NCBI GenBank assembly: GCA_943329075.2
Contig: CALQCM020000005.1
Span: 1 to 64,000, forward strand
Source: Chitinophaga pinensis
GTDB taxonomy: Bacteria; Pseudomonadota; Gammaproteobacteria; Burkholderiales; SG8-41
DNA: 64,000 nt
Direction of reading: 5' to 3'
The position numbers were made by a program, and so were the translations under genes. Shown piece after piece: positions 1 through 64,000 of the stretch. Every line of letters begins with the position of its first letter. The stretch's first letter is position 1. The notes beneath the pieces are model-generated. The model did no database searches. It worked only from the letters and a program-made list of their open reading frames with translations, and was not told where the DNA came from.

Positions 1-29
1 TGTTGAGGCCGAATGAAAATTGACCAGTT
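1..29 (+). repeat. IS21 left terminal inverted repeat
   Basis: Pairs with 2611-2639 with 22 or so of 29 positions identical by eye; begins TGTTG. An inner copy of a related repeat follows at 39-62 and matches 2588-2611 inverted. Confidence 0.85.
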
Positions 30-112
30 TATGAAGGTTGTGCCGAAGGAAAATTGACCAGGGTGTTCAATCGACCTGCTTACTTTTTAAGCAGGGAGTC
101 GAGGTGATCACA

Positions 113-1633
113 ATGGACATGTTGGGCAAGGTAAGGCGCATGAGAATGCGCGACAGTATTTCGATCAGCGCGATCGCAAAGCGCACGGGTTTAGCGCGCA
201 ACACCATCAAGAAGTGGCTGAAGGCGCCGGGTTCGGTGGTGCCGAAGTATTTGCGCACGAAGGATCTGCGCAAGATTTCCTCCTTTGAGCCGGTGTTGTT
301 GCAGGCACTCAAGGCCGATCAACTGCGGCACAAGGATAGTCGGCGCACGGCACGTGCGCTGTTTGTGCAAATAACGGCGCAAGGCTATCGGGGTGGCTAT
401 AGCGGAGTGACCGACTTCGTTCGCGCCTGGCGCGAACAGGGCGGGAAGGCACCCAAGGCCTTTGTGCCGCTTTTCTTTGAGAACGGTGAGGCCTTCCAAT
501 TCGACTGGAGTGAAGAAGGCTTGTTGGTGGGTGGGCTGTTTTATAAAGCGCAGGTTTCGCACATGAAGCTGTGCGCCAGTCGCGCGTTCTGGCTGGTGGC
601 CTACCCGACGCAAACCCACGAAATGTTATTTGATGCCCATACGCGGTCGTTTGCGGCGTTGGGTGGCGTGGCTCGTCGCGGGGTCTATGACAACATGAAG
701 ACCGCTGTCGACAAGGTCAAGAAAGGCAAAGAGCGCGTGGTCAACGCTCGCTTTAAGGCCATGTGCAGCCATTACCTGTTTGATGCTGATTTCTGCAACG
801 TCGCCTCTGGGTGGGAGAAAGGCATCGTTGAGAAGAATGTTCAGGACAGCCGCCGGCGGATTTGGATCGAGGCAAGTCAGCAGCGGTTTGGCACATTTAT
901 CGAGCTGAACACGTGGCTTGCGCACCGCTGCCGAGCGGTATGGGCGGAAACGGCGCACCCCGATCACCCCGAGTTGACGGTTGCAGACATGCTGGAAATC
1001 GAGCGTGATCACCTGATGCCGATGCCAGAACCGTTCGATGGCTATGTAGAGGCGTCTTCGCGGGTGAGCAGCACGTGCTTGGTGCGGGTGGCGCGCAACC
1101 GTTACTCGGTGCCCTGCGAATGGGCCAACAAGGTTGTGAGCACGCGTCTTTATCCCAACCAGATTGTGGTGGTGGCTGGTGATGCGATTGTGGCGCGCCA
1201 CGATCGCCTATCGAACCAAGGCAAGACCGCATATGACTGGCAGCACTATATCGAGCTGGTCCAGCGCAAGCCCGGCGCGCTGAGAAACGGGGCGCCGTTT
1301 CTGGAGATGCCGCCTGTATTGCAGCAACTTCGACAGTCGCTCATGCGCTACCCGGGAGGCGACCGCGCGATGGCCGATATATTGGCCGTGGTGCCACGCG
1401 CAGGGCTTGAGGCGGTGCTGGTGGCGGTCGCCATCGCACTCGAAGACGTCACGCCGAGCGGTCAGGTCAGCATCGAGCACGTCGAGAACGTGCTGGCACG
1501 CTTGAATAGCCCGCCAGCGCCACCGCCCGCAGAAACCGATCTGCAGCTCAAAGAGGCCCCCAGGGCTGACACCGCGCGCTACGACCAGTTGCGCGAAATC
1601 CAACAGGAAACGGAGCCCAATAATGCACTCTGA
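113..1633 (+). CDS. istA: IS21 transposase IstA
   Basis: DDE/RNase H-fold transposase that cuts and joins the element ends with IstB. The start is taken at the ATG at 113 (protein begins MDMLGK) because the upstream extension to 38 lies in the terminal repeats; this gives about 506 residues, normal for the family. An N-terminal helix-turn-helix is seen around residues 15-36 ([19 protein letters not shown]). The catalytic triad is readable as D131 (FQFDWSE), D193 (VYDNMK) and E240 (GIVEKNV). It overlaps istB by 11 bases, the arrangement expected for coupled translation. No frameshift or internal stop is present, so the transposase is probably functional. Confidence 0.95.
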
Positions 1634-2453
1634 TATCACAACCAATCTGAAATCGTTACGTCTGCACGGCATGGCAGTTGCGTGGGAAGAACTTATAGAG
1701 AACGGCGTGACAACGCGTGTGGATAGTTCGCAATGGCTACTCCAACACCTTCTTGAAGCGGAGGATACCAATCGCGCGATGCGCTCAATCTCACATCAGA
1801 TGAAGTCCGCCCGGTTCCCGCTGCACCGCGATCTTGCGGGCTTTGACTTTGCGGCATCGCCTGTTGATAAGGCGTTGATCAACAAGCTCTCGGATCTATC
1901 CTTCACCGAGACCGCACAAAATGTGGTGTTGATCGGTGGTCCGGGCACGGGCAAGACGCACCTTGCCACCGCACTGAGCGTGTCGGGGGTGACGCAGCAC
2001 AGTAAAAAGGTGCGGTTTTATTCCACCGTCGACCTCGTCAACGCACTGGAACATGAGAAATTAATGGGAAAGCCCGGCCGCATCGCCCTCAGTCTGTCGC
2101 GGCTAGATTTAGTCGTGCTCGACGAATTGGGCTATCTACCATTTAGCCAGGTCGGCGGCGCCTTGCTCTTCCATCTCTTATCAAAGCTCTATGAGCATAC
2201 CAGCGTGCTGATCACCACGAATCTGACGTTTGCAGAGTGGTCGAGCGTGTTTGGTGACGCCAAGATGACCACGGCGCTCCTCGACCGACTGACGCACCAC
2301 TGCCACATCGTTGAGACGGGAAACCAATCCTATCGTTTCCTGCACAGCACCAAACAGGCTAAGAATCAAATCAAAGCACGGGAACAAAACAGAAAAGCGA
2401 ATCCCATTGATGGGTTGGGCACCGTCGCGGAACAGGAACCAGAACCGTTCTGA
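1623..2453 (+). CDS. istB: IS21 helper ATPase IstB
   Basis: AAA+ ATP-binding partner of IstA, related to DnaC, which selects the target and stimulates strand transfer. The 276-residue length is usual. The Walker A motif GGPGTGKT lies at about residues 105-112 and the Walker B region [10 protein letters not shown] at 161-170. The N-terminal domain ([13 protein letters not shown]) is typical. The start codon overlaps the end of istA. Confidence 0.95.
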
Positions 2454-2610
2454 GTTGTGAACCACTGACGCTTGAAAACCACTGCAACTATCGTCGCTGT
2501 GGTCTTCAGAATTGATGAAAAGGAGAAACGGAACCCGAAAACAGATATAGTTATCCACAGCTGGCCGTGGTCAGGTCAGCAAAAGCCCCTGGTCAAAATT
2601 CAATCGGCAC

Positions 2611-2639
2611 AGGTGGTCAATATTCGCTCGGCCGCAACA
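2611..2639 (-). repeat. IS21 right terminal inverted repeat
   Basis: Inverted match to bases 1-29. It also supplies the last codons and the TGA stop of the interrupted Bug gene that reads in from the right. Confidence 0.85.
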
Positions 2640-3594
2640 CTCTGGCTTTCACAACGTTCTGCCACTTGGCAATTTCGGACCGCAGAAAAGCTGAGAATTG
2701 CTCGGGTGAACTGCCGACCGGCTCGTTACCGCTCTTCAGTAGTGCGTCCATTGAATCGGGCATCATTAATGTGCGACGCGACTCTATACCCAATCGCTGC
2801 ACAATATCCAAAGGAGTGCCAGCCGGGGCGTATAAGCCATACCAGAGCGTCACTTCGTAGCCCGGAATTGATTCGGAGATGGCAGGGACATCCGGAATTT
2901 CACGAAAACGCTTTGGACCAGTCACCGCGAGGGCGCGGATTTTGCCTGTCTTGGTATGGTTCACGACCGCGGCCGTGCTTGCAAAAAGCAAGTCGGTTTC
3001 GCCGCCCATCAGACCGATAACGGCAGTGCCAGTAGCCTTGAATGGAACGTGGGTCAGGCGCAAATTACCCATTAGCTGAAACAGTTCGGCTGCGAGATGA
3101 GGCCCACCACCCGAACCGGACGAGGCGTAGGTCAACCGGTCAGGTTTCGCTTTTGCCAGTGCGATAAGCTGCCGGATTGTCGTTATTGGCACGGCAGGGT
3201 GGCTTGCGAGCACGAATTGGCTGGATGTGAGCTGCGAAATGCAAGCGAAGTCCTTCAACGGATCGTAAGGCAAATTCGATCGCATGGCCGGGTGAGTCGA
3301 CATTTCGAGTGCAGATATGAGTAAAGTGTAGCCGTCCGGCTTGGCCTTGGCGACATAGTTAGCACCAATGGTCGCAGAAGCGCCTGGCTTATTTTCTACC
3401 AAAAAAGATCCGCCGGTCTGCTCAGCCAGCCGTTGTGCGAGTAGGCGACCGATTAGATCAGTGCCACCGCCCGGCGTAAATGGCGAGACAATATGCACTG
3501 GGCGGGTGGGCCAAGTCTGTGCCGCTAAAGGTAATGCCATCATGCTCGCTGCCGCGAGAGCGAATGAACGGATTACGAAGGCAGTGTACTTCAC
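2617..3594 (-). CDS. Bug/TctC solute-binding protein, 3' end replaced by IS21
   Basis: Periplasmic substrate-binding protein of the tripartite tricarboxylate transporter (Bug) family, which binds small carboxylates. It has a signal peptide ending near LPLAAQ (about residue 26), the family N-terminus WPTRPVHIVSPFTPGGGTD and the NKPGASATIGA and KPDGYT motifs. The IS21 right end begins after base 2640, so the final residues VLRPSEY and the stop codon are encoded by the IS. The native tail after WQNVVKAR, probably four to six residues, is lost. Because only the extreme C-terminus is changed the protein may still fold. It is the last gene of a minus-strand cluster after the nitrilase gene at 3706-4821. 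Confidence 0.9.
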   Translation of the reverse strand: MKYTAFVIRSFALAAASMMALPLAAQTWPTRPVHIVSPFTPGGGTDLIGRLLAQRLAEQTGGSFLVENKPGASATIGANYVAKAKPDGYTLLISALEMSTHPAMRSNLPYDPLKDFACISQLTSSQFVLASHPAVPITTIRQLIALAKAKPDRLTYASSGSGGGPHLAAELFQLMGNLRLTHVPFKATGTAVIGLMGGETDLLFASTAAVVNHTKTGKIRALAVTGPKRFREIPDVPAISESIPGYEVTLWYGLYAPAGTPLDIVQRLGIESRRTLMMPDSMDALLKSGNEPVGSSPEQFSAFLRSEIAKWQNVVKARVLRPSEY

Positions 3595-3705
3595 GATGAT
3601 GGGGTTCCTTCGCCATTTGGCCTTGGCGGCGCCATAAAGTCGTGTAAATGAGGCACACCCCCTGAAACTTTTCCAGGGCGCTCGCCGGTTGGGCGTGCTG
3701 CTGCT

Positions 3706-4821
3706 CTATGCCTTATGCACTGCTCGCGGACGTTCGGTCGAACGAGACGGCGGCTCGCTCGTAGATTGGATCGCTGGCTCATTGGCGAGCAAGGGTCCTT
3801 CAGAAACGCGATCTGGCATCGTCGCATTTGTTTCCATCGCTCTCCGATCGAGCATTGATTGTCGCTGGAAAATCTCGGGAGCACGATCGTTCAGGACAAG
3901 CGTGAATACATCGGCACGGTTATAGTGGCCCGCAAAGTCGTGCTTCACCTTGGCAAGAACGCAATCTTCCAGATTGGCGTCAGCATAGAGGATGCCCTCT
4001 TCGGGCCCCATCGGGCCGGCAATCACCTTTGAATCTGGACCAATAATGGTTGAGCCGCCGCTAAGCTCGGGGTCGGCTAGGAATACGCGATCCTCATCAG
4101 TGTAGGCAAATACCTCTCTCATTTCGTCGCTTACTGCGCCGCAGGCATTTATCACGAAAGCCTTAGACATAAAGGCGAAAGCCCGTCCAGTTATGACGCC
4201 ACGCTCGGAACGCGGCAGCGATGTTCGGCCCGGCAAATTAGGCCAGCTTGCAACGTGAATAGCAGTTTCATCAGCGAGAAGCGCGAATATGGCCAATGGG
4301 TTGGAATTTTCTCCGCAAATGAGGCCACTGAGTCTTCCATACTCAGTATCGTAAGCTCGTAGGGTATCGCCATATCCGCCAGTGTGGACAAGGCGCTCGC
4401 CGACCGTCGGCATTAACTTCTGATGCTTCCCGAGGATTTTTCCTTTTGAACTGATGAACAACTGGCTGTTGAACAGTGTGCCATGCGTTCCGGGCCGCTT
4501 CTCGCATAAACCCATTACGACGTAGGCGCCTGCTTGGCGCGCAGCTTCGCATAGGGCATCAGTAGCTGGAGAAGGAATTTCCACCGAGTTCTTGAATAAC
4601 TCCGTAGCCAACCGCAGAGATTCCTTTGTGGTTGACGGATGAAAGTGATACCAAAGAGGGTGTCCCGGAAGATATCCTTCAGGGAAGCCAATGACCTTAG
4701 CGCCTGCCGCACCCGCTTCTCTGATTAGACGGCAAGCCTTTTCTACGGTTGCCTCGCGGTTGAGATAGACAGGCGACGCCTGAACGGCAGCCAGTTTTAT
4801 TTTTGGATACACGTCACCCAT
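3706..4821 (-). CDS. Nitrilase-family hydrolase, copy 1
   Basis: Carbon-nitrogen hydrolase of the nitrilase branch, expected to turn a nitrile into a carboxylic acid and ammonia in the cytoplasm. The catalytic triad is intact: E48 (GFPEGY), K135 (KHQKLMP) and C169 (LICGENSN). The 371-residue length is usual. The last 50 residues (rich in Ser, Arg and Glu, ending RPRAVHKA) are low-complexity and look unlike the family. A clear paralogue sits at 19680-20762 on the other strand. It lies between a Bug gene and a CCG-domain gene on the island. The natural substrate cannot be read from sequence; amidase or cyanide-hydratase activity is possible. Confidence 0.85.
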   Translation of the reverse strand: MGDVYPKIKLAAVQASPVYLNREATVEKACRLIREAGAAGAKVIGFPEGYLPGHPLWYHFHPSTTKESLRLATELFKNSVEIPSPATDALCEAARQAGAYVVMGLCEKRPGTHGTLFNSQLFISSKGKILGKHQKLMPTVGERLVHTGGYGDTLRAYDTEYGRLSGLICGENSNPLAIFALLADETAIHVASWPNLPGRTSLPRSERGVITGRAFAFMSKAFVINACGAVSDEMREVFAYTDEDRVFLADPELSGGSTIIGPDSKVIAGPMGPEEGILYADANLEDCVLAKVKHDFAGHYNRADVFTLVLNDRAPEIFQRQSMLDRRAMETNATMPDRVSEGPLLANEPAIQSTSEPPSRSTERPRAVHKA

Positions 4822-5039
4822 TGCAGTCTCCTCTTGGTTTGATTTTCATGCTGACACAAGCTACCCATCGTGTCAAAGGCAAATGCCGGCACCGCTTTGA
4901 TAAAAATTACGATGAAATGTAGGTGCTAAGTCGGGCCGTATTGGTGAAGGTAAGTGGCACGCATATCGTTCGAGTAATGTCAGCGATTCTGTCGTATATG
5001 CGATCCGAAGACCAAGAATTAATTGTTGTTAATAAAATG

Positions 5040-5978
5040 TCAACAAAAAATTGACCGCTCTACATATGACTTAACAACTTCTTCTTCGTAACCCATAGAC
5101 TTAATCTTGGGGTGCAGTGCCGACATTACGGAATCAATGTTGTCCAGTAATCGAAGTTGTTTGAACGGTTCCTCAAACGATATTCCCAGCGACATTGCAA
5201 GCAGCCCAAAGTAATGTTGGGTTTCGATGCCGTATTTAAGTTGCATCTTCACATGTTGACGATAGCAAGAATGGTAAGGCACTACTAGCGCGTCAGCGCC
5301 GAGTTCCCTTGCTTCGGAGAACATTCGCGCTTGATCTTCTGGCGCCATAGGATGCACTGTATGACAGTGAATGCTCGCCGGATGCGCGTACTTTGCAGGC
5401 AAGATTTTAAGTCCAGGAATGGCATTTAAAAGCATCTCTATCCTGTTTGCATCGCCCATGCGTAGTTCATCGACGTCATGACGGTGAATAACTACTCGAC
5501 GATTGACAGGACGCATTTTTTCCCTAAGAGCATCGATATGCTCGACTAAAAGGGCTGAGATATTGGCGTGGCGGAAGCCTTGATCTGGGATCCGATATTT
5601 TGCGAAAACGTGGTCACAATCAGGGCAAATGGAAAGCACGGTTTTGGGATGTGCTCTTCTGAATCCCAGCAATGATTTCGTTGCTACTTCTTCTTGCAGA
5701 TCACTGTCGCCCAGATTTTTATGAATAGATCCACAGCAGTTTTCAGGCCCTCCCAAAATTACGAAGTCGAGCTGTAACTGCTGCAATATCTGCTGTGCAA
5801 TATATGCGATAAATGATGTGAGGATCGCATTACATGAAATATGCAGAATGAGGGGCACGTCTCGAGACTTAATCGGAAGTTCGATTTCCCAAGTAAATCC
5901 CTCAGGCGCGAGCAAACGACCGAGAGTTCGTTGCCCTTCAAAAGCGCTTGTGTATGTCCGTTTTTTTAGCTCGGCCAC
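5040..5978 (-). CDS. HdrB-like CCG-domain Fe-S protein, copy 1
   Basis: Cysteine-rich (CCG) domain protein related to subunit B of heterodisulfide reductase and to LldE/GlpC-type proteins. The first half has the full ligand set for a non-cubane 4Fe-4S cluster: C in HISCNA (about residue 49), the CC pair in PENCCGS (81-82) and CPDC (118 and 121). The second half keeps only single cysteines (SIHCHTVHP and YHSCYRQH), so its site is degenerate. It probably starts at a GTG. The 312-residue paralogue at 17036-17974 has the same layout. It follows the RidA-like gene on the same strand. No partner flavoprotein or Fe-S ferredoxin domain is fused. Role is unknown, presumably redox or thiol chemistry in a catabolic step. 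Confidence 0.75.
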   Translation of the reverse strand: MAELKKRTYTSAFEGQRTLGRLLAPEGFTWEIELPIKSRDVPLILHISCNAILTSFIAYIAQQILQQLQLDFVILGGPENCCGSIHKNLGDSDLQEEVATKSLLGFRRAHPKTVLSICPDCDHVFAKYRIPDQGFRHANISALLVEHIDALREKMRPVNRRVVIHRHDVDELRMGDANRIEMLLNAIPGLKILPAKYAHPASIHCHTVHPMAPEDQARMFSEARELGADALVVPYHSCYRQHVKMQLKYGIETQHYFGLLAMSLGISFEEPFKQLRLLDNIDSVMSALHPKIKSMGYEEEVVKSYVERSIFC

Positions 5979-6018
5979 GACTTTTCCTTGATATTAAATC
6001 GACGTCGCGAAAAATGTA

Positions 6019-6417
6019 TCAGGGGAGGGCGCCAATCGCATTGATTTCGATTAGACAATCCTTGTGCACTAGACTGGTCACTTCGACCATTGTCGATGCG
6101 GGTGGGTCTGTTGGGAAGTATTCCTTTCGCACTTCATGAATCGCGTGAAAATCCTTCACGTCTCGAACAAATACCGTAACTGACACCAGGTCCGACAAGC
6201 TGCCGCCAGCCGCTTCGATTGTGGCCTTCAAATTTTCGCATACCTGACGAGTTTGACCGCGAATGTCACTCGCGTGAACGACTTCGCCTTTTTCATTCCG
6301 TGAAGTAAAGCCAGAAAGGAAAACCAGCTTTCCGGGGTTTGAAACGGAAATCGCAGCACTATACACACCTCGAGCCTTCGAGATCTTTGCTGGGTGAATA
6401 GCTTTTTTGGAGAACAT
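6019..6417 (-). CDS. RidA/YjgF-family protein, copy 1
   Basis: Small protein of the Rid (YjgF/YER057c) family, close in type to 2-aminomuconate deaminases and imine/enamine deaminases. The start is taken at the ATG at 6417 (MFSKKA), giving 132 residues; an in-frame start 24 bases upstream also exists. The core VCENLKATIEAAGG and the C-terminal VEV..L....LIEINAI pattern are present. In the active-site motif, where canonical RidA has PARS, this protein reads PAST, so the catalytic arginine is replaced. It is the first gene of the minus-strand cluster with the CCG protein, nitrilase and Bug genes. Its paralogue is at 15655-16053. Confidence 0.85.
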   Translation of the reverse strand: MFSKKAIHPAKISKARGVYSAAISVSNPGKLVFLSGFTSRNEKGEVVHASDIRGQTRQVCENLKATIEAAGGSLSDLVSVTVFVRDVKDFHAIHEVRKEYFPTDPPASTMVEVTSLVHKDCLIEINAIGALP

Positions 6418-7091
6418 GTCTAACCTTTCTTCGATGAGCAATAAAAAAAAGGAGCTACTGAACCACCGTCGGGTCGACGGTCATCAAAATCTGATTTTCA
6501 AGGCGTTCTACCAAGGATGCCTTGAAAGAACGTGACAATTGAGGCTTGAACCGCTACCAATTTCTGAACCAGATCTAAAGAGAAAAGCCGGGCCTACAAG
6601 TCTCTACTGGCGTGGGCAAGCCTGCGCCAATAAAGTGGATTCAGCGGATGGCAATTCGCCACGAGCTATTTCAGGCGAATCCTCGCTGCATTTCCTGCGT
6701 GCACCCTAAACTAATGTTGTGGCATCCTCAATCGATTCAAACCAGTGGGCGTTCAAGCCTCTTCGGGTAGATGGCGTCGGACTCATTTACGACTACTATT
6801 GTCTTCATTGATATCCCTGACAATATTTATTTTTTCACTCGAATTTGAATTCGCGTCGCAGGGTCGATCAGCATGAGAAACAGATCTGGCAACATCCTCG
6901 GAACCATTACGATTCGTCGCCGGTGTTCTCATCTCTTCCTCAGTGGAGGTTACTTTAGTGTGGCGGACTCTGACCACTGCTGCAATAACTAATACGGGAA
7001 CGTACTGATGCAAAATTGAGAACATGCATGCGCCATAATGCGGGTCAGAACAACTCTGACAGAGGAATATTAAATTATTGGCCTTAGGCGG
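6418..7091. other. Intergenic region upstream of the RidA-like cluster
   Basis: About 670 bases without a convincing gene between the LysR gene and the RidA-like gene, both on the minus strand. It must hold the promoter of the RidA-like cluster, but no confident promoter or operator was picked out. An 80-residue minus-strand frame at 6783-7025 lacks any family signature and was not accepted. Confidence 0.5.
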
Positions 7092-8024
7092 CTATCTATT
7101 GTTCAACCGCTTTTCGCTTGCGTTGTTAGATTTTATCGCCGCGGTCTCGGATTTGATGTGGCGCAGGAAGGCGCTCACGGCAGATGGGAGGCGTCGTTGG
7201 CCCAGCATGCATACTTCTATGGTTGTGCGACGGAGCGTTGGATCGCTAATTGGAACTCCAACCAGGGCACCTATCTCCACCTCGTGGACTATGGACATCT
7301 CCGTAAGAAAAGAAATTCCTCCAGCGTGTCTTGCGAATCCTTTCATCGCTGAAATGGAATTTGTGACGAGGGCAGGCGTAAAAGTTAAATTGGACGCCAA
7401 TCCAATCGATTCTAATATTCGTCGAATTCCAAAGCTCTGATCGGGCAATGCTAGTGGATACGAAAGTGTTTCGGCGAGGTTAACGTGCGCTTTTGTGGCC
7501 AATGGGTGGGTAGGAGCCATAACCGCGAGAATGGGAGCCTTGATGCTAATAGCACTTTCGATGCCGCGTAAAGGCTCGGGCATAAATGCAATGCCAATAT
7601 CGGCCGTTCCCTCCTGAACTGCAATGAGAATATTTTTCGTGCTCGTAATTATTAGTTCGAATGTCACGCCGGGATACTTACGACGAAAGCTCGCAATCAG
7701 ATGAGTAACAAAGTCTGCACCATGTCCTTCAGTAGAGTTAATGCAAACGTGTCCTTTATTAAGGCCTTTTAACGCAGTTAACTCAGATTGAATGCGCGAT
7801 TCACGCGCCAGAAGATCGCGCGCATACTGGACATACAAATGCCCTGCCGGCGTTAGAGTCATTCCCCGGCCCTGTCGGTCGAACAAGCGCGCATCCAAAC
7901 TACTCTCGAGGTGCGCGATATGCCGGCTCACGGCCGAAGAGGCGATATTTAGTCGCTCCGCTGCTTTTCTTATTCCCCCGACTCTGGAGACTTCGAGAAA
8001 GCACTTGATATCGTCTAACCGCAT
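7092..8024 (-). CDS. LysR-family transcription regulator
   Basis: LysR-type regulator with an N-terminal winged helix-turn-helix (GGIRKAAERLNIASSAVSRH) and a substrate-binding effector domain. The start is set at MRLDDIKCF (8024) because LysR proteins begin this way; the longer frame to 8111 adds 29 unlikely residues. The length is about 310 residues. It is divergent from the Bug gene at 8249 with a 224-base gap, the usual layout for a LysR gene controlling its neighbour. The effector is unknown, presumably a carboxylate taken up or broken down by the island genes. Confidence 0.9.
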   Translation of the reverse strand: MRLDDIKCFLEVSRVGGIRKAAERLNIASSAVSRHIAHLESSLDARLFDRQGRGMTLTPAGHLYVQYARDLLARESRIQSELTALKGLNKGHVCINSTEGHGADFVTHLIASFRRKYPGVTFELIITSTKNILIAVQEGTADIGIAFMPEPLRGIESAISIKAPILAVMAPTHPLATKAHVNLAETLSYPLALPDQSFGIRRILESIGLASNLTFTPALVTNSISAMKGFARHAGGISFLTEMSIVHEVEIGALVGVPISDPTLRRTTIEVCMLGQRRLPSAVSAFLRHIKSETAAIKSNNASEKRLNNR

Positions 8025-8248
8025 ATTCTGAATTTCGTACGTAAGGACTGGTGAACAAGGGTGTATCGTTTGGAGATCACTCGGAGAGGGGGCATCAACA
8101 TTCGTTCTCATTTCCGCATCGAAGCGTTCGCATAATTGGTGTTGCAGAAAACGTGCTTGTTCTCCAGACTTCCTAATTGATGATTCGAGCTCTTTGGAAC
8201 GTCATGATTATAGGCTCCGAAAATAACCATTTAATAAAAGTGGGCATA
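8025..8248. promoter_or_regulatory. Divergent promoter region, LysR gene and Bug gene
   Basis: Gap between the divergent LysR and Bug genes, AT-rich, where a LysR binding site is expected from the arrangement. No clear T-N11-A palindrome was singled out, so this is inferred from context only. Confidence 0.4.
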
Positions 8249-9220
8249 ATGGGCGCGTGCATGACTGCCATGGGAGCAGGGCTGTTCCTAACAGCCCTAT
8301 GCGCGCCAGCACACGCACTTCCGCAAAATTACCCTAACAAACCCATTCGCCTCCTGCTGGAGTTTCCCCCGGGGAGCGCAAGTAACACTTTGGCCAGAAT
8401 ACTGGGGCAACAAATTACCGCTCTGTGGGGGCAGCCGGTAGTGGTTGATAGTCGAACCACCGCCGGAGGTAATCTCGCAACGGAAGCAGCTGCAAAGGCA
8501 TCCCCGGATGGCTACACGATTTTATGGGTATCCACTCGCTTCGCGACTGTTTCTAGCCTTTATAAGAACCTGCCGTTTGACACAACAAGGGACTTCGCAC
8601 CGATTTGCCTTGTATCAACTGCGTATGTAGTGCTTGTCACGAGCGCCACGCTCCCCGTTAAGTCAGTTAGCGACTTAATCGCGCTGGCCAAATCGAAGCC
8701 TGGTCAACTTAGCTACGGATCTTCAGGGAACGGCGGCAATCCTCACTTGGCTATGGAGCTTTTCAAGAGTATGGCGAAACTCGATATTGTCCACATTCCA
8801 TACAAAGGGCTGCCGCCGGCGTTACCAGATTTGATTGGCGGTCAGATTCAAATGATATTTGCAACGGTCGCACCAGTGTTGCTGCTACTTCAATCTGAGA
8901 AGTTGCGAGCATTGGCAATTTCGGCAATTAAACGATCGCCTACTCTGCCAGATATTCCAACTATGGCCGAAACGCTCCCAGGGTTTGAAGCAGTGACATG
9001 GCAAGGCATCCTCGCGCCGGCTGGAACGCCGTCGGTCATCATCGCGCAACTCAATGATGGTATTTTAAAAATAATTCGCATGCCATCAGTTCATAAGCGA
9101 ATGGTAGAGATCGGATTTGATCCGGCTGGAAGTACGCCCGCAGAATTTGCTGATTATATTAAGTCGGAAGGACGCAAATGGGCGCAGGTGATAAAAGCAT
9201 CCGGCGCTCGAGTCGATTAA
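8249..9220 (+). CDS. Bug/TctC solute-binding protein
   Basis: Periplasmic Bug-family binding protein of about 323 residues. The ATG at 8249 (MGACMTAMG) gives a proper signal peptide ending near APAHA; the frame to 8177 adds an implausible head. Family motifs are clear: YPNKPIRLLLEFPPGSASN, DSRTTAGGNLATEAA, SPDGYT and HIPYKGLPPALPDLIGGQ. The usual NRPGA stretch reads SRTTAGG, a mild departure. It is first in a plus-strand pair with the Bug gene at 9281 and is probably controlled by the divergent LysR gene. Confidence 0.9.
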   Translation: MGACMTAMGAGLFLTALCAPAHALPQNYPNKPIRLLLEFPPGSASNTLARILGQQITALWGQPVVVDSRTTAGGNLATEAAAKASPDGYTILWVSTRFATVSSLYKNLPFDTTRDFAPICLVSTAYVVLVTSATLPVKSVSDLIALAKSKPGQLSYGSSGNGGNPHLAMELFKSMAKLDIVHIPYKGLPPALPDLIGGQIQMIFATVAPVLLLLQSEKLRALAISAIKRSPTLPDIPTMAETLPGFEAVTWQGILAPAGTPSVIIAQLNDGILKIIRMPSVHKRMVEIGFDPAGSTPAEFADYIKSEGRKWAQVIKASGARVD

Positions 9221-9280
9221 TCGCCAAGAGTTGCAGTGCCGAAATGGGTCAACCTTTCCATCGTTAACAATGGAATCCTG

Positions 9281-10234
9281 ATGCAACATGCAGCCAAATC
9301 AGTTCTTGTTGTTTCTCTGGCAATCCCACTACTTGCGAGCGCATCGGAACCAAATTATCCGACTCAAATTATTCGTGTTGTCACAGCAGTTGCCGGCAGC
9401 GGCAATGACTTTGCAGGGCGAATTCTTGCGAAAGAACTTACTGAACGTTTGCGGCAATCAGTAATTATCGACAATCGCGGCATTGTCGCCATTGAACTTG
9501 CAACCAGGGCACAGCCCGATGGTTATACACTGCTCTTCTATGGCGACGCTGTATGGCTTTCTCAATTTGTGCAAAAGTACGTCAGCTATGACCCAGTGAA
9601 GGACCTCGCCCCGATCACTCTGGCAACCAGAACTCCGGATGTCCTCGTGGTTCACCCATCTTTACCAGTGAAATCGGTTGGCGATTTGATTGCACTTGCT
9701 AGAGCTAGACCAGGTGAACTCAATTACGGTTCTGGGTCATTAGGTGCATCACCGCATGTCGCAGCAGAGCTCTTTAAGGCAAAGACGAAGATCGACTTTG
9801 TTCGCGTGTCCTACAAAGGCAGCGGGCCGGCGATGAACGCGTTAATGAGTGGCGAGGTGCAACTCATGTTTCCAACTGCCGCGTCAGTGGCATCACATCT
9901 CGCCTCCGGCCGATTAAAGGCGTTAGCAGTTACCACCGCTCAACCCACTGCGTTACTGCCAGGAGTGCCCACAATAGCGGCGAGCGGTGTGCCAGGGTAT
10001 CAATATGAAACCCTTGCAGCCTTTTTTGCGCCGGCGGGGACGCCGTCCTATATCGTCAATCGATTAAATCAAGAAATTGTAAGCGTCTTAAGAATGCCAG
10101 ATGTAAAGGCGCGGCTATTCAGCGCTGGAATGGAGACTGTTGCCAGCTCTCCCGATGAGCTATCGGCAACGATGCGAACGGAAACAGCCACAATGAGCAA
10201 AATACTTAAGAGTGCTGGGATCCAAAATGAATGA
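9281..10234 (+). CDS. Bug/TctC solute-binding protein
   Basis: Second Bug-family protein of the pair, about 317 residues from MQHAAKSVL at 9281, with signal peptide ending near LLASASEP. It has QIIRVVTAVAGSGNDFAGR, DNRGIVAIELA and QPDGYT. The phrase GNDFAGR with DNRGIVA is shared with the Bug protein at 26461-27405 (GNDIAAR, DNRGIVAAEIA), suggesting these two form one subgroup with related ligands. It lies 60 bases after the preceding Bug gene. Confidence 0.9.
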   Translation: MQHAAKSVLVVSLAIPLLASASEPNYPTQIIRVVTAVAGSGNDFAGRILAKELTERLRQSVIIDNRGIVAIELATRAQPDGYTLLFYGDAVWLSQFVQKYVSYDPVKDLAPITLATRTPDVLVVHPSLPVKSVGDLIALARARPGELNYGSGSLGASPHVAAELFKAKTKIDFVRVSYKGSGPAMNALMSGEVQLMFPTAASVASHLASGRLKALAVTTAQPTALLPGVPTIAASGVPGYQYETLAAFFAPAGTPSYIVNRLNQEIVSVLRMPDVKARLFSAGMETVASSPDELSATMRTETATMSKILKSAGIQNE

Positions 10235-10268
10235 GTTCAGGCGCATATGCAAAGACAAATTTGGTTTT

Positions 10269-11024
10269 TCAATATGCAAAGCGTCGCATGCCGCCATCAA
10301 CCGGCATCAGCGTGCCGGTAATGTAGCGCGCAATCGGTGAAGCAAGAAATATTGCCAAACATGCTAACTCCTCTGGCTCTCCATAGCGACCAACCGGAAT
10401 ATCATTTTCAGATTCTTTTGCGCGAAACTCATCGGTATATTTTTTGCGTATCTGCTCGCTCATAATTCGCCCAGGACCAATACAGTTCACCGTGATGCCG
10501 TGTTTTCCAACTTCCCGAGACAAACCTTTCGACCACGCATGGATTGCGGCCTTGGCTGGCAGTACAGCAACCAGTCTTGTCGGTTCCGATTTTCCGCTGA
10601 TATTAATAATGCGCCCCCAATGTCGTTCGATCATGCCTGGAAGAACTGCATGGGTAAGCTGTCGAACACGCACGTAGTTTAGGGTCATGGCTTCTTCCCA
10701 TGCCTCTTCCGGCGCATCAATCGTAATGGGCGGTTTGCTACCGCCTGCAGAATTTACGAGGATATCGACCTTGCCAAGTTCTGCCACTGCAGAAGCCGCC
10801 AAGTGTTCAGGCGCACCCTTTTGCACGATGTCAATCGCAATAACGCGCGGTGCCAATCCACCGGCAGCGACAATTTCCCCCGCAAGTTCATCAAGCAATT
10901 GCTTGCGCCGGGCGGCAATGCATACCTGCACTCCTTCTGCCGCCAATCCACGTGCAATTGCTCGACCTATTCCTTGTGTGGCTCCCGTGACGAGGGCTGT
11001 TTTCCCGACCAATTGCAGATCCAT
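10269..11024 (-). CDS. Short-chain dehydrogenase-like protein lacking the catalytic tyrosine
   Basis: Rossmann-fold SDR of 251 residues with the nucleotide-binding TGATQGIG motif (residues 14-21), NSAG (91-94) and the catalytic serine region INISGKS (S143). The YxxxK motif is altered: the lysine is K158 (LPAKAA), but four residues before it is V154 rather than tyrosine. A substitution at this place suggests either different chemistry or a non-reductase role. It is divergent from the molybdopterin oxidoreductase gene; an 18-bp palindrome lies between them. Confidence 0.85.
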   Translation of the reverse strand: MDLQLVGKTALVTGATQGIGRAIARGLAAEGVQVCIAARRKQLLDELAGEIVAAGGLAPRVIAIDIVQKGAPEHLAASAVAELGKVDILVNSAGGSKPPITIDAPEEAWEEAMTLNYVRVRQLTHAVLPGMIERHWGRIINISGKSEPTRLVAVLPAKAAIHAWSKGLSREVGKHGITVNCIGPGRIMSEQIRKKYTDEFRAKESENDIPVGRYGEPEELACLAIFLASPIARYITGTLMPVDGGMRRFAY

Positions 11025-11391
11025 TTTTAATTTCTCCTGATAGATGCAAGACCCATCCTTAGCCTGAAGATGCCATCTTGTGCGACAAGAATTATGGGGA
11101 TAAAAAAATGATTAAGCTACAGCTTGCATGCCCGGATCACATTCGTATAGGGCTCGACGTCGGGAGTAGTCTGGAAGAACAAAATCGTTTTCGCGTTTGG
11201 GGGGGCATAAATTGGTGCTCTCCCATTATGTGCATCGTGAAGTTTGCGTAATTGTGAGCATTAATGCAATTGCAATTGCATGAACGCATTGCTGCCAATA
11301 TTAGAACAGCCACTGCTTGTTTTAGCTATACCATCGCTCCAACAACGTGATCCGATCGCTAAAGATTACTTTTGCCTAATAAGGCTCTGGA
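11025..11391. promoter_or_regulatory. Divergent control region between SDR and molybdopterin oxidoreductase genes
   Basis: A 367-base gap between divergent genes, so promoters for both are expected here. It holds no plausible gene. The one clear feature is the palindrome at 11264-11281. Confidence 0.5.
11264..11281. promoter_or_regulatory. 18-bp perfect palindrome, candidate operator
   Basis: ATGCAATTG followed directly by CAATTGCAT reads the same on both strands. It sits in the divergent region, about 110 bases before the oxidoreductase start. Position and symmetry suggest a dimeric regulator site; the regulator is unknown. Confidence 0.5.
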
Positions 11392-13557
11392 TTGAACGTG
11401 AATAAGAAAACAATTGCAAGCACGTGCAAAGAGTGCTCCGTCAGGTGCGGTTCAATAGTTCATTTGCAGGACGAAAAGGTTATCAAAATCGAAGGTAATC
11501 CAGATCATCCCCACTCGCATGGTGCGTTTTGCATTAAAGGCCATCATGCACCTGTAGCCGCGCTCGCGCATCCTGATCGTCCGATTTATCCGCTGCGCCG
11601 AACAGGGGCGCGCGGCGAGGGCAAGTGGGAGCGAGTATCTTGGAGCGCAGCATTAAATGACATCGCAGATAAGATTGGTGCAGTAAAGCGCCAATATGGC
11701 GCCGCCGCACTTGCCGGCGCGGTTTCTAATCACTCCTCGTCTCGGGGAGTCGCGATGCCATTGCTGTTGCGCAGCCTAGGGTCACCAAACTACATGATTA
11801 ACCAGGATCTATGTATGGGCTGCCGAAATACGGCGGCGATGTTGACGGGCATAGGCGGTCAAACTGGGGGCGAGCTTGAAAATACACGTTGCATTTTGAT
11901 CGTTGGAAAGAGTCCATCGGAATCGAGCGTAGTGCAGTGGATGCATATTAAAGCGGCGCAAAAGAAGGGTGCAAAATTAATTGTTATCGATCCACGTCAG
12001 ACGCAAATTGCCAAAGCGGCCGATTTGTGGCTACCACTACGGCCTGGCACTGACGCCGCGCTCGCGCTTTCGATGATTCAAGTAATTTTTGCTGAGAGTC
12101 TCCTTGATAATGACTTCGTTCAGCAATGGTGCATTGGGGCGGAAGAGCTAAGGGTTCGTGCAAACAACTACTCACCGGAGACCGCTTCTAAAATTACGGG
12201 TATCCCGTCCGAAACGATTATTGATGCGGCGCGGTTATTTGCGAAGACGACGCCTGGCTGCTTGGTGCTAGGACATGGTATTGACGCCCAAGCTAACGGT
12301 GTATATACCGCGATAGCTTTTCATGCCCTGCTTGCATTGACCGGAAACGTCGATCGCGAAGGAAGCAACCGATCATCAAAGCAACTCCCCGGATTCCGAG
12401 ATTACATGGGCATTATCAATAATCCGCGTTTTCGCATGCCTGCGGATAGGGAGCGGGAAATTATCGGTGGTAAAGAGTTTCCGTTCTGGTCTGGCCCTAA
12501 TAGCTGGGCCAAGACGTCTCATAACCCCACGTTAATAGAAGCAATTATTACCGGCAAACCATATCCCGTACGATCGCTTTATGTTAGCGGCGTAAATATT
12601 GCATGCACGTATCCAAATATTCAAAGAACGATCGCTGCACTCAAAAGTCTAGATTTGTTAGTTGTAGCGACAGACCATATAACGCCGACAGCCGAACTCG
12701 CTGACTATATTCTTCCCAAGACTACTTTGTTAGAAGAAGAGGACATATCGGCAGATGCTGGCGGGCCGTGTCTCTCAGTCGTGCAGCGCGTTTTAAAGCC
12801 TCGGGGAGAAACAAAAACAGACTTAGAAATCGCAATCGAGTTGCGAAACGCCTTGCGCGAGCGCGAGTTACTGGATTACGACTTATTGCCTTGGAATAGT
12901 CACCGGGAGTTGATTGATTACCAGTTAAAAGAGACCGGGCTCTCTTTTGAGGATATATGTCGGACTGGTTTTTATAATTACGATTTCACCTATGCGGAAT
13001 ACCGGCAGAAAGGATTTAAGACGCCCAGCAAAAAGATTGAACTGTTTTCTGGGCGTTTAAAAGATGCCGGCTACGATCCTTTGCCAGACTATCACCCACC
13101 GTACTATGCAGAGCCTAACCCTGATTTCCCTCTAACGCTCATAACAGGCATTCGGACGATGGCGTATCACCATTCGCGCTTCCGAAATCATGAATGGGCG
13201 CGAAAGATTCAAAACGAGCCTGAAATCAGAATTCACCCAACTACTGCGGCTCGATATGGCGTCTCTGGGGACGACTGGGTATGGCTGGAAACAACTTCCG
13301 GCGTGGGACGTGTCTTGCTGAAAGTTCGAATAACTTCGGAGGTCCCGGCGGATATTGTCGCGACCGGCATGGGGTGGTGGTATCCGGAGATTAAAAGTGC
13401 GGACCATGGGTCATTAACATTTAATGTCGATACCGCCATCGCGTATGGTCCACCATGGGATCCGATTTCAGGATCGGCAGAAGCCCGAAATAATGCCTGC
13501 ACGATTAGGCGGGCTCAACAGTCAGAGGTTCCACCCCATTCAGCGGCTAAACAGTAG
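11392..13557 (+). CDS. Molybdopterin-dependent oxidoreductase (DMSO reductase family)
   Basis: Large catalytic subunit of the DMSO-reductase superfamily, 721 residues, binding bis-molybdopterin guanine dinucleotide and one 4Fe-4S cluster. The cluster motif is C12-x2-C15-x3-C19-x27-C47. A candidate metal-ligand cysteine is C141 or C144 (NQDLCMGCRNT). Later motifs include KLIVIDPRQTQ and the C-terminal dinucleotide-binding domain (IRIHPTTAARYGVSGDDWV). No Tat signal is visible, so it is probably cytoplasmic. The start is TTG at 11392 or GTG at 11398. No separate electron-transfer subunit is adjacent; the Rieske and CCG proteins of the island are possible partners. The substrate is unknown. Confidence 0.85.
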   Translation: MNVNKKTIASTCKECSVRCGSIVHLQDEKVIKIEGNPDHPHSHGAFCIKGHHAPVAALAHPDRPIYPLRRTGARGEGKWERVSWSAALNDIADKIGAVKRQYGAAALAGAVSNHSSSRGVAMPLLLRSLGSPNYMINQDLCMGCRNTAAMLTGIGGQTGGELENTRCILIVGKSPSESSVVQWMHIKAAQKKGAKLIVIDPRQTQIAKAADLWLPLRPGTDAALALSMIQVIFAESLLDNDFVQQWCIGAEELRVRANNYSPETASKITGIPSETIIDAARLFAKTTPGCLVLGHGIDAQANGVYTAIAFHALLALTGNVDREGSNRSSKQLPGFRDYMGIINNPRFRMPADREREIIGGKEFPFWSGPNSWAKTSHNPTLIEAIITGKPYPVRSLYVSGVNIACTYPNIQRTIAALKSLDLLVVATDHITPTAELADYILPKTTLLEEEDISADAGGPCLSVVQRVLKPRGETKTDLEIAIELRNALRERELLDYDLLPWNSHRELIDYQLKETGLSFEDICRTGFYNYDFTYAEYRQKGFKTPSKKIELFSGRLKDAGYDPLPDYHPPYYAEPNPDFPLTLITGIRTMAYHHSRFRNHEWARKIQNEPEIRIHPTTAARYGVSGDDWVWLETTSGVGRVLLKVRITSEVPADIVATGMGWWYPEIKSADHGSLTFNVDTAIAYGPPWDPISGSAEARNNACTIRRAQQSEVPPHSAAKQ

Positions 13558-13711
13558 GCAAATTGCTAGATTCGTATTTGAATCGCGCCCAAATAAGCAA
13601 TTGTTTAAATTAAAGATACAAATAACTGAGCCAATAAGCCTCAACGCTAGTTGCATAGTTAAAATTATTGACGTGCCAAAGTCGTCTTCACTGCAAATGC
13701 AAGGAGTTTCT

Positions 13712-14476
13712 ATGACGGAAGTGCCAGTATTCGAAGCGGGCGGCTATCGGTTTATCAAAGCAGTTTTTCAGTATTCGAGTGGCGTTGCCGCCCAGCCTGG
13801 CTATGAGATCGAACGCGCACGCTTTGCGACCCCCTTGCCCCTACTGAAAGCATATTCCGCCGTTGAGTCCCACCTGAGTTCAATTGGGCGTCCGATTCAG
13901 GCGTTCGCCGCTTGTGAATTGAGATCACCGGATCCTCTCAGTGAGCAAGGCTTCTACGACTTCAATAAGGTCTATGTACAGACTTTAGAGCGATGGGGAA
14001 TATACAAAGGCGGGGATCGACCGATCAATCCCGTAGCACGCACAAACGTCTGCCCTATGTATCACGCACCGGCCGAAGCAGTTATGCATGCGTTCTCGTA
14101 TACAGTGCCGGCCAAGGGTGTGCGGGCCAGCAAGGGGAGTTTCATTTTGGCCGGCGGCGCGGAGCGCGTACGGACAGGTACATCAGCGGGAGCAATAGTT
14201 AGACCCGGAGATGCTTCCCCCGAAGGACTACGGGAAAAGGTTGCCGGTGTCATTGCTGAAATGGAAAGTCGACTGGGGCTGCTTGGGTTCTCTTGGGGGG
14301 ATGCAGTAAGCACGCAAGCGTATACCGTTAATAACATTGGTCATTTGGTTGGTGAAATGCTCGCGGCTCGTGGAGCGTGTCAGGGTGGTCTGTCGTGGAC
14401 TTACGCACGTCCACCTGTTGCAGGCCTGGAGTATGAGATGGACGTAAGAGGCGCAGCGCGAGAGATCATAATTTAG
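13712..14476 (+). CDS. CnbZ-like protein (putative amino-muconate deaminase type)
   Basis: 254-residue protein that resembles, from memory, proteins annotated as 2-amino-5-chloromuconate deaminase CnbZ; the assignment is tentative. The start is the ATG at 13712, with AAGGAG six bases upstream. Conserved-looking stretches are GGYRFIKAVFQYSSGVAA, FAACELRSPDPL, ARTNVCPMY and the end ARPPVAGLEYEMDVRG. The C-terminal part, with GLLGFSWGDAVSTQAYTV, has the feel of a Rid-type domain. It follows the molybdopterin oxidoreductase after 154 bases and may be co-transcribed. If correct, it supports a pathway with an amino-substituted unsaturated acid. Confidence 0.5.
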   Translation: MTEVPVFEAGGYRFIKAVFQYSSGVAAQPGYEIERARFATPLPLLKAYSAVESHLSSIGRPIQAFAACELRSPDPLSEQGFYDFNKVYVQTLERWGIYKGGDRPINPVARTNVCPMYHAPAEAVMHAFSYTVPAKGVRASKGSFILAGGAERVRTGTSAGAIVRPGDASPEGLREKVAGVIAEMESRLGLLGFSWGDAVSTQAYTVNNIGHLVGEMLAARGACQGGLSWTYARPPVAGLEYEMDVRGAAREIII

Positions 14477-14661
14477 CATTTGGATAGTGGAAGGTTTATG
14501 GCCAAGCGTTTTGGTAGATAAAGAAAAGACGTATCCACTAAGGCGGGACCATAAGCAGCGCAGCGAAATGCGCCACCGGCCAATGAAACCGACACATTGC
14601 ACGCAATTATTGTCCGGTGTAACCCCTCCCGGAATCCATTGCTAACCTTTTGGAGAGCGAA

Positions 14662-15633
14662 ATGGAAGCTGTCCGTTTTATCGCACAACTCATTCTGTTC
14701 TTCGCGAACGCTTTTATTTTTCCATCTGCGGTAGCCCAAACCTATCCCGATCGACCAATACGCTTCATTGCTGGCTATCCACCCGGCAGTGCAAGTGACA
14801 ACGTATCCCGCATTCTGAGTGCGAAGCTGGCTCAGCAGTTCGGGCAACAAATTGTCGTTGATAATCGTCCGGGAGCCGCGGGGAATATCGCCGCGGAACT
14901 CACGGCAAAGTCACCGCCCGACGGTTACACGATGTTGTTGGTTGCAACCAACCATGCGATTGTGTCCAGCCTCTACAAGAAGCTGTCTTTTGATCCAGTC
15001 AAAGACTTCGCTTGTGTCAGCTTGGTATCCACTGCCCCGACTGTACTCGTGGTCCATCCTTCCTTGCCTGTTAGATCGGTTGCTGACCTTATCTCATTAG
15101 CGCGAAAGCATCCTGGAAAAATGAACTACGCTTCATCCGGTAGTGGCGCATCACCGCACCTGAATATGGAACTGTTCAAGAACAATAAGAACCTTAATAT
15201 CACTCACATACCGTATAAAGGCGTCCCTCAAGCTCTCACCGACCTCATTGGCGGTCAAATCGACATGATGTTCTCGACAATGGCCCCCGCAGTGCCATTA
15301 GTGAAAGCGGGGCGGCTGCGAGCGCTCGCCGTAAGTGGTTCGAAACGTTCCCCTGCTCTTCCCGATGTGCCCACCATGGCAGAAACGATACCTGGCTTCG
15401 TGGCCGAGTCTTGGCAAGGTGTGCTGGTTCCAGCCGGAACGCCAGACGCAATAATCGACCGCATTAATCGCGCAATTATCAATGCACTACAGCAACCCGA
15501 CGTTAGCCAAAAGCTAATCGACTTAGGATTCAATCCAGTCGGGTCTACTCCTCAGGAGTTCTCGACCTTTCTCAAATCCGAGATACTTAGATGGAGTCAT
15601 GTCGTAAAAGCATCCGGCGCGAGCGTCGACTAA
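14662..15633 (+). CDS. Bug/TctC solute-binding protein
   Basis: Periplasmic Bug-family protein, about 323 residues from the ATG at 14662; a TTG at 14650 is less likely. The signal peptide ends near PSAVAQ. Motifs: YPDRPIRFIAGYPPGSASDN, DNRPGAAGNIAAEL, PPDGYT and HIPYKGVPQALTDLIGGQ. Its sequence is close to the Bug at 8249-9220 (shared PPGSAS, DLIGGQ and the KASGA.VD C-terminus). It leads the plus-strand island cluster and is followed after 21 bases by the RidA-like gene. Confidence 0.92.
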   Translation: MEAVRFIAQLILFFANAFIFPSAVAQTYPDRPIRFIAGYPPGSASDNVSRILSAKLAQQFGQQIVVDNRPGAAGNIAAELTAKSPPDGYTMLLVATNHAIVSSLYKKLSFDPVKDFACVSLVSTAPTVLVVHPSLPVRSVADLISLARKHPGKMNYASSGSGASPHLNMELFKNNKNLNITHIPYKGVPQALTDLIGGQIDMMFSTMAPAVPLVKAGRLRALAVSGSKRSPALPDVPTMAETIPGFVAESWQGVLVPAGTPDAIIDRINRAIINALQQPDVSQKLIDLGFNPVGSTPQEFSTFLKSEILRWSHVVKASGASVD

Positions 15634-15654
15634 TTACGTTAAGAGGAATTTTCA

Positions 15655-16053
15655 ATGATGACAAAAACAATTCTTCAGCCTAAAGGAATTGCCAAGCCTG
15701 CCGGTGTCTGGTCTCCCGCTGTTGTAGTTACGCAGCCGGGACGCATGGTGTTTTTGTCCGGTTTTACTTCTCGGGACGAGACTGGCAATGTCATCTTCGA
15801 GGGTGATATTCGCGGACAAACTCGCCAAGTTTGCGAGAACCTTAAAAAGACTATTGAAGCTGCTGGCGGAACACTGCGAGATCTGGTGTCAGTATGCGTT
15901 TTTGTTAAAGACATCAAAACCTTTGATGACATTCACGCGATACGTCGCGAATACTTTCCGGTCGATCCGCCTTCCTCCACGATGGTAGAGGTAACGGGTC
16001 TGGTAGATCCCCGCATGCTAATCGAGATTAATGCAATCGCCGTATTGCCCTAG
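15655..16053 (+). CDS. RidA/YjgF-family protein, copy 2
   Basis: 132-residue Rid-family protein starting at the ATG at 15655 with GAGGAA upstream. It is a paralogue of the protein at 6019-6417, sharing FLSGFTSR, IRGQTRQVCENL and FDPPSSTMVEV-type ends. Here the active-site stretch reads DPPSSTMVEV, so the arginine of canonical RidA is again absent. A typical imine deaminase role is therefore doubtful; relation to 2-aminomuconate deaminase is possible. It lies between the Bug gene and the decarboxylase-like gene, whose start is 15 bases downstream. Confidence 0.87.
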   Translation: MMTKTILQPKGIAKPAGVWSPAVVVTQPGRMVFLSGFTSRDETGNVIFEGDIRGQTRQVCENLKKTIEAAGGTLRDLVSVCVFVKDIKTFDDIHAIRREYFPVDPPSSTMVEVTGLVDPRMLIEINAIAVLP

Positions 16054-16068
16054 TCCAGGAGGTTGATA

Positions 16069-17010
16069 GTGGAAACGGTCCAATTAGTCGGCGGTGATTA
16101 CGAGCATGCACTGGGTTTAGAACAAGAGCGCGACGGAGTACGCATAAGATATACGCGAGGATCCCCCTCAGCCATTTTTGGAAAAATGATCTTAGAGCAG
16201 TGTTATGAAACATGCGAGTTCTCTCTTGCGAATCTCATCATGCTGATGGACAAGGGGGCTAAGTGGCTCTCCGCTATCCCCGTATTCCCCAATCGTGCAT
16301 TTCGGCATCACATCTTATACGTAAGAAAAGATAGCGGCATTCGTGGACCCGAAGATCTTCGCGGCAAGCGGCTGGCAGTTGAAGATTATTCAATGACCGC
16401 GGCGGTATGGGTACGCGGTCTGCTAAATGAGGAATATGGGGTCAGCTGGCGTGACATCTCTTGGTTTTGCGATAACCGACAGGGGCGGTTTCAACCACCA
16501 GCAGCAGCTAAAGTCACGCTCCTAGAAGGGGATCCAGAATCGCTCCTTGAGGCCGGTAGAGTTGATGCAATGATGTCTTCCGCTCCACGTGATGAGCACC
16601 GGCCACCACAAGAGCGGAAGTTTCGCCGGCTCTTTGAGCCGGCACAGCAGATTGAGGAAGATTATTACAAACGCACTGGCATCTTTCCGATTAATCACTG
16701 CATCGTGATTCGTTCGGACGTGCTGGCGCGTTTGCCGCATCTCCCTAAATTGCTTTTCGACATTTACTTAGAAAGCAAACGCGCGGCGTACCGAAGGAAG
16801 CTTGGCGCTAGTCTGGTTCCGTGGTCTAAGCTTTATTGGTCAAATATATTCGACGTCTTTGGTGGCGACCCGCTTCCCTACGGCCTCACCGATTCAAACA
16901 TTAAGGTGGTGTCTCGACTAGCTGACTACTTACACGAGCAACAGCTCATCGATCATATCCCTACGCTGGAAAGCCTTTTTCTACCCGATAGCCTCGCATT
17001 TCGGGAATAG
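16069..17010 (+). CDS. 4,5-dihydroxyphthalate decarboxylase-like protein
   Basis: 313-residue protein related to 4,5-dihydroxyphthalate decarboxylase (Pht5), a group built on the type 2 periplasmic-binding fold but acting in the cytoplasm. Recognisable stretches are AIPVFPNRAFRHHILYVRKD, GPEDLRGKRLAVEDY and the following MTAAVWVRGLLNEEYGV. No signal peptide is present. The start is the GTG at 16069, since AGGAGG lies six bases before it; a TTG at 16063 overlaps the spacer. It sits between the RidA-like and CCG-domain genes with short gaps. It may remove a carboxyl group from the compound handled by the cluster; the substrate is not known. Confidence 0.75.
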   Translation: METVQLVGGDYEHALGLEQERDGVRIRYTRGSPSAIFGKMILEQCYETCEFSLANLIMLMDKGAKWLSAIPVFPNRAFRHHILYVRKDSGIRGPEDLRGKRLAVEDYSMTAAVWVRGLLNEEYGVSWRDISWFCDNRQGRFQPPAAAKVTLLEGDPESLLEAGRVDAMMSSAPRDEHRPPQERKFRRLFEPAQQIEEDYYKRTGIFPINHCIVIRSDVLARLPHLPKLLFDIYLESKRAAYRRKLGASLVPWSKLYWSNIFDVFGGDPLPYGLTDSNIKVVSRLADYLHEQQLIDHIPTLESLFLPDSLAFRE

Positions 17011-17035
17011 CAGGGAGTAGTAACAGGAGAAGAGG

Positions 17036-17974
17036 ATGGCATCTTTGCCGAAACGGACTTATACGACAGCGTTTGAAGGTGCGAGAGCGCTTGGCCGGCT
17101 GCTCGCGCCCGACGATCTCAAGTGGGAGATTGAGCTACCACTACGGGGCAGGCAGGCTCCCCTAATTCTGCACATATCGTGTAATGCACATGCCACACTA
17201 TTTGTCGCTTATATCGCCAAGAAAGTATTGGAGAAGCTCGGGCTCGATTTCATCATCATGGGTGGACCGGAGAATTGCTGCGGCTCAATTCATAAGAACC
17301 TTGGCGATGGTGACTTGCAGGAAGAGGTGGCCACTAAGGCACTTCTGGGCTTTAATCGTGGGAAACCGCAGACTGTTTTATCGATTTGCCCGGATTGCGA
17401 TGATGTCTTCTCTTTGTATCCACTCAAAGGACAGAGTTTCCGACACTCGAATATTGCCGAACTATTTGTAGAGCATCTGGATGCGCTAAAACCATATATG
17501 CATCCCGTCAATAAGCGAGTCATTTTTCATGCTCATGATGTCAGTCCAGCTCGTGTCCGTGACTGCTCTAATGCGCTAGCTGTACTTAATGCAATTCCTG
17601 GCCTCGAGCTTTTGCCGGCGAAGAAGTCGGCTGGCCCCGGAATTCACTGCCAGACTGTCCATCCCATGCCACCTGATGATCAGGCGGCGATGTTCGAGGA
17701 AGCAAGAGCGTTAGGTGCGGACGCTCTCATCGTTCCGTATCACTCATGCTATAGACAGCACGTAAAGATGCAGTTGAAGTATGGGGTTGAAACGCATCAT
17801 TTTTTCAGCCTACTTGCGATGTCACTCGGCATTGAGTTTGAGGAACACTTCAAGCAACTGCGCTTGCTCGACGACATGGATTCCGTGATGGAGACGCTAA
17901 AGCCGCGCATTTTGGCCGCTGGCTACCAACCGGATGATGTTCAGCCGTTCCTGCAGCGCGCTATATTTTGTTAA
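17036..17974 (+). CDS. HdrB-like CCG-domain Fe-S protein, copy 2
   Basis: 312-residue paralogue of the protein at 5040-5978 with the same cysteine layout: C49, C81-C82, C118 and C121, that is C-x31-CC-x35-C-x2-C, matching a non-cubane 4Fe-4S site of heterodisulfide reductase subunit B. The second half is degenerate; HDVSPAR stands where HDPCH is usual, and only single cysteines remain in IHCQTVHP and YHSCYRQH. The protein ends in a cysteine (AIFC), as does copy 1. It is followed after 14 bases by a Rieske ferredoxin gene, a plausible electron partner. Confidence 0.78.
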   Translation: MASLPKRTYTTAFEGARALGRLLAPDDLKWEIELPLRGRQAPLILHISCNAHATLFVAYIAKKVLEKLGLDFIIMGGPENCCGSIHKNLGDGDLQEEVATKALLGFNRGKPQTVLSICPDCDDVFSLYPLKGQSFRHSNIAELFVEHLDALKPYMHPVNKRVIFHAHDVSPARVRDCSNALAVLNAIPGLELLPAKKSAGPGIHCQTVHPMPPDDQAAMFEEARALGADALIVPYHSCYRQHVKMQLKYGVETHHFFSLLAMSLGIEFEEHFKQLRLLDDMDSVMETLKPRILAAGYQPDDVQPFLQRAIFC

Positions 17975-17988
17975 ATGAAAGGATAACG

Positions 17989-18300
17989 ATGGCAAGTAAT
18001 TGGCAGCGTCTTGGTAACCGGTCGGAGCTCAATGCGAAAATAAAGTGCGTCCAACTTGGGCGGAAAAAGGTGGCCTTTGCCGAGTTACAAGGCAAGGTAT
18101 ATGCATTTGATAGCCTTTGCCCTCATGTTTTTGGTCCAATGGAGCGATCTGAAGTTAATGGGAGCATTTTGACCTGTCCATTGCATGGCTGGCGTTTTGA
18201 TCTTGCCGAGGGGGGGCGCGAAATTCACGACTACAGAGGCCTCAAAATGTATGAAACGAAAGTGGAGGGCGAGGAGATTTACGTTCATTTGTCGGAGTAA
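17989..18300 (+). CDS. Rieske-type ferredoxin
   Basis: 103-residue soluble Rieske 2Fe-2S protein. The cluster motif is complete: CPH (C-x-H), 16 residues, then CPLH (C-x2-H). It resembles NirD-like or dioxygenase ferredoxins. The start is the ATG at 17989 with AAAGGA upstream; a longer frame overlapping the CCG gene is less likely. It probably carries electrons for an enzyme of the cluster, but no Rieske oxygenase is present in the window, so the partner is likely the CCG protein or the molybdopterin enzyme. Confidence 0.9.
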   Translation: MASNWQRLGNRSELNAKIKCVQLGRKKVAFAELQGKVYAFDSLCPHVFGPMERSEVNGSILTCPLHGWRFDLAEGGREIHDYRGLKMYETKVEGEEIYVHLSE

Positions 18301-18654
18301 AGCGAAGCTCGATCTTCTTCGGAATTGCAGGGCTCCAGCGAGCGGAATTAGCATGTTAGCTTCGAGCTCGTCTACGCAACGTTTTCGAAGACATCTATTG
18401 CGCTTACTGCAGCAATCTTGCGGTTAAATAAGGATGCGGAGCGTTCGTCTGGATTCATTGCTCTGATATCCGTTCGCTGGAGCTCGCATGCTACGAGACT
18501 TGCTTCAGTGCGAAGGCCATGCGGGGCCGCAAGCATATCTCTACGTCGATGGCCAAGATGGGCATCGAAGCGTTGCCCTGCGTTGTCTCGGGTCTGTGGC
18601 GATCGAACTATTGCCGGATAGTGCAGGTGACTCGTTCTATCGGTGGAGTAAGCA
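18301..18654. other. Intergenic region, no recognised gene
   Basis: A 354-base stretch between the Rieske and Bug genes. Short frames on the plus strand (for example 18519-18734) show no family signature. It could be the remains of a gene, but nothing could be identified. Confidence 0.4.
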
Positions 18655-19617
18655 ATGAAACTATCTATGCTAGTGCTTGGTGCCGTGCTTGCCTCAGTTG
18701 TCGCGGAGGCTACATTTGGCCAGGTTTACCCTAGCAGGCCAGTTCGCTTGATCGTTCCGTTCGCCCCTGGCGGCGGGACTGATATTTTGGCTCGGGTTAT
18801 CGCTCAGCGCGTATCGGAGTCTCTGGGGCAGTCGGTGGTGGTCGATAATAGAGGCGGAGGAGGGGGCAGTATAGGAACCGAGATGGCTGTGCGAGCAAGT
18901 CCGGATGGCTATACATTGATCTTCGTGTCGGGTAGTTATGCTGCTGCTGCTGCACTTTACAAACTTCCCTATGATCCTGTTGCGGACATACAACCCATCT
19001 CAATGGTGGGTGAAACAGGGTTCTTGATGGCCGTTCATCCCAGCATGCCAGTCAAAAGCACGAAAGAACTCATTGCCTACGCAAAGGCCAATCCGGGAAA
19101 GGTGAACTTCGGGTCAGTAGGCACGGGTAGTGTGATGCATTTGTCGATGGAGCTCTTCAAACTTGAGACGAAGACGGATCTTAATCACATACCGTATAAA
19201 GGAGGCGGCCCTGCTCTTAATGCGATTATCGGTGGTCAGATACAGCTGACTGCGATAAGTATCCTGGCAACGATACCTCACGTTAAGTCGGGACGATTGA
19301 GAGCAATCGGTGTAACTACAACTAAGCGTTCTGCCGCAATTCCGGATGTGCCAACAATTGGTGAGACTGTTCCCGGATATGAGGTATTCCATTGGTACGG
19401 CGTTTGGGGGCCCAAGGGCCTGCCTAAGGAGGTGGTTGCGCTTTGGAATCGCGAGATAGGGAGAGTGCTTCAATCGGAAGATATGAAAACCCGAATGGCG
19501 GGCGAAGGACTCGAAGCGGTCAGTGGCCAACCGGAGCATTTCCGGAATGTAATCAAACGCGATGTGGAGAAATGGCGAAGAGTAGTTAAGGAGGTCGGGA
19601 TTTCCGCATCGGACTGA
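18655..19617 (+). CDS. Bug/TctC solute-binding protein
   Basis: 320-residue Bug protein with signal peptide ending near EATFGQ and the standard YPSRPVRLIVPFAPGGGTD, DNRGGGGGSIGTEMA and SPDGYT motifs. The ligand-domain stretch HIPYKGGGPALNAIIGGQ is typical. It is followed by the second nitrilase gene, so the Bug-nitrilase pairing seen at 2617-4821 occurs here too, but in the reverse order. Confidence 0.93.
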   Translation: MKLSMLVLGAVLASVVAEATFGQVYPSRPVRLIVPFAPGGGTDILARVIAQRVSESLGQSVVVDNRGGGGGSIGTEMAVRASPDGYTLIFVSGSYAAAAALYKLPYDPVADIQPISMVGETGFLMAVHPSMPVKSTKELIAYAKANPGKVNFGSVGTGSVMHLSMELFKLETKTDLNHIPYKGGGPALNAIIGGQIQLTAISILATIPHVKSGRLRAIGVTTTKRSAAIPDVPTIGETVPGYEVFHWYGVWGPKGLPKEVVALWNREIGRVLQSEDMKTRMAGEGLEAVSGQPEHFRNVIKRDVEKWRRVVKEVGISASD

Positions 19618-19679
19618 TTTGATGGATTATTCATACGTGAATTGTTGAAAGATTAAAATTCAATAGGGAGGACGGGAAA

Positions 19680-20762
19680 GTGGGCGACAAATATCCGAAG
19701 CTTAAAGTGGCCGCCATTCAGGCGGCGCCGATCTTTCTGAACCGGGAAGCAACGGTAGAAAAGGCGTGTGCGCTCATCAAGGAGGCTGGCGCAGCGGGCG
19801 CCAGTGTGGTTGGCTTCCCAGAAGGATTCATTCCTGGCCACCCGCTTTGGTATCACTTCCATCCCGCGACCAGCAGTCACAGCCTTAAACTGGCTACTGA
19901 GCTGTTCAAAAATGCAGTAGAGATCCCGGGACCGGCCACGGACCCATTATGCCGCGCCGCGCGTGAAGCGCGAGTGCACGTCGTGATGGGCCTGTGCGAA
20001 AAACGCCCTGGCACATTTGGCACATTGTTTAATACTCAGCTATTTATTGATGATGAGGGTCGCATTCTCGGTAAGCATCAAAAGTTGGTTCCGACAGTTG
20101 GTGAGCGCTTGGTTCATACGGGTGGCTATGGTGACACGTTACATGCGTTTCAAACAAAGTACGGAAAGATCAGCGGACTTATCTGCGGAGAGAATTCGAA
20201 TCCCTTGGCGGTCTTTGCGCTCATAGCCGAGGGAACTATGATTCATGTGGCCAGTTGGCCTAGTACCCGCAATAAAGGATCCAGTTTTCCCGCCTCCGAC
20301 CGAGCGGAAAGCGCTGGACGCGCCGTTGCCATGATGTCGAAAGCATACGTCATTAATGCTCTTGGAGCATTGAATGAGCCAATGATTGAAATGCTTGCCG
20401 CTACGGACGAAGATAGAGCATTTCTTCACAACCCGAATAATAGCGGTGGGTCCACGATCGTCAATCCCCTCAGCGATGTGATCGCAGGACCGCTCGGCAT
20501 GGGAGAGGGCATTCTTTATGCAGATATTGATTTGGAGAACGGGGTTCGCGCAAAAATTTCGCACGACTTTGCCGGGCATTACAACCGAGCCGACATTTTT
20601 AATGTGCGCATAAATAGAACTGCACCACAGCTACATCAATCCTATGAAATTACAGATGATGAGGTGTCGGGAGTGCTGCTGAGGCAAGGTGATTCTGCGG
20701 AAAGCGGAGAGCAGGAAAGCCTTATTGAGAAAACGTTTACTCGGTCGGTCGTCCAAAAATGA
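19680..20762 (+). CDS. Nitrilase-family hydrolase, copy 2
   Basis: 360-residue nitrilase with intact catalytic residues E48 (GFPEGF), K135 (KHQKLVP) and C169 (LICGENSN). It is closely related to the copy at 3706-4821 through residue 300 or so, then the C-termini differ. The start is GTG at 19680 preceded by AGGGAGGACGGG. It is the last gene of the plus-strand cluster. Likely product is a carboxylic acid plus ammonia from a nitrile, but the true substrate is unknown. Confidence 0.87.
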   Translation: MGDKYPKLKVAAIQAAPIFLNREATVEKACALIKEAGAAGASVVGFPEGFIPGHPLWYHFHPATSSHSLKLATELFKNAVEIPGPATDPLCRAAREARVHVVMGLCEKRPGTFGTLFNTQLFIDDEGRILGKHQKLVPTVGERLVHTGGYGDTLHAFQTKYGKISGLICGENSNPLAVFALIAEGTMIHVASWPSTRNKGSSFPASDRAESAGRAVAMMSKAYVINALGALNEPMIEMLAATDEDRAFLHNPNNSGGSTIVNPLSDVIAGPLGMGEGILYADIDLENGVRAKISHDFAGHYNRADIFNVRINRTAPQLHQSYEITDDEVSGVLLRQGDSAESGEQESLIEKTFTRSVVQK

Positions 20763-21306
20763 CAGATGGAGTGTGGATGACGTGACTGGTTTTTTTATGC
20801 CAATTGAGCGTTGTGTTCAATTTAGGGAAAGTGGATCAACCGAGTGCATCTGAGGGAGGCGATTCTCGTTTAGGCCTGCTGGCAGAGCAGGTGGCGCCAT
20901 AATCGGTCGGCCATTACTATGCAATTGTCATTAATACAGGCTGTTGCGCGATCACATTTTCGTGGAGGATAAGTTCCATCGATTTTCTACGCACGTCGGC
21001 ATCAGATTTAATAATTGCGGAGCAGTCCAGAGAGACGAGGCATCCGCTACGTACATGGTCATATTTAGATACCACAGGCGGAATTTGAACTGTCTGAATG
21101 CATTCGCCGCGGAGGCGCGTGAACGCATGTAGCGATAGCTTTAACTAAACGCGAACGTCAGCTTGCGAGAAAAATAGAACGGCCAGTTTCGGGAAATGCG
21201 ATCGGCCATAGTCGACCCGATGCTGCAGGTCAAACCATCAGCGGTTCAACGACAGGTATTCTTTGATTACCAAATGCCGCTCTGGGTCAATTTCTTTACC
21301 GAAGCA
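20763..21306. other. Intergenic region, no recognised gene
   Basis: About 540 bases after the nitrilase gene. Only a 62-residue plus-strand frame (20944-21132) without signature is present. It may be decayed DNA near the island edge. Confidence 0.4.
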
Positions 21307-21909
21307 CTATATTTCGGTCAGATATCGCGCGACCGCTTCGCTCTGCGTTTCAACCGGTTCGGGTGATCCGCTTTGGTCCTTGATCATCTGTCCTAGCGAC
21401 GGAAAAGTTGAGCGATCAATGCGATAGTCGCCAGCCCACAGCTTGGAGCGCATGAGCGCCTTCGGACAGTGCAAATACGCTTCCTCGACGAAGACTTCGA
21501 TCACCATGCGAGTAGGATGCCGTTCATGGGGAAATTGGCGCAGGAGTTCCGCTTCATTTCTGAGTTTTGCGTTGCCGTTGACGCGCAGAGTCTCATCAAT
21601 ACCGGGAATAAGAAAAATCATACCGATTTTTCCCGTTTGCACAATGTTGGTGAACGAGTCCAGACGATTGTTGCCAAGGGCATCGGGAAGATGCAACGTC
21701 TTGTCGTCAACTACACGCACAAAGCCGGGTGCACCGCCACGCGGTGATGCATCCACGTGCCCATCCTTGCCGGCGGTGGCGATGACGAGAAATGGCGCCA
21801 GGCTAATGAAGCGCAGGCAGTGCTGATCAAGGCGGTCCAGTTGCTTGGCTACAGCCCGCGGCTTGGGTGCGGGAAAGGTTTTACGCAGATCCTCCACTGT
21901 CTCGATCAT
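21307..21909 (-). CDS. PPOX-type flavoprotein (pyridoxamine-phosphate-oxidase-like fold)
   Basis: 200-residue protein of the split-barrel FMN-binding group, similar to the MSMEG_1061 family. The start is set at MIETVEDLRKTFP (21909), dropping 24 unlikely residues of the longer frame. Typical stretches are FLVIATAGKDGHVDASPRGG, LPDALGNNRLDS and VFVEEAYLHCPKALMRSKLW. Members bind FMN or a deazaflavin; the reaction is not known. It stands alone, oriented toward the nitrilase gene, close to the island boundary. Confidence 0.85.
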   Translation of the reverse strand: MIETVEDLRKTFPAPKPRAVAKQLDRLDQHCLRFISLAPFLVIATAGKDGHVDASPRGGAPGFVRVVDDKTLHLPDALGNNRLDSFTNIVQTGKIGMIFLIPGIDETLRVNGNAKLRNEAELLRQFPHERHPTRMVIEVFVEEAYLHCPKALMRSKLWAGDYRIDRSTFPSLGQMIKDQSGSPEPVETQSEAVARYLTEI

Positions 21910-22304
21910 CGGTTTCGCGCTCCGTTTAAATGAATTTTTTCCATCAGCGAGCAAGGTTTGTAGGCGGAAAAACCTGGCCAAGCTTATTTCAATATAAATA
22001 TACAGCCTAGATTGACGCGAAGCTGAAGCATTTCCTACGCTTTCCCCAACTCAACGACCGCAGCTTTGCCGTTTGTTTCGTCGGGCATCGCGATCACGAG
22101 AAGGTTCGCCACGATGATCGTTCTGCGCCTTCTGAGGGGTATCCAACCTTCAACGCTGAAGCAAGCCTGCCTTCCCTTTCCGTGGGGCAATGGTGGGGCA
22201 GTTGTTGGCAGAAAACGGCAAATGTCTGAAACAAGCGGCAACAAGAGAGGCCTGATTCTATTGTGTTGTTTGATTGTGGCGTGTTGTGGTTTTTAAGTAA
22301 AATA
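21910..22304. other. Island-side sequence before the tRNA fragment
   Basis: AT-richer non-coding stretch ending at the attachment-site fragment. A minus-strand frame of 69 residues (22035-22244) has no recognised family. No integrase gene is visible. Confidence 0.4.
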
Positions 22305-22352
22305 GGACTCATAATCCGTTGGTCCTCGGTTCAAGTCCGAGAGGGCCCACCA
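22305..22352 (+). other. 3' half of a CAU-anticodon tRNA, probable attachment site
   Basis: GGACTCATAATCC gives the anticodon loop CTCATAA and 3' anticodon stem; CTCGG-TTCAAGT-CCGAG is a complete T arm; AGGGCCC-A-CCA is the 3' acceptor strand with encoded CCA. The 5' half of the tRNA (D arm, 5' acceptor GGGCCCT) is missing, and the anticodon stem stops pairing just upstream of GGA. This is what integration into the 3' half of a tRNA gene leaves at one end of an island. The tRNA is likely Ile2 (CAU) or elongator Met. Confidence 0.8.
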
Positions 22353-22415
22353 CCATTTCGAACAGGCGGCGCCGGCAGCCTTCCGGCGCGACCGCCGCAT
22401 ACCCGGAGAACCGCT

Positions 22416-23396
22416 ATGAATGTTGCCAGGCTTTGCGCAAGTCGTGCGATTTTTGCATTGCTGCCTGCGTTGTTCGCGCCGCCACTGAACGCGGCGGCCT
22501 ATCCGGACAAACCGCTGCGCTGGGTGGTGCCCTCGGTGGCCGGCGGCGCCACCGATACCACCACCCGCATCATCGCGCCCAAACTCGGCGAAGCGCTCGG
22601 GCAGATGGTGGTGATCGAAAACAAGGGCGGCGCCAGTGGCAACATCGGTGCCGAGTTCGTGGCTCGCGCCGCCCCGGACGGTTATACATTTCTGACGGCG
22701 ATCGCGTCGAACGCGAGCAACGTCGCCCTGATGAAAAAAGTGCCCTTCGACCTGGTGCGCGACTTTGCGCCGGTGTCGCTGATGGTGACGGTGCCGGAGA
22801 TGATCCTCTCGCATCCATCGTTGCCGGCGAAAAACGTGCGCGAGTTGATCGCGCTGGCGAAAGCGCATCCGGGCCAGTTGCAGTATTCAACCGGCGGCAT
22901 CGGTTCCATCCAGCATATGGGCATGGAACTGTTCCTGCTGACGACGGGCACGAAGATGATGCACGTGCCCTACAAGGCCACGCATCCGGCGCTGATCGAT
23001 GCGCTCGCCGGCCACGTGCCGATCACGGTGGTGGCGAGCATCACCGGGCTGCCGCACATGCGTTCGGGCCGGTTGCGCGCCTACGGCATCACCAGTGCCA
23101 AGCGCATGTCGATCGCGCCGGAGATTCCGACCATCGGCGAGCAGGGCGTCGAGGGCTACGAGGCGGTACAGTGGTTCGGCATTCTGGCGCCGGCCGGCAC
23201 GCCGCGCGAAATTGTTACCAAACTGCATACTGCGGTGCTGCGCACGATGCAGGATCCGGACATCAAAAAGCGCTTTCTCGACGATGGCGCAGAAATCACG
23301 CTCAGCGCCACGCCGGAGGATTTCGGCAACATGGTGCGCGGCGAAGTGGCGAAATGGGCGCGGGTCGTCAAAGAAGCCCGCATTCAGGCGGAATAA
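22416..23396 (+). CDS. Bug/TctC solute-binding protein
   Basis: 326-residue Bug protein starting at the ATG at 22416; the frame continues upstream through the tRNA fragment, so the longer start is excluded. The signal peptide ends near APPLNAAA. Motifs are YPDKPLRWVVPSVAGGATD, ENKGGASGNIGAEF and APDGYT. First gene of the GC-rich side. The next gene starts 22 bases downstream, so they are probably one operon. Confidence 0.93.
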   Translation: MNVARLCASRAIFALLPALFAPPLNAAAYPDKPLRWVVPSVAGGATDTTTRIIAPKLGEALGQMVVIENKGGASGNIGAEFVARAAPDGYTFLTAIASNASNVALMKKVPFDLVRDFAPVSLMVTVPEMILSHPSLPAKNVRELIALAKAHPGQLQYSTGGIGSIQHMGMELFLLTTGTKMMHVPYKATHPALIDALAGHVPITVVASITGLPHMRSGRLRAYGITSAKRMSIAPEIPTIGEQGVEGYEAVQWFGILAPAGTPREIVTKLHTAVLRTMQDPDIKKRFLDDGAEITLSATPEDFGNMVRGEVAKWARVVKEARIQAE

Positions 23397-23418
23397 ACGG
23401 CAGGCAAGGGGGCGGGCG

Positions 23419-24393
23419 GTGGCGGTGATTCTGGATTACGCAACAATGGACGGCGCGCTGTCGATGCGCGACGTGATCGATCTGCTCGAACGCGCGCTCG
23501 CGCATGAGGCCGCCGGCCAAACGGACGTCTCGCAAAAATACATCACTGAATTCGCCGGCGGTGCGATGCGCATGCTGGTGGCTGCGGACCACGCTGCCGG
23601 TTATCTCGCCACCAAGGCCTACCATTCAATCGACGGCGCCGGGGTGCGCTATGTCGTCACGTTGTATCGATTGAAAGACGGCGAACTGCTGGCCTGGCTC
23701 GACGGGCAGTTGATCACCGATCTGCGCACCGGCGGTGCCAGCGGCGTGATTGCGCGCAAGGTGCCGCTCGCCGGCGCAGTAACGGTGGGCATCATCGGCT
23801 CCGGCAATCAGGCGCGCATGCAGCTCGAAAGTCTGGCTGCCGTCTATGACGTCAAAGCCGCGTCGGTCTACAGCCCGACCGTCGCCAACCGCGAAGCCTA
23901 TGCGCGCGAGATGTCGGCAAAGCTCGGCATCACGGTGACGCCGGTGGCCTCGGCGCAAGCCGCGGTGCGCGGCCACAAGGTGGTCGCGGCGGCAAGCAGT
24001 GCGCGCAGCCCAGAGCCGGTGTTGCGTGGCGAATGGCTGGCCGATTGCAAATTGCTCTGTGCGGTCGGCAATACGCGCAAGCAGTTTGCCGAGGTCGATG
24101 TTGACTGCTTTCGACGCGCCGCGCTGGTGGTGGCCGATTCGCCGCATGCCGTGCACGAAGCCGGCGATTTGATCCGGGCGGCGCAAGCCGGCGCGCTGCC
24201 GGCGGAAAAACTCAAGACGCTGGCGCAGGTTGTCGCCGGTGATGCGGTGCTGCCGGCCGACGGCATGATCGCCTTCAAGTCGGTCGGCACGGCGTTGCAG
24301 GATGTGGCGCTGGCGGGGCGTTATTACGAATTGCTCGGTGCGCGTGCTGGATTGCCGGGCAAGGCGGATTTTCCCCGCCCGCGCGACGCTTGA
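23419..24393 (+). CDS. Ornithine cyclodeaminase/mu-crystallin family protein
   Basis: 324-residue NAD(P)-dependent enzyme of the ornithine cyclodeaminase family, whose members include ketimine reductases, alanine dehydrogenases and ornithine cyclodeaminase. The Rossmann motif is VGIIGSGNQARMQLESL (around residue 120-135). The substrate-arginine region is LATKAYHSI. The start is GTG at 23419 after a purine-rich stretch. Which amino or keto acid it acts on is not clear. Placement after a Bug gene and before DapA-like genes suggests catabolism of an imported keto or amino acid. Confidence 0.85.
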   Translation: MAVILDYATMDGALSMRDVIDLLERALAHEAAGQTDVSQKYITEFAGGAMRMLVAADHAAGYLATKAYHSIDGAGVRYVVTLYRLKDGELLAWLDGQLITDLRTGGASGVIARKVPLAGAVTVGIIGSGNQARMQLESLAAVYDVKAASVYSPTVANREAYAREMSAKLGITVTPVASAQAAVRGHKVVAAASSARSPEPVLRGEWLADCKLLCAVGNTRKQFAEVDVDCFRRAALVVADSPHAVHEAGDLIRAAQAGALPAEKLKTLAQVVAGDAVLPADGMIAFKSVGTALQDVALAGRYYELLGARAGLPGKADFPRPRDA

Positions 24394-24434
24394 GGATTAC
24401 ATAAGCGCAGGACGAGGTTATGTTCCAATTCGGC

Positions 24435-24492
24435 ATTCCCGCGAAAGCGGGAATCCAGGATGAAAACCCCTGGGTCCCCGCTTTCGCGGGGA
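24435..24492. repeat. REP-like paired hairpin
   Basis: Two palindromes, one around CCCGCGAAAGCGGG and the other around CCCCGCTTTCGCGGGG, separated by about 20 bases. The same motif recurs at 47211-47268 and 48700-48767. A dispersed extragenic palindromic family. Confidence 0.85.
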
Positions 24493-24568
24493 CGACGGAT
24501 TTTCTGTCAGCAGGTTAGGTCATGTTCAATAATTTATTCACATCGTTTCAGATTGGGAAGGAATCTTA

Positions 24569-25486
24569 ATGCCAATTAATCTTCATGGCGTGATGCAGGC
24601 CCCGGTTACTCCGTTGAAAGACGATTTCAGTTTCGATGGCGACGGTTTCGCCAAGATGGTGGACTTTCACGTCCGCCACGGCGCGCCGGCGATTGCCTGG
24701 CCGCACCACAAGGCCGAGTCGCTCAATCTGACGATAGCCGAGCGCAAGCTCGGTGCCGAGATCGCGGTCAAGACTGTTGCCGGCCGCGTGCCGGTGTCGA
24801 TTTTCACCGGCACCCTGTGCGAGGAAGATTCTCTCGATATCGCCAAACACGCGCAGAAAATCGGCGCCGACCTGCTGCTGACGATTTCGCCGTACTGCCG
24901 GCGGCCGACGCAGGAAGAAATATTCGATTCGATCGTGCGCATCGCCACCCACACCGATCTGCCGATGCTCACCTACAACTCGCCGTGGCGCAATGGCGAG
25001 GGCGTGGAGTTCACCGGTGAACTGACGCAGCGCCTGATCGAGCGCCTGCCCAACTATATCGGCATGAAGGACGCCAGTTTCCACAGCGAAAAGTTCATGG
25101 AGATCTCGCGCATCTCGCTGAAAATGCGGCCGGGTTTCGCCATCATCATGGGCGTCGAACACCTGCTGGCCTCGTATCCGCTAGGCGCCTGCGGTTCGTT
25201 CTCTTCGTCGGGTGCGATTGCGCCGAATCTCTGCAACAAATACTTCGCTGCACTGGTGGCCAACGACTGGCCGCTCGCGCGTGAATGTCAGTACAAGATT
25301 TCACGGTTGTGGCGCGTCTTCAAGGAGCAGTACCCGTCGTCGCTGAAAGGCGCCATGATCATGATGGGGCGCCCGGTCGGGCCCACGCGTTCGCCGTTGC
25401 CCACCGCAACCAAGGAACGCATCGCCTTCCTGCGCCAGCAGCTTGAAGAACTCAACATCCTGCAGACCGAGCCGCACGGCTGGTAA
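24569..25486 (+). CDS. DapA-family aldolase/dehydratase with catalytic lysine
   Basis: 305-residue member of the dihydrodipicolinate synthase/N-acetylneuraminate lyase superfamily, class I TIM-barrel aldolases that form a Schiff base with an oxo acid. The lysine is K167 (IGMKDAS) and the active-site tyrosine Y136 (MLTYNSP). The carboxylate-binding loop, GTTGE in E. coli DapA, reads PHHKAES here, so it is not a lysine-pathway enzyme. It ends EPHGW. It sits 34 bases upstream of a second DapA-like gene that lacks the lysine. A near-identical pairing occurs at 45175-47035. Confidence 0.88.
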   Translation: MPINLHGVMQAPVTPLKDDFSFDGDGFAKMVDFHVRHGAPAIAWPHHKAESLNLTIAERKLGAEIAVKTVAGRVPVSIFTGTLCEEDSLDIAKHAQKIGADLLLTISPYCRRPTQEEIFDSIVRIATHTDLPMLTYNSPWRNGEGVEFTGELTQRLIERLPNYIGMKDASFHSEKFMEISRISLKMRPGFAIIMGVEHLLASYPLGACGSFSSSGAIAPNLCNKYFAALVANDWPLARECQYKISRLWRVFKEQYPSSLKGAMIMMGRPVGPTRSPLPTATKERIAFLRQQLEELNILQTEPHGW

Positions 25487-25520
25487 ATCAAAAAAACGCG
25501 AAACGAGAGAGAACAAGATC

Positions 25521-26435
25521 ATGGCTAATTTCAAACCCGGTCTGGTGCATGCACCGGTCACGCCGTTCAAGGCCGACCACAGCATCGACTATGAAACCTA
25601 CGCGAAACTTATTGAGTTCCACCTGAAAAACGGCGCCGAGGCGATTGCCGCGCCGATGCCCGCGGGCGAAGACATGAGCCTGAAGGACGACGAACAGGGT
25701 GTGCTGCTCGACTTCGTCATCAAACAGGTGAAGGGCCGTGTGCCGGTCATTGCGCATGTCAGCGACGCGGGCACCACCATCGCCATCGAACGCGCCCAGC
25801 ATGCCGCCAAAGCGGGTGCCGCGGCGATCGTGTCGCATCCGCCCTATTTCTGGCATCCGAAGGCCAGCATGGTCACCGAGCACCTCGCGCAGATCGGCAA
25901 CGCGACCCAGCTGCCGTTTTTCCTGTGCAGCCCGCCGGTGGAAGACGTCGGTACGCCACTGACCACTGAAATCATGCTCGATGTCATCGATCGTGTGCCG
26001 ACGCTGTGCGGCGTGGTCGATGCGACGATGGATTTCGTCATCATGGTCGAAACCGTTTCGCTGGGCAGTGCCAAGCGTTCGGGGTTTCAGCTGATTCCGG
26101 GCACCGATTACATGGTGCCGGCCGGTGCGATCGGCGGCATGGGCGTGTTCTCGCCGCTGGCCGCGGTTGCGCCGAAGCTGGTGAAGCAGGTCTACGAGTT
26201 GTGCACCAAACAGCAGTTCACGCAGGCGCGCGCGGCGCAGGAAGACCTTGCCGAACTCGCGCACTGTCTGAAGCTCGCGGGTCTGGCCGGCCTCAAGGGT
26301 GCGTTGCGCGCGATGGGGCGTGATTGCGGAGAACCGCGGCCGCCGGCACGCGCGCTGACCGAGGCAGAACACCGCAAACTCGCCGCCGGCCTGCAGGCGA
26401 TGAAATTTATGCAGGCTGAACCGCGCGGCTGGTAG
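25521..26435 (+). CDS. DapA-like protein lacking the Schiff-base lysine
   Basis: 304-residue DapA-superfamily protein starting at MANFKPG. In the strand that carries the Schiff-base lysine it reads LCGVVDATMD, with V166 where IGMKDAS of its neighbour has lysine. The active-site tyrosine is C136 (FFLCSPP). In contrast, the loop AGEDMSL keeps the glycine-glutamate of the canonical carboxylate-binding region. No frameshift or stop is present, so this is a maintained gene, not a decaying one. It may be a regulatory or structural subunit of the preceding enzyme, or catalyse a different reaction. It ends EPRGW. Confidence 0.85.
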   Translation: MANFKPGLVHAPVTPFKADHSIDYETYAKLIEFHLKNGAEAIAAPMPAGEDMSLKDDEQGVLLDFVIKQVKGRVPVIAHVSDAGTTIAIERAQHAAKAGAAAIVSHPPYFWHPKASMVTEHLAQIGNATQLPFFLCSPPVEDVGTPLTTEIMLDVIDRVPTLCGVVDATMDFVIMVETVSLGSAKRSGFQLIPGTDYMVPAGAIGGMGVFSPLAAVAPKLVKQVYELCTKQQFTQARAAQEDLAELAHCLKLAGLAGLKGALRAMGRDCGEPRPPARALTEAEHRKLAAGLQAMKFMQAEPRGW

Positions 26436-26460
26436 ATGCATAGATAGAGAGCAGAAAATC

Positions 26461-27405
26461 ATGAAGGCACTTCGCAGCGCGGCGGCACTCGTTGCCGCCG
26501 TCATCTGCGCCGCCGCGCAGGCGCAGTCCTATCCGGCGAAGCCGGTGCGGTTTGTCACCTCCGAACCCGGCGGTGGTAACGACATCGCCGCACGCGTGCT
26601 GGCCGAAGGTTTGACAACCAGTCTTGGCCAGCGCGTGATTGTCGACAACCGCGGCATCGTTGCTGCGGAAATTGCCAAGAACGCCAACCCCGATGGTTAT
26701 ACCTTGCTCGTCTACGGCGCCAACATCTGGCTGTTGCCGTATTTGCGTGAGCATGTGGCGTGGGACCCGCTGCGCGACTTTGCGCCGATCACCATCGCGG
26801 TGCAGTTGCCCAACGTGCTTGTCGTTCATCCGACGGTGCCGGTGAAAAGCGTGCGCGAGTTGATCGATTACGCCAAAGCGCGGCCGGGCAAACTGGATTA
26901 CGCCGCCGGCACCATTGGGGTGTCGCCGCATTTGTCAGCCGAGTTGTTCAAGGCGATGACCAGCATCGATATCGTCCGCGTGCCGTACAAAGGCGGCGGC
27001 CCGGCGTTGAACGGCCTGATTGCCGGCGAAACCCATTTGATGTTTCCGAATGTGGGCGGGGCGATGCCGCATATGAAATCGGGCCGCGTGCGCGCGCTGG
27101 CGGTGTCGAGTGCACAGCCGTCGGCGCTGGCGCCGGGTCTGCCGACGATCGCCGCCACGGTGCCGGGTTATGAATTTTCCGCCGTGATCTGCCTGTATGC
27201 GCCGGCGAAAACACCGCCCGCAATCGTTGAACAACTCAACCGCGAAGCGGTGCGCGTGCTCAAATCGCCGGAGGTGAAAGAACGTTTGTTCAATTCCGGC
27301 GCAGAAGTGGTGGCCAATTCGGCGCGCGAGTTCGCCGCCTACATGAAGGCCGATATGCAGAAAATGGGAAAGGTGATCAGGGATGCAGGCATCAAAGCGG
27401 AATGA
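26461..27405 (+). CDS. Bug/TctC solute-binding protein
   Basis: 314-residue Bug protein 25 bases after the lysine-less DapA-like gene. Signal peptide ends near ICAAAQA. Motifs: YPAKPVRFVTSEPGGGND, DNRGIVAAEIA, NPDGYT and RVPYKGGGPALNGLIAGE. It belongs to the same subgroup as the island Bug at 9281. Its 3' end overlaps the following SDR gene by 23 bases, indicating translational coupling. Confidence 0.93.
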   Translation: MKALRSAAALVAAVICAAAQAQSYPAKPVRFVTSEPGGGNDIAARVLAEGLTTSLGQRVIVDNRGIVAAEIAKNANPDGYTLLVYGANIWLLPYLREHVAWDPLRDFAPITIAVQLPNVLVVHPTVPVKSVRELIDYAKARPGKLDYAAGTIGVSPHLSAELFKAMTSIDIVRVPYKGGGPALNGLIAGETHLMFPNVGGAMPHMKSGRVRALAVSSAQPSALAPGLPTIAATVPGYEFSAVICLYAPAKTPPAIVEQLNREAVRVLKSPEVKERLFNSGAEVVANSAREFAAYMKADMQKMGKVIRDAGIKAE

Positions 27406-28159
27406 CGGCGTGCGGCCGGTGGCGTTTGTCACGGGTGCGTCTTACGGCATCGGCGCAGCGTGTGCGCTGGCACTGGCGCGCGACGGTTACGACATCGCGC
27501 TGGCGGCCACCCGCGTCGAGAACCTCGCCAAAACCGTCGAGCAGGTCAGGGCAAGCGGACGGCGCGTTGTGCCGGTGGCGCTCGATCTCAATGCGCAGGC
27601 GAGCATCGAGCAGGTGTTTGCATCGGTGGTGGCGGCCTTCGGGCGCGTCGATGTGCTGGTCAATAACGCTGCATCAAACATTCGCCGCAAGGCCGTCGAT
27701 GTGACGCCGGAAGAATGGCAGGCGCACATCGGCGTTAATCTCACCGGCACTTTTTTCATGACGCAGCAGATGGGCCGCCATTTGATCGGTGCGAAACGCC
27801 CGGGCTGCATCATCAGTATCTCCTCCACACACGCCGTGATCGGGGCGGCCGAACGCTCCGTCTACGGCGTCGGCAAGGCGGGCGTCGTGCACATGGCACG
27901 CATGCTGGCTATCGAGTGGGCCGAATACGGCATCCGCGTCAATACCGTCGCGCCCGGGCGGCTCGATACCGAGTCGCCGTCGCGCGCCAGCACCAGCAGC
28001 GACCCGAAATACATGCAGGCGATGATCGACAAGATCCCGCTGCACCGGTTGTGCACGGTCGAGGATGTTGCCGGTGCCGTGTCGTATCTGGCCAGTGATG
28101 CGGCATCCTACATCACCGGCCAGACCCTCATGCTCGACGGCGGGTTGACGTCGTATTAG
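27383..28159 (+). CDS. Short-chain dehydrogenase/reductase
   Basis: 258-residue classical SDR with TGASYGIG cofactor motif, NNAAS, catalytic serine in IISISST and intact YGVGK motif. Probably oxidises or reduces a hydroxy/keto group on the compound handled by this operon. It overlaps the Bug gene upstream; a start a few codons later at a GTG is also possible. The last gene of the 22.4-28.2 kb operon. Confidence 0.9.
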   Translation: MQASKRNDGVRPVAFVTGASYGIGAACALALARDGYDIALAATRVENLAKTVEQVRASGRRVVPVALDLNAQASIEQVFASVVAAFGRVDVLVNNAASNIRRKAVDVTPEEWQAHIGVNLTGTFFMTQQMGRHLIGAKRPGCIISISSTHAVIGAAERSVYGVGKAGVVHMARMLAIEWAEYGIRVNTVAPGRLDTESPSRASTSSDPKYMQAMIDKIPLHRLCTVEDVAGAVSYLASDAASYITGQTLMLDGGLTSY

Positions 28160-28319
28160 AAGCCATGCTTCTTCCCCCCATCCTGCCCTTCCCCCACTAG
28201 GGGGGAAGGAACTTTCTAATTCACGCCATGCGTTTTCATTTTCCTGCGCATGGCAGAAGGTCCCTTCTCCCCTTGAGGGGCAGGGAGGCGGGAGTATTTT
28301 TGAGATGGGTTCTAGTCTG

Positions 28320-28410
28320 TTTTGTGGCGCAGGCGACCCGCCTGCGCGAAGCACAGACGCATCCCTGTGCCGATGTGGTTTGACGCAGGCGGGTCGCCTG
28401 CGCCACAAAA
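28320..28410. repeat. GTGGCGCAGGCG hairpin repeat, single copy
   Basis: Long inverted repeat: TTTTGTGGCGCAGGCGACCC at the left, its inverse at the right, with an imperfect middle. Same family as the hairpins in the arrays at 41882-42373 and 53048-53542 and the pair at 61569-61699, but without the GST-derived segment. Confidence 0.9.
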
Positions 28411-28414
28411 TCAT

Positions 28415-29242
28415 TCAACCGCGCCAGTTGTCGGCGGCGCCGTGTTTGTCGATATAGGCTTCGAGCCGTGGCGTTGACTGCACGCCGGCGTAGCGTACCG
28501 GACCGCTTTGGGTTACGGTTAGTTGCCAGTTTTTGCCGCGCGTCACATGGATGACGTCGCCCTTTTTCACGCGTTTCTTTTTTGTGCCGACGCGTGCATC
28601 GAGTTCGCCGTCGAGCACGTAAACGAAAATCTCGTGCGCCGCCTTCTTTTCGCCGCTGACATGGCCGGCGGGCGATTCGACGAAATTGAATGTGATGTGC
28701 GTGCCTTCGACGCGGCGCGCGCAATGTGCCGACGCTGGCGGCGCGCGCAGGGAATCGATCAGCGTGTAATAACAACTGCCGAGGCCGTTGATGATCGCCT
28801 TCGATTTTGACGGGTCTTTTTTCTGTCCAGGATATTTGCCGGCGGCAATGTTGCGCGCGACCTCAGTCACCGACGGTGCTTCATCCGGCAGCGCTTCGTC
28901 AGCCGCCGCGCCTATCATGGTCCAGGTGCGGTCCTTGATATAGAGATAGACCAGATCATTGTCCTCCGTCGCCTTGAAGCCGTGGCGCGCGTAGGGCGGA
29001 AAGTGCACCAGCATGCCCGGCTGCACGATACGGCGGTCCTTGCCGACGATGCTGTCGACCTTGCCGCGCAGCGGGAAGGCGAACAGTTCGTTCGGGTGGT
29101 AATGCAGGTCCGCGCCGGTGCCGGCGCGTTTCGTGACAAGGCGGAAGTACATCGTTTCGCCTTCGAGGATGGGGCCCGTTGCGCTCGACAGGTGCGGATT
29201 GAAATGGTGCGTCTGCATGCCTTCGAAGCGGTAGAAATACAT
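28415..29242 (-). CDS. Bicupin protein
   Basis: Two-domain cupin of about 275 residues starting at MYFYRFEG (29242). The first cupin has the metal-ligand pattern GADLHYHPNELFAFPLRG and PPYARHGF; the second has KKAAHEIFVYVLDGELDAR and GDVIHVTRG. This resembles gentisate-dioxygenase-like and other bicupin oxygenases, but the enzyme class cannot be fixed. The 3' end abuts a hairpin repeat. It precedes no co-directional gene; the acyl-CoA synthetase lies upstream on the same strand after about 180 bases. Confidence 0.8.
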   Translation of the reverse strand: MYFYRFEGMQTHHFNPHLSSATGPILEGETMYFRLVTKRAGTGADLHYHPNELFAFPLRGKVDSIVGKDRRIVQPGMLVHFPPYARHGFKATEDNDLVYLYIKDRTWTMIGAAADEALPDEAPSVTEVARNIAAGKYPGQKKDPSKSKAIINGLGSCYYTLIDSLRAPPASAHCARRVEGTHITFNFVESPAGHVSGEKKAAHEIFVYVLDGELDARVGTKKKRVKKGDVIHVTRGKNWQLTVTQSGPVRYAGVQSTPRLEAYIDKHGAADNWRG

Positions 29243-29346
29243 CGCGAATGTCTCCTCGACTAAATGATCGCATTTTGTGGAACAGTCGTTGTGAGGCCGA
29301 TGGTAGCGGAAATTTCCCGTCGCCAACAATGACGGTGCTTGAGTTT

Positions 29347-29425
29347 CGTAGGATGGGTTGAGGTCGCAACCCTTCGTCGGGCGTCTCCATACCGATGGGT
29401 TTCGCTGCGCTCAACCCATCCTACG
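29347..29425. repeat. Inverted repeat GTAGGATGGGTTGAG
   Basis: The stretch CGTAGGATGGGTTGAG and its inverse CTCAACCCATCCTACG flank about 45 bases. It overlaps the stop codon of the acyl-CoA synthetase gene, supplying its TAG. A different hairpin family from the GCGCAGGCG one. Confidence 0.8.
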
Positions 29426-31526
29426 ATCCGTTGGCAAGCACTGCCAATGCGTCGCCCGCCACGACACCCGCACCCGCGGCGCGCACGAACAGCGGATTGA
29501 TGTCGAGTTCGACGAGGCTTTCGCGCAACTGCCAAGCCAGTTCGGAGACGCGCGCGACGGTCTCGGCCAGCGCTGCGACATCGCGCGCGGATTGCCCGCG
29601 CACACCGCCGAACAGCGCATGTCCGCGCAGGCCTGCGATCATGTCGCGCGCCGTGACCGCGTCGAACGGCGCCACGCGGTAAACCCGGTCGTTAATGATT
29701 TCGGCGAGCGTGCCACCGAGCCCGAGTGCCACCACCGGGCCGAACACCGCGTCGTTGACGACGCCGACGATGACCTCCAGCGCATCATCGATCATTTCGC
29801 AGGCGAGCACGCCTTCGATCGCAATCTGCGGCGCGGCTTGTTTCACGCGCACGAATATCGATTCAATAGCGGCTTTCAGCTCGTTCTGATTGCGCAGATT
29901 CAGCATGACGCCACCCGCATCGGATTTATGCGGCAGATTGCGCGCCAGCACCTTGGCTACCAGCGGAAAGGCGAGATCATCGGGCAACGCGGCGCCCGGT
30001 GTAAGTACACGGTCGCGTGTCACCGCAATGCCGTTGCGCGCCAGCAGCGCCTTGCTGTCGTGTTCATTGAGCACGCGGCGGTTTACGCCGGGACTCTGCG
30101 GTTTTCCCTGCTGCGATGCCGGCGCGGCTGCAAGGCGCGCACGTGCGCTGGCGAAGGCGAAGCTGACGGCCGCGGCGCGGGCGAGGCCCTGCGGAGTCGT
30201 CATTACCGGAATGCGGGCGGCGGCAAAGATGCGCAGCACTTCGCCAATCGATGCCGACGGCGCCGATGAAAACACCATGATCGGCTTTGGCGTGGTCGTC
30301 GCAGCGGCAGCGAGCACCTGCGCGCCGTTGAGCGCGGGTTTGCCTTGCGCGGTCGAAAACATGATGCAAAGCTGATCGACGTTCTCGTCAGCAAGCAGCA
30401 GGCGCACGACGTTCCTGAATTTATCGACGTTCGGGTCGTCGAGCCAGCCGCCGGTGTAATCGACCGGGTTGCCGCGCGCGCTGACACCGGCGACATGCGC
30501 GCGCAATTCCGCGATGGTGGTCGATGAGAGTTTGGGTATCTGCAATCCGTATTCATCGCAGGCATCGGCAAAGACGATGGCTGCGCCGCCGGAGCCGCCG
30601 GTGAGTCCGATGCGCGGGCCGCGCGCTGGCTTGCCGCTGGCGAACACGCGCACGAGCTCGACCACCTCGTCGATGCTGTCCACCTCGATGATGCCGGCCT
30701 GTTTGAGTGCGGCCTGATAGAGGTCGTAGCGCCCGGTCATGCTCGCGGTGTGCGAAGCGACCGCGCGCGCGCCCTGTTCGCGGCGGCCTGCCTTCCAAAC
30801 CAGCAAGGGCTTGCCGAGGCGCGCGGCCTTGTGGCCGGCGGTCATCAGCGCGCGGCCGTCGCTGAGGCCTTCGATGTAAGAGACAACGATTTTTGTTTGC
30901 GGGTCATCGAGAAAATAATCGATAAGTTCCGGCGTGCTGATGTCGGACTCGTTGCCGCTGGTGACCACATAACGCAGGCCATGGCCCGCTTCGCTGCAGC
31001 GCATGGCGAGGCTGTAGCCGAAGCCGCCGCTTTGCGAGACCAGCGAAACATGGCCGGCGGCGAGGCGCGGCTCGCGTAGCATTGGTCCCATGCCGCAGTA
31101 CACATGATCAGGCACGTTGAGCACGCCGAGGCAGTTCGGGCCGATCAGGCGCACGCCGGCCGCATGCGCCGCTTCGATCAATGCGGCTTCATGCGCGCGG
31201 CCGTCATCGCCCATTTCGCGAAAGCCGCCGCCGTAGATCACGGCGAAGCGGATGCCCGCCGCGCCGCATTCACGCACCGCGGCGGCAGCGTTCTCCGCGC
31301 GCAATGCGATCATCGCCAGATCGCAGGGGCCGTCGATGTCGCGCGGTGAAGCAAGGCAGGGCAGGCTGGCAACGTCCTTGTATTTCGGATTCACCGGGTA
31401 GACGCGACCGCCATAGCCCCAGTCGCGCAGGATCTCCACGAGCCGTCCGCCGGGGCGCGTGAGGTCGTTGCTGGCACCAATCACCGTGATGCCGCGCGGA
31501 TGCAGCAATCCGTCGAAAATACCCAT
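29421..31526 (-). CDS. ADP-forming acyl-CoA synthetase (CoA-binding plus ATP-grasp)
   Basis: Fused alpha-beta form of NDP-forming acyl-CoA synthetase, about 700 residues. Order of domains: N-terminal CoA-binding (ITVIGASNDLTRPGG), succinyl-CoA-ligase-like (PNCLGVLN, VSQSGGFGYS), then ATP-grasp (FPLVAKVLARNLPHKSDAGG) to the C-terminus. The phosphorylated histidine is in VASHTASMTG. It activates a carboxylic acid to its CoA thioester with ATP to ADP. It follows the Bug gene at 31545 by 18 bases on the same strand, consistent with uptake then activation of an acid. Confidence 0.9.
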   Translation of the reverse strand: MGIFDGLLHPRGITVIGASNDLTRPGGRLVEILRDWGYGGRVYPVNPKYKDVASLPCLASPRDIDGPCDLAMIALRAENAAAAVRECGAAGIRFAVIYGGGFREMGDDGRAHEAALIEAAHAAGVRLIGPNCLGVLNVPDHVYCGMGPMLREPRLAAGHVSLVSQSGGFGYSLAMRCSEAGHGLRYVVTSGNESDISTPELIDYFLDDPQTKIVVSYIEGLSDGRALMTAGHKAARLGKPLLVWKAGRREQGARAVASHTASMTGRYDLYQAALKQAGIIEVDSIDEVVELVRVFASGKPARGPRIGLTGGSGGAAIVFADACDEYGLQIPKLSSTTIAELRAHVAGVSARGNPVDYTGGWLDDPNVDKFRNVVRLLLADENVDQLCIMFSTAQGKPALNGAQVLAAAATTTPKPIMVFSSAPSASIGEVLRIFAAARIPVMTTPQGLARAAAVSFAFASARARLAAAPASQQGKPQSPGVNRRVLNEHDSKALLARNGIAVTRDRVLTPGAALPDDLAFPLVAKVLARNLPHKSDAGGVMLNLRNQNELKAAIESIFVRVKQAAPQIAIEGVLACEMIDDALEVIVGVVNDAVFGPVVALGLGGTLAEIINDRVYRVAPFDAVTARDMIAGLRGHALFGGVRGQSARDVAALAETVARVSELAWQLRESLVELDINPLFVRAAGAGVVAGDALAVLANGS

Positions 31527-31544
31527 CAATGAATGAACCGCGGG

Positions 31545-32537
31545 TTATTCAATTTTGATATTCGCGGCCTTGATCGCCGGCGTGTAGCGGCCCCATTCTT
31601 CATGGATGAAGCGGCCGAAGGCTTCGGGCGTGCTGGTCACCGCATCGGCGCCCTGGCGCTCGATCATTTCGCGCATCTCGGGTTGCGCCATCACTTTCAG
31701 CAGTGTGGCATGCACCTTGTCGAAAATCGCTTTCGGCGTGCCGCTGGTGCCGAGGATGCCGGTCCAGCCGGTCGATTGAAACGGCACACCGGCTTCGGCA
31801 ATGGTCGGCACATCGGGCATTTGCGTCGAGCGCTTGTCGCCGCCGGTGCCGAGCGCGCGCAAGCGCCCCGAGCGAATATGCGGCAACGCGCCGGGCAGCG
31901 GCGTCACCGAGAACTGCGTTTCGTTGGCGATCACCGCGGCGTTGAGTGCACCGCCGCCTTTGTACGGCACGTGCACGGCGTCGATGCCGGCCAGCAGATT
32001 GAACTGCACCGTCGCCAGATGGCTTTGCGTGCCAGTGCCCGCCGAGGCAAAATTGAATTTACCCGGCGCGGCCTTGGCGGCAGCAATGAATTCGCGGGTG
32101 GTCTTCGCCGGCAGCGAGGGGTGAATCACCAAAACATTCTGCGTCACCGCGAACAGCGACAGCGGCGCGAGATCGCGGTTCGGGTCGAAGGGCAGTTTTC
32201 GAAAGAGTTGCGGCGCCACCACCTGGATGCCCGCAGAAGTGGCGAGCAGCGTGTAGCCGTCACGCGCCGCGTGCGCGACAAGCTCGAGGCCGATCATGCC
32301 GCTCGCCCCCGGCCGGTTGTCCACCACGATTTGTTGTCCGAGCGCTTCGCCGAATTTCACCGCGAAGGGGCGCGCCAACAGATCGGTGCCGGCGCCGATG
32401 CCCTGCGGCACAATCAGGCGGATCGGGCGCTCGGGGTAACGCGTCATGTCAGCGGCATGCAGAATGGCGGTCGCGAAAATTCCGCACAGCGCAGCGGCGC
32501 ACACAAGCGTTCCGGTGAATGGAGTTCTCTTTAACAT
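31545..32537 (-). CDS. Bug/TctC solute-binding protein
   Basis: 330-residue Bug protein from MLKRTPFTG at 32537; the frame extends to 32666 but that head lacks a signal peptide shape. Signal region CAAALCGIFATAILHAAD. Motifs: YPERPIRLIVPQGIGAGTD, DNRPGASGMIGLEL, ARDGYT and HVPYKGGGALNAAVIANE. The acyl-CoA synthetase gene follows 18 bases downstream. Confidence 0.92.
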   Translation of the reverse strand: MLKRTPFTGTLVCAAALCGIFATAILHAADMTRYPERPIRLIVPQGIGAGTDLLARPFAVKFGEALGQQIVVDNRPGASGMIGLELVAHAARDGYTLLATSAGIQVVAPQLFRKLPFDPNRDLAPLSLFAVTQNVLVIHPSLPAKTTREFIAAAKAAPGKFNFASAGTGTQSHLATVQFNLLAGIDAVHVPYKGGGALNAAVIANETQFSVTPLPGALPHIRSGRLRALGTGGDKRSTQMPDVPTIAEAGVPFQSTGWTGILGTSGTPKAIFDKVHATLLKVMAQPEMREMIERQGADAVTSTPEAFGRFIHEEWGRYTPAIKAANIKIE

Positions 32538-32835
32538 GGAAATTTTGTTTTTCAATTTTTTCCAAAGATACCACGCGCGCGGCGGTTGTCGTAAGCGCGC
32601 GCACTTCTTAGAATTGGTTGCGTGAAATGAATTAACGTGAGAAAAATAGTTAAAAGCTACCCTCACTCGGCGTTGCGCGCCACACTCTCCCGGCGGGCGA
32701 AGGTTTGCTCCTCTCTCCGAACGGGAGCGGGGAACGGGGAACGGGAAGGTTTTAATTGCTTCGCGCGAACAAAGAAGTCAGGATAACAAAAGCGGTAGCT
32801 CGTATTGATACCGCAAAATTTCACAGAGGAGCATC
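32538..32835. other. Divergent gap between Bug and amidohydrolase genes
   Basis: About 300 bases holding the promoters of both directions, with an imperfect CTCTCCC/GGGAGCGGGG repeat near 32690-32750. No gene seen. AGAGGAG lies just before the amidohydrolase start. Confidence 0.4.
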
Positions 32836-33672
32836 ATGTTCATCGCCGACGCCCAAGTTCATATCTGGGGACCCAACACGCCTGCGCGCCCGTGGCGCGA
32901 CGGCCCCGTCAAACCGCACCGTGATCCGCCGCTCGGTGCCGAAGAACTGATCCGCGAAATGGATGCCGCCGGCGTCAACCGCGCCATTCTCGTGCCGCCG
33001 TCGTGGGACAACGACCGCAACGACCTGTGCCTTGCCGCCGCGCAGAAGTATCCCGACCGCTTTGCCGTGATGGGGCGCATGAGCATGGAGGCACCGGAAT
33101 CGCGCGCGAAAATTGCGACCTGGCGCGATCAAAAGGGGATGCTCGGCTTGCGCTGCAGCTTCAACCGTCCGAAGTGGTCGCCGGCGCTGACCGAGGGCCG
33201 CGTCGACTGGCTTTGGGAGGAATCCGAAAAGGCCAGCATGCCGCTGATGCTGATCGTCACCCATCAAACGGTGCACCTGATCGACCGCGTTGCCGAACAA
33301 TTTCCGAAGCTGCAACTGATTCTGTGTCACCTCGCCCTGCAAAGCAGCAAGAAAGACGAAGAGGCCTTCCGCGATCTCGACCTGCTGCTGGCGATCGCGA
33401 AGCGGCCCAACGTTGCGGTCAAGGTCAGCGCGCTGCCGACCTACACCAGCGACGTGTGGCCGTACCGCGCGCTGCATCCTTACTTGAAGCGCGTGCACGC
33501 TGCCTTCGGCGCGCAACGCATGTTCTGGGGCACCGACCTTGCGCGCCTGCCGTGTACCTACCGGCAGTCAGTCACCATGTTCACCGAAGAGATGCCCTTC
33601 TTCTCAAAGAGCGATCTCGAATGGATCATGGGGCGGGGGTTGTGTGAGTGGTTGGGGTGGAAATTGCATTAA
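32836..33672 (+). CDS. Amidohydrolase family (COG3618-like TIM-barrel) protein
   Basis: 278-residue protein of the amidohydrolase-2 group, metal-dependent hydrolases or decarboxylases. The N-terminal metal motif reads DAQVHIW, with glutamine where H-x-H enzymes have the first histidine, a variant I believe occurs in this subgroup. Later LILCHLAL and WGTDLAR carry the second histidine and the conserved aspartate. Good start with GGAG upstream. It stands alone on the plus strand. Confidence 0.82.
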   Translation: MFIADAQVHIWGPNTPARPWRDGPVKPHRDPPLGAEELIREMDAAGVNRAILVPPSWDNDRNDLCLAAAQKYPDRFAVMGRMSMEAPESRAKIATWRDQKGMLGLRCSFNRPKWSPALTEGRVDWLWEESEKASMPLMLIVTHQTVHLIDRVAEQFPKLQLILCHLALQSSKKDEEAFRDLDLLLAIAKRPNVAVKVSALPTYTSDVWPYRALHPYLKRVHAAFGAQRMFWGTDLARLPCTYRQSVTMFTEEMPFFSKSDLEWIMGRGLCEWLGWKLH

Positions 33673-33793
33673 CGTTCAAGGTAACCGGCGCTGCGCGGCT
33701 TTATCGCGCAGCGTCCAGCGACCGAAGGGAGCGAGGTTGACCGCAGGGTTGGGCCACACCGACGCCCGTTAAACCCGGCGACTTCGAAGACGG

Positions 33794-33856
33794 CTACCAT
33801 TCGAGCGCTCCATGGCAATGTGGGCAGGATTCGCGGACGGCCCACAGCAACACCAT
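33794..33856 (-). pseudogene. 20-codon fragment with CPHCH motif
   Basis: A short frame, ATG to TAG, whose end reads AVRESCPHCHGALEW. It resembles the end of the gene just upstream (AYRIRCPHCHNRV). It is probably a leftover duplicate or part of a broken larger gene; too short to be sure. Confidence 0.3.
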
Positions 33857-33883
33857 TCCGCCCGCCGGGAACCACCTAATGCC

Positions 33884-34135
33884 TTAACTGGAGCAAACGC
33901 GATTGTGGCAGTGAGGGCACCGGATACGATAGGCGACCCAAAAGCCGACTGCAGCCAAGAGGCCCGAAAGCTGGGCAAGCCAGCCTAAGGACGGCGGTAG
34001 CAATCTGGACAAAAGCCACCTAAGGGGGAATATCCCAAGCACTAGGAGCAGTGCAAAGAGTGATCTCTTCTTCGGGCTAATGGTGCTCACCTTGTGGGGC
34101 CTAACTAGTATTAGTTGACAAAATTTAGGTGACAA
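33884..34135 (-). CDS. Small membrane protein with C-terminal CPHCH motif
   Basis: Hypothetical 83-residue protein in an AT-richer patch. It has one or two membrane segments (SLFALLLVLGIFPLRWLL and GWLAQLSGLLAAVGFWVAY) followed by RIRCPHCHNRVCSS, a possible metal-binding knuckle. No family recognised. The exact start is uncertain. A second CPHCH peptide lies 27 bases downstream. Confidence 0.4.
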   Translation of the reverse strand: MSPKFCQLILVRPHKVSTISPKKRSLFALLLVLGIFPLRWLLSRLLPPSLGWLAQLSGLLAAVGFWVAYRIRCPHCHNRVCSS

Positions 34136-34181
34136 ATATTATTTGCCCAAATGTAACAAATGCCAAGTGCATGCATTTCAG

Positions 34182-34973
34182 CTAGCCGGCTAATTCCAAA
34201 TCATCTCCAATGCGGATTTGTCCACCCCCACCAATTGTTACCAACGCCACCGCAAACACCGGCTGCGCCTGCTTGAACGCCCGCATCAGCGTCTGCATCA
34301 CCTTCACATCGTAAACGCCGGTCGCCGGATTGGCATGCGTGGCGAGGCAGCGCACCTTGGTTCTTGTCACTTCAAGCTCGACCGTGCCGATGCGCAGCCG
34401 GCGGTCGATCCACTGGTCTTCGTCCCATGCCGCCACGCCTTCGATGGCGATATTGGAACGAAAGCGCAGCTCACTCAAATTGGCGTCGCCGGTCGCCTGC
34501 GCAACGGCGGCGAGCGTTTCGCGGCTATGCAGCGTGATCTCGCCGCGTTCGCTGTCCTGATAACGCGGCGTGATGCCGTTGCCGATCAATTCGAGCGGCA
34601 GGCGTTCCGGATGTCCGGTCAGCGGATTGTCGGCTTGTGCCAACACGTAACGTTCGACGGCTGCAGCAAGGCGAAGACGTCCGGCGCCGTCGATGTTTTC
34701 ATCGGCGAGCACCTCGTTGCCCAGCGCGATGTGCAGATGACGCGTCTGCGAATCGAAGCGCATGGCGAGGCGCGCGAGGGCCGGCGTGTTGACCAGCGCG
34801 GCGTAGCCGTGTTTTTTGCTCCACGCCGTGTCGGGCAGGCCGGAATCGGCGAAACGAAATCCCAGCGCGCGGTCGCCGGCAATGCGGCCTTCAGCAAGCA
34901 CCGTCAGCGACTCGCAGACCTCGGGCGTGCCGCCTTTGACGGGATAACGATAGAGGGCGGCAACGCGTGGCAT
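34182..34973 (-). CDS. MOSC-domain protein
   Basis: 263-residue protein with an N-terminal beta-barrel domain (ALYRYPVKGG) and a MOSC domain, the fold of molybdenum cofactor sulfurases and mARC-type enzymes. The conserved cysteine is in TKVRCLATHANPATG. The start at 34973 (MPRVAAL) is ten bases after the stop of the Bug gene upstream, so it ends the operon. It may handle a molybdenum cofactor or a sulfur transfer; the target is unknown. Confidence 0.85.
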   Translation of the reverse strand: MPRVAALYRYPVKGGTPEVCESLTVLAEGRIAGDRALGFRFADSGLPDTAWSKKHGYAALVNTPALARLAMRFDSQTRHLHIALGNEVLADENIDGAGRLRLAAAVERYVLAQADNPLTGHPERLPLELIGNGITPRYQDSERGEITLHSRETLAAVAQATGDANLSELRFRSNIAIEGVAAWDEDQWIDRRLRIGTVELEVTRTKVRCLATHANPATGVYDVKVMQTLMRAFKQAQPVFAVALVTIGGGGQIRIGDDLELAG

Positions 34974-34983
34974 GAGCGGCAGT

Positions 34984-35928
34984 TTACTGCTCGCCGCGCA
35001 TGCCGGCGTCACCAATGAGTTTGGCGATCTTTGCCGAATCGGCCTTGATGGTGGCGGCCAGTTCGGCCGGCGTGCTGCCGACGACTTCGACGCCCGAGGC
35101 AAACAGGCGCTCCTTGATTTCCGCTTTGTTCATCGCGCGCACGACTTCCGCGTGCAGCTTGTTGATGAGTGCGGCCGGCGTGCGCGCGGGAGCGAGCAGA
35201 CCGTTGATAGTGACCATTTCGTAGCCGGGCAATCCCGAATCGGCGATGCTCGGCAGATCGGGCACCAGCGCCGATGGTTTCAGCGACGTCACCGCCAGCG
35301 CACGCAGGCGTCCGCTTTTGATCAGCGGCGCGACCGTCGGCGCGGTGGCGAACATCAGTTGCAGCTGTCCGGCGATGACTTCATTGAGTGCTGCGCCCGG
35401 ACTTTTGTAATTGACGCGCACGATGTTCACGCCGGCCATCAGGTTGAAGAGTTCGGCGGCGAGGTGGTTGGCGGTGCCGACGCCCGAGGTGCCGTAATTG
35501 AGTTCGCCGGGTTTGGTTTTCGCCACAGCAATCAATTCGCGGATCGATTTCGCCGCTACACCAGGATGCACGATGGCGACGTTGGGTGTGGTGACCGTCT
35601 GCGTGACCGGAGCGAAATCGCGCAGCGGATCGAAGATTACCTTCTGCAGCAGCGGAATGACCCACAGCGTGCTGCCGGTTAGAATCAATGTGTAGCCATC
35701 GGGCGAAGCGCGCGAAACGATTTCGCCCGACATCACGCCCGTCGGGCGGTTCTCGACGATCACCTGCTGGCCCATGCTCGCCGTGAGTTCCTGCGCGATC
35801 ACGCGCGCGGAGAAGTCGAGCACGCCGCCGGCGCCGCCGGTGACGATGCGGATGGGTTTGGTTGGAAACGTTTGCGCGGTTGCGAATGACGCTAGAAGCA
35901 GGGTTGCGGCCAACGGCAAACCCTTCAT
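34984..35928 (-). CDS. Bug/TctC solute-binding protein
   Basis: 314-residue Bug protein from MKGLPLAATLL at 35928, signal peptide ending near SFATAQ. Motifs: FPTKPIRIVTGGAGGVLD, ENRPTGVMSGEIVSRASPDGYT. The usual GGGTD is GGVLD. Its ATG overlaps the stop of the preceding gene (ATGA), so the two are translationally coupled. Fifth gene of the 39.4-34.2 kb operon. Confidence 0.92.
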   Translation of the reverse strand: MKGLPLAATLLLASFATAQTFPTKPIRIVTGGAGGVLDFSARVIAQELTASMGQQVIVENRPTGVMSGEIVSRASPDGYTLILTGSTLWVIPLLQKVIFDPLRDFAPVTQTVTTPNVAIVHPGVAAKSIRELIAVAKTKPGELNYGTSGVGTANHLAAELFNLMAGVNIVRVNYKSPGAALNEVIAGQLQLMFATAPTVAPLIKSGRLRALAVTSLKPSALVPDLPSIADSGLPGYEMVTINGLLAPARTPAALINKLHAEVVRAMNKAEIKERLFASGVEVVGSTPAELAATIKADSAKIAKLIGDAGMRGEQ

Positions 35929-36680
35929 GTTTTGCCTCCGTTGGGTGTGGGCGGCCAAATGCGGCAGGCGACATTCGACGATTTCGGCGCATGTACCAAG
36001 TGCTTCACGGTGCGTACCGACCACGCTTCGATCTCGGGTTGTGCACGCTCGAAAAAAACAAAATGATCGTTACGCGATTTCAGCGAATCAAATTCGTAGA
36101 GCGCGGCGTGTTTGGCCCAGCCGGACACCGACACCAGTTTTCGCGCGCGCACGCAGCCGGCCAGCGATTGCACCGAGGGCAGGCGGCACTGCGCGAACCA
36201 TTCGGTGATCAGGTCTTCGTTTTCATATGAGTCAGCACAGAAGCTGCCGAGCTGGATGCAGGGCGCGGGCAGACGGCCATTGAAGGCGGGGCCATGCACA
36301 CGCGCTTCTTCAACCATCAGGTTGACGCGCTCTCCGACGCGCATGGTGAGCATGTCGCGGTCTCTTTCCGGCAATGCGGCGTGAAACGCGCGCGGCACCG
36401 GATTGGCAAAGACATGCGCGGCATCGGCGCCGAAGATCAGAATGTAGCGGTCGCCGTCGGGAATGCCGCTGACGTGCTGCCCGACGCGGCCCTTGCCGCC
36501 GCCCTGCGGCACAATGTTGGATTCGGAAGCATAGTGCGCGGCCAACAGCACACCGGGGCGCGCGAGTACTTTTGGAATGTATTCGTCATGCAGCCAGGCC
36601 AGATGTTCATTGCGGCCTGCCTCGGGCAAGTCGTACCATGTAAACCATAGCGCGCGGTCGGTCACGGTTGCCTCACTCAT
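35925..36680 (-). CDS. Unknown protein, possible dimeric alpha-beta barrel
   Basis: 251-residue protein, not recognised. Opening residues ALWFTWYDLPEAGRNEHLAW and KVLARPGVLLAAHYAS have the look of EthD or other ferredoxin-like alpha-beta barrels, and the second half (KLVSVSGWAKHAALYEFDS) may be a repeat of the same fold. No signal peptide. It overlaps the Bug genes on both sides by 8 and 4 bases, so it is firmly part of this operon. Confidence 0.7.
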   Translation of the reverse strand: MSEATVTDRALWFTWYDLPEAGRNEHLAWLHDEYIPKVLARPGVLLAAHYASESNIVPQGGGKGRVGQHVSGIPDGDRYILIFGADAAHVFANPVPRAFHAALPERDRDMLTMRVGERVNLMVEEARVHGPAFNGRLPAPCIQLGSFCADSYENEDLITEWFAQCRLPSVQSLAGCVRARKLVSVSGWAKHAALYEFDSLKSRNDHFVFFERAQPEIEAWSVRTVKHLVHAPKSSNVACRIWPPTPNGGKT

Positions 36681-37626
36681 CGCGGATACCTGCCTCTCGA
36701 ATCAGTTTGCCCCATTTCGCGACTTCGGCTTTCACCGTTGCGGCGAATTCGGCGGGCGTGCTGCCTACGGTTTCAACGCCGGTAGCGAGAAAACGTTCGC
36801 GCACTTCAGCGCGTTGCAGGAATTTCGCGATTTCGCTGTTCAGGCGATTGACGATCGCTGCCGGCGTGCCGGCAGGCGCGAATACGCCGTTCAGGGCCAC
36901 CGCTTCGTAACCCGGCATGCTCGCCGCCACGGTCGGCACGCCGGGAAACAGCGCCGACGGCGCTGCGCTCGTCACCGCCAGTGCGCGCGCCTTGCCTGAT
37001 TTCACATGCGGCGTGATCGACGCCGCCGTTGCAAACATCAGATGCACCTGTCCGCCCAGAAGACCGATGACCGCCGGCCCACCGCCTTTGTAGGGCACGG
37101 CGGTTAATTGCGTTTTCGTCATCGCTTTGAATAATTCGGCAGATAGATGCGGCGGACCACCGGCGGCTGCGCGCGCGTAATTGAGTTCACCGGGGCGCGC
37201 TTTGGCGAGCGCGATGACGTCACTGACGTTTTTCACCGGCAACGCTGGATGCACAGCCAACACGTTCGGCGCGCGGTCGGTCATGGCGATGGCCTGAAAA
37301 TCGCGCTGCGGATCGTAGGCGACGTTGCTGCGCATCAAGGGCACGATCCAGAGCGTGCTGCCGTAGGCGAGCAGCGTGTGGCCGTCAGGCGCCGCTTTGG
37401 CCAGCGCTTCGCCGGCAATCACGCCGCTGCCGCCGCCGCGGTTCTCGACAATCACCTGCTGGCCGAGGCTTTCGCTCAGGCCCTGCGCGACCATGCGCGC
37501 AACGAAGTCGGTGCCGCCGCCGGGTTCGGAGGTGAGAATACGGATGGGCTTCGACGGGAAAGCCTGCCCGTATGCACTCGCGGCGACGAGCGTGACGCTC
37601 AACGCCCATACAGATTGCATTCTCAC
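36673..37626 (-). CDS. Bug/TctC solute-binding protein
   Basis: 317-residue Bug protein, signal peptide ending near ASAYGQ. Motifs: FPSKPIRILTSEPGGGTD, ENRGGGSGVIAGEALA and APDGHT. It starts 10 bases after the SDR stop and overlaps the next gene by 8 bases. Third gene of the operon. Confidence 0.93.
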   Translation of the reverse strand: MRMQSVWALSVTLVAASAYGQAFPSKPIRILTSEPGGGTDFVARMVAQGLSESLGQQVIVENRGGGSGVIAGEALAKAAPDGHTLLAYGSTLWIVPLMRSNVAYDPQRDFQAIAMTDRAPNVLAVHPALPVKNVSDVIALAKARPGELNYARAAAGGPPHLSAELFKAMTKTQLTAVPYKGGGPAVIGLLGGQVHLMFATAASITPHVKSGKARALAVTSAAPSALFPGVPTVAASMPGYEAVALNGVFAPAGTPAAIVNRLNSEIAKFLQRAEVRERFLATGVETVGSTPAEFAATVKAEVAKWGKLIREAGIRDE

Positions 37627-37636
37627 AGACGCAGGC

Positions 37637-38413
37637 TCAGACGATGATGTTGCCTGCGTTGACGTTGAGGTTCACGCCCGTGATGTAGCGCGCCTCGCTC
37701 GAGGCGAGGAACAGTGCCGCGGCCGAGGTGTCTTCCGGCTCGACCAGCACTTTCATCGGATTGCGCTCCTTGATGCGTTCAACGCTGGCAGCGTCGCGCA
37801 CCTTGCGCACGCGCGGCGTCAGCGTGGTGCCGGGCGCGATGGTGTTGACGGTGACGCCGTACTGGCCGATGTCGCGCGCGAGGAGTTTGGTGAAGCCGAT
37901 CAGGCCGGCTTTGCCGGCGCCGTAGGGCAGATACGACGGTGCGTGTGGATTGGGGCCGACGCCGGCGCCCGAGGCGATGCTGATGATGCGGCCCTTGCGT
38001 TTGTCCATCATGGTTTGTGCCACCGCCTGCGTGCAGAGAAAGGCGCTTTTCAGATTGACGTTGATGACGCGGTCCCATTCCTCTTCGGCGATCTCGGTGA
38101 TCGGCGCGAACTGATGGAAGCCGCCGGCGGCGTTGATCAGGATGTCGACGGTGCCCCACTTTTTCAGCACCGCCCCGACCATCGCGATAACTTCGGTTTT
38201 TTTCGTTGCATCGCATTTGTATGCGATGGCCGAACCGCCGGCCGCGTTGATTTCGCCGGCGACGCGCTGGGCTTCGGTTTCGTTGATGTCAACGACCGCG
38301 ATGTTGGCGCCTTCCTGCGCGAAGCGTTTGGAAATTTCTTCGCCCAGTCCCTGGCCGGCGGCAGTGACGATGGCGGTTTCGCCCGCGAGCTTGCCCTTTG
38401 GTGCTGCTGCCAT
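37637..38413 (-). CDS. Short-chain dehydrogenase/reductase
   Basis: 258-residue SDR with TAAGQGLG cofactor motif, NAAGG, serine in IISIASG and an intact YGAGK motif. The start is ATG at 38413 (MAAAPKGKL), as the longer frame is arginine-rich and lacks a fold. It lies 42 bases after the CMD gene and 10 bases before the Bug gene. Confidence 0.9.
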   Translation of the reverse strand: MAAAPKGKLAGETAIVTAAGQGLGEEISKRFAQEGANIAVVDINETEAQRVAGEINAAGGSAIAYKCDATKKTEVIAMVGAVLKKWGTVDILINAAGGFHQFAPITEIAEEEWDRVINVNLKSAFLCTQAVAQTMMDKRKGRIISIASGAGVGPNPHAPSYLPYGAGKAGLIGFTKLLARDIGQYGVTVNTIAPGTTLTPRVRKVRDAASVERIKERNPMKVLVEPEDTSAAALFLASSEARYITGVNLNVNAGNIIV

Positions 38414-38454
38414 TGCGTTCCCCTCTTTTCTTTTTGCGGCGCGCGGCGCCCGGA

Positions 38455-39375
38455 TTATTTGTCTTCGACGCGTTTGGGCGGATTGCCGATTTCGGCGGAC
38501 CGGCCGTCTTCTTCCATCAGCTTGACGAAGATCTTCAGTGCCTTGAGCATGGGCGGCATGCCGAAGTTGGTGCACGACTGCAGGATCACTTCGAGAATCT
38601 CGCGCGGTTTGGCGCCTTTGCGCATGGCGCCCTTCATGTGCGCGCGGCCCTCGTGGCCTTCACCGACAGCGACGCAGTTGCCGACCATGCACAACAAGCG
38701 CGTCTTGTCGTCGACCATGCCGCGGCCGTACATGCCCTGATAGGTGAATGTCACCCACAGCTTGGCCCACGACGAGTCGAGCGCGTCCTGCCACGACAGC
38801 GTATTGAGGTGGTGTTTCGGTCGCATGGTGAGGCCGCGGCCGATGCCGAGCCAGCCGTGTTTTTCTTTCAGCGCGGCGAAGCGGGGGTCGGCCTTGTCTT
38901 CCTCGAGCCAGGTCTTGGCTTCTTCTTCATACAAACGCATACCGTCGCGCCCGTCGATCGGCAGTTGCGAGGCGCGCAGTTCTTCGAGCAGGCCTTGTTC
39001 TTCGACTATGCGATGAAACAGTTCCAGCGCCGGATCGACCGCGGTGTGGCCGCCGTATACCGTGCACTGCAGAATGATTTCGAGGATCTCGCGCGCCTTG
39101 ATGCCGGCGGCGAGTGAGGCGCGCACATTGTCTTCGAGCATCGGATAGCTCTTCGACATCGTGAACTGGCCGGTCAGCACGAGAAAACGCGTACGCGCAT
39201 CGAGTGCGGGGCGCCGCATCATGCCGGTGACGACGAAGTCCATCCACAATTTGGTGTAGTGCTGGTCGAGGCTGTCGCGCACGGCGATGCGCCGCGCAAA
39301 AGTGTTCGGCTGGAGTTTCAGTCCGGCGTCATAGGCAGACGCGCCGTACTTGGCGCGCAGGTCTTTTTCCGACAT
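38455..39375 (-). CDS. Tandem carboxymuconolactone decarboxylase-like protein
   Basis: 306-residue protein with two CMD (AhpD-like) domains. Each has the TR(F/L)L...G...(V/A).G... block followed by a helix with REILE(I/V)ILQ (residues around 95 and 270). The usual CxxC of AhpD is absent: ILQCTVYGGH and ILQSCTNFGM have single cysteines. Probably a lactone decarboxylase-type or peroxidase-like enzyme. First gene of the operon ending with MOSC. Confidence 0.85.
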   Translation of the reverse strand: MSEKDLRAKYGASAYDAGLKLQPNTFARRIAVRDSLDQHYTKLWMDFVVTGMMRRPALDARTRFLVLTGQFTMSKSYPMLEDNVRASLAAGIKAREILEIILQCTVYGGHTAVDPALELFHRIVEEQGLLEELRASQLPIDGRDGMRLYEEEAKTWLEEDKADPRFAALKEKHGWLGIGRGLTMRPKHHLNTLSWQDALDSSWAKLWVTFTYQGMYGRGMVDDKTRLLCMVGNCVAVGEGHEGRAHMKGAMRKGAKPREILEVILQSCTNFGMPPMLKALKIFVKLMEEDGRSAEIGNPPKRVEDK

Positions 39376-39476
39376 GTCGGGGTTCCTTGCGGTGGTTTGC
39401 TGCGGTGTGTGAATGAATACACCGCAGTATCGTTTTGGCGGCGCGCAATGTCAACGCGCGCGCTAACGCGGTACAG

Positions 39477-40397
39477 CTATTTGCCGGAGGCGAGGCGCTC
39501 TTCGGGCGATTCGTACTGGAACTGCACCAGCGTGACGTCGCGCTGCCGGCGCGGCGATTCGCCGAAGGCGATGGTGCCGCTGCCATAGAGAATGAATTCT
39601 TCGCGCCGCAGGACAATTTCATCGCGGCCGCTGATCGTGATGTAGGTGCCGTTCGCGCTCTGGTCGATCAGCGCGAATTTATCGAGGCGTTTTTCGATGC
39701 GTGCATGGTTGCGTGACGCCATCTTGTCGATGATGACGAGGTCGTGGTTCGGTTCGCGCCCGATGGTGATCGTCATGCGGTATTCGATTTCGCGGCCCTG
39801 GCAGATCAGCCGCAGTCGCGGCTCGGTCATATGCGCAAAGCCGGAGGTGCGGCCGGGCACCAGTGTCGCGGTGTCGCTGTCCTGCCATTGCAGTTCCTGG
39901 ATGTCGATCGCCTGCGCCTTGCCTTTGACCGCCAGCGCGTCGAGGCGCCGGGTCTTCTGCCGCAAATCGGCGGGCAGCATTTCGATGGTCGATGCCGTCA
40001 TCAGGATTTGTCCCGGCACCGCAAGGCCGGCCATGCGCGCGGCGACGTTGACCGTGTCGCCGAAAACGTCATCGGCTTCGCGCAGCACCGAGCCGTAGTG
40101 GAAACCGATAGGGATGGTCAGTTTCGAGCGGCCGGGCGAAGGCGGGCGCAGATCGATGCGGTCCTGCATTTCGATGGCGGCGCGCGCTGCATCTTCGGCC
40201 TTGGCGAAAACGCACATGGCGCCATCGCCGATGGTTTTAACGACGCGGCCCTGGAAATGCTGGGCGGCCTCGTCGAGGATCTGCAGGCATTCACGCACCT
40301 GCGTGAACGCCGCGGTATCGCCCATGTTTTCATAGAGGCGGGTGCTGTCGCTGACGTCTGCAAACAACACCGCCATCGTGTCTTTTTGGCGGGTCAC
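39477..40397 (-). CDS. Class III nucleotide cyclase fused to an FHA domain
   Basis: 306-residue signalling protein. The N-terminal cyclase domain has metal-binding D14 (FADVSDST) and D58 (KTIGDGA), K54, and the D110/N117/R121 set in DDVFGDTVNVAAR, so it should be active, most likely making cAMP. The C-terminal FHA domain (ITIGREPNHD, SRNHARIE, SANGTY) binds phosphothreonine. There is no membrane segment. It sits next to a CBS protein but in a separate unit. Confidence 0.9.
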   Translation of the reverse strand: MTRQKDTMAVLFADVSDSTRLYENMGDTAAFTQVRECLQILDEAAQHFQGRVVKTIGDGAMCVFAKAEDAARAAIEMQDRIDLRPPSPGRSKLTIPIGFHYGSVLREADDVFGDTVNVAARMAGLAVPGQILMTASTIEMLPADLRQKTRRLDALAVKGKAQAIDIQELQWQDSDTATLVPGRTSGFAHMTEPRLRLICQGREIEYRMTITIGREPNHDLVIIDKMASRNHARIEKRLDKFALIDQSANGTYITISGRDEIVLRREEFILYGSGTIAFGESPRRQRDVTLVQFQYESPEERLASGK

Positions 40398-40529
40398 GCG
40401 TGGGTCCCTGGAATCAAAGTCATGCGGTGTGCCGTCTGGGCCGCATTACCGGGCTGCAAAAGACGCAGTATAACGGCTCGGCCGCCGGCTGACGCGGGCG
40501 ATGCGCCGCGCCCGGCAGGGGCGTTGCCG

Positions 40530-40961
40530 TCAGGCGAGGACGTTGTCGACCTGCTCCTGGCGCAGCATTTCGTAGACGAAGTCTTCCAGTTCGGGGCCCA
40601 GCGCATCGCGCGCCGAGATCATGCCGACCGGCTTGCCGTCCTCGACCACCGGCACGTGGCGGAAGCCGCCGGCGTGCATCATGTGCAGCGCCTCGCCGAA
40701 CGACTTGTCCGGATGCAGCGACTGCGGGCTGCGCGTCATCACCTCGCTCAACTGCGTGTGTTTCGCCTCGCGGCCGTCGGCAACCACGCGAAACAGCGCA
40801 TCGCGTTCGGTGAAGATGCCGACCAGCCGGCCGGCCTCGACGACCATCACCGCACCGACCTTGCGCTGCTTCATCAATTGCGCCGCGTCCAGCACGGTGG
40901 TGTCAGCAGCGGCGATAACGACTTCCTGCTCTGCGATGATCATGCGTATCGTGCGCGGCAT
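40530..40961 (-). CDS. Two-CBS-domain protein
   Basis: 143-residue protein of two CBS motifs (TVLDAAQLMKQRKVGAVMVV and SFGEALHMMHAGGFRHVPVV), an adenosine-nucleotide-sensing module. The start at MPRTIRMII (40961) is preferred to a longer one at 40973. Stand-alone CBS proteins often regulate enzymes or transport; the partner is unknown. Confidence 0.9.
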   Translation of the reverse strand: MPRTIRMIIAEQEVVIAAADTTVLDAAQLMKQRKVGAVMVVEAGRLVGIFTERDALFRVVADGREAKHTQLSEVMTRSPQSLHPDKSFGEALHMMHAGGFRHVPVVEDGKPVGMISARDALGPELEDFVYEMLRQEQVDNVLA

Positions 40962-41368
40962 GGCGGGCTCCAATCGATGCGGGATTTTTCATCATAGTCC
41001 CGGCCTTGAGAAACCGCTACCGCGCCCGGTTTTTCGGACGGACTGCAAGTCAAATCAGGGGCTTGCGTGTGCCGGCGAGACTACCGACGCGGTGCGGCCG
41101 GCCAGCGCGGTCGCCAAAATGCCGCGAGCGGGTGGCGGCGCGCGACGCGTTATCTGGAATATTCAGACGGCGATTCGAACACGGGTGTTTGGCTGCGATG
41201 GCATGCAAAAATTCTGCGGGTAGACAATCAAAATCCCGCCCTCGGGGTAATCGGTGTGCGGTTGCAAGGAATTTTCCCGCTTCGCGCTACAATCGTATTG
41301 TTACAACGATGTTGTTGGTCATTATAAAAAATGCCGCCGTGATACCTGCGGCGGCGGGGGGATGAACG
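40962..41368. other. Divergent gap between CBS and CinA-like genes
   Basis: About 400 bases. A hairpin built on GCCGC..GCGGC at about 41331-41352 lies just before the CinA-like start. Small frames here have no signature. Confidence 0.4.
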
Positions 41369-41857
41369 ATGCGTGAGTTAATGCCGCTGGCGGAACGGGC
41401 GGGTGCGCTGCTCAAAGCGCACCGCCAGACAATTGCACTGAACGAATCATCGACCGGCGGGCTGATTTCGGCGGCGCTGCTGGCGGTGCCCGGCGCCTCG
41501 GCCTATTACATCGGCAGCGTGGTGGTTTACACGCGCCAGGCCTGGGACGCGGTGCGCGATTTTCGCGAAGCGGAACTCGGCGGCATTCGTGCTGCGACCG
41601 AACACAACGCGCTGGTGCGCGCGCGCATCGCGCGTGAACGTTTTGCCACAGTGTGGGGCGTTGGTGAAACCGGCGCGGCGGGCCCGACCGGCAATCGATA
41701 CGGCGATCCGGCGGGGCATACCTGTGTGGGGGTCGTCGGGCCGCTTGAGCGTGCCGTGACATTGCGAACGGGAAAAAGTGATCGACTGGAGAACATGCAT
41801 GCGTTCGCCGAGGCGGCTTTGAAGTTGCTGATCGAGTGTCTGGAAGCGCAGAAATAG
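41369..41857 (+). CDS. CinA-family protein (nicotinamide-nucleotide amidase-like)
   Basis: 162-residue protein of the CinA C-terminal family, which includes PncC, the amidase that turns NMN into nicotinate mononucleotide. The active-site-like motif is NESSTGGLIS (ESCTGG in many members) and VWGVGETGAAGPTGN follows. It is a stand-alone domain. A tandem repeat array begins 24 bases after its stop. Confidence 0.85.
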   Translation: MRELMPLAERAGALLKAHRQTIALNESSTGGLISAALLAVPGASAYYIGSVVVYTRQAWDAVRDFREAELGGIRAATEHNALVRARIARERFATVWGVGETGAAGPTGNRYGDPAGHTCVGVVGPLERAVTLRTGKSDRLENMHAFAEAALKLLIECLEAQK

Positions 41858-41881
41858 TTTTTCCGGTTTGCTTGACCGGTG

Positions 41882-42373
41882 TTGTGGCGCAGGCGACCCG
41901 CCTGCGAGAAGCACTAGGACATCAGCACCGCAAGGTTTGTTGACGCAGGCGAGTCGCCTGCGCCACAAAAGCTGTGCGCAATGCGCGCCCTGCCAAATTC
42001 TGAATTCAGTGCTTGGCCCAACCCGGCAACGTCTTGTAGCGCGCAATCCATCAGACGATCGGTGTTGTGGCGCAGGCGACCCGCCTGCGAGAAGCGCCAG
42101 GGCATCATTGCCGCAAGGTTTTTTGATGCAGGCGAGTCGCCTGCGCTACAAAAGCTGTGCGCACTGCGCTCCCTGCCAAATTCAGAATTCAGCGCTCGGC
42201 CCAACCCGGCAACGCTTTGCAGCGCGCAATCCATCAGACGATCGGTGTTGTGGCGCAGGCGACCCGCCTGCGAGAAGCGCCAGGGCATCATTACTGCGAG
42301 GCTTTTTTGATGCAGGCGAGTCGCCTGCGCTACAAAAGCTGTGCGCAATGCGAGGCCTGCGAAATTCAGAATC
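41882..42373 (+). repeat. 183-bp tandem repeats with GST-tail segment, array 1
   Basis: Units begin with TTGTGGCGCAGGCG at 41882, 42065 and 42248, giving a 183-base period. Each has a hairpin of about 90 bases followed by a segment that, on the minus strand, reads like the end of the neighbouring GST gene (PIV then stop, WIARCKALPGWAER, stop in unit 2). The third unit lacks that segment; the real GST end lies beyond an inserted hairpin at 42374. Confidence 0.9.
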
Positions 42374-42446
42374 GTAGCCCGGATGGAATGAAATGAAATC
42401 CGGGGCGGGCTTCCCCGGAATACGCTGCGCTTCTTCCGGGCTACAG
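42374..42446. repeat. GTAGCCCGG inverted repeat inserted before the GST stop
   Basis: CGTAGCCCGGATGGAATG at the left and CTTCCGGGCTACAG at the right form an inverted repeat of about 73 bases. It separates unit 3 of the array from the GST gene end, where the other units are continuous, so it looks inserted. Confidence 0.75.
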
Positions 42447-42448
42447 GC

Positions 42449-43042
42449 TCAGCGCTTGGCCCAACCCGGCAGCGCCTTGCAGCGCGCGATCCATTTCACG
42501 ATCGCCGGATATTCTTCAAGCGCGATGTTCGCCTGCGGCGCCGTTTCCACATAGGGGAAACAGGCAATGTCGGCGATGGTGGTCCGGCCGAGGGCGAGCC
42601 AGTCATTGTTTTTCAATCGGCCTTCGAGCGTATTGAGCGCGACGCGGCTGATGGCCTGGCCCTGTTCGAGTGTGCCGGCGGTCCAGCGGTCGTGCAGCAT
42701 GCCGCGCCGCGCATATTGCAGACCGAACTGGATTTCGTTGCCCGCCAGCGAGACCCATTGCATGACCTGCGCCATTTGCAGCGGGTCGGACGGCAGCCAG
42801 GTCTCGCCGCCGAAACCGCGTGCGAGATAGACGAGGGAGGCGGCTGAATCCCACAGATAAACGCCGTCGACTTCCAGTACCGGCACTTCACCGCGCGGAT
42901 TCAACGCCAGAAATTTCGCCGACTTGTGTTCGCGCGTCGCGTTGTCGACGAGGATCTTTTCGTGCGGCACGTCGAGCAGCGAAAGCAGAATGCGCACCTT
43001 GTACGAATTGCCCGAAGGCGGCATGTAATGTAGTTTGATCAT
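42449..43042 (-). CDS. Glutathione S-transferase family protein
   Basis: 197-residue GST. The N-terminal thioredoxin-like half has MIKLHYMPPSGNSYKVR and the ligand region LNPRGEVPVLEVDG with WDSAASLVYLAR. The all-alpha half ends WIARCKALPGWAKR. It follows the Bug gene at 43062 by 19 bases. Glutathione-dependent isomerases or dehalogenases also fit this fold. Partial copies of its last 50 bases are found in the array beside it and in the array at 53.2 kb. Confidence 0.9.
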   Translation of the reverse strand: MIKLHYMPPSGNSYKVRILLSLLDVPHEKILVDNATREHKSAKFLALNPRGEVPVLEVDGVYLWDSAASLVYLARGFGGETWLPSDPLQMAQVMQWVSLAGNEIQFGLQYARRGMLHDRWTAGTLEQGQAISRVALNTLEGRLKNNDWLALGRTTIADIACFPYVETAPQANIALEEYPAIVKWIARCKALPGWAKR

Positions 43043-43061
43043 GGTTGTTCCGCTGAAAGTG

Positions 43062-44027
43062 TTAATCCTGCACTTCGATTTTTGCCAGGCGCGCGATTTC
43101 GGCAATGCGCTTGAGATCAAATTCAAGATAGCGGCGGAATTCCGCCGGCGTGTTGCCGACCGGCACATAGCCGCCGTGACTCAGGTGCTCGATCATCTTC
43201 GGGGTGCGCACCGCGGTATGCACTGCGGTCTGTATACGGTTGACGATCGCCAGCGGTGTGGCCGCCGGCGCGTAGATGCCGTGGCCGCCAGGTTCGAACA
43301 CGCAGTCGGGTACGCCGGCCTCGGCCATCGTCGGCAGTTCCTGCATCTGCGGGTAGCGCTTGTCGCCCGTATAGGCGAGCGGGCGCAGGCGCCCGGCCTT
43401 GATGTGCTGGTTGACGGTCAACGGTGTGGCGAGTCCGACCTGCACCTCGTTGCCCATGACTGCCGCCAGCAGCGGTGCCAACCCCTTGTATGGCACGTGC
43501 ACCAGCTTGGCGCCGGAACGGATGTTGATCAGTTCGCCGAGGAAGTGCTGGCTGTTGCCGATGCCGCCGGAGCCGTAAGCGACCTGACGTTTTTTGCTTA
43601 GATCAACCAACTCGCGCATGGTCGTCACGCCGATTGCCGGATTCACCAGCACCAGATAACCGAAGGTCTGCGCCATTTGCGTGATCGGTACGAAATCGCG
43701 CAGCGCGTTGAACGGAATTTTCTTGTTGATGACCTGGTTGTAGATCAGCGAACTTGAGGTGAACAGCAGCGTGTAGCCGTCGGGCGGCGCTTTCGCCAGC
43801 ATTTCACCGGCGATGATGCCGTTGGCGCCGCTGCGGTTGTCGATGACGATGTTCTGGCCGAGTTCGCGCGCCAGTGGTTCTGACAGCGCGCGCGCGTTGG
43901 TGTCCATGGTGCCGCCGGCTGGCTGTGGAATGATCATGCGGATCGGCCGGGTTGGATACGTCTGGCCTGATGCAACTGTTGCGGCGAACAGGCAGAGCAG
44001 GGCCATGCTGATGGCGATTCGTTTCAT
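43062..44027 (-). CDS. Bug/TctC solute-binding protein
   Basis: 321-residue Bug protein, signal peptide ending near ATVASGQ. Motifs: YPTRPIRMIIPQPAGGTMD, DNRSGANGIIAGEMLA, PPDGYT. It is a tandem duplicate of the next gene upstream; both carry PQ.AGG.MDTN.RAL and IGN.QH.LGEL, so they form a distinct subgroup. Gap to the GST gene is 19 bases. Confidence 0.93.
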   Translation of the reverse strand: MKRIAISMALLCLFAATVASGQTYPTRPIRMIIPQPAGGTMDTNARALSEPLARELGQNIVIDNRSGANGIIAGEMLAKAPPDGYTLLFTSSSLIYNQVINKKIPFNALRDFVPITQMAQTFGYLVLVNPAIGVTTMRELVDLSKKRQVAYGSGGIGNSQHFLGELINIRSGAKLVHVPYKGLAPLLAAVMGNEVQVGLATPLTVNQHIKAGRLRPLAYTGDKRYPQMQELPTMAEAGVPDCVFEPGGHGIYAPAATPLAIVNRIQTAVHTAVRTPKMIEHLSHGGYVPVGNTPAEFRRYLEFDLKRIAEIARLAKIEVQD

Positions 44028-44060
44028 TACTTCCTCCTCTGTCGATGCCGCGCTGAACGG

Positions 44061-45023
44061 CTATTCGGGTTGGACCTTGGCGATGCGCATGTATTCGCGG
44101 CCCTGCTTCAGCTCGCCTTCGAGAAACTTGCGGAATTCCTCGGGCATGTCGCCGACCGGCACATAACCGCCGTTTTCGAGCAGCTCCCGCATCTTGGGTA
44201 ACTGAATCGCCTTGGCCACCTCGGCCTGCCAGCGCAGCAGGATCGCGCGCGGCGTTTTGGCCGGTGCGAAGATGCCGTGCCACGCCGCTTCATACACAAA
44301 GCCCGGAATGATTTCACTGGTGGTCGGCAGATCGGGCAGGCCGTTCCAGCGTTTCGGCGAGGTGATTGCCAGTGCGCGCAGGCGGCCGGCCTTGATGTGC
44401 TGCATGACGGTGGTCGGCGCGGCAAAGGCGATCTGCACTTCGTTGGCGAGCAGCGGCGTGATCGGCAGGCCTTTATACGGGATGTGCACGAACTTGCTGC
44501 CGGTGCGCGCGTTGAAGAGTTCGCCCAACAGATGCTGCGCGTTGCCGATGCCGCCGGAGCCGAAACGCAGCGGGTCGCGCGTGGTCTTCGAGAGTTCAAT
44601 CAATTCCTTGAGGCCCTGCGCCTGCACCTGCGGGTTGACCAGCACGAGATAGCCGGGCAGCTTGCCGACATTGGTGACGGGTTCGAAGTCGCGCAACACG
44701 TCGAACGGCGGCTGCGCCTTGACGAGCTGGTTGTTGATCATCGAGTTTGAGCTGTAGAGCAGTGTGTAGCCGTCGGGCAGCGAGTGGGCGACCATTTCGC
44801 CGGCGATGATGCCGTTGGCGCCGCCGCGGTTGTCGATCACAACATTCTGGCCGAATTCGCGCGACAGGATATCGGCCAGCGCGCGTCCGTTGGTGTCCAT
44901 CGAGCCACCGGCAGTCTGCGGCACCACCATGCGGATCGGCCGGTTGGGGTAGGGCTGTTCGGCGGCAGTGGCAGAGAGTGCGCAGGCCAGCAGGCCGAGC
45001 GGGATCAGGTTTCGAATCATCAT
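44061..45023 (-). CDS. Bug/TctC solute-binding protein, tandem duplicate
   Basis: About 320 residues from MMIRNLIPLG, signal peptide ending near ALSATAAE. Motifs: YPNRPIRMVVPQTAGGSMD, DNRGGANGIIAGEMVA, LPDGYT. Same subgroup as 43062-44027, 33 bases upstream of it. A CCCTCTCCC-type hairpin repeat lies between it and the DapA-like gene. Confidence 0.93.
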   Translation of the reverse strand: MMIRNLIPLGLLACALSATAAEQPYPNRPIRMVVPQTAGGSMDTNGRALADILSREFGQNVVIDNRGGANGIIAGEMVAHSLPDGYTLLYSSNSMINNQLVKAQPPFDVLRDFEPVTNVGKLPGYLVLVNPQVQAQGLKELIELSKTTRDPLRFGSGGIGNAQHLLGELFNARTGSKFVHIPYKGLPITPLLANEVQIAFAAPTTVMQHIKAGRLRALAITSPKRWNGLPDLPTTSEIIPGFVYEAAWHGIFAPAKTPRAILLRWQAEVAKAIQLPKMRELLENGGYVPVGDMPEEFRKFLEGELKQGREYMRIAKVQPE

Positions 45024-45044
45024 GGGGATGCTCCAAGCTATCAT

Positions 45045-45156
45045 GCCCTCGCCCCCGTTCAGGGGGAGAGGGCTAGGGTGAGGGGGCGGTTGCAAGGATA
45101 CTACCGCTTCCCCTCGCCCCCGCCCTCTCCCCGCTATTGCGGGGAGAGGGAGTGTA
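45045..45156. repeat. CCCTCTCCC-type hairpin repeats
   Basis: Paired hairpins, CCCTCGCCCCCGTTCAGGGG with its inverse, then CCCTCTCCCCGC and its inverse. A known style of extragenic repeat, also seen near 58920-59030. Confidence 0.75.
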
Positions 45157-45174
45157 CGTTTTGCGCGAAGCGAA

Positions 45175-46098
45175 TTACCAGCCCGTCGGCTCGGACGATA
45201 GCCACTTCAGACCTTTGAGGTCGGCAGCGAGTTTTTCTATCTCGCCCGGGCTCAAGGGATCGAGCGGCGGACGCACCTGGCCGACATCGCGGCCCATGGC
45301 GCGCAGCGCGCCTTTGAGCGCGCCGCGACCATAGGGCTTGAGCGTCTGGCGCAGCACGACGATCTCTTCCTGCGTTTCGCGCGCGTCGAAATACTTCTCG
45401 GTGCGGCAGATTTCGTAGAGCTTCTGCATGCGCCTGGGCGCAATGGCGGCGAGCGAGCTGAACATGCTGGTGGCGCCGACGGCACCGGCTGACACCATGT
45501 ATTCGTTGCCGGCAAGCAGTTGGAAATCCGGCCGCTTGCGCCACGCGTTAGAAACGACGTTGATCATGAACTGCCAGTCGAGACTGCAGTCGGCGACGCC
45601 GGCGAAATTCGGCAGGCGGTCGATCAGCTTCATCATCATGTCGGCGTTGATGTGGTGGGTGCCGCCCAGTTCATCGGGCGTAAACAGCACATAGAACGGG
45701 ATTTTCACTGCGCCACCAATTGAAGCGAAGTGTTCGAGCACCATGTTCGCCGGCGGTGTCCAATAGTAAGTGGAGGTCGCGATGACGGCGGCGGCGCCGG
45801 CTTTTTCGGCGTACTTCGCGCGCGCGACGGCGATCGCCGTGCCCGGATCGCTGACATGCGCGATGACCGGCACCTTGCCTTTGACCTGTCTGATGACGAA
45901 ATCGATGACCTTGCGCTGCTCGGCGTCGGACAGGCTGACCGATTCGCCTTCGTGCATTTGCACCGCCAGCGCCTGCGCGCCATTATTCAGATGAAAGGCG
46001 ATGATTTTTTCGAACGTGCCGTAATCGATTTTGAGGTCGGGCGTGAACGGCGTCACCGGCGAGTGGACCAGACCTGGCGTGAATGTAGGCATCTTCAT
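45175..46098 (-). CDS. DapA-like protein lacking the Schiff-base lysine
   Basis: 307-residue DapA-superfamily protein from MKMPTFTPG. The lysine strand reads NFAGVADCSLD, with A169 in place of lysine, and the tyrosine is L138 in FYVLFTP. The carboxylate loop HEGESVSL keeps the Gly-Glu-Ser of canonical enzymes. Closest relative in the window is 25521-26435, which has lost the same residues. It starts 22 bases after the lysine-containing DapA-like gene. Ends EPTGW. Confidence 0.85.
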   Translation of the reverse strand: MKMPTFTPGLVHSPVTPFTPDLKIDYGTFEKIIAFHLNNGAQALAVQMHEGESVSLSDAEQRKVIDFVIRQVKGKVPVIAHVSDPGTAIAVARAKYAEKAGAAAVIATSTYYWTPPANMVLEHFASIGGAVKIPFYVLFTPDELGGTHHINADMMMKLIDRLPNFAGVADCSLDWQFMINVVSNAWRKRPDFQLLAGNEYMVSAGAVGATSMFSSLAAIAPRRMQKLYEICRTEKYFDARETQEEIVVLRQTLKPYGRGALKGALRAMGRDVGQVRPPLDPLSPGEIEKLAADLKGLKWLSSEPTGW

Positions 46099-46120
46099 TG
46101 ACCTTTGCGTGTGTTCCTGA

Positions 46121-47035
46121 TTACCAGCCGTGCGGCTCGGTATCCAAAATGCCAAGTTCCTCAAGCTTCTTGGCGATCAGCGCTTCGCGCTCCTTGCTTG
46201 CGGTCGGCAGCGGCGGACGCGTCGGCCCGACGTAGCGGCCCATCGCAACCATGCCGCCCTTGAGCGACGACGGATACTGGTCGCGGAACAGATCCCACAG
46301 CGCGGCAAGCTTGAACTGCAGTTCGCGCGCTTCGGCGCTACGGCCGTTGATACAGGCATCGAACAGCGCGGTGCACAGGTTCGGGCAGATCGCGCCGGCC
46401 GACGAGTAGGAACCGACGCAGCCCAGCGGCACCGAAGGGGCTAAAAATTCCACGCCGGCGACGATTGAGAAACTCGGCCGCACTTTCAATGCCACGCGCG
46501 AGATTTCCATGAACTTCTCGCTGTTGAAGGAGGCTTCCTTCATCGCGACCAGGTTGGGCAGCCGCAACAGCAGGCGCTCGATCAGCTCGGCGGTGAACTC
46601 GACGCCTTCGAGATAGGCCGGCGAGTTGTAGGCGATCATCGGCAGATCGATCGAAGTGCCGAGGCGCACGAAGTAATCGTAAATCGCGTCGGGCGAGGGC
46701 GCCCAGAAGTACGGCGTGATGGCGATGATCGCATCGGCACCGATTTTCTGCGCGTGCTGCGCGAGATCCATTGCATCTTCAACCGACATCGCACTGACGT
46801 GGATCGACACCGGCACGCGGCCGTGCACGGCATTGACCGTGGCCTCGGCGCCGCGTTTGCGCTCTTCCATCGTCAGATTGTGCGATTCGGCTTTGTGGTG
46901 CGGCCACGAGATCGCGGTGGCGCCGGTGCGGACGTGGAAATCGACGAGTTTTTCGTAGGTCGGGATGTCCAGGCTGAAGTCTTCCTTCAGCGGAGTGACC
47001 GGACTCTGCATTACGCCTCTGAGTATGAGCGCCAT
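46121..47035 (-). CDS. DapA-family aldolase/dehydratase with catalytic lysine
   Basis: 304-residue DapA-superfamily enzyme with K166 (LVAMKEAS) and Y136 (MIAYNSP). The loop is SWPHHKAES, as in 24569-25486, its close paralogue. Ends EPHGW. It heads the minus-strand operon with the lysine-less gene, two Bug genes and the GST, and is divergent from a LysR gene. Confidence 0.88.
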   Translation of the reverse strand: MALILRGVMQSPVTPLKEDFSLDIPTYEKLVDFHVRTGATAISWPHHKAESHNLTMEERKRGAEATVNAVHGRVPVSIHVSAMSVEDAMDLAQHAQKIGADAIIAITPYFWAPSPDAIYDYFVRLGTSIDLPMIAYNSPAYLEGVEFTAELIERLLLRLPNLVAMKEASFNSEKFMEISRVALKVRPSFSIVAGVEFLAPSVPLGCVGSYSSAGAICPNLCTALFDACINGRSAEARELQFKLAALWDLFRDQYPSSLKGGMVAMGRYVGPTRPPLPTASKEREALIAKKLEELGILDTEPHGW

Positions 47036-47210
47036 AGTTCCTTCCTGTTGAAATCAGGCCGGGCCGCAGTGTGCGGCGCCGGTGAGCAGAGCATTCTAGT
47101 GAACTGCCACTGGCTCGAACAGCCGAAGCGACCTAGAATCACTGTTAACCCCCGCATTAAGAATGAGTGAGGATTGAGTCGATGCAAACCGGGCGCGCAT
47201 CCTTTTTCGT

Positions 47211-47268
47211 CATACCCGCGAAAGCGGGTGTCCAGAAGGAAGAGCCTGGGTCCCCGCTTTCGCGGGGA
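47211..47268. repeat. REP-like paired hairpin
   Basis: ACCCGCGAAAGCGGGT and CCCCGCTTTCGCGGGG, same family as 24435-24492. It sits in the LysR/DapA-like divergent gap. Confidence 0.85.
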
Positions 47269-47318
47269 CGACGGCATTGGGTTGGCATGCCGGGTGCCTG
47301 AACGAACGACGTTCCATC

Positions 47319-48296
47319 ATGGATAGTTTGCACGGTATTTTCGTATTCCTGCGCGTCGCCGAAGCCGGCACGCTGAGCGGTGCTGCGCGCGCGCTGGGCG
47401 TGTCCACTTCGGCGGTGAGCGCCACCCTGACAAGGCTGGAACGCCGCCTGTCGGTGCGCCTGCTCAACCGCACGACACGCAGGCTTAGCGTGACCGCGGA
47501 AGGCGCCGAGTTCTACGCACGCTGCAAGCAGATCACCGCTGACCTCGAAGAGGCCGAGCTGACGGCGGGCCGCGCCGGCCGCGTGCCGAGCGGGCGGCTG
47601 CGCGTCAGCATGCCCTCGGCGCTCGGCCGCATGTGGATCGTGCCGCACCTGCCAGATTTCATGCGCGACTATCCGGCGGTCTCGCTCGAAATCGTCTGCA
47701 GCGACTTCGTGCCGTTTTCGATGGAGTCCGGCATCGATGCCTCGGTGCAGGTCGGCGAACTGCAGGATTCGCGGCTGGTAGTACATCGCCTCGCGTCAAC
47801 GCGTTACGTCGTCTGCGCGTCACCCGATTATCTGAAGGAACGCGGCACGCCGCGCACGCCCGAGGAACTCACCGCCCACGCTTGTTTAACGTACCGCCGC
47901 CCGCGCAACGGCCGCATTCGCGAATGGCGCTTCAAAAGCGGCGGCGCCATGCGACATGTGGCGATGAACGGTTACATGACTTTCAACAGCGGTGAAGCGC
48001 TGGTCGCCGCCGCTGCCGCGGGCCTCGGCATCGTGCAGGTGGCCGAGTACTACGCGCGGCCGCGGCTGAAAAGCGGCAAGCTGGTTGAAATCCTCGCCGA
48101 CTACAAGACCGAGGGCTATGACATCTCGGTGGTGTTCAGGCAGCAGAAACGCGTCGCGCCGAAGTTGCGTGTGTTCGTGGATTTTCTGGTCGAGTTGTTC
48201 AAGGCGGCGCCGTGGGGCAAGCCGGGGGCGGGGCCGGCGCACAAGCGCGCGGCGCGGGCGCAGGCGGCAGCGCTCGGTGGCGGGGAGGAATTGTGA
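47319..48296 (+). CDS. LysR-family transcription regulator
   Basis: 325-residue LysR regulator from MDSLHGIF. HTH region LSGAARALGVSTSAVSATLT with RLERRLSVRLLNRTTR. It is of the CrgA/AaeR-like class. Divergent from the DapA-like operon by 283 bases, so it is a likely regulator of it. The C-terminus is rich in Ala, Arg and Lys. Confidence 0.93.
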   Translation: MDSLHGIFVFLRVAEAGTLSGAARALGVSTSAVSATLTRLERRLSVRLLNRTTRRLSVTAEGAEFYARCKQITADLEEAELTAGRAGRVPSGRLRVSMPSALGRMWIVPHLPDFMRDYPAVSLEIVCSDFVPFSMESGIDASVQVGELQDSRLVVHRLASTRYVVCASPDYLKERGTPRTPEELTAHACLTYRRPRNGRIREWRFKSGGAMRHVAMNGYMTFNSGEALVAAAAAGLGIVQVAEYYARPRLKSGKLVEILADYKTEGYDISVVFRQQKRVAPKLRVFVDFLVELFKAAPWGKPGAGPAHKRAARAQAAALGGGEEL

Positions 48297-48375
48297 TGTC
48301 ATCATGCCGTTGTGATATGCGGGCGACGGGTAATATTAGGCGGGTCAATAATTATTTATTCACAGGGGAGGAGTC

Positions 48376-48678
48376 GTGATTCTTGAAGTTGCCATCATGA
48401 AAATCAAACCGGAACTCATGGCCGAGTTCGAGGCGGTGTTTCCGCAGGCCGCCGCGATTTCTGCGAGCACGCCGGGTTATATCTCACATGAAATGCAGCG
48501 CTGTGTCGAAACCAAGGGCAAGTATTTTTATTTGATCCGCTGGGAGAGCATAGCGGCGCACGAGGTGAATTTCCGCCAGTCGCCGCGGCGCGCGCAGTTT
48601 CGTGATCTGCTGGTGAAGTATTGGGAAGAGCCGCCGTTTGCGGAGCATTTTGAGGCGATTACGGGTAATCGCATCTAA
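48376..48678 (+). CDS. Antibiotic-biosynthesis-monooxygenase (ABM) family protein
   Basis: 100-residue dimeric alpha-beta barrel protein. VIMKIKPE-like start (ILEVAIMKIKPELMAEFEAV), ISASTPGYISHEMQRC and YFYLIRWESIAAH are typical. GTG start with GGGAGGAG upstream. It may cleave or oxidise a small substrate, but members without cofactor also act as monooxygenases. Follows the LysR gene. Confidence 0.85.
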   Translation: MILEVAIMKIKPELMAEFEAVFPQAAAISASTPGYISHEMQRCVETKGKYFYLIRWESIAAHEVNFRQSPRRAQFRDLLVKYWEEPPFAEHFEAITGNRI

Positions 48679-48699
48679 GCAGTTCCTTGCCACTCCGGC

Positions 48700-48767
48700 A
48701 CTCCCGCGAAAGCGGGAGTCCAGGTTGTACGTTGACGGAAATTCTGGATACCCGCTTTCGCGGGTAT
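48700..48767. repeat. REP-like paired hairpin
   Basis: ACTCCCGCGAAAGCGGGAGT and ATACCCGCTTTCGCGGGTAT. Third member of the family at 24435 and 47211. Confidence 0.85.
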
Positions 48768-48793
48768 GACGTACGTGGCGTGGCCAGCGTTTA

Positions 48794-49840
48794 CTATTTA
48801 CTGCGCAGCTTGCGGCTCACCGCCTTGGTCATGCCCGCCCACGTCGGCAGATAAGCCGCTTTGACGCCGACGCCGCCGGCGATGACGATCATCACATCAT
48901 CCGGCGCATACGCAATTCTTAAATCCGCGTTGGGATCTTCGCCGGCTGATTGTGCGAGCACGGCGCGGTGTTCGCGGATTGCTGCAGACAAGCGATCGCG
49001 CGGCAGCACGGCGCGTTCGTGGATGAGCGCCTTCGCATGCGCCTTGCTGCAGCCCGCGCGCTGAAAGGCCTGCGCGATTTCCGGCGGCATGACGAGCAGC
49101 GGTTCGCCGCCACCGAGCAGGCCGCCGCTGCCGGCGGTGCCGGCGATCAGCATCGATTGTGCGAAGGTCTGCGCGAGATCTTCGGGCGTGTGGCTGGACG
49201 AATCGACGACTTCGACCGAACCGGAAATGCCGACGACGGTGACGACGCTGTCGCTTTTATCGAAGCCGCGCTCGACGTGCAGCGGCGCCCACGGACTGGC
49301 CGCTTCGTTCTCGGCGATGCAGCACGTGTATTTGGCGGGCTGGCCGATGGTGGCCATGTCGAGTTCGCCGGGCGTCGCGCCGCCGACGTTGCGCAGAATC
49401 AATGTGAGCGCGCGGCCGATGGTGGCGTTGGCGCGGTGGCCGGGGCCGAAGACGTTGCCTTCGGCGTTAAGCCCGATTTGCTGCACGATGGGGCCGTTGA
49501 CGATGATCATGGGCGCGGCCGAACCGGTGGTGGTGGCGATGCCGACGAGATTGAATTCACCTGCGGCGATGCCTTCGACCGCGGCGCCGATCACCGGCAG
49601 ATAGGCGGGCAGGCAGCCGGCCATCACGGCGTTGATCGCAATGTCCTGCCAGGTCACCGGCGCGAAGAGCGGCGGCAGATCGCACAAGACGTCAGCGGCG
49701 TTGTAGCCGTGCGCGGCGAGCATCGCGTTGACGCGCGCCGGTGTCGGCGGCACCACCGGCAATCCGTCGGTAACGCCGGCGGCGAGCAGCGCATCCTGCG
49801 CGCGCTGCCAGTTGTCGTTGTTGTCGTACCAGAGTTCCAT
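48794..49840 (-). CDS. Unrecognised conserved-type protein (VPPTPAR motif)
   Basis: 348 residues from MELWYDNND; the frame to 49891 adds an unlikely head. It has GLPVVPPTPARVNAML, AINAVMAGCLPAYLPV, GHRANATIGRALTLILRNVG and APLHVERGF. These look like a family that I recall beside UGSC-motif proteins, but I cannot name its function. No signal peptide. A cytoplasmic enzyme is likely. Confidence 0.65.
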   Translation of the reverse strand: MELWYDNNDNWQRAQDALLAAGVTDGLPVVPPTPARVNAMLAAHGYNAADVLCDLPPLFAPVTWQDIAINAVMAGCLPAYLPVIGAAVEGIAAGEFNLVGIATTTGSAAPMIIVNGPIVQQIGLNAEGNVFGPGHRANATIGRALTLILRNVGGATPGELDMATIGQPAKYTCCIAENEAASPWAPLHVERGFDKSDSVVTVVGISGSVEVVDSSSHTPEDLAQTFAQSMLIAGTAGSGGLLGGGEPLLVMPPEIAQAFQRAGCSKAHAKALIHERAVLPRDRLSAAIREHRAVLAQSAGEDPNADLRIAYAPDDVMIVIAGGVGVKAAYLPTWAGMTKAVSRKLRSK

Positions 49841-50017
49841 GAGTGTCTGTCCTGAAAACCGAAAATAAGCCACAGAGATCACGGAGGACACCGAGAAAAA
49901 TGCGAGCGCTGCCGCGTTTTTTGCGCGGTGAACCCTGTGCCTCCTGTGGTAAATCGTTTTTTAGCTTTTTACGAGCATCACAAGCCGCATCATAGCGTCT
50001 GACAACCTGCGCTGCAT

Positions 50018-50416
50018 TCAGTCACCGGAGGTTCCGGTCTTTTCCTGCTGCAGAAAGGCGACGCTGACTGCGCCCGCCGGTTCGGCGGTTTTGCGGTACG
50101 ACTGCACGTCAGACGACTTTCCGAGCAGCGTGGCGACCGAGTCGTGGCTGCCGGCCAGCAAGGTGGTGCCGAGCAGTGCCGGCGGGCGGCTGGCGCCGGG
50201 CGGGTGGCGTTCGAAGACGAATTCGGCGAAGCGCAGTGCGGCCGGCGGAAAGTAAACCTCGCAACCGCCGGATTTGCCGCGCCGCGTGAACACCGCGATT
50301 TCACCGGCGGGTTCGTTGGTCATCATGAACAACGAAAACTGCGAACGGATTTTTTCAAGCTCGCCGGCGCGGATTTCGTCGCGCGACAGTTCGATGCGTC
50401 GCCAATCCCCAGCCAT
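50018..50416 (-). CDS. Hypothetical protein
   Basis: 132 residues from MAGDWRRIEL, no known motif. FSLFMMTNEPAGEIAVFTRR and SGGCEVYFPPAAL are the only notable stretches. It follows no operon partner closely; the upstream gene is on the same strand after about 150 bases. Confidence 0.5.
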   Translation of the reverse strand: MAGDWRRIELSRDEIRAGELEKIRSQFSLFMMTNEPAGEIAVFTRRGKSGGCEVYFPPAALRFAEFVFERHPPGASRPPALLGTTLLAGSHDSVATLLGKSSDVQSYRKTAEPAGAVSVAFLQQEKTGTSGD

Positions 50417-50563
50417 GCACGTGCCCCTGACGCCGTTCGTTATGATTATGGTTGCCGCTGCGGTGCGCCTACCGGCGCACCGCCACCGCCAATAAAACCG
50501 GTTGCTGGCGAAAAACACAGGAACTACATCACAAAACCCCGGCGACAGGCCGGTCTTGCCGCG

Positions 50564-51424
50564 TTATTTCAGATAATCCTGCTGCCATTGCTTGTAGCGA
50601 TCGGCGTTGAGCAGCTTTTCCATGTCTTCGTTCGAGGCGATCTTCGACTTCAGGTCGGCCGGCGCGCCGCCCTTGAAGAGGTGCGCATAACACTCCTGCA
50701 AGGCTTTCACCGCCGCCGCCACCGGTTGGTGGCCCTGCAGCATGATCCTCACGTTGTAGGGCGCGAGGTCTTCGCGCTTGATCGAGGCCGGGGCCGAGCC
50801 GACGATGATGGGCAGCTTCACTGCGGCATGGATCGCCTTGATCTGTTCGAGCGATTCAAGGCCGACGACGAAGATCGCATCGACGCCGGTTTTTTCGTAG
50901 GCTTTGAAACGCGCCAGCGCACCTTCGAGGCCTTCGCTCTTCAGCGACGACGAGCGGCCGGCGATCATGAACGACGGGTCCTGTTTGGCTGAGACCGCGG
51001 CGCGCAGCTTGGCCGCACCTTCTTCAATCGAGGTGTAAGTCTCGGCGACTTTCTGTCCGAACGGGCGCGGCAGCACGGTGTCTTCGATCGACATGCACGA
51101 CACGCCGGCGTGTTCGAGCTCCTGCACGCAGCGCATCGCGTTCAACGCGTTGCCGTAGGCGTGGTCGGCATCCACCACCAGCGACAGATTGCTGTCGCGC
51201 ATGATGCGGCGCACCTGGTCGGCGAATTCGGTCAGCGTGATGAGGATGAGATCCGGGGCGGCCAGCGTGGTGTTCGAGGCCACCGAACCGGCCAGCATGC
51301 CGATCTGGAAGCCCACCGATTCGGCCACGCGCGCCGACAGCGCGTCGTAGACGGTGGCGGGCGAAAAACACTGGTTGCCGGCAAAAATCGCGCGCAGGCG
51401 CTGGCGTTGTTCGGTATGTCGCAT
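50564..51424 (-). CDS. Isocitrate lyase/PEP mutase superfamily, oxaloacetate decarboxylase-like
   Basis: 286-residue alpha/beta-barrel enzyme from MRHTEQRQR. Metal motif region LVVDADHAYGNALNAMR matches the oxaloacetate decarboxylase (PA4872) type, with alanine where DADHGYG is usual. SIEDTVLPRPFG is also present. Also similar to PrpB and carboxyphosphonoenolpyruvate mutases. It is back to back with the MmgE/PrpD gene, a pairing that recalls the methylcitrate pathway. Confidence 0.85.
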   Translation of the reverse strand: MRHTEQRQRLRAIFAGNQCFSPATVYDALSARVAESVGFQIGMLAGSVASNTTLAAPDLILITLTEFADQVRRIMRDSNLSLVVDADHAYGNALNAMRCVQELEHAGVSCMSIEDTVLPRPFGQKVAETYTSIEEGAAKLRAAVSAKQDPSFMIAGRSSSLKSEGLEGALARFKAYEKTGVDAIFVVGLESLEQIKAIHAAVKLPIIVGSAPASIKREDLAPYNVRIMLQGHQPVAAAVKALQECYAHLFKGGAPADLKSKIASNEDMEKLLNADRYKQWQQDYLK

Positions 51425-51582
51425 GGATTCTCCGATGGTTGGTGCGGGTTCAGGTGCGCGCGCCGTAGCGGCTGCGCATGGAGCGCTACCATAGCAGATG
51501 ACGGCGTTCTTGTGCGCGGCGCATGTGCGATGCACAGCGATGTTAAGCTTGCCGCCCGAATATTTCCGGAAGGCCCCGTTTC

Positions 51583-53028
51583 ATGTCCAGTCACAGCAGT
51601 GGCGCGCGGCCCGCGCCCGACCGCGTCATCACCGACATCGCCGATTACGTTGACTGCTATCGCGTGCGCAGCAAACTCGCCGTTGAGACCGCGCACTATT
51701 GTCTGATCGACAGCCTCGGTTGCGGCTTCGAGGCAATGGCCTATCCCGACTGCACCAAGCTGCTCGGACCCATCGTGCCCGGCACCCTCGTGCCGCAGGG
51801 CGCGCGCGTGCCGGCCACATCCCATCAACTCGATCCGGTGACGGCGGCGTTCAATATCGGCGCCTTGATCCGCTGGCTCGATTACAACGATGCGTTCAAC
51901 GGTGAAACGGTTGTTCATCCGTCGGATTGTTTCGGCGGCATACTCGCCGCCGCGGATTGGGCGAGCCGCACGCGCGTGGCACAGGGCAAGCCGCCGATCC
52001 TGATGGCGGAGGTGCTCGATACGGCGGTCAAGGCGTATGAAGTGGCGGGCGGGCTCGCGATGGAGAACGCATTCACCAAGCGCATGGGCCTCGATCACGT
52101 GCTGCTGGTGAAAATTGCGGTGGCCGCGGTGGTGACCAAGTTGCTCGGCGGCACGCGCGAAGAAATCATCAACGCGGTGTCGAATGCGTGGATCGACGGC
52201 CATGTGCTGGCAACGTTCCGCCGCCAACCCAATGCCGGCCCGCGCAAATCGTGGGCGGCGGCCGATGCGGCGAGCCGCGGCGTCTGGCTGGCGCTGCTCG
52301 CCCTGAAAGGCGAGATGGGTTACCCGACCGCGCTGACGGCGAAGACCTGGGGTTTTTACGACGTGCTCGCCGACGGCAAGCCCTTCACTTTTCAGCGCCC
52401 GTACGGCAGCTACATCGTCGAGAACGTGCAGTTCAAGATTTCATTTCCGGCGGCGTTTCACGCGCAGACTGCGGCCGAGGCGGCGATACGCCTGCACGCG
52501 CAGGTGAAAGACCGCATCGACCAGATCGAGAAGGTCGAACTGTGGACCTACGGTTACGCTTTCGGCATTTTGAACAAGACCGGCCCGCTGGCGAATTTCG
52601 CCGATCGCGATCACTGTCTGCAGTACGTGGCGGCGATCGGTTTGATCTTCGGGCGGCTCACCGCAGAGGATTACGAAGACCATATCGCTGCCGATGCACG
52701 CATCGATCCGCTGCGCGCGAAAACGGTGGTCTATGAAGACAAACGCTACAGCAGCGGCTTTCTTGATCCCGAGCTGCGTTCAAATGCGAATGCGATCCGC
52801 GTACACTACAAGGACGGCAGCAGCACCAAACGTGTCGAGGTTGAGTTCGCCGCCGGCCATCCGTGCCGCCGTAAAGACGGCATTCCGCTATTGATCGAAA
52901 AATTCGAGAAAAATGTGGCGCGGGTGTTTGCGGAAAAACAGCGGCGCGCGGTCATCGATCTATGTCTCGATCGCAAGCGTTTGCTGCAAACGCCGGTAAA
53001 TGAGTTGTTCGATCTATTGGTGGTTTAA
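51583..53028 (+). CDS. MmgE/PrpD-family dehydratase
   Basis: 481-residue protein of the 2-methylcitrate dehydratase family. HYCLIDSLGCGFEA, RWLDYNDAFNGE, HPSDCFGGILAAAD and PAAFHAQTAAEAA are typical. It probably dehydrates or isomerises a tricarboxylate or related acid. Divergent from the oxaloacetate-decarboxylase-like gene with 158 bases between. Confidence 0.9.
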   Translation: MSSHSSGARPAPDRVITDIADYVDCYRVRSKLAVETAHYCLIDSLGCGFEAMAYPDCTKLLGPIVPGTLVPQGARVPATSHQLDPVTAAFNIGALIRWLDYNDAFNGETVVHPSDCFGGILAAADWASRTRVAQGKPPILMAEVLDTAVKAYEVAGGLAMENAFTKRMGLDHVLLVKIAVAAVVTKLLGGTREEIINAVSNAWIDGHVLATFRRQPNAGPRKSWAAADAASRGVWLALLALKGEMGYPTALTAKTWGFYDVLADGKPFTFQRPYGSYIVENVQFKISFPAAFHAQTAAEAAIRLHAQVKDRIDQIEKVELWTYGYAFGILNKTGPLANFADRDHCLQYVAAIGLIFGRLTAEDYEDHIAADARIDPLRAKTVVYEDKRYSSGFLDPELRSNANAIRVHYKDGSSTKRVEVEFAAGHPCRRKDGIPLLIEKFEKNVARVFAEKQRRAVIDLCLDRKRLLQTPVNELFDLLVV

Positions 53029-53047
53029 CGATTATTGCAAGGCGCGC

Positions 53048-53542
53048 TTTTGTGGCGCAGGCGAACCGCCTGCGTTAGACACCTTTGACCAATCCCGCAC
53101 GCTCCCATTCCCCTGCCTTGCTATCGCGTTGTTTCCAGCGCCGGTGCTTCGCGCAGGCGGGTCGCCCGCGCCACAACACCGACCGTCTGATGGATTGCGC
53201 GCAGCAAGGCGTTGCCGGGTTGGGCGGAAGCACTGAATTTTGAATTTGGCAGGGTGCGCAGTGCACACAGCTTTTGTGGCGCAGGCGACTCGCCTGCGTC
53301 AAAACCCCTTGCGGTAATGATGCCCTGGTGCTTCGCGCAGGCGGGTCGCCTGCGCCACAACACCGATCGTCTGATGGATTGCGCGCAGCAAGGCGTTGCC
53401 GGGTTGGGCGAAGCGCTGAATTCTGAATTTGGCAGGGCGCGCAGTGCGCATAGCTTTTGTGGCGCAGGCGACTCGCCTGCGTCAAACCCCCTTGCGGTAA
53501 TGATGCCCTGGCGCTTCGCGCAGGCGGGTCGCCTGCGCCACA
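53048..53542 (-). repeat. 183-bp repeat array 2, opposite orientation
   Basis: Hairpins of the GTGGCGCAGGCG family start at about 53048, 53272 and 53456. Between them on the plus strand lies TGGATTGCGCGCAGCAAGG, coding WIARSKALPGWAKR and a stop, the same GST-tail segment as array 1. The unit period is about 183 bases. No GST gene is next to this array. The first hairpin is longer and different in its centre. Confidence 0.9.
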
Positions 53543-53574
53543 AGAGCGGCGATCGCTTTTTCGTTTCTTCCCGG

Positions 53575-54384
53575 TTAGGGTCTTGGCAGCCGCGCCAGAA
53601 ACTCCGCCGCCGCCTTCGCGCACACATCGGGATAAGCCCCCGCCGCATGCCACGCGTCGCCATCGATCACCATCAATTCCGACTGCGCCAGTTTCTGCTG
53701 CCATGCCTTGACGCTGTCGACAGTGCGCAGGCCGCTGCCGGTGGTCGTGATGATCAGGCTCGGGCATTTTATTTTCAGCACTTCTTCGCGGATGTCGAGG
53801 CCCGGCACCCAGCGCAGATAACCCTGCAGCGTCGACAACGGCGTTTTGCCCTGGATGTTGTGGATCCAGTAATCGACTTCCGCGGCGCTGGCTTTGCTGC
53901 CGAGGCGTCCGGCCATGGTGGTTTTTGCCCACGCTTCGATGCCCTCGGCTTCGATCTGCACCAGCCAGTCGGTGGTGCCGGCCGCGGCGATCACCGGTGG
54001 CGTGACCGCAATCACCGATTGCACCAGTTCGGGTTTTCGCGCCGCCATCGTCAGCACCATCGAGCCGCCGCTCTTCGCGCCAACCAGATGCACTGTCGAG
54101 CAACCGAGATATTTAATCACTGCGGCGAGATCGTCGAGCAGGCGCTCCATGTTCCACGGATGGTCTGCCGGCATCGACGTCGAGCGGCCGAAGCCGCGCA
54201 GATCAACGCGCGCGACGCGGTATTGGCGGCACAGTTGCGGCACCCAGCCGCGCCACGCTTCGCCACTTTCAGCGAGGCCGTGCACCATCAGCACGGTTTC
54301 GGCACCCGACCAGGGGTCGGTGCAATCGTCGATTGCGATGTTCAGTTCAATGCCGGGTTCGACTTCAAAACGCTGGTAGCTCAT
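53575..54384 (-). CDS. Alpha/beta hydrolase
   Basis: 269-residue alpha/beta-hydrolase-fold enzyme. Oxyanion region LMVHGLAESG, nucleophile serine in LVGAKSGGS (A-K-S-G-G instead of the usual G-x-S-x-G), acid region SLIITTTGSGL and histidine in GDAWHAAG. No signal peptide. Esterase, lactonase or C-C hydrolase. Confidence 0.87.
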   Translation of the reverse strand: MSYQRFEVEPGIELNIAIDDCTDPWSGAETVLMVHGLAESGEAWRGWVPQLCRQYRVARVDLRGFGRSTSMPADHPWNMERLLDDLAAVIKYLGCSTVHLVGAKSGGSMVLTMAARKPELVQSVIAVTPPVIAAAGTTDWLVQIEAEGIEAWAKTTMAGRLGSKASAAEVDYWIHNIQGKTPLSTLQGYLRWVPGLDIREEVLKIKCPSLIITTTGSGLRTVDSVKAWQQKLAQSELMVIDGDAWHAAGAYPDVCAKAAAEFLARLPRP

Positions 54385-54513
54385 GCCTGCTCCGGAAATT
54401 TGTTGCCCGATGAGGAGCCCGGATTATCGCGTGACCGCGCGCGGGCGTCCAACCATCGGTGCGGCGGCGGGGTTAATATACGAAATCAATGGGCGGTATG
54501 CGGAGACCTTGAC

Positions 54514-54867
54514 ATGCGATTTCTCACGATGATTGTTTTAATGACGGCAACGCTGTGCCTGGCGCAGGCGCCGGTCGAGGTCGGCAAGCCGAGTGCGGAG
54601 AACCTGCAGCGCGACCAGTTCAAGGCCGGCAACGCGTATCGCGAAATGCAGAACACCGAGCGGGCGTCGCGCGACGCCGAACAGGACTTCCGTCAGGCCG
54701 ACTCGATTCACAAAGATACATTGAAGCGCGCCGACGAGGCGAAGCTGCAGGCCGACGCGGCGAAGAAGAAATTCGACGCTGCGAAAGCCAAGGAAGCGCA
54801 GGCGCGCAAGGCCTACGATGCCGCAGTCAACGCCGTCGACCGCGACGCGCATCCAGCGAAGAAATAA
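54514..54867 (+). CDS. Small exported coiled-coil protein
   Basis: 117 residues with a signal peptide (MRFLTMIVLMTATLCLAQA). The remainder is strongly charged and Ala/Lys-rich, with likely coiled-coil RDAEQDFRQADSIHKDTL and KLQADAAKKKFDAAKAKEAQ. No family recognised. Start at the ATG at 54514. Confidence 0.65.
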   Translation: MRFLTMIVLMTATLCLAQAPVEVGKPSAENLQRDQFKAGNAYREMQNTERASRDAEQDFRQADSIHKDTLKRADEAKLQADAAKKKFDAAKAKEAQARKAYDAAVNAVDRDAHPAKK

Positions 54868-54886
54868 CCGGCGTGAAACCTGAACG

Positions 54887-55660
54887 TTACGCGCGCCAGC
54901 TGGCGCCGCCGTCGATGGTGACCACGCAGCCGCTGGTGTAGCCGGAGCGCGCCGAACACAGAAACACGATGGTGCTGCCGACTTCATCCAGCGTGGCGAG
55001 CCGGCCCATCGGGAAACCGGTGGTGAGTTCGCGCCAGCGGTTCTCGTCGCCGAATTTCTGTTGGGCGAGCGCTTTCCAGCGTATGACCTGACGATCCGTT
55101 TCCGTGGCGCCCGGATTGACCGCCACCACGCGCACGCCGTGGTTCACGCTTTCAGCACCGAGTGCGCGCGACATGGTCATCAGCGCGGCGTTGGCCATGC
55201 TGCCGGCCAGGTAGTCGGCGTTCGGCCGCTCGCCGGCGGTGCCCGCGACATTGATGATGACCCCGTTCTTGCGTTCGCACATATCGCGATAGACCTCGCG
55301 CGCGACACTGATGAAGCCAAACAGTTTCAGATCCCACGCTTCGCGCAAGGCCTTGTCGTCGAGTCCGGTCAGCGAGCCTTTCGGAATAGCGCCGGCATTG
55401 TTGATCAGAATATCGATGCTGCCGCTGGCGTTGACCAGCTTGACGGCGTTCTCGTGGCTGGAGAGATCGAGCGGATGCAGCGTGACCTTGACACCGTAGG
55501 CATCGACGATTTTCTTGCGCGCCGCGTCGAGGCTGTCGGCGCTGCGCGAGGCCAGATGCAGGTTGACGCCCTCGGCGGCGAGCCGTTCGGCGACGCCGAA
55601 ACCGATGCCGCGCGAACCGCCGGTAACGAGTGCCGTGCGGCCCTTAAGATTGAGTTCCAT
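54887..55660 (-). CDS. SDR-family protein lacking the catalytic lysine and serine
   Basis: 257-residue SDR with TGGSRGIG and NNAGA motifs. The active-site tyrosine is Y150, but four residues on is S154 (YLAGSMANAAL) instead of lysine, and the catalytic serine region reads INVAGTAG. I believe a subgroup of SDRs with YxxGxxxNAAL is known. A non-classical activity or cofactor use is likely. Start at MELNLKGRT. Confidence 0.85.
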   Translation of the reverse strand: MELNLKGRTALVTGGSRGIGFGVAERLAAEGVNLHLASRSADSLDAARKKIVDAYGVKVTLHPLDLSSHENAVKLVNASGSIDILINNAGAIPKGSLTGLDDKALREAWDLKLFGFISVAREVYRDMCERKNGVIINVAGTAGERPNADYLAGSMANAALMTMSRALGAESVNHGVRVVAVNPGATETDRQVIRWKALAQQKFGDENRWRELTTGFPMGRLATLDEVGSTIVFLCSARSGYTSGCVVTIDGGASWRA

Positions 55661-55805
55661 GCGATTCCCCCTAGTAAAATGAGGCGCTACTATAAGCAAT
55701 TAGCCGCGGGCGTGCCAGCGCGCCGCCGCGCCGCCGTCAACCTGCCGTATACTTATACGTTGTTGAACTCATCCGGACTTCGGATCCACTAGAGGAGCAG
55801 TTACC

Positions 55806-56039
55806 ATGAACAAGCTGATCACCACGCTGGTTGCCGCGATTTTCGCGACCTCGACCCTCGCCGCATTCGCGCAAGCACCGGCCAAATCCGATGCACCGAA
55901 AGCGGCCCCGGCTGCGACGACGGCACCGGCCGCCACAGCGGCTGATGCGCCGAAAGCCGATGCGCCGAAAAAAGCCAAGGGCGAAAAGAAAGCCAAAAAA
56001 GCGAAGAAGAACAAGAAGAACAATCCCGAAAAGCAGTAA
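55806..56039 (+). CDS. Small exported Ala/Lys/Pro-rich protein
   Basis: 77 residues: signal peptide (MNKLITTLVAAIFATSTLAAFAQ), then low-complexity APAATTAPAATAADAPKADA and a lysine-rich tail ending KNKKNNPEKQ. GAGGAG lies upstream of the start. A strong hairpin terminator follows at 56083-56112. Such proteins are common in Burkholderiales; the function is unknown. Confidence 0.75.
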   Translation: MNKLITTLVAAIFATSTLAAFAQAPAKSDAPKAAPAATTAPAATAADAPKADAPKKAKGEKKAKKAKKNKKNNPEKQ

Positions 56040-56082
56040 GCGGGCGCCAGGGGCAGCGGTGAAAACCGCAGCGCCAAAGGCA

Positions 56083-56112
56083 AAAAAGGCGGGGATGTTT
56101 CCCCGCCTTTTT
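56083..56112 (+). terminator. Rho-independent terminator
   Basis: AAAAAGGCGGGGA, loop TGTT, TCCCCGCC and five T. It can work in both directions but no minus-strand gene reads into it. It ends the small Ala/Lys-rich gene. Confidence 0.9.
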
Positions 56113-56172
56113 GTTTGTACGGCGGACGCGTTAAACTGCGCGCCTCACGTAATCACGCAAGCGGAGTTTCGG

Positions 56173-57162
56173 ATGAAAGCATTGGTGGTGAAAGAGTTCG
56201 GCCCACTCGACAGCATGGCGCTGGAAGACGTCGCCAGCCCGCAACCGGGTGAAGACGAAGCGCTGGTTGATATCAAGGCAGCGAGTGTCAATTTTCCCGA
56301 CCTGCTGGTGATCCAGGGCAAGTATCAGGTGCTGCCGCCGCTGCCGTTCAGCCCGGGCAAGGAATGCGCAGGCGTGGTCAAAGCGGTGGGCGCGAAAGTC
56401 ACGCACGTCAAACCCGGTGACCGTGTATTGATTCAGATTGAATACGGCGGCTACGCGCAGCAGGTGGCGACGAAGGCCGTCAACTGCCATGTGATTCCGG
56501 AGGCGATGAGCTTCACCGAAGCGGCGGCGATGGGCCTCACCTATATGACCGCGCATTTTGCGCTGGTTGAACGCGCGCACATCAAGGCCGGCGAATCGGT
56601 GCTGGTCACCGGTGCGGCGGGTGGTGTCGGCATGGCGACCATACAGGTTGCGAAAGCGCTCGGCGCAACCGTGCTCGCTGCCGTCAGCAACGCGGAAAAA
56701 GCCGCCGCGGCGAAAGCGGCCGGCGCCGATCACATTATCGATACCAGTGTCGAGAATATTCGCGATGGATTGCGCGACCAGGTCTATGCGGCGGTCGGCA
56801 AGAAGGGTGTTGACGTGGTGGTCGAGAATGTCGGCGGCGATATATTCGATGCCTGCCTGCGCGCGATCGCGTGGTCGGGTCGCATCATCGTCGTCGGTTT
56901 CGCCGGCGGCCGCATCCCGGAAGTGAAGGCCGGCCACCTGCTGGTGAAAAACATTTCGCTGATCGGCCTGCAGTTCAGCAACTACCGCGACCGCGAACCG
57001 GAAAAGTGCCTGGCGGTGCGCAAGCAGTTGTTCGACCTTTATCGCGCCGGCAAACTGAAGCCCTATGTGATGGCGACTTTTCCGCTGGCGAGTTACATGG
57101 AGGCGCTGGCGCTGGTGCGCGACCGCAAGGTGATCGGCAAGGTTGTTTTGACGACGGCGTAG
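56173..57162 (+). CDS. Zinc-free NADPH:quinone oxidoreductase-like MDR protein
   Basis: 329-residue medium-chain dehydrogenase/reductase. FPDLLVIQGKYQ, GKECAGVV and the cofactor motif VTGAAGGVGMATIQVAKALG are clear, and there are no zinc-ligand cysteines. It matches quinone oxidoreductase/enoyl reductase. The start is ATG at 56173; the longer frame runs through the preceding gene. Confidence 0.92.
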   Translation: MKALVVKEFGPLDSMALEDVASPQPGEDEALVDIKAASVNFPDLLVIQGKYQVLPPLPFSPGKECAGVVKAVGAKVTHVKPGDRVLIQIEYGGYAQQVATKAVNCHVIPEAMSFTEAAAMGLTYMTAHFALVERAHIKAGESVLVTGAAGGVGMATIQVAKALGATVLAAVSNAEKAAAAKAAGADHIIDTSVENIRDGLRDQVYAAVGKKGVDVVVENVGGDIFDACLRAIAWSGRIIVVGFAGGRIPEVKAGHLLVKNISLIGLQFSNYRDREPEKCLAVRKQLFDLYRAGKLKPYVMATFPLASYMEALALVRDRKVIGKVVLTTA

Positions 57163-57179
57163 GCGATTTATTCAAACCT

Positions 57180-57258
57180 GTAGGGTGGGCAGCTTGTTGC
57201 CCACCCGTATTCGGCTGTGAACGGAACTACCCGTGGGCACCGAAGGTGCCCACCCTAC
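57180..57258. repeat. GTAGGGTGGGCA inverted repeat
   Basis: GTAGGGTGGGCA..TGCCCACC at the left and GTGGGCACC..GGTGCCCACCCTAC at the right. Another extragenic palindrome family, once in this window. Confidence 0.8.
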
Positions 57259-57297
57259 GAGACTGACGTGATTAAAGGTTCCAGGCTCAAATTAAAT

Positions 57298-57579
57298 TCA
57301 GGCGGCAAGATCACGCATAGCTTCGCTGAGCACCTTTTTTGAAACGCCGCGTTTTTTCAATGCCAGTGTCAGACGCTTGATTGCGGCGGGGGCGTAAGCC
57401 GCTTCGTCACGACGCAAGCCTTCGCTGATATAGTGCTTAAGCAAGGTTTGATAGCCACCATACCCCTTGTGTGGTGCGATCGCTTTCAGGCTGTCGACGA
57501 CATCTACCGGAATGCGCAGGGTAATGCTGGTTACCGGGCGGTCTTTGGTCAGGCGTTTCTTAAGGGTGTTATCTAGCAT
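57298..57579 (-). CDS. brnA: BrnA-like antitoxin
   Basis: 93-residue ribbon-helix-helix antitoxin with ITLRIPVDVVDSLKAIAPHKG and YQTLLKHYISEGLRR. It overlaps the toxin gene by 11 bases and lies after it, the standard brnT-brnA order. It should bind BrnT and repress the operon. The C-terminal tail LKKRGVSKKVLSEAMRD is typical. Confidence 0.85.
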   Translation of the reverse strand: MLDNTLKKRLTKDRPVTSITLRIPVDVVDSLKAIAPHKGYGGYQTLLKHYISEGLRRDEAAYAPAAIKRLTLALKKRGVSKKVLSEAMRDLAA

Positions 57580-57862
57580 AGAGTCTTTCCTCGTTTCGTT
57601 CGGCGCAGCGCGCCGAAACAATTCGTATGTGGTCGCCTTCGATTTCAATGTGGACCACGAACAACAGTCTTCCGCTGTGGTCGAATCCGATAATGGCGTT
57701 TCGTGATTCCTCATTTCGCGAGGCATCCGTCATGACAAACAACGGATCGAGGAATACCGTGGCAGCATCTTCGAAACGAACACCATGTTTGCGCCTGTTG
57801 GCGGCCGCTTTCGCGGCATTCCACACGAAATCATTCCCGGCAATGCGGTAGCGCACGTCCAT
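57569..57862 (-). CDS. brnT: BrnT-like ribonuclease toxin
   Basis: BrnT-family toxin, a RelE-fold ribonuclease that blocks translation. The FVWNAAKAAANRRKHGVRFEDA motif block is typical, as is LLFVVHIEIEGDHIRIVSAR. Start at MDVRYRI (57862) or at 57883. The promoter and operator lie right upstream. Confidence 0.88.
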   Translation of the reverse strand: MDVRYRIAGNDFVWNAAKAAANRRKHGVRFEDAATVFLDPLFVMTDASRNEESRNAIIGFDHSGRLLFVVHIEIEGDHIRIVSARCAERNEERLYAR

Positions 57863-57882
57863 GGGCAGGCATTGTGTCTGCA

Positions 57883-57903
57883 TGTATTGACAATGTCAAT
57901 ACA
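57883..57903 (-). promoter_or_regulatory. Operator palindrome and promoter of brnT-brnA
   Basis: Perfect inverted repeat of TGTATTGACA and TGTCAATACA around one central base. On the minus strand it contains TTGACA as a -35, and CACAAT follows 17 bases later as a -10. Autorepression by BrnA is expected from the family. Confidence 0.65.
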
Positions 57904-57959
57904 GCAATTCGCTCGCTTGGGCCCGACCGATAAACCGCGCTCAATGAGCTAAGGTATTT

Positions 57960-58916
57960 CTATTCCGCCCGTATGCGCGCCTTCTGCGCAATCGCCGCGT
58001 ATTTCGACATTTCGGTTTTGAGGTAAGCGGCGAATTCCGCCGGCGTGTTGCCGACCGGTTCGACGCCTTCGACGGCGAGGCGCTCGCGCACTTCGGGCAG
58101 GCGCACGATGCGCGCGAGTTCCTGATGCAGGCGCGTGACGATCTCGGGTGACAGCCCGGCCGGCCCCATGATGCCGTACCAGACGCCGGCTTCGAATCCC
58201 GGCAGGCCTGATTCAACCAGCGTCGGCACCTCGGGTGCGAACGTGGTGCGCTTCAGGCTCGCCATCGCAATCGCGCGCAGGCGCCCGGCGCGCACCTGTG
58301 GCAGCGCGGGCGGCGTGGTGTTCATCATCACATCGACTTCGCCGGCGATCAGGCTGATGGTGGCGGGTGCGATGCCCTTGAACGGGATGTGCACGATGTC
58401 GGTTGCGGTGACTGACTTAAACAACTCCATGCCGAAATGCGAGGTGGTGCCGCTGCCGCCGGTCGAGTAGTTGAGCTTGCCCGGTTTTGATTTGGCGAGT
58501 GCGACGAGTTCGCGCACGGTCTTGGCCGGCACCGACGGGTGGGTGATCAGGATCAGCGGGCCGGAGGCAAGCATGGTTACCGGTGTGAAGTCGCGCAGCG
58601 TGTCGAAGGGCACGTGCGCGATGGCGGGGTTCATCGCAATGTGGCCGACGTTGGCGACCAGCAGCGCATAACCGTCAGGTGCTGCTTTGGCGACGAGTGC
58701 GCTGCCGATGCTGCCGCTGGCGCCGGGGCGGTTATCGACGACGATGTTTTGCGCGAGCGCTTCGGAAAGTTTTTGCGCGATCAGACGGCCGACGGCATCG
58801 GTGCCGCCGCTGGGTGCGGTAGCGACGACGAATTGGATGGGGCGTTGCGGCCAGGTTTGTGCAGTGGCACTCGTGAAATGAAACGTCGTCGCGAGCGCGA
58901 AGCTCAACGCCCCCAT
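57960..58916 (-). CDS. Bug/TctC solute-binding protein
   Basis: 318-residue Bug protein from MGALSFALA at 58916; the frame extends to 59267 through repeats. The signal peptide ends near SATAQ. Motifs: WPQRPIQFVVATAPSGGTD, DNRPGASGSIGSALV, APDGYA (A instead of T). Confidence 0.92.
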   Translation of the reverse strand: MGALSFALATTFHFTSATAQTWPQRPIQFVVATAPSGGTDAVGRLIAQKLSEALAQNIVVDNRPGASGSIGSALVAKAAPDGYALLVANVGHIAMNPAIAHVPFDTLRDFTPVTMLASGPLILITHPSVPAKTVRELVALAKSKPGKLNYSTGGSGTTSHFGMELFKSVTATDIVHIPFKGIAPATISLIAGEVDVMMNTTPPALPQVRAGRLRAIAMASLKRTTFAPEVPTLVESGLPGFEAGVWYGIMGPAGLSPEIVTRLHQELARIVRLPEVRERLAVEGVEPVGNTPAEFAAYLKTEMSKYAAIAQKARIRAE

Positions 58917-59067
58917 CCTGACCTTCCCCCGCAGGCGGGGGAAGGGACCTAATGCATGGGCTGTCGCAGAAAAAAACGCCCTCCCCTGCGCGACGCGCGG
59001 GGGAGGGTTGGGGTGGGGGCGCTCAGGCGCCGGATGATGCACTGACGAGGCCTGACGCGCGACGCGT

Positions 59068-59949
59068 TTACGCCACGCCGTGTTGTTTGAACCAGTCCTG
59101 CATTTGTTTCCAGCCGTCTTCGGCGGCTTCCTGGCGGAAGCTCGGGCGATAGTCGGCGTAGAAGGCGTGTGGCGCATCGGGATAGACGATGATTTCGCTC
59201 GCGGTGTTGCCGGCGGCTTTGAGCGCAGCACGCATCTGCTCGACGTGGTCCTGCGGAATGCTGGCATCCTGTCCGCCGTAAAGACCGCGCACGGGTACTT
59301 TCAGCACCGGTGCCAGTTCGACCGGATAAGCCGGTTGCAGCGGCGCTTTCGACGGCGCGACAAGACGGCCGTACCAGGCGACACCGGCGCGCACCTTCGG
59401 GTTGTGCACGCAGTAGGTCCACGTAATGCGACCGCCCCAGCAAAAACCGGTGATGCCCAGCTTCGCGGTGTCGCCTTTGCCGCTGGCATTGGCGAACACC
59501 ACCGCGGCGTCGAGGTCGGACATGACCTGGCTGTCGGGCACGTGGTTGACGACCTTGGCGAAAATTTCGGTGTTGTCGGTGAATTTGGTGACGTCGCCCT
59601 GGCGGAAGTAGAGTTCCGGCGCGATCGCGTAGTAACCGAGTTTGGCCAGCCGGCGGCAGACGTCCTTGATGTGCTCGTGCACGCCGAAAATTTCCTGCAC
59701 CACTAGCACCACCGGATACTTGCCGTTCTTCTCGGGCACCGCGCGGTAGGCGGGGATAGGGCCATCGCGCGTGTCGAGTTTGATTTCACCGGCAGTCAGG
59801 CCGTTGGTGTCGGTGGTGATGACGCTGGCGGCTACTGGTACCATCGAGCGTGCGAAGCCTTGGTGCAGCCAGGCGGTGAAACGGTCGCGCAGGCTGTTGT
59901 CGTTGGCCGGCGCGAAGCCGTCGGCACCGGTGAATACTGAAGTCGTCAT
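59068..59949 (-). CDS. Dienelactone hydrolase family protein
   Basis: 293-residue protein of the dienelactone hydrolase group. The triad is C170 (GFCWGG), D228 (GGQDASI) and H261 (PHAFYADYR). It probably acts on a lactone or ester of an aromatic pathway. A longer N-terminus than the classical 240-residue enzymes; the extra part (residues 1-50) may be a linker or tail. Confidence 0.9.
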
Positions 59950-60049
59950 GGCGTTCCCCTCGTTGGATGGACGCCGCTGCGTGTCGGCGGCGTGAGGCGC
60001 AGATTATAGGGAACCCCGCGCTGCGCCAGCAAGCGCGGCGCATTCGCGT

Positions 60050-60469
60050 TTATTCCGCTGGCTCGACTTCCTTGACGGCGCCTTTCCAGCCGCCGGCCGA
60101 GAGGTCGAAGACGATCCCCGTCGGGTCGCTGAATTTGACTTCGTAATTGCTTTTGGTCGCCGCGGTGGGGCGGCCGCGCAGGTAGACGGCGCCGGCGGCG
60201 GTGGCCTGCGCTTCGGCCTCGGCAAGATCGTCGACCCACATGCCGAAGTGGATGGCGCCGATCAGCGGTTTGTCGTTATTCATGTCGGGAATTTTGCCGC
60301 CCTTGTAATCGAGCAGCGCAACGTTCATGGTGCCGTCGGTCATGAAAACGCCGCGGCCGGCGTCGCCGGCCTTGGTCATGCCGAAGGCCTCCTCGAAAAA
60401 TTTTTGCGCAGCGGCGACATCTGCGACCGAGATGGCGATATGACGAAGGCGGGCTTTGCGGGTAGCCAT
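60050..60469 (-). CDS. VOC-family (glyoxalase-like) protein
   Basis: 139-residue vicinal-oxygen-chelate protein with RHIAISVADVAAAQKFFEEAFG at the start and HFGMWVDDLAEAE. Metal ligands H (LRHIA) and H (IHFGM) are visible. The function is open: glyoxalase, dioxygenase or epimerase. Confidence 0.87.
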   Translation of the reverse strand: MATRKARLRHIAISVADVAAAQKFFEEAFGMTKAGDAGRGVFMTDGTMNVALLDYKGGKIPDMNNDKPLIGAIHFGMWVDDLAEAEAQATAAGAVYLRGRPTAATKSNYEVKFSDPTGIVFDLSAGGWKGAVKEVEPAE

Positions 60470-60564
60470 GGATTGTGTCCCTGCGCGGGCGCCAACGGAA
60501 TGTTGGCACTGGTGTACGATGCTACCTGTTAGCTGCGACGCAGCGCAATCATCGGAAAATCCTT

Positions 60565-61554
60565 ATGCACTTTATTCGATTCGGCGCAGCGCGATGCTGT
60601 GCCGCAATGTTTGCAATGCTGGTCGCGGCCGGCGTGTCGGCGCAGGCGTGGAAGCCGGAGAAACCGGTTGAAATCATCATCGGCACCAGCGCCGGCGGAC
60701 CACAGGACCGCATGGGCCGCGCGGTGCAGCGCATATTGCAGGAACGCAAGCTGGTGCTGACGCCGGTTAACGTCACCAACAAGGCGGGCGGCGGCGGCGC
60801 CGTAGCGCTCAATTTTTTGAACCAGCATGCGGGCGACGGGCATTACCTGGCGGTCAACGCGCTGTCGACGCTGACCAATCACATCACAGCCAAAAGCACG
60901 ATCGGCCCGACCGACCTTACACCGCTGGCGATGATGGGGGCGGAATACGTCGGCATCGTGGTGCGCGCGGAGTCGCCGCTGAAGACGGGCAGGGATGTGC
61001 TCGATCAGCTGAAAAAAGATCCGTCATCGCTCAGTATTGCGGTGGGCACCGCGCTCGGCAATGCGACGCATCTGTCGTTTGTGCTGGCGATGAAAGCGGG
61101 CGGCGTCGATATCCGCAAACTGAAAACCGTTGTCTTCGGCTCGGGCGGCGATTCGATGACCGCGCTGCTCGGCGGTCATGTCGATCTGGCGGCCAGCGCG
61201 CCGTCGGCGATGCTGTCGCAGGTGCAGGCCGGCAAACTGCGCCTGATCGTCATCGGTGCGCCGGCGCGCCTTGGCGGCGAGTTGGCAAAAATCCCGACGT
61301 GGAAGGAACTCGGCGTCAACAGCGCGTTCGATTTGTGGCGCGGCCTTGCCGGGCCCCGGGGCATGACGCGCGCGCAAATCCAGTTCTGGGATGCGGCGCT
61401 GGGTGCCCTGGTCAAAACTGATGAGTGGAAAAAGGAACTCGCCGAGAACCAGGTCGAGAATATTTACAAGAACAGCGCCGACACGGCACTGCAGTGGAAG
61501 GCAGAGTACGATGAAGTCAAAGGCGTGCTGCTTGAACTCGGCCTGGCACGATAG
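60565..61554 (+). CDS. Divergent Bug/TctC solute-binding protein
   Basis: 329 residues from MHFIRFGAA with a signal peptide ending near GVSAQA. Family pattern KPVEIIIGTSAGGPQDRMGRA and TNKAGGGGAVAL is seen. SPDGYT is replaced by AGDGHYL. It is a distant member compared with the others in the window. Terminal part LLELGLAR. Confidence 0.82.
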   Translation: MHFIRFGAARCCAAMFAMLVAAGVSAQAWKPEKPVEIIIGTSAGGPQDRMGRAVQRILQERKLVLTPVNVTNKAGGGGAVALNFLNQHAGDGHYLAVNALSTLTNHITAKSTIGPTDLTPLAMMGAEYVGIVVRAESPLKTGRDVLDQLKKDPSSLSIAVGTALGNATHLSFVLAMKAGGVDIRKLKTVVFGSGGDSMTALLGGHVDLAASAPSAMLSQVQAGKLRLIVIGAPARLGGELAKIPTWKELGVNSAFDLWRGLAGPRGMTRAQIQFWDAALGALVKTDEWKKELAENQVENIYKNSADTALQWKAEYDEVKGVLLELGLAR

Positions 61555-61568
61555 CCGCGCCTTGCCGG

Positions 61569-61699
61569 TTTTGTGACGCAGGCGCCCCGCCTGCGTCAAC
61601 AGCCTTCTGCCGTCCGCCGGCGGAACCCGTCGCACGCGACGTGCATCATGTGGAATTCGCGTTGGTGCTTCGCGCAGGCGAGGCGCCTGCGCCACGAAA
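61569..61699. repeat. GCGCAGGCG hairpin repeat
   Basis: TTTTGTGACGCAGGCGCCCC at the left and GGCGCCTGCGCCACGAAAA at the right with GTGCTTCGCGCAGGCG nearby. A degraded member of the family at 28320. Confidence 0.8.
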
Positions 61700-61716
61700 A
61701 ACGCGAACCGCCGGCC

Positions 61717-62760
61717 TTATTTCAGTGCGATCGCAACCTCGTCGCCCTGCGGCGTGAGCGTCACGCCGTAGGTCTTGCTGGCGGCGGCGATTTCCTTGAG
61801 TGTTTCCTGTTCATCGGCCAGCGCGCACAGCACCGATTCGTTTTGCTCGTTGTGGCGCACGAACTGGAAGGTCGCGCCCTTGACCGCCTTGCCGTCGACT
61901 GCGATGCGCGCCAGCATGCCGACCCAGTTGCCGTGTTTGCGTCCGCCGTGGCCGGTGTGGAAGGAGAAACTGCCGAGGCCGTAGAAAACCGGCTTGCCTT
62001 TGTAGGCTTCCACCGCCAGCGAGTAATGCGGGCCGTGGCCCATGACGACATCGGCGCCGGCGTCGATCGCCGCATGCGCCCATTCGGTCATGTAATCGAG
62101 GACTTCTGTTTTCAGGCCCCAGTGGCAGGAGGCGACCAGCACGTCGCATTTCGCGCGCAGTGCGGCGACGTCTTCGCGGAACAGTTTCAGGTGCGCGGCA
62201 TCGCACCAGGTCATGATCACCGGCGGCAGGCCCGGGCGGTTGCAGGGCGGAATATCGACGCGCGTTTTATGCAGCGGCAACTGGTAGGCGGTGTGGCCTT
62301 TCATCACCGCGACACCGGCGGTATGTTTGGTTGCTTCGTGATTGGTTGGCCAATAGACGGCGGTGCGTTGCATGAAGCCGTAGCGCACGCCGTTGCGTTC
62401 GAGGATGACCGGCGCATAGGCGGCGTCGCGGTTGGCGCCGGCGCCGGTGTGCGGAATGCCAACTTCATCCAGGCGCGCGATTGATTTTGTGATGGCCGCT
62501 TCGCCGTAGTTCACATTGTTGGCAATGCCGACCGCCTGGATGCCGCCGTTCTTGAGCGTTTCGCCGGCCGGCGCCGGATCGGCGAAGAAGCCCTCGTTCT
62601 CGACGGAATGTCCGGCCGGCGGCAGGTAAAGACAGCATTCCATATTGCTGAAAACGGCGTCGGCGGCTTTGAATTCCGCGGCTACACGGCGAAACGGCAC
62701 GGTCGGGTCGACGACGCCCATCAGATTGACGTCGCCGGTCAGGATCAGTTTTTGGGACAT
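61717..62760 (-). CDS. CapA-family (poly-gamma-glutamate synthesis type) protein
   Basis: 347-residue metallophosphatase-like protein of the CapA group from MSQKLILTG. TGDVNLMG, FSNMECCLYLP, GIANNVNYGEAA, ASCHWGLKTE and VVMGHGPHYS carry the conserved Asp/Asn/His metal ligands. It may not make capsule in this setting; related proteins occur with catabolic genes. Alone on its strand here. Confidence 0.85.
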   Translation of the reverse strand: MSQKLILTGDVNLMGVVDPTVPFRRVAAEFKAADAVFSNMECCLYLPPAGHSVENEGFFADPAPAGETLKNGGIQAVGIANNVNYGEAAITKSIARLDEVGIPHTGAGANRDAAYAPVILERNGVRYGFMQRTAVYWPTNHEATKHTAGVAVMKGHTAYQLPLHKTRVDIPPCNRPGLPPVIMTWCDAAHLKLFREDVAALRAKCDVLVASCHWGLKTEVLDYMTEWAHAAIDAGADVVMGHGPHYSLAVEAYKGKPVFYGLGSFSFHTGHGGRKHGNWVGMLARIAVDGKAVKGATFQFVRHNEQNESVLCALADEQETLKEIAAASKTYGVTLTPQGDEVAIALK

Positions 62761-62944
62761 GGCGCTGGATTCCATTCGATTGGGAAAATTGGCTGGCGGT
62801 GATTATAACGAAGGACCGCGCGGTGGATTTTTATCACGTACGGTGCCCGCGGTTTCGGCGGTTTTATGCGGCGCCAAATATCATTTGATATCGGCGTGCC
62901 CCTTTGTTATAACGGCGCCGTAGTGCAGCCAAAAGGAGGGTCGT

Positions 62945-63385
62945 ATGTTCAAGCATATTTTGATTCCTACTGACGGATCCGAGTTGTCGAAAAAAGCGAT
63001 CCACATCGGCGTTGAACTCGCCAAGTTCCATGGTGCCAGCGTGACCGGCGTGCACGCGGTTCCCGACTATCACCTGATGATCGCCTACGAAGGCGCTTTC
63101 GATCCGGTGACCGAGGAACGCATCGAGAAAGAGGCGCGCGCGCGCGCTGAATCGTATCTCGATTACATCAAGCAAACGGCGACAGCGGCCGGAGTCGTGT
63201 GCGACTCGGTGTGTGAAACCAACGATCACCCGTATGACGCGATCATCAAGACCGCCGAAGGCAAGGGCTGCGATCTGATCGTTTTGCATTCGCACGGGCG
63301 CAAGGGCCTGGCGGCGGCCCTGCTGGGCAGCGAAACCCGCAAAGTGCTGTTCTACGCCAAGATTCCGATCATGGTCGTGCGCTAG
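62945..63385 (+). CDS. Universal stress protein
   Basis: 146-residue UspA-domain protein. KHILIPTDGSELSKKAI at the start and the ATP-binding motif HGRKGLAAALLGSETRKVL at the end. AGGAGG lies upstream. The terminal MVVR is typical. It may bind ATP. Confidence 0.94.
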   Translation: MFKHILIPTDGSELSKKAIHIGVELAKFHGASVTGVHAVPDYHLMIAYEGAFDPVTEERIEKEARARAESYLDYIKQTATAAGVVCDSVCETNDHPYDAIIKTAEGKGCDLIVLHSHGRKGLAAALLGSETRKVLFYAKIPIMVVR

Positions 63386-63509
63386 GTGCTGACGCGGAAT
63401 AAAGTCACATTTTATGAATTATTCGCCCGCACAATAAATACATAACGTATTGAAAATTAAAAATTAAAGTTTGTTTTCAGATTATTTATTGCAAAGCAGC
63501 AGAAAATAC

Positions 63510-63538
63510 TTGCACGGGGGCTGGTTTGGGGACATAAT
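63510..63538 (+). promoter_or_regulatory. Sigma-70-type promoter of the small RNA
   Basis: TTGCAC at 63510-63515, a 17-base spacer, and CATAAT at 63533-63538. Both boxes are close to consensus and the spacing is ideal. Transcription should start near 63545. Confidence 0.7.
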
Positions 63539-63544
63539 GATGTC

Positions 63545-63640
63545 GCGTTGGGCATCTTTACAGGTGTCGGCGCATATCCTCCAAAACCTCCTCCTTTGGT
63601 GGAACCTCAGCGCAACCCTTCGGGGTTGCGCTTTTTTTTT
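63545..63640 (+). ncRNA. Candidate small RNA with anti-Shine-Dalgarno loop
   Basis: A predicted RNA of about 95 bases. It holds a hairpin at 63577-63603, stem CCAAA/TTTGG extended outward by TCC/GGA across one mismatch. The loop is ACCTCCTCC, complementary to the purine-rich ribosome-binding site. A second CCTCC is in the stem's 5' side. It ends at a Rho-independent terminator, AGCGCAACCC-TTCG-GGGTTGCGCT and nine T. No start codon with reading frame fits. Function inferred: base-pairing regulator of mRNAs. It resembles in style the CCUCCUCCC-loop RNAs of alpha-proteobacteria. Confidence 0.7.
63609..63640 (+). terminator. Rho-independent terminator of the small RNA
   Basis: A ten-pair stem, AGCGCAACCC with GGGTTGCGCT, closed by a TTCG tetraloop and followed by nine T. 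Among the strongest terminators in the window. Confidence 0.92.
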
Positions 63641-63649
63641 GTTTTTTTT

Positions 63650-64000
63650 CGGTTTCCCGCATTGCTCGACCGCCAGCGCTTTGGACGGGCGTTGATCATG
63701 CTTTTCGCCGGCCTTTGCACGCCGCACGTCCACCGCCGTGCCGCCGGGCAATTCAAGGCGAATTCGCCGGCCTCGCACGAGGTCTTTTAAATGTGCGCCG
63801 AACCTGCTGCGCCCGGTTTAACGATGAGGCGATTCGGATATACTTGTCTGTCTTGCCGGCAGCGTGGCCGCCGGCAACACCGGCACGCGCTGGGACGTCT
63901 GCGGACGTCGTCATCAACGGCAAGGCGCCGCAATTTTTCGTGATGTTCGATGGATTGCGGCACGCAGCCGGCCGGATGAGCGGGCGGTGCGGTGAAATCG
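63650..64000. other. Window end without a convincing gene
   Basis: Some open frames exist but none has a family signature; a gene could start beyond the window. Confidence 0.4.

Follow-up and report, generated by a model that had tools for sequence, protein, structure and literature searches.

A DHDPS-family protein without the Schiff-base lysine is kept as a pair with a lysine-bearing paralogue in Burkholderiales

What does a protein of the dihydrodipicolinate synthase (DHDPS) family do when it lacks the family's Schiff-base lysine and is encoded beside a relative that keeps it? The window, a 64,000-nucleotide stretch of DNA, contains such a pair (pair I) on the forward strand. The first gene, A (24569..25486, 305 amino acids), encodes the lysine, and the second, B (25521..26435, 304 amino acids), does not. 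Translation supported the initial annotation, which had described two intact frames separated by 34 bases (25487..25520). The PF00701 DHDPS profile spans both proteins end to end, scoring 142.3 bits for A and 135.9 bits for B against a cut-off of 22.1, and the two proteins align over 299 columns with one gap and 30% identity. In the alignment, Lys167 of A (codon 25067..25069, + strand), which corresponds to the Schiff-base lysine K161 of E. coli DapA, lies opposite Val166 of B (26016..26018, + strand). Tyr136 of A (24974..24976, + strand), which corresponds to E. coli Y133, lies opposite Cys136 of B (25926..25928, + strand). The substitutions originally read from the two proteins, valine for lysine and cysteine for tyrosine, are therefore borne out by the alignment.

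In fold, length, and end-to-end profile match, A and B both resemble members of the DHDPS/NAL superfamily (DapA, NanA, HOGA1, YagE, and KdgD; PF00701). The Schiff-base lysine, which the superfamily carries on strand 6, and Tyr133 are both kept in A; B proteins lack the lysine, and most also lack Tyr133. In an AF2 model (pLDDT 88.3, pTM 0.88), B folds into a complete barrel and has helices at its C terminus, and V166 lies within the strand formed by residues 162-167. Among solved structures, the best match to this model is 3na8 (TM 0.88), a putative dihydrodipicolinate synthetase of Pseudomonas aeruginosa. The initial annotation had raised the possibility that another barrel lysine replaces the missing one. 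Among 57 B proteins, we found no conserved substitute in the barrel except K26, which is common to A and is an arginine in nine of the 57. The only invariant lysine of B, K253, lies in the C-terminal region and is invariant in A too.

We could rule out that either gene encodes the DapA of lysine biosynthesis, since A and B score 142.7 and 141.5 bits with TIGR00674, below the cut-off of 206.15, and the best PF00701 match in the source genome lies elsewhere (C3:36258-37109, 328.6 bits). A also departs from DHDPS in the carboxylate-binding loop, where the G-X-X-G-E motif (PMC3188589) is replaced in the A clade by H/Y-H-K-A/G/S-E. This loop, which binds the pyruvate carboxylate in DHDPS, carries a second lysine, K45, in all 57 full-length A copies; unpaired relatives have isoleucine or valine there. 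K45 may mark a different substrate.

The source genome contains 16 PF00701 matches, including two adjacent pairs besides pair I. One of these, pair II, is in the same window on the reverse strand, with A at 46121..47035 (K161, Y133, and F107 in E. coli numbering) and B at 45175..46092 (A161, L133, and Y107). The pair II B is 50% identical to the pair I B. The third pair, on contig C23, shows the same lysine pattern.

A search for adjacent pairs across the family, which the initial annotation had suggested, revealed that A-B adjacency recurs at about 60 loci. In 74 genomes of the window's family, we identified 57 B genes, with scores of 459-544 bits; the next matches scored 290 bits. A lies directly upstream on the same strand in 55 of the 57, and the remaining two B genes are at contig ends. 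One of the 55, L131, has a related lysine-bearing protein immediately upstream, and its true A lies 1.1 kb downstream. The spacer between A and B ranges from -7 to 492 bases in 57 full pairs. When one genome from each of 84,980 species was scanned with B, ten loci were found, all in betaproteobacterial metagenome-assembled genomes; A, whole or cut, adjoins B in nine of these, and at the tenth, L019, the contig ends where B begins. Of 399 genomes sampled from the order, ten besides the window's own carry B, and A was present in those same ten. Linkage of A and B is near-constant across several families of the order. In a sample of 369 genomes from the class, no match in the range of B was found outside the window's genome; the matches there scored approximately 140-160 bits, the best 160, compared to 532 for B itself. 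The sole match in a plasmid search was a distant DapA.

Some loci depart from this arrangement. At L131:7261-11230, a lysine-bearing DHDPS relative with Y107 is followed on the same strand by B, a TctC gene, and A, making three DHDPS-family genes. Genome G429 has a short A next to B (L106:4322-5095, - strand), of 257 amino acids and with a different C terminus, as well as an intact A without an adjoining B on another contig (L179:4276-5235, + strand).

Loss of the lysine is a consistent feature of B. In 59 adjacent pairs, position 161 is lysine in all 59 A proteins and in none of the B proteins, which have valine (47), alanine (7), isoleucine (4), or phenylalanine (1). Since the same change occurs in 59 pairs, chance or a sequencing artefact can be ruled out as its source. 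Position 133 is tyrosine in all 59 A proteins, and this residue too is gone from most B copies. Lysine loss has also occurred independently in two members of a separate DHDPS clade (L154:2090-3034 and L157:8094-9035), where methionine replaces the lysine and cysteine or alanine replaces Tyr133. The near relatives of these two proteins (L155, L156, and L158) keep the lysine, and there is apparently no A partner nearby.

In a quick tree whose root is unsure, a branch with SH-aLRT support of 100 separates A proteins from B proteins. Each is a single clade, which fits one event of lysine loss that preceded the spread of the pair. The distance matrices of A and B are correlated (r = 0.84 overall, and 0.72 and 0.76 within two groups), and none of 2000 permutations gave a correlation as high. 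Median dN/dS values (NG86), from 118 comparisons that share branches and so are not independent, were 0.072 for A and 0.140 for B, with a maximum of 0.294 for B. These values rule out that B is a pseudogene, and the frames are intact in nearly all of about 60 B copies. B has evolved faster than A (mean distance 0.43 versus 0.31). From the matched trees, the purifying selection, and the linkage, we conclude that B, judged by its sequences, is an old, maintained protein that is co-inherited with A. At this level of evidence, comparison of the copies shows A and B to be old paralogues of the DHDPS/NAL family that have been kept as a pair in the order A-B.

If B is maintained, which parts of it are under constraint? 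At the catalytic positions that act in cis in this family (44, 45, 133, 138, and 161), the mean entropy in B is 1.77 bits compared to 1.22 bits for all positions (P = 0.07), while in A it is 0.23 (P = 0.03). Ranked by conservation in B, position 133 falls in the 6th percentile, position 138 in the 13th, and position 135 in the 17th. The loop of residues 105-110 (E. coli numbering), which crosses the tight dimer, has an entropy of 0.30 in B (P = 0.003). Within groups the pattern is the same: the cis positions of B resemble average positions (P = 0.27-0.73), and its 105-110 loop is nearly invariant (P = 0.001-0.003). The loop is likewise conserved within groups in A, and unpaired relatives also seem to conserve positions 106 and 108. 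All B proteins also share H7, M43, E47, W108, E137, and D162, with H76 nearly invariant; of these, H7, M43, and E137 (E. coli numbering) are absent from A.

We lean, with a little more confidence than doubt, towards the explanation that A and B form a single hetero-oligomeric enzyme in which A would perform the Schiff-base chemistry and B would be a partner that helps to build the active site of A. Since members of this family build their active sites at the tight-dimer interface, A and B are predicted to associate as an A:B tight dimer or an A2B2 tetramer. A would carry out Schiff-base chemistry on pyruvate or an oxo acid; B would have no chemistry of its own and would complete and stabilise the site of A through the 105-110 loop. 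Such a complex would contrast with the DHDPS/NAL members described in PMC3188589, which are homo-oligomers. Five features of the sequences favour the one-enzyme reading: linkage at about 60 loci, matched trees, selection on B, drift of its cis site, and constraint on its loop. Of the options put forward in the initial annotation, these observations, through linkage, trees, selection, and constraint, strengthen the pseudoenzyme subunit and the allosteric partner, and they weaken the proposal that B is an enzyme with different chemistry. Other observations temper the one-enzyme reading. Two enzymes that serve one pathway would also be expected to have adjacent genes and matched trees. The A without a neighbouring B at L179 and the TctC gene between B and A at L131 argue against strict pairing. 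We also modelled A and B as a single chain, using a read-through of pair II at L018, but the model was too poor to use (pLDDT 68, pTM 0.46); it was built from an alignment of only 6 rows, since larger ones placed all single rows on one half.

A more specific version of the one-enzyme reading is that the active site itself is divided between the two genes, A giving the lysine and Tyr133 and B the cross-dimer loop with residue 107, such that only the A:B dimer would be complete. We put this forward tentatively and would not bet on it. Tyr107 of DHDPS reaches into the active site of the neighbouring monomer (PMC3188589), and its counterpart in hHOGA, Tyr140, also comes from the adjacent monomer (PMC4977564). 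Among the 59 pairs, the residues at position 107 in A and B are Phe and Tyr (30 pairs), Cys and Phe (27), Val and Phe (1), or Val and Tyr (1). Tyrosine is thus present in no A protein. It is present in every pair II B, and in this lineage, where A has phenylalanine or valine, B alone has the tyrosine. The full set of K161, Y133, and Y107 in pair II would then exist only at an A:B interface, an arrangement that is suggestive only. In pair I, no tyrosine remains at position 107 and B has phenylalanine; therefore, a tyrosine hydroxyl supplied by B cannot be the general point. Moreover, the cost of Y107F in E. coli DHDPS is only 12-fold and that of the corresponding Y140F in hHOGA is nil (PMC3188589), and together with the absence of Tyr107 from pair I this makes the division at position 107 no stronger than suggestive. 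Also against completion of the site of A by B, the tyrosine division is limited to pair II, and the 105-110 loop is conserved in A as well and seemingly, at positions 106 and 108, in unpaired relatives. Lysine-keeping relatives outside A-B pairs have Tyr, His, or Phe at this position. At L160, whose A is basal within the pair I clade of A proteins, A has F107 and B has Y107, so the C107 of A and the F107 of B probably arose within pair I.

B might instead be a regulatory subunit that joins A without completing its site, with a remodelled pocket that binds a metabolite and exerts allosteric control. The invariant residues of B leave room for a ligand or for other chemistry, and three of them (H7, M43, and E137) distinguish it from A. 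The fold can also host an allosteric ligand, as in the structures of Campylobacter jejuni DHDPS with bound lysine (4mlr and 7kls). However, there is no known feedback ligand or end product of the pathway, and position 45, which belongs to the pyruvate-carboxylate loop of DHDPS, is variable in B. We consider a purely regulatory B unlikely.

We also give little weight to the idea that B acts separately in the same pathway, as an enzyme with lysine-independent chemistry, such as acid-base catalysis with a conserved His, Glu, or Asp. In its favour, B is under purifying selection and has candidate residues among its invariant H7, M43, E47, W108, E137, and D162 and the nearly invariant H76. In addition, E. 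coli DHDPS in which K161 is changed to Arg or Ala loses 300-800-fold, but not all, of its activity (PMC3188589). Nevertheless, the canonical catalytic positions of B are among its poorly conserved ones, and a separate enzyme would leave the near-constant upstream A unexplained. Although tandem duplication is common and B evolves faster than A, the dN/dS of 0.14, the nearly always intact frames, the matched trees, and the near-constant linkage in several families make it very improbable that A and B are independent homo-oligomers sharing an operon, with B a dispensable relic of tandem duplication.

The hetero-oligomer that we prefer has a precedent in the deoxyhypusine synthase of T. brucei, in which a dead paralogue (DHSp) activates the catalytic one (DHSc) 3000-fold in a heterotetramer (PMC3663545). 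By analogy, this enzyme shows that an arrangement of the kind we propose for A and B can occur. Both systems would comprise two paralogues, one catalytic and one dead; the T. brucei enzyme differs in having another fold and reaction and in being eukaryotic, and for A and B hetero-oligomerisation and activation are predictions. Another case, PDX1.2, joins a barrel-type catalytic paralogue; its barrel family is unrelated to that of A and B, and there is no operon pair. This non-catalytic paralogue, which is regulatory in plant vitamin B6 synthesis, has been called a pseudoenzyme (PMC6829848). As expected of an enzyme-pseudoenzyme pair, B lacks the catalytic residue, is constrained, and is co-inherited with A. 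We found no description of a heteromeric or pseudoenzyme DHDPS pair in the literature searched, which covered only a minority of subscription journals.

Studied as a homo-oligomer, DHDPS serves as a model for the way in which contacts within an oligomer shape the active site. With approximately 60 sequenced copies and either Tyr or Phe at the cross-dimer position, a naturally split pair would permit the contribution of the second subunit to be tested directly, along with how a homomer becomes an obligate heteromer after duplication. If the active site is divided between the two genes, a single duplication would have been followed by a split of the family's catalytic apparatus between the paralogues, which Burkholderiales would have kept as a unit. 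The pair also urges caution in annotation, since dapA-like genes may be non-catalytic.

The neighbouring genes suggest that the pathway is the catabolism of an imported carboxylate. Upstream of pair I is a gene for an OCD/mu-crystallin family protein (23434..24393, + strand, start uncertain; PF02423, 130.6 bits; cluster 3). Downstream of B are a TctC/Bug tripartite tricarboxylate receptor (26461..27405, + strand; PF03401, 202.2 bits) and an SDR dehydrogenase (27383..28159, + strand; PF13561, 209.6 bits; cluster 6). Divergent from pair II is a LysR regulator (47319..48296, + strand; PF03466/PF00126; cluster 5). Over all loci, the recurring clusters are OCD/mu-crystallin oxidoreductases (24 members) and LysR (13), SDR (13), and GST-like (8) proteins, counts that are approximate since the gene calls were crude and antisense frames displaced some A and B genes; TctC/Bug receptors also recur.

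Two further features were apparent. Nearly all A and B proteins, as well as several unpaired relatives, end in an E-P-x-G-W tail. Between positions 14623 and 45206, the window contains many frames resembling TctC/Bug receptors (cluster 0), one of which was confirmed by Pfam.
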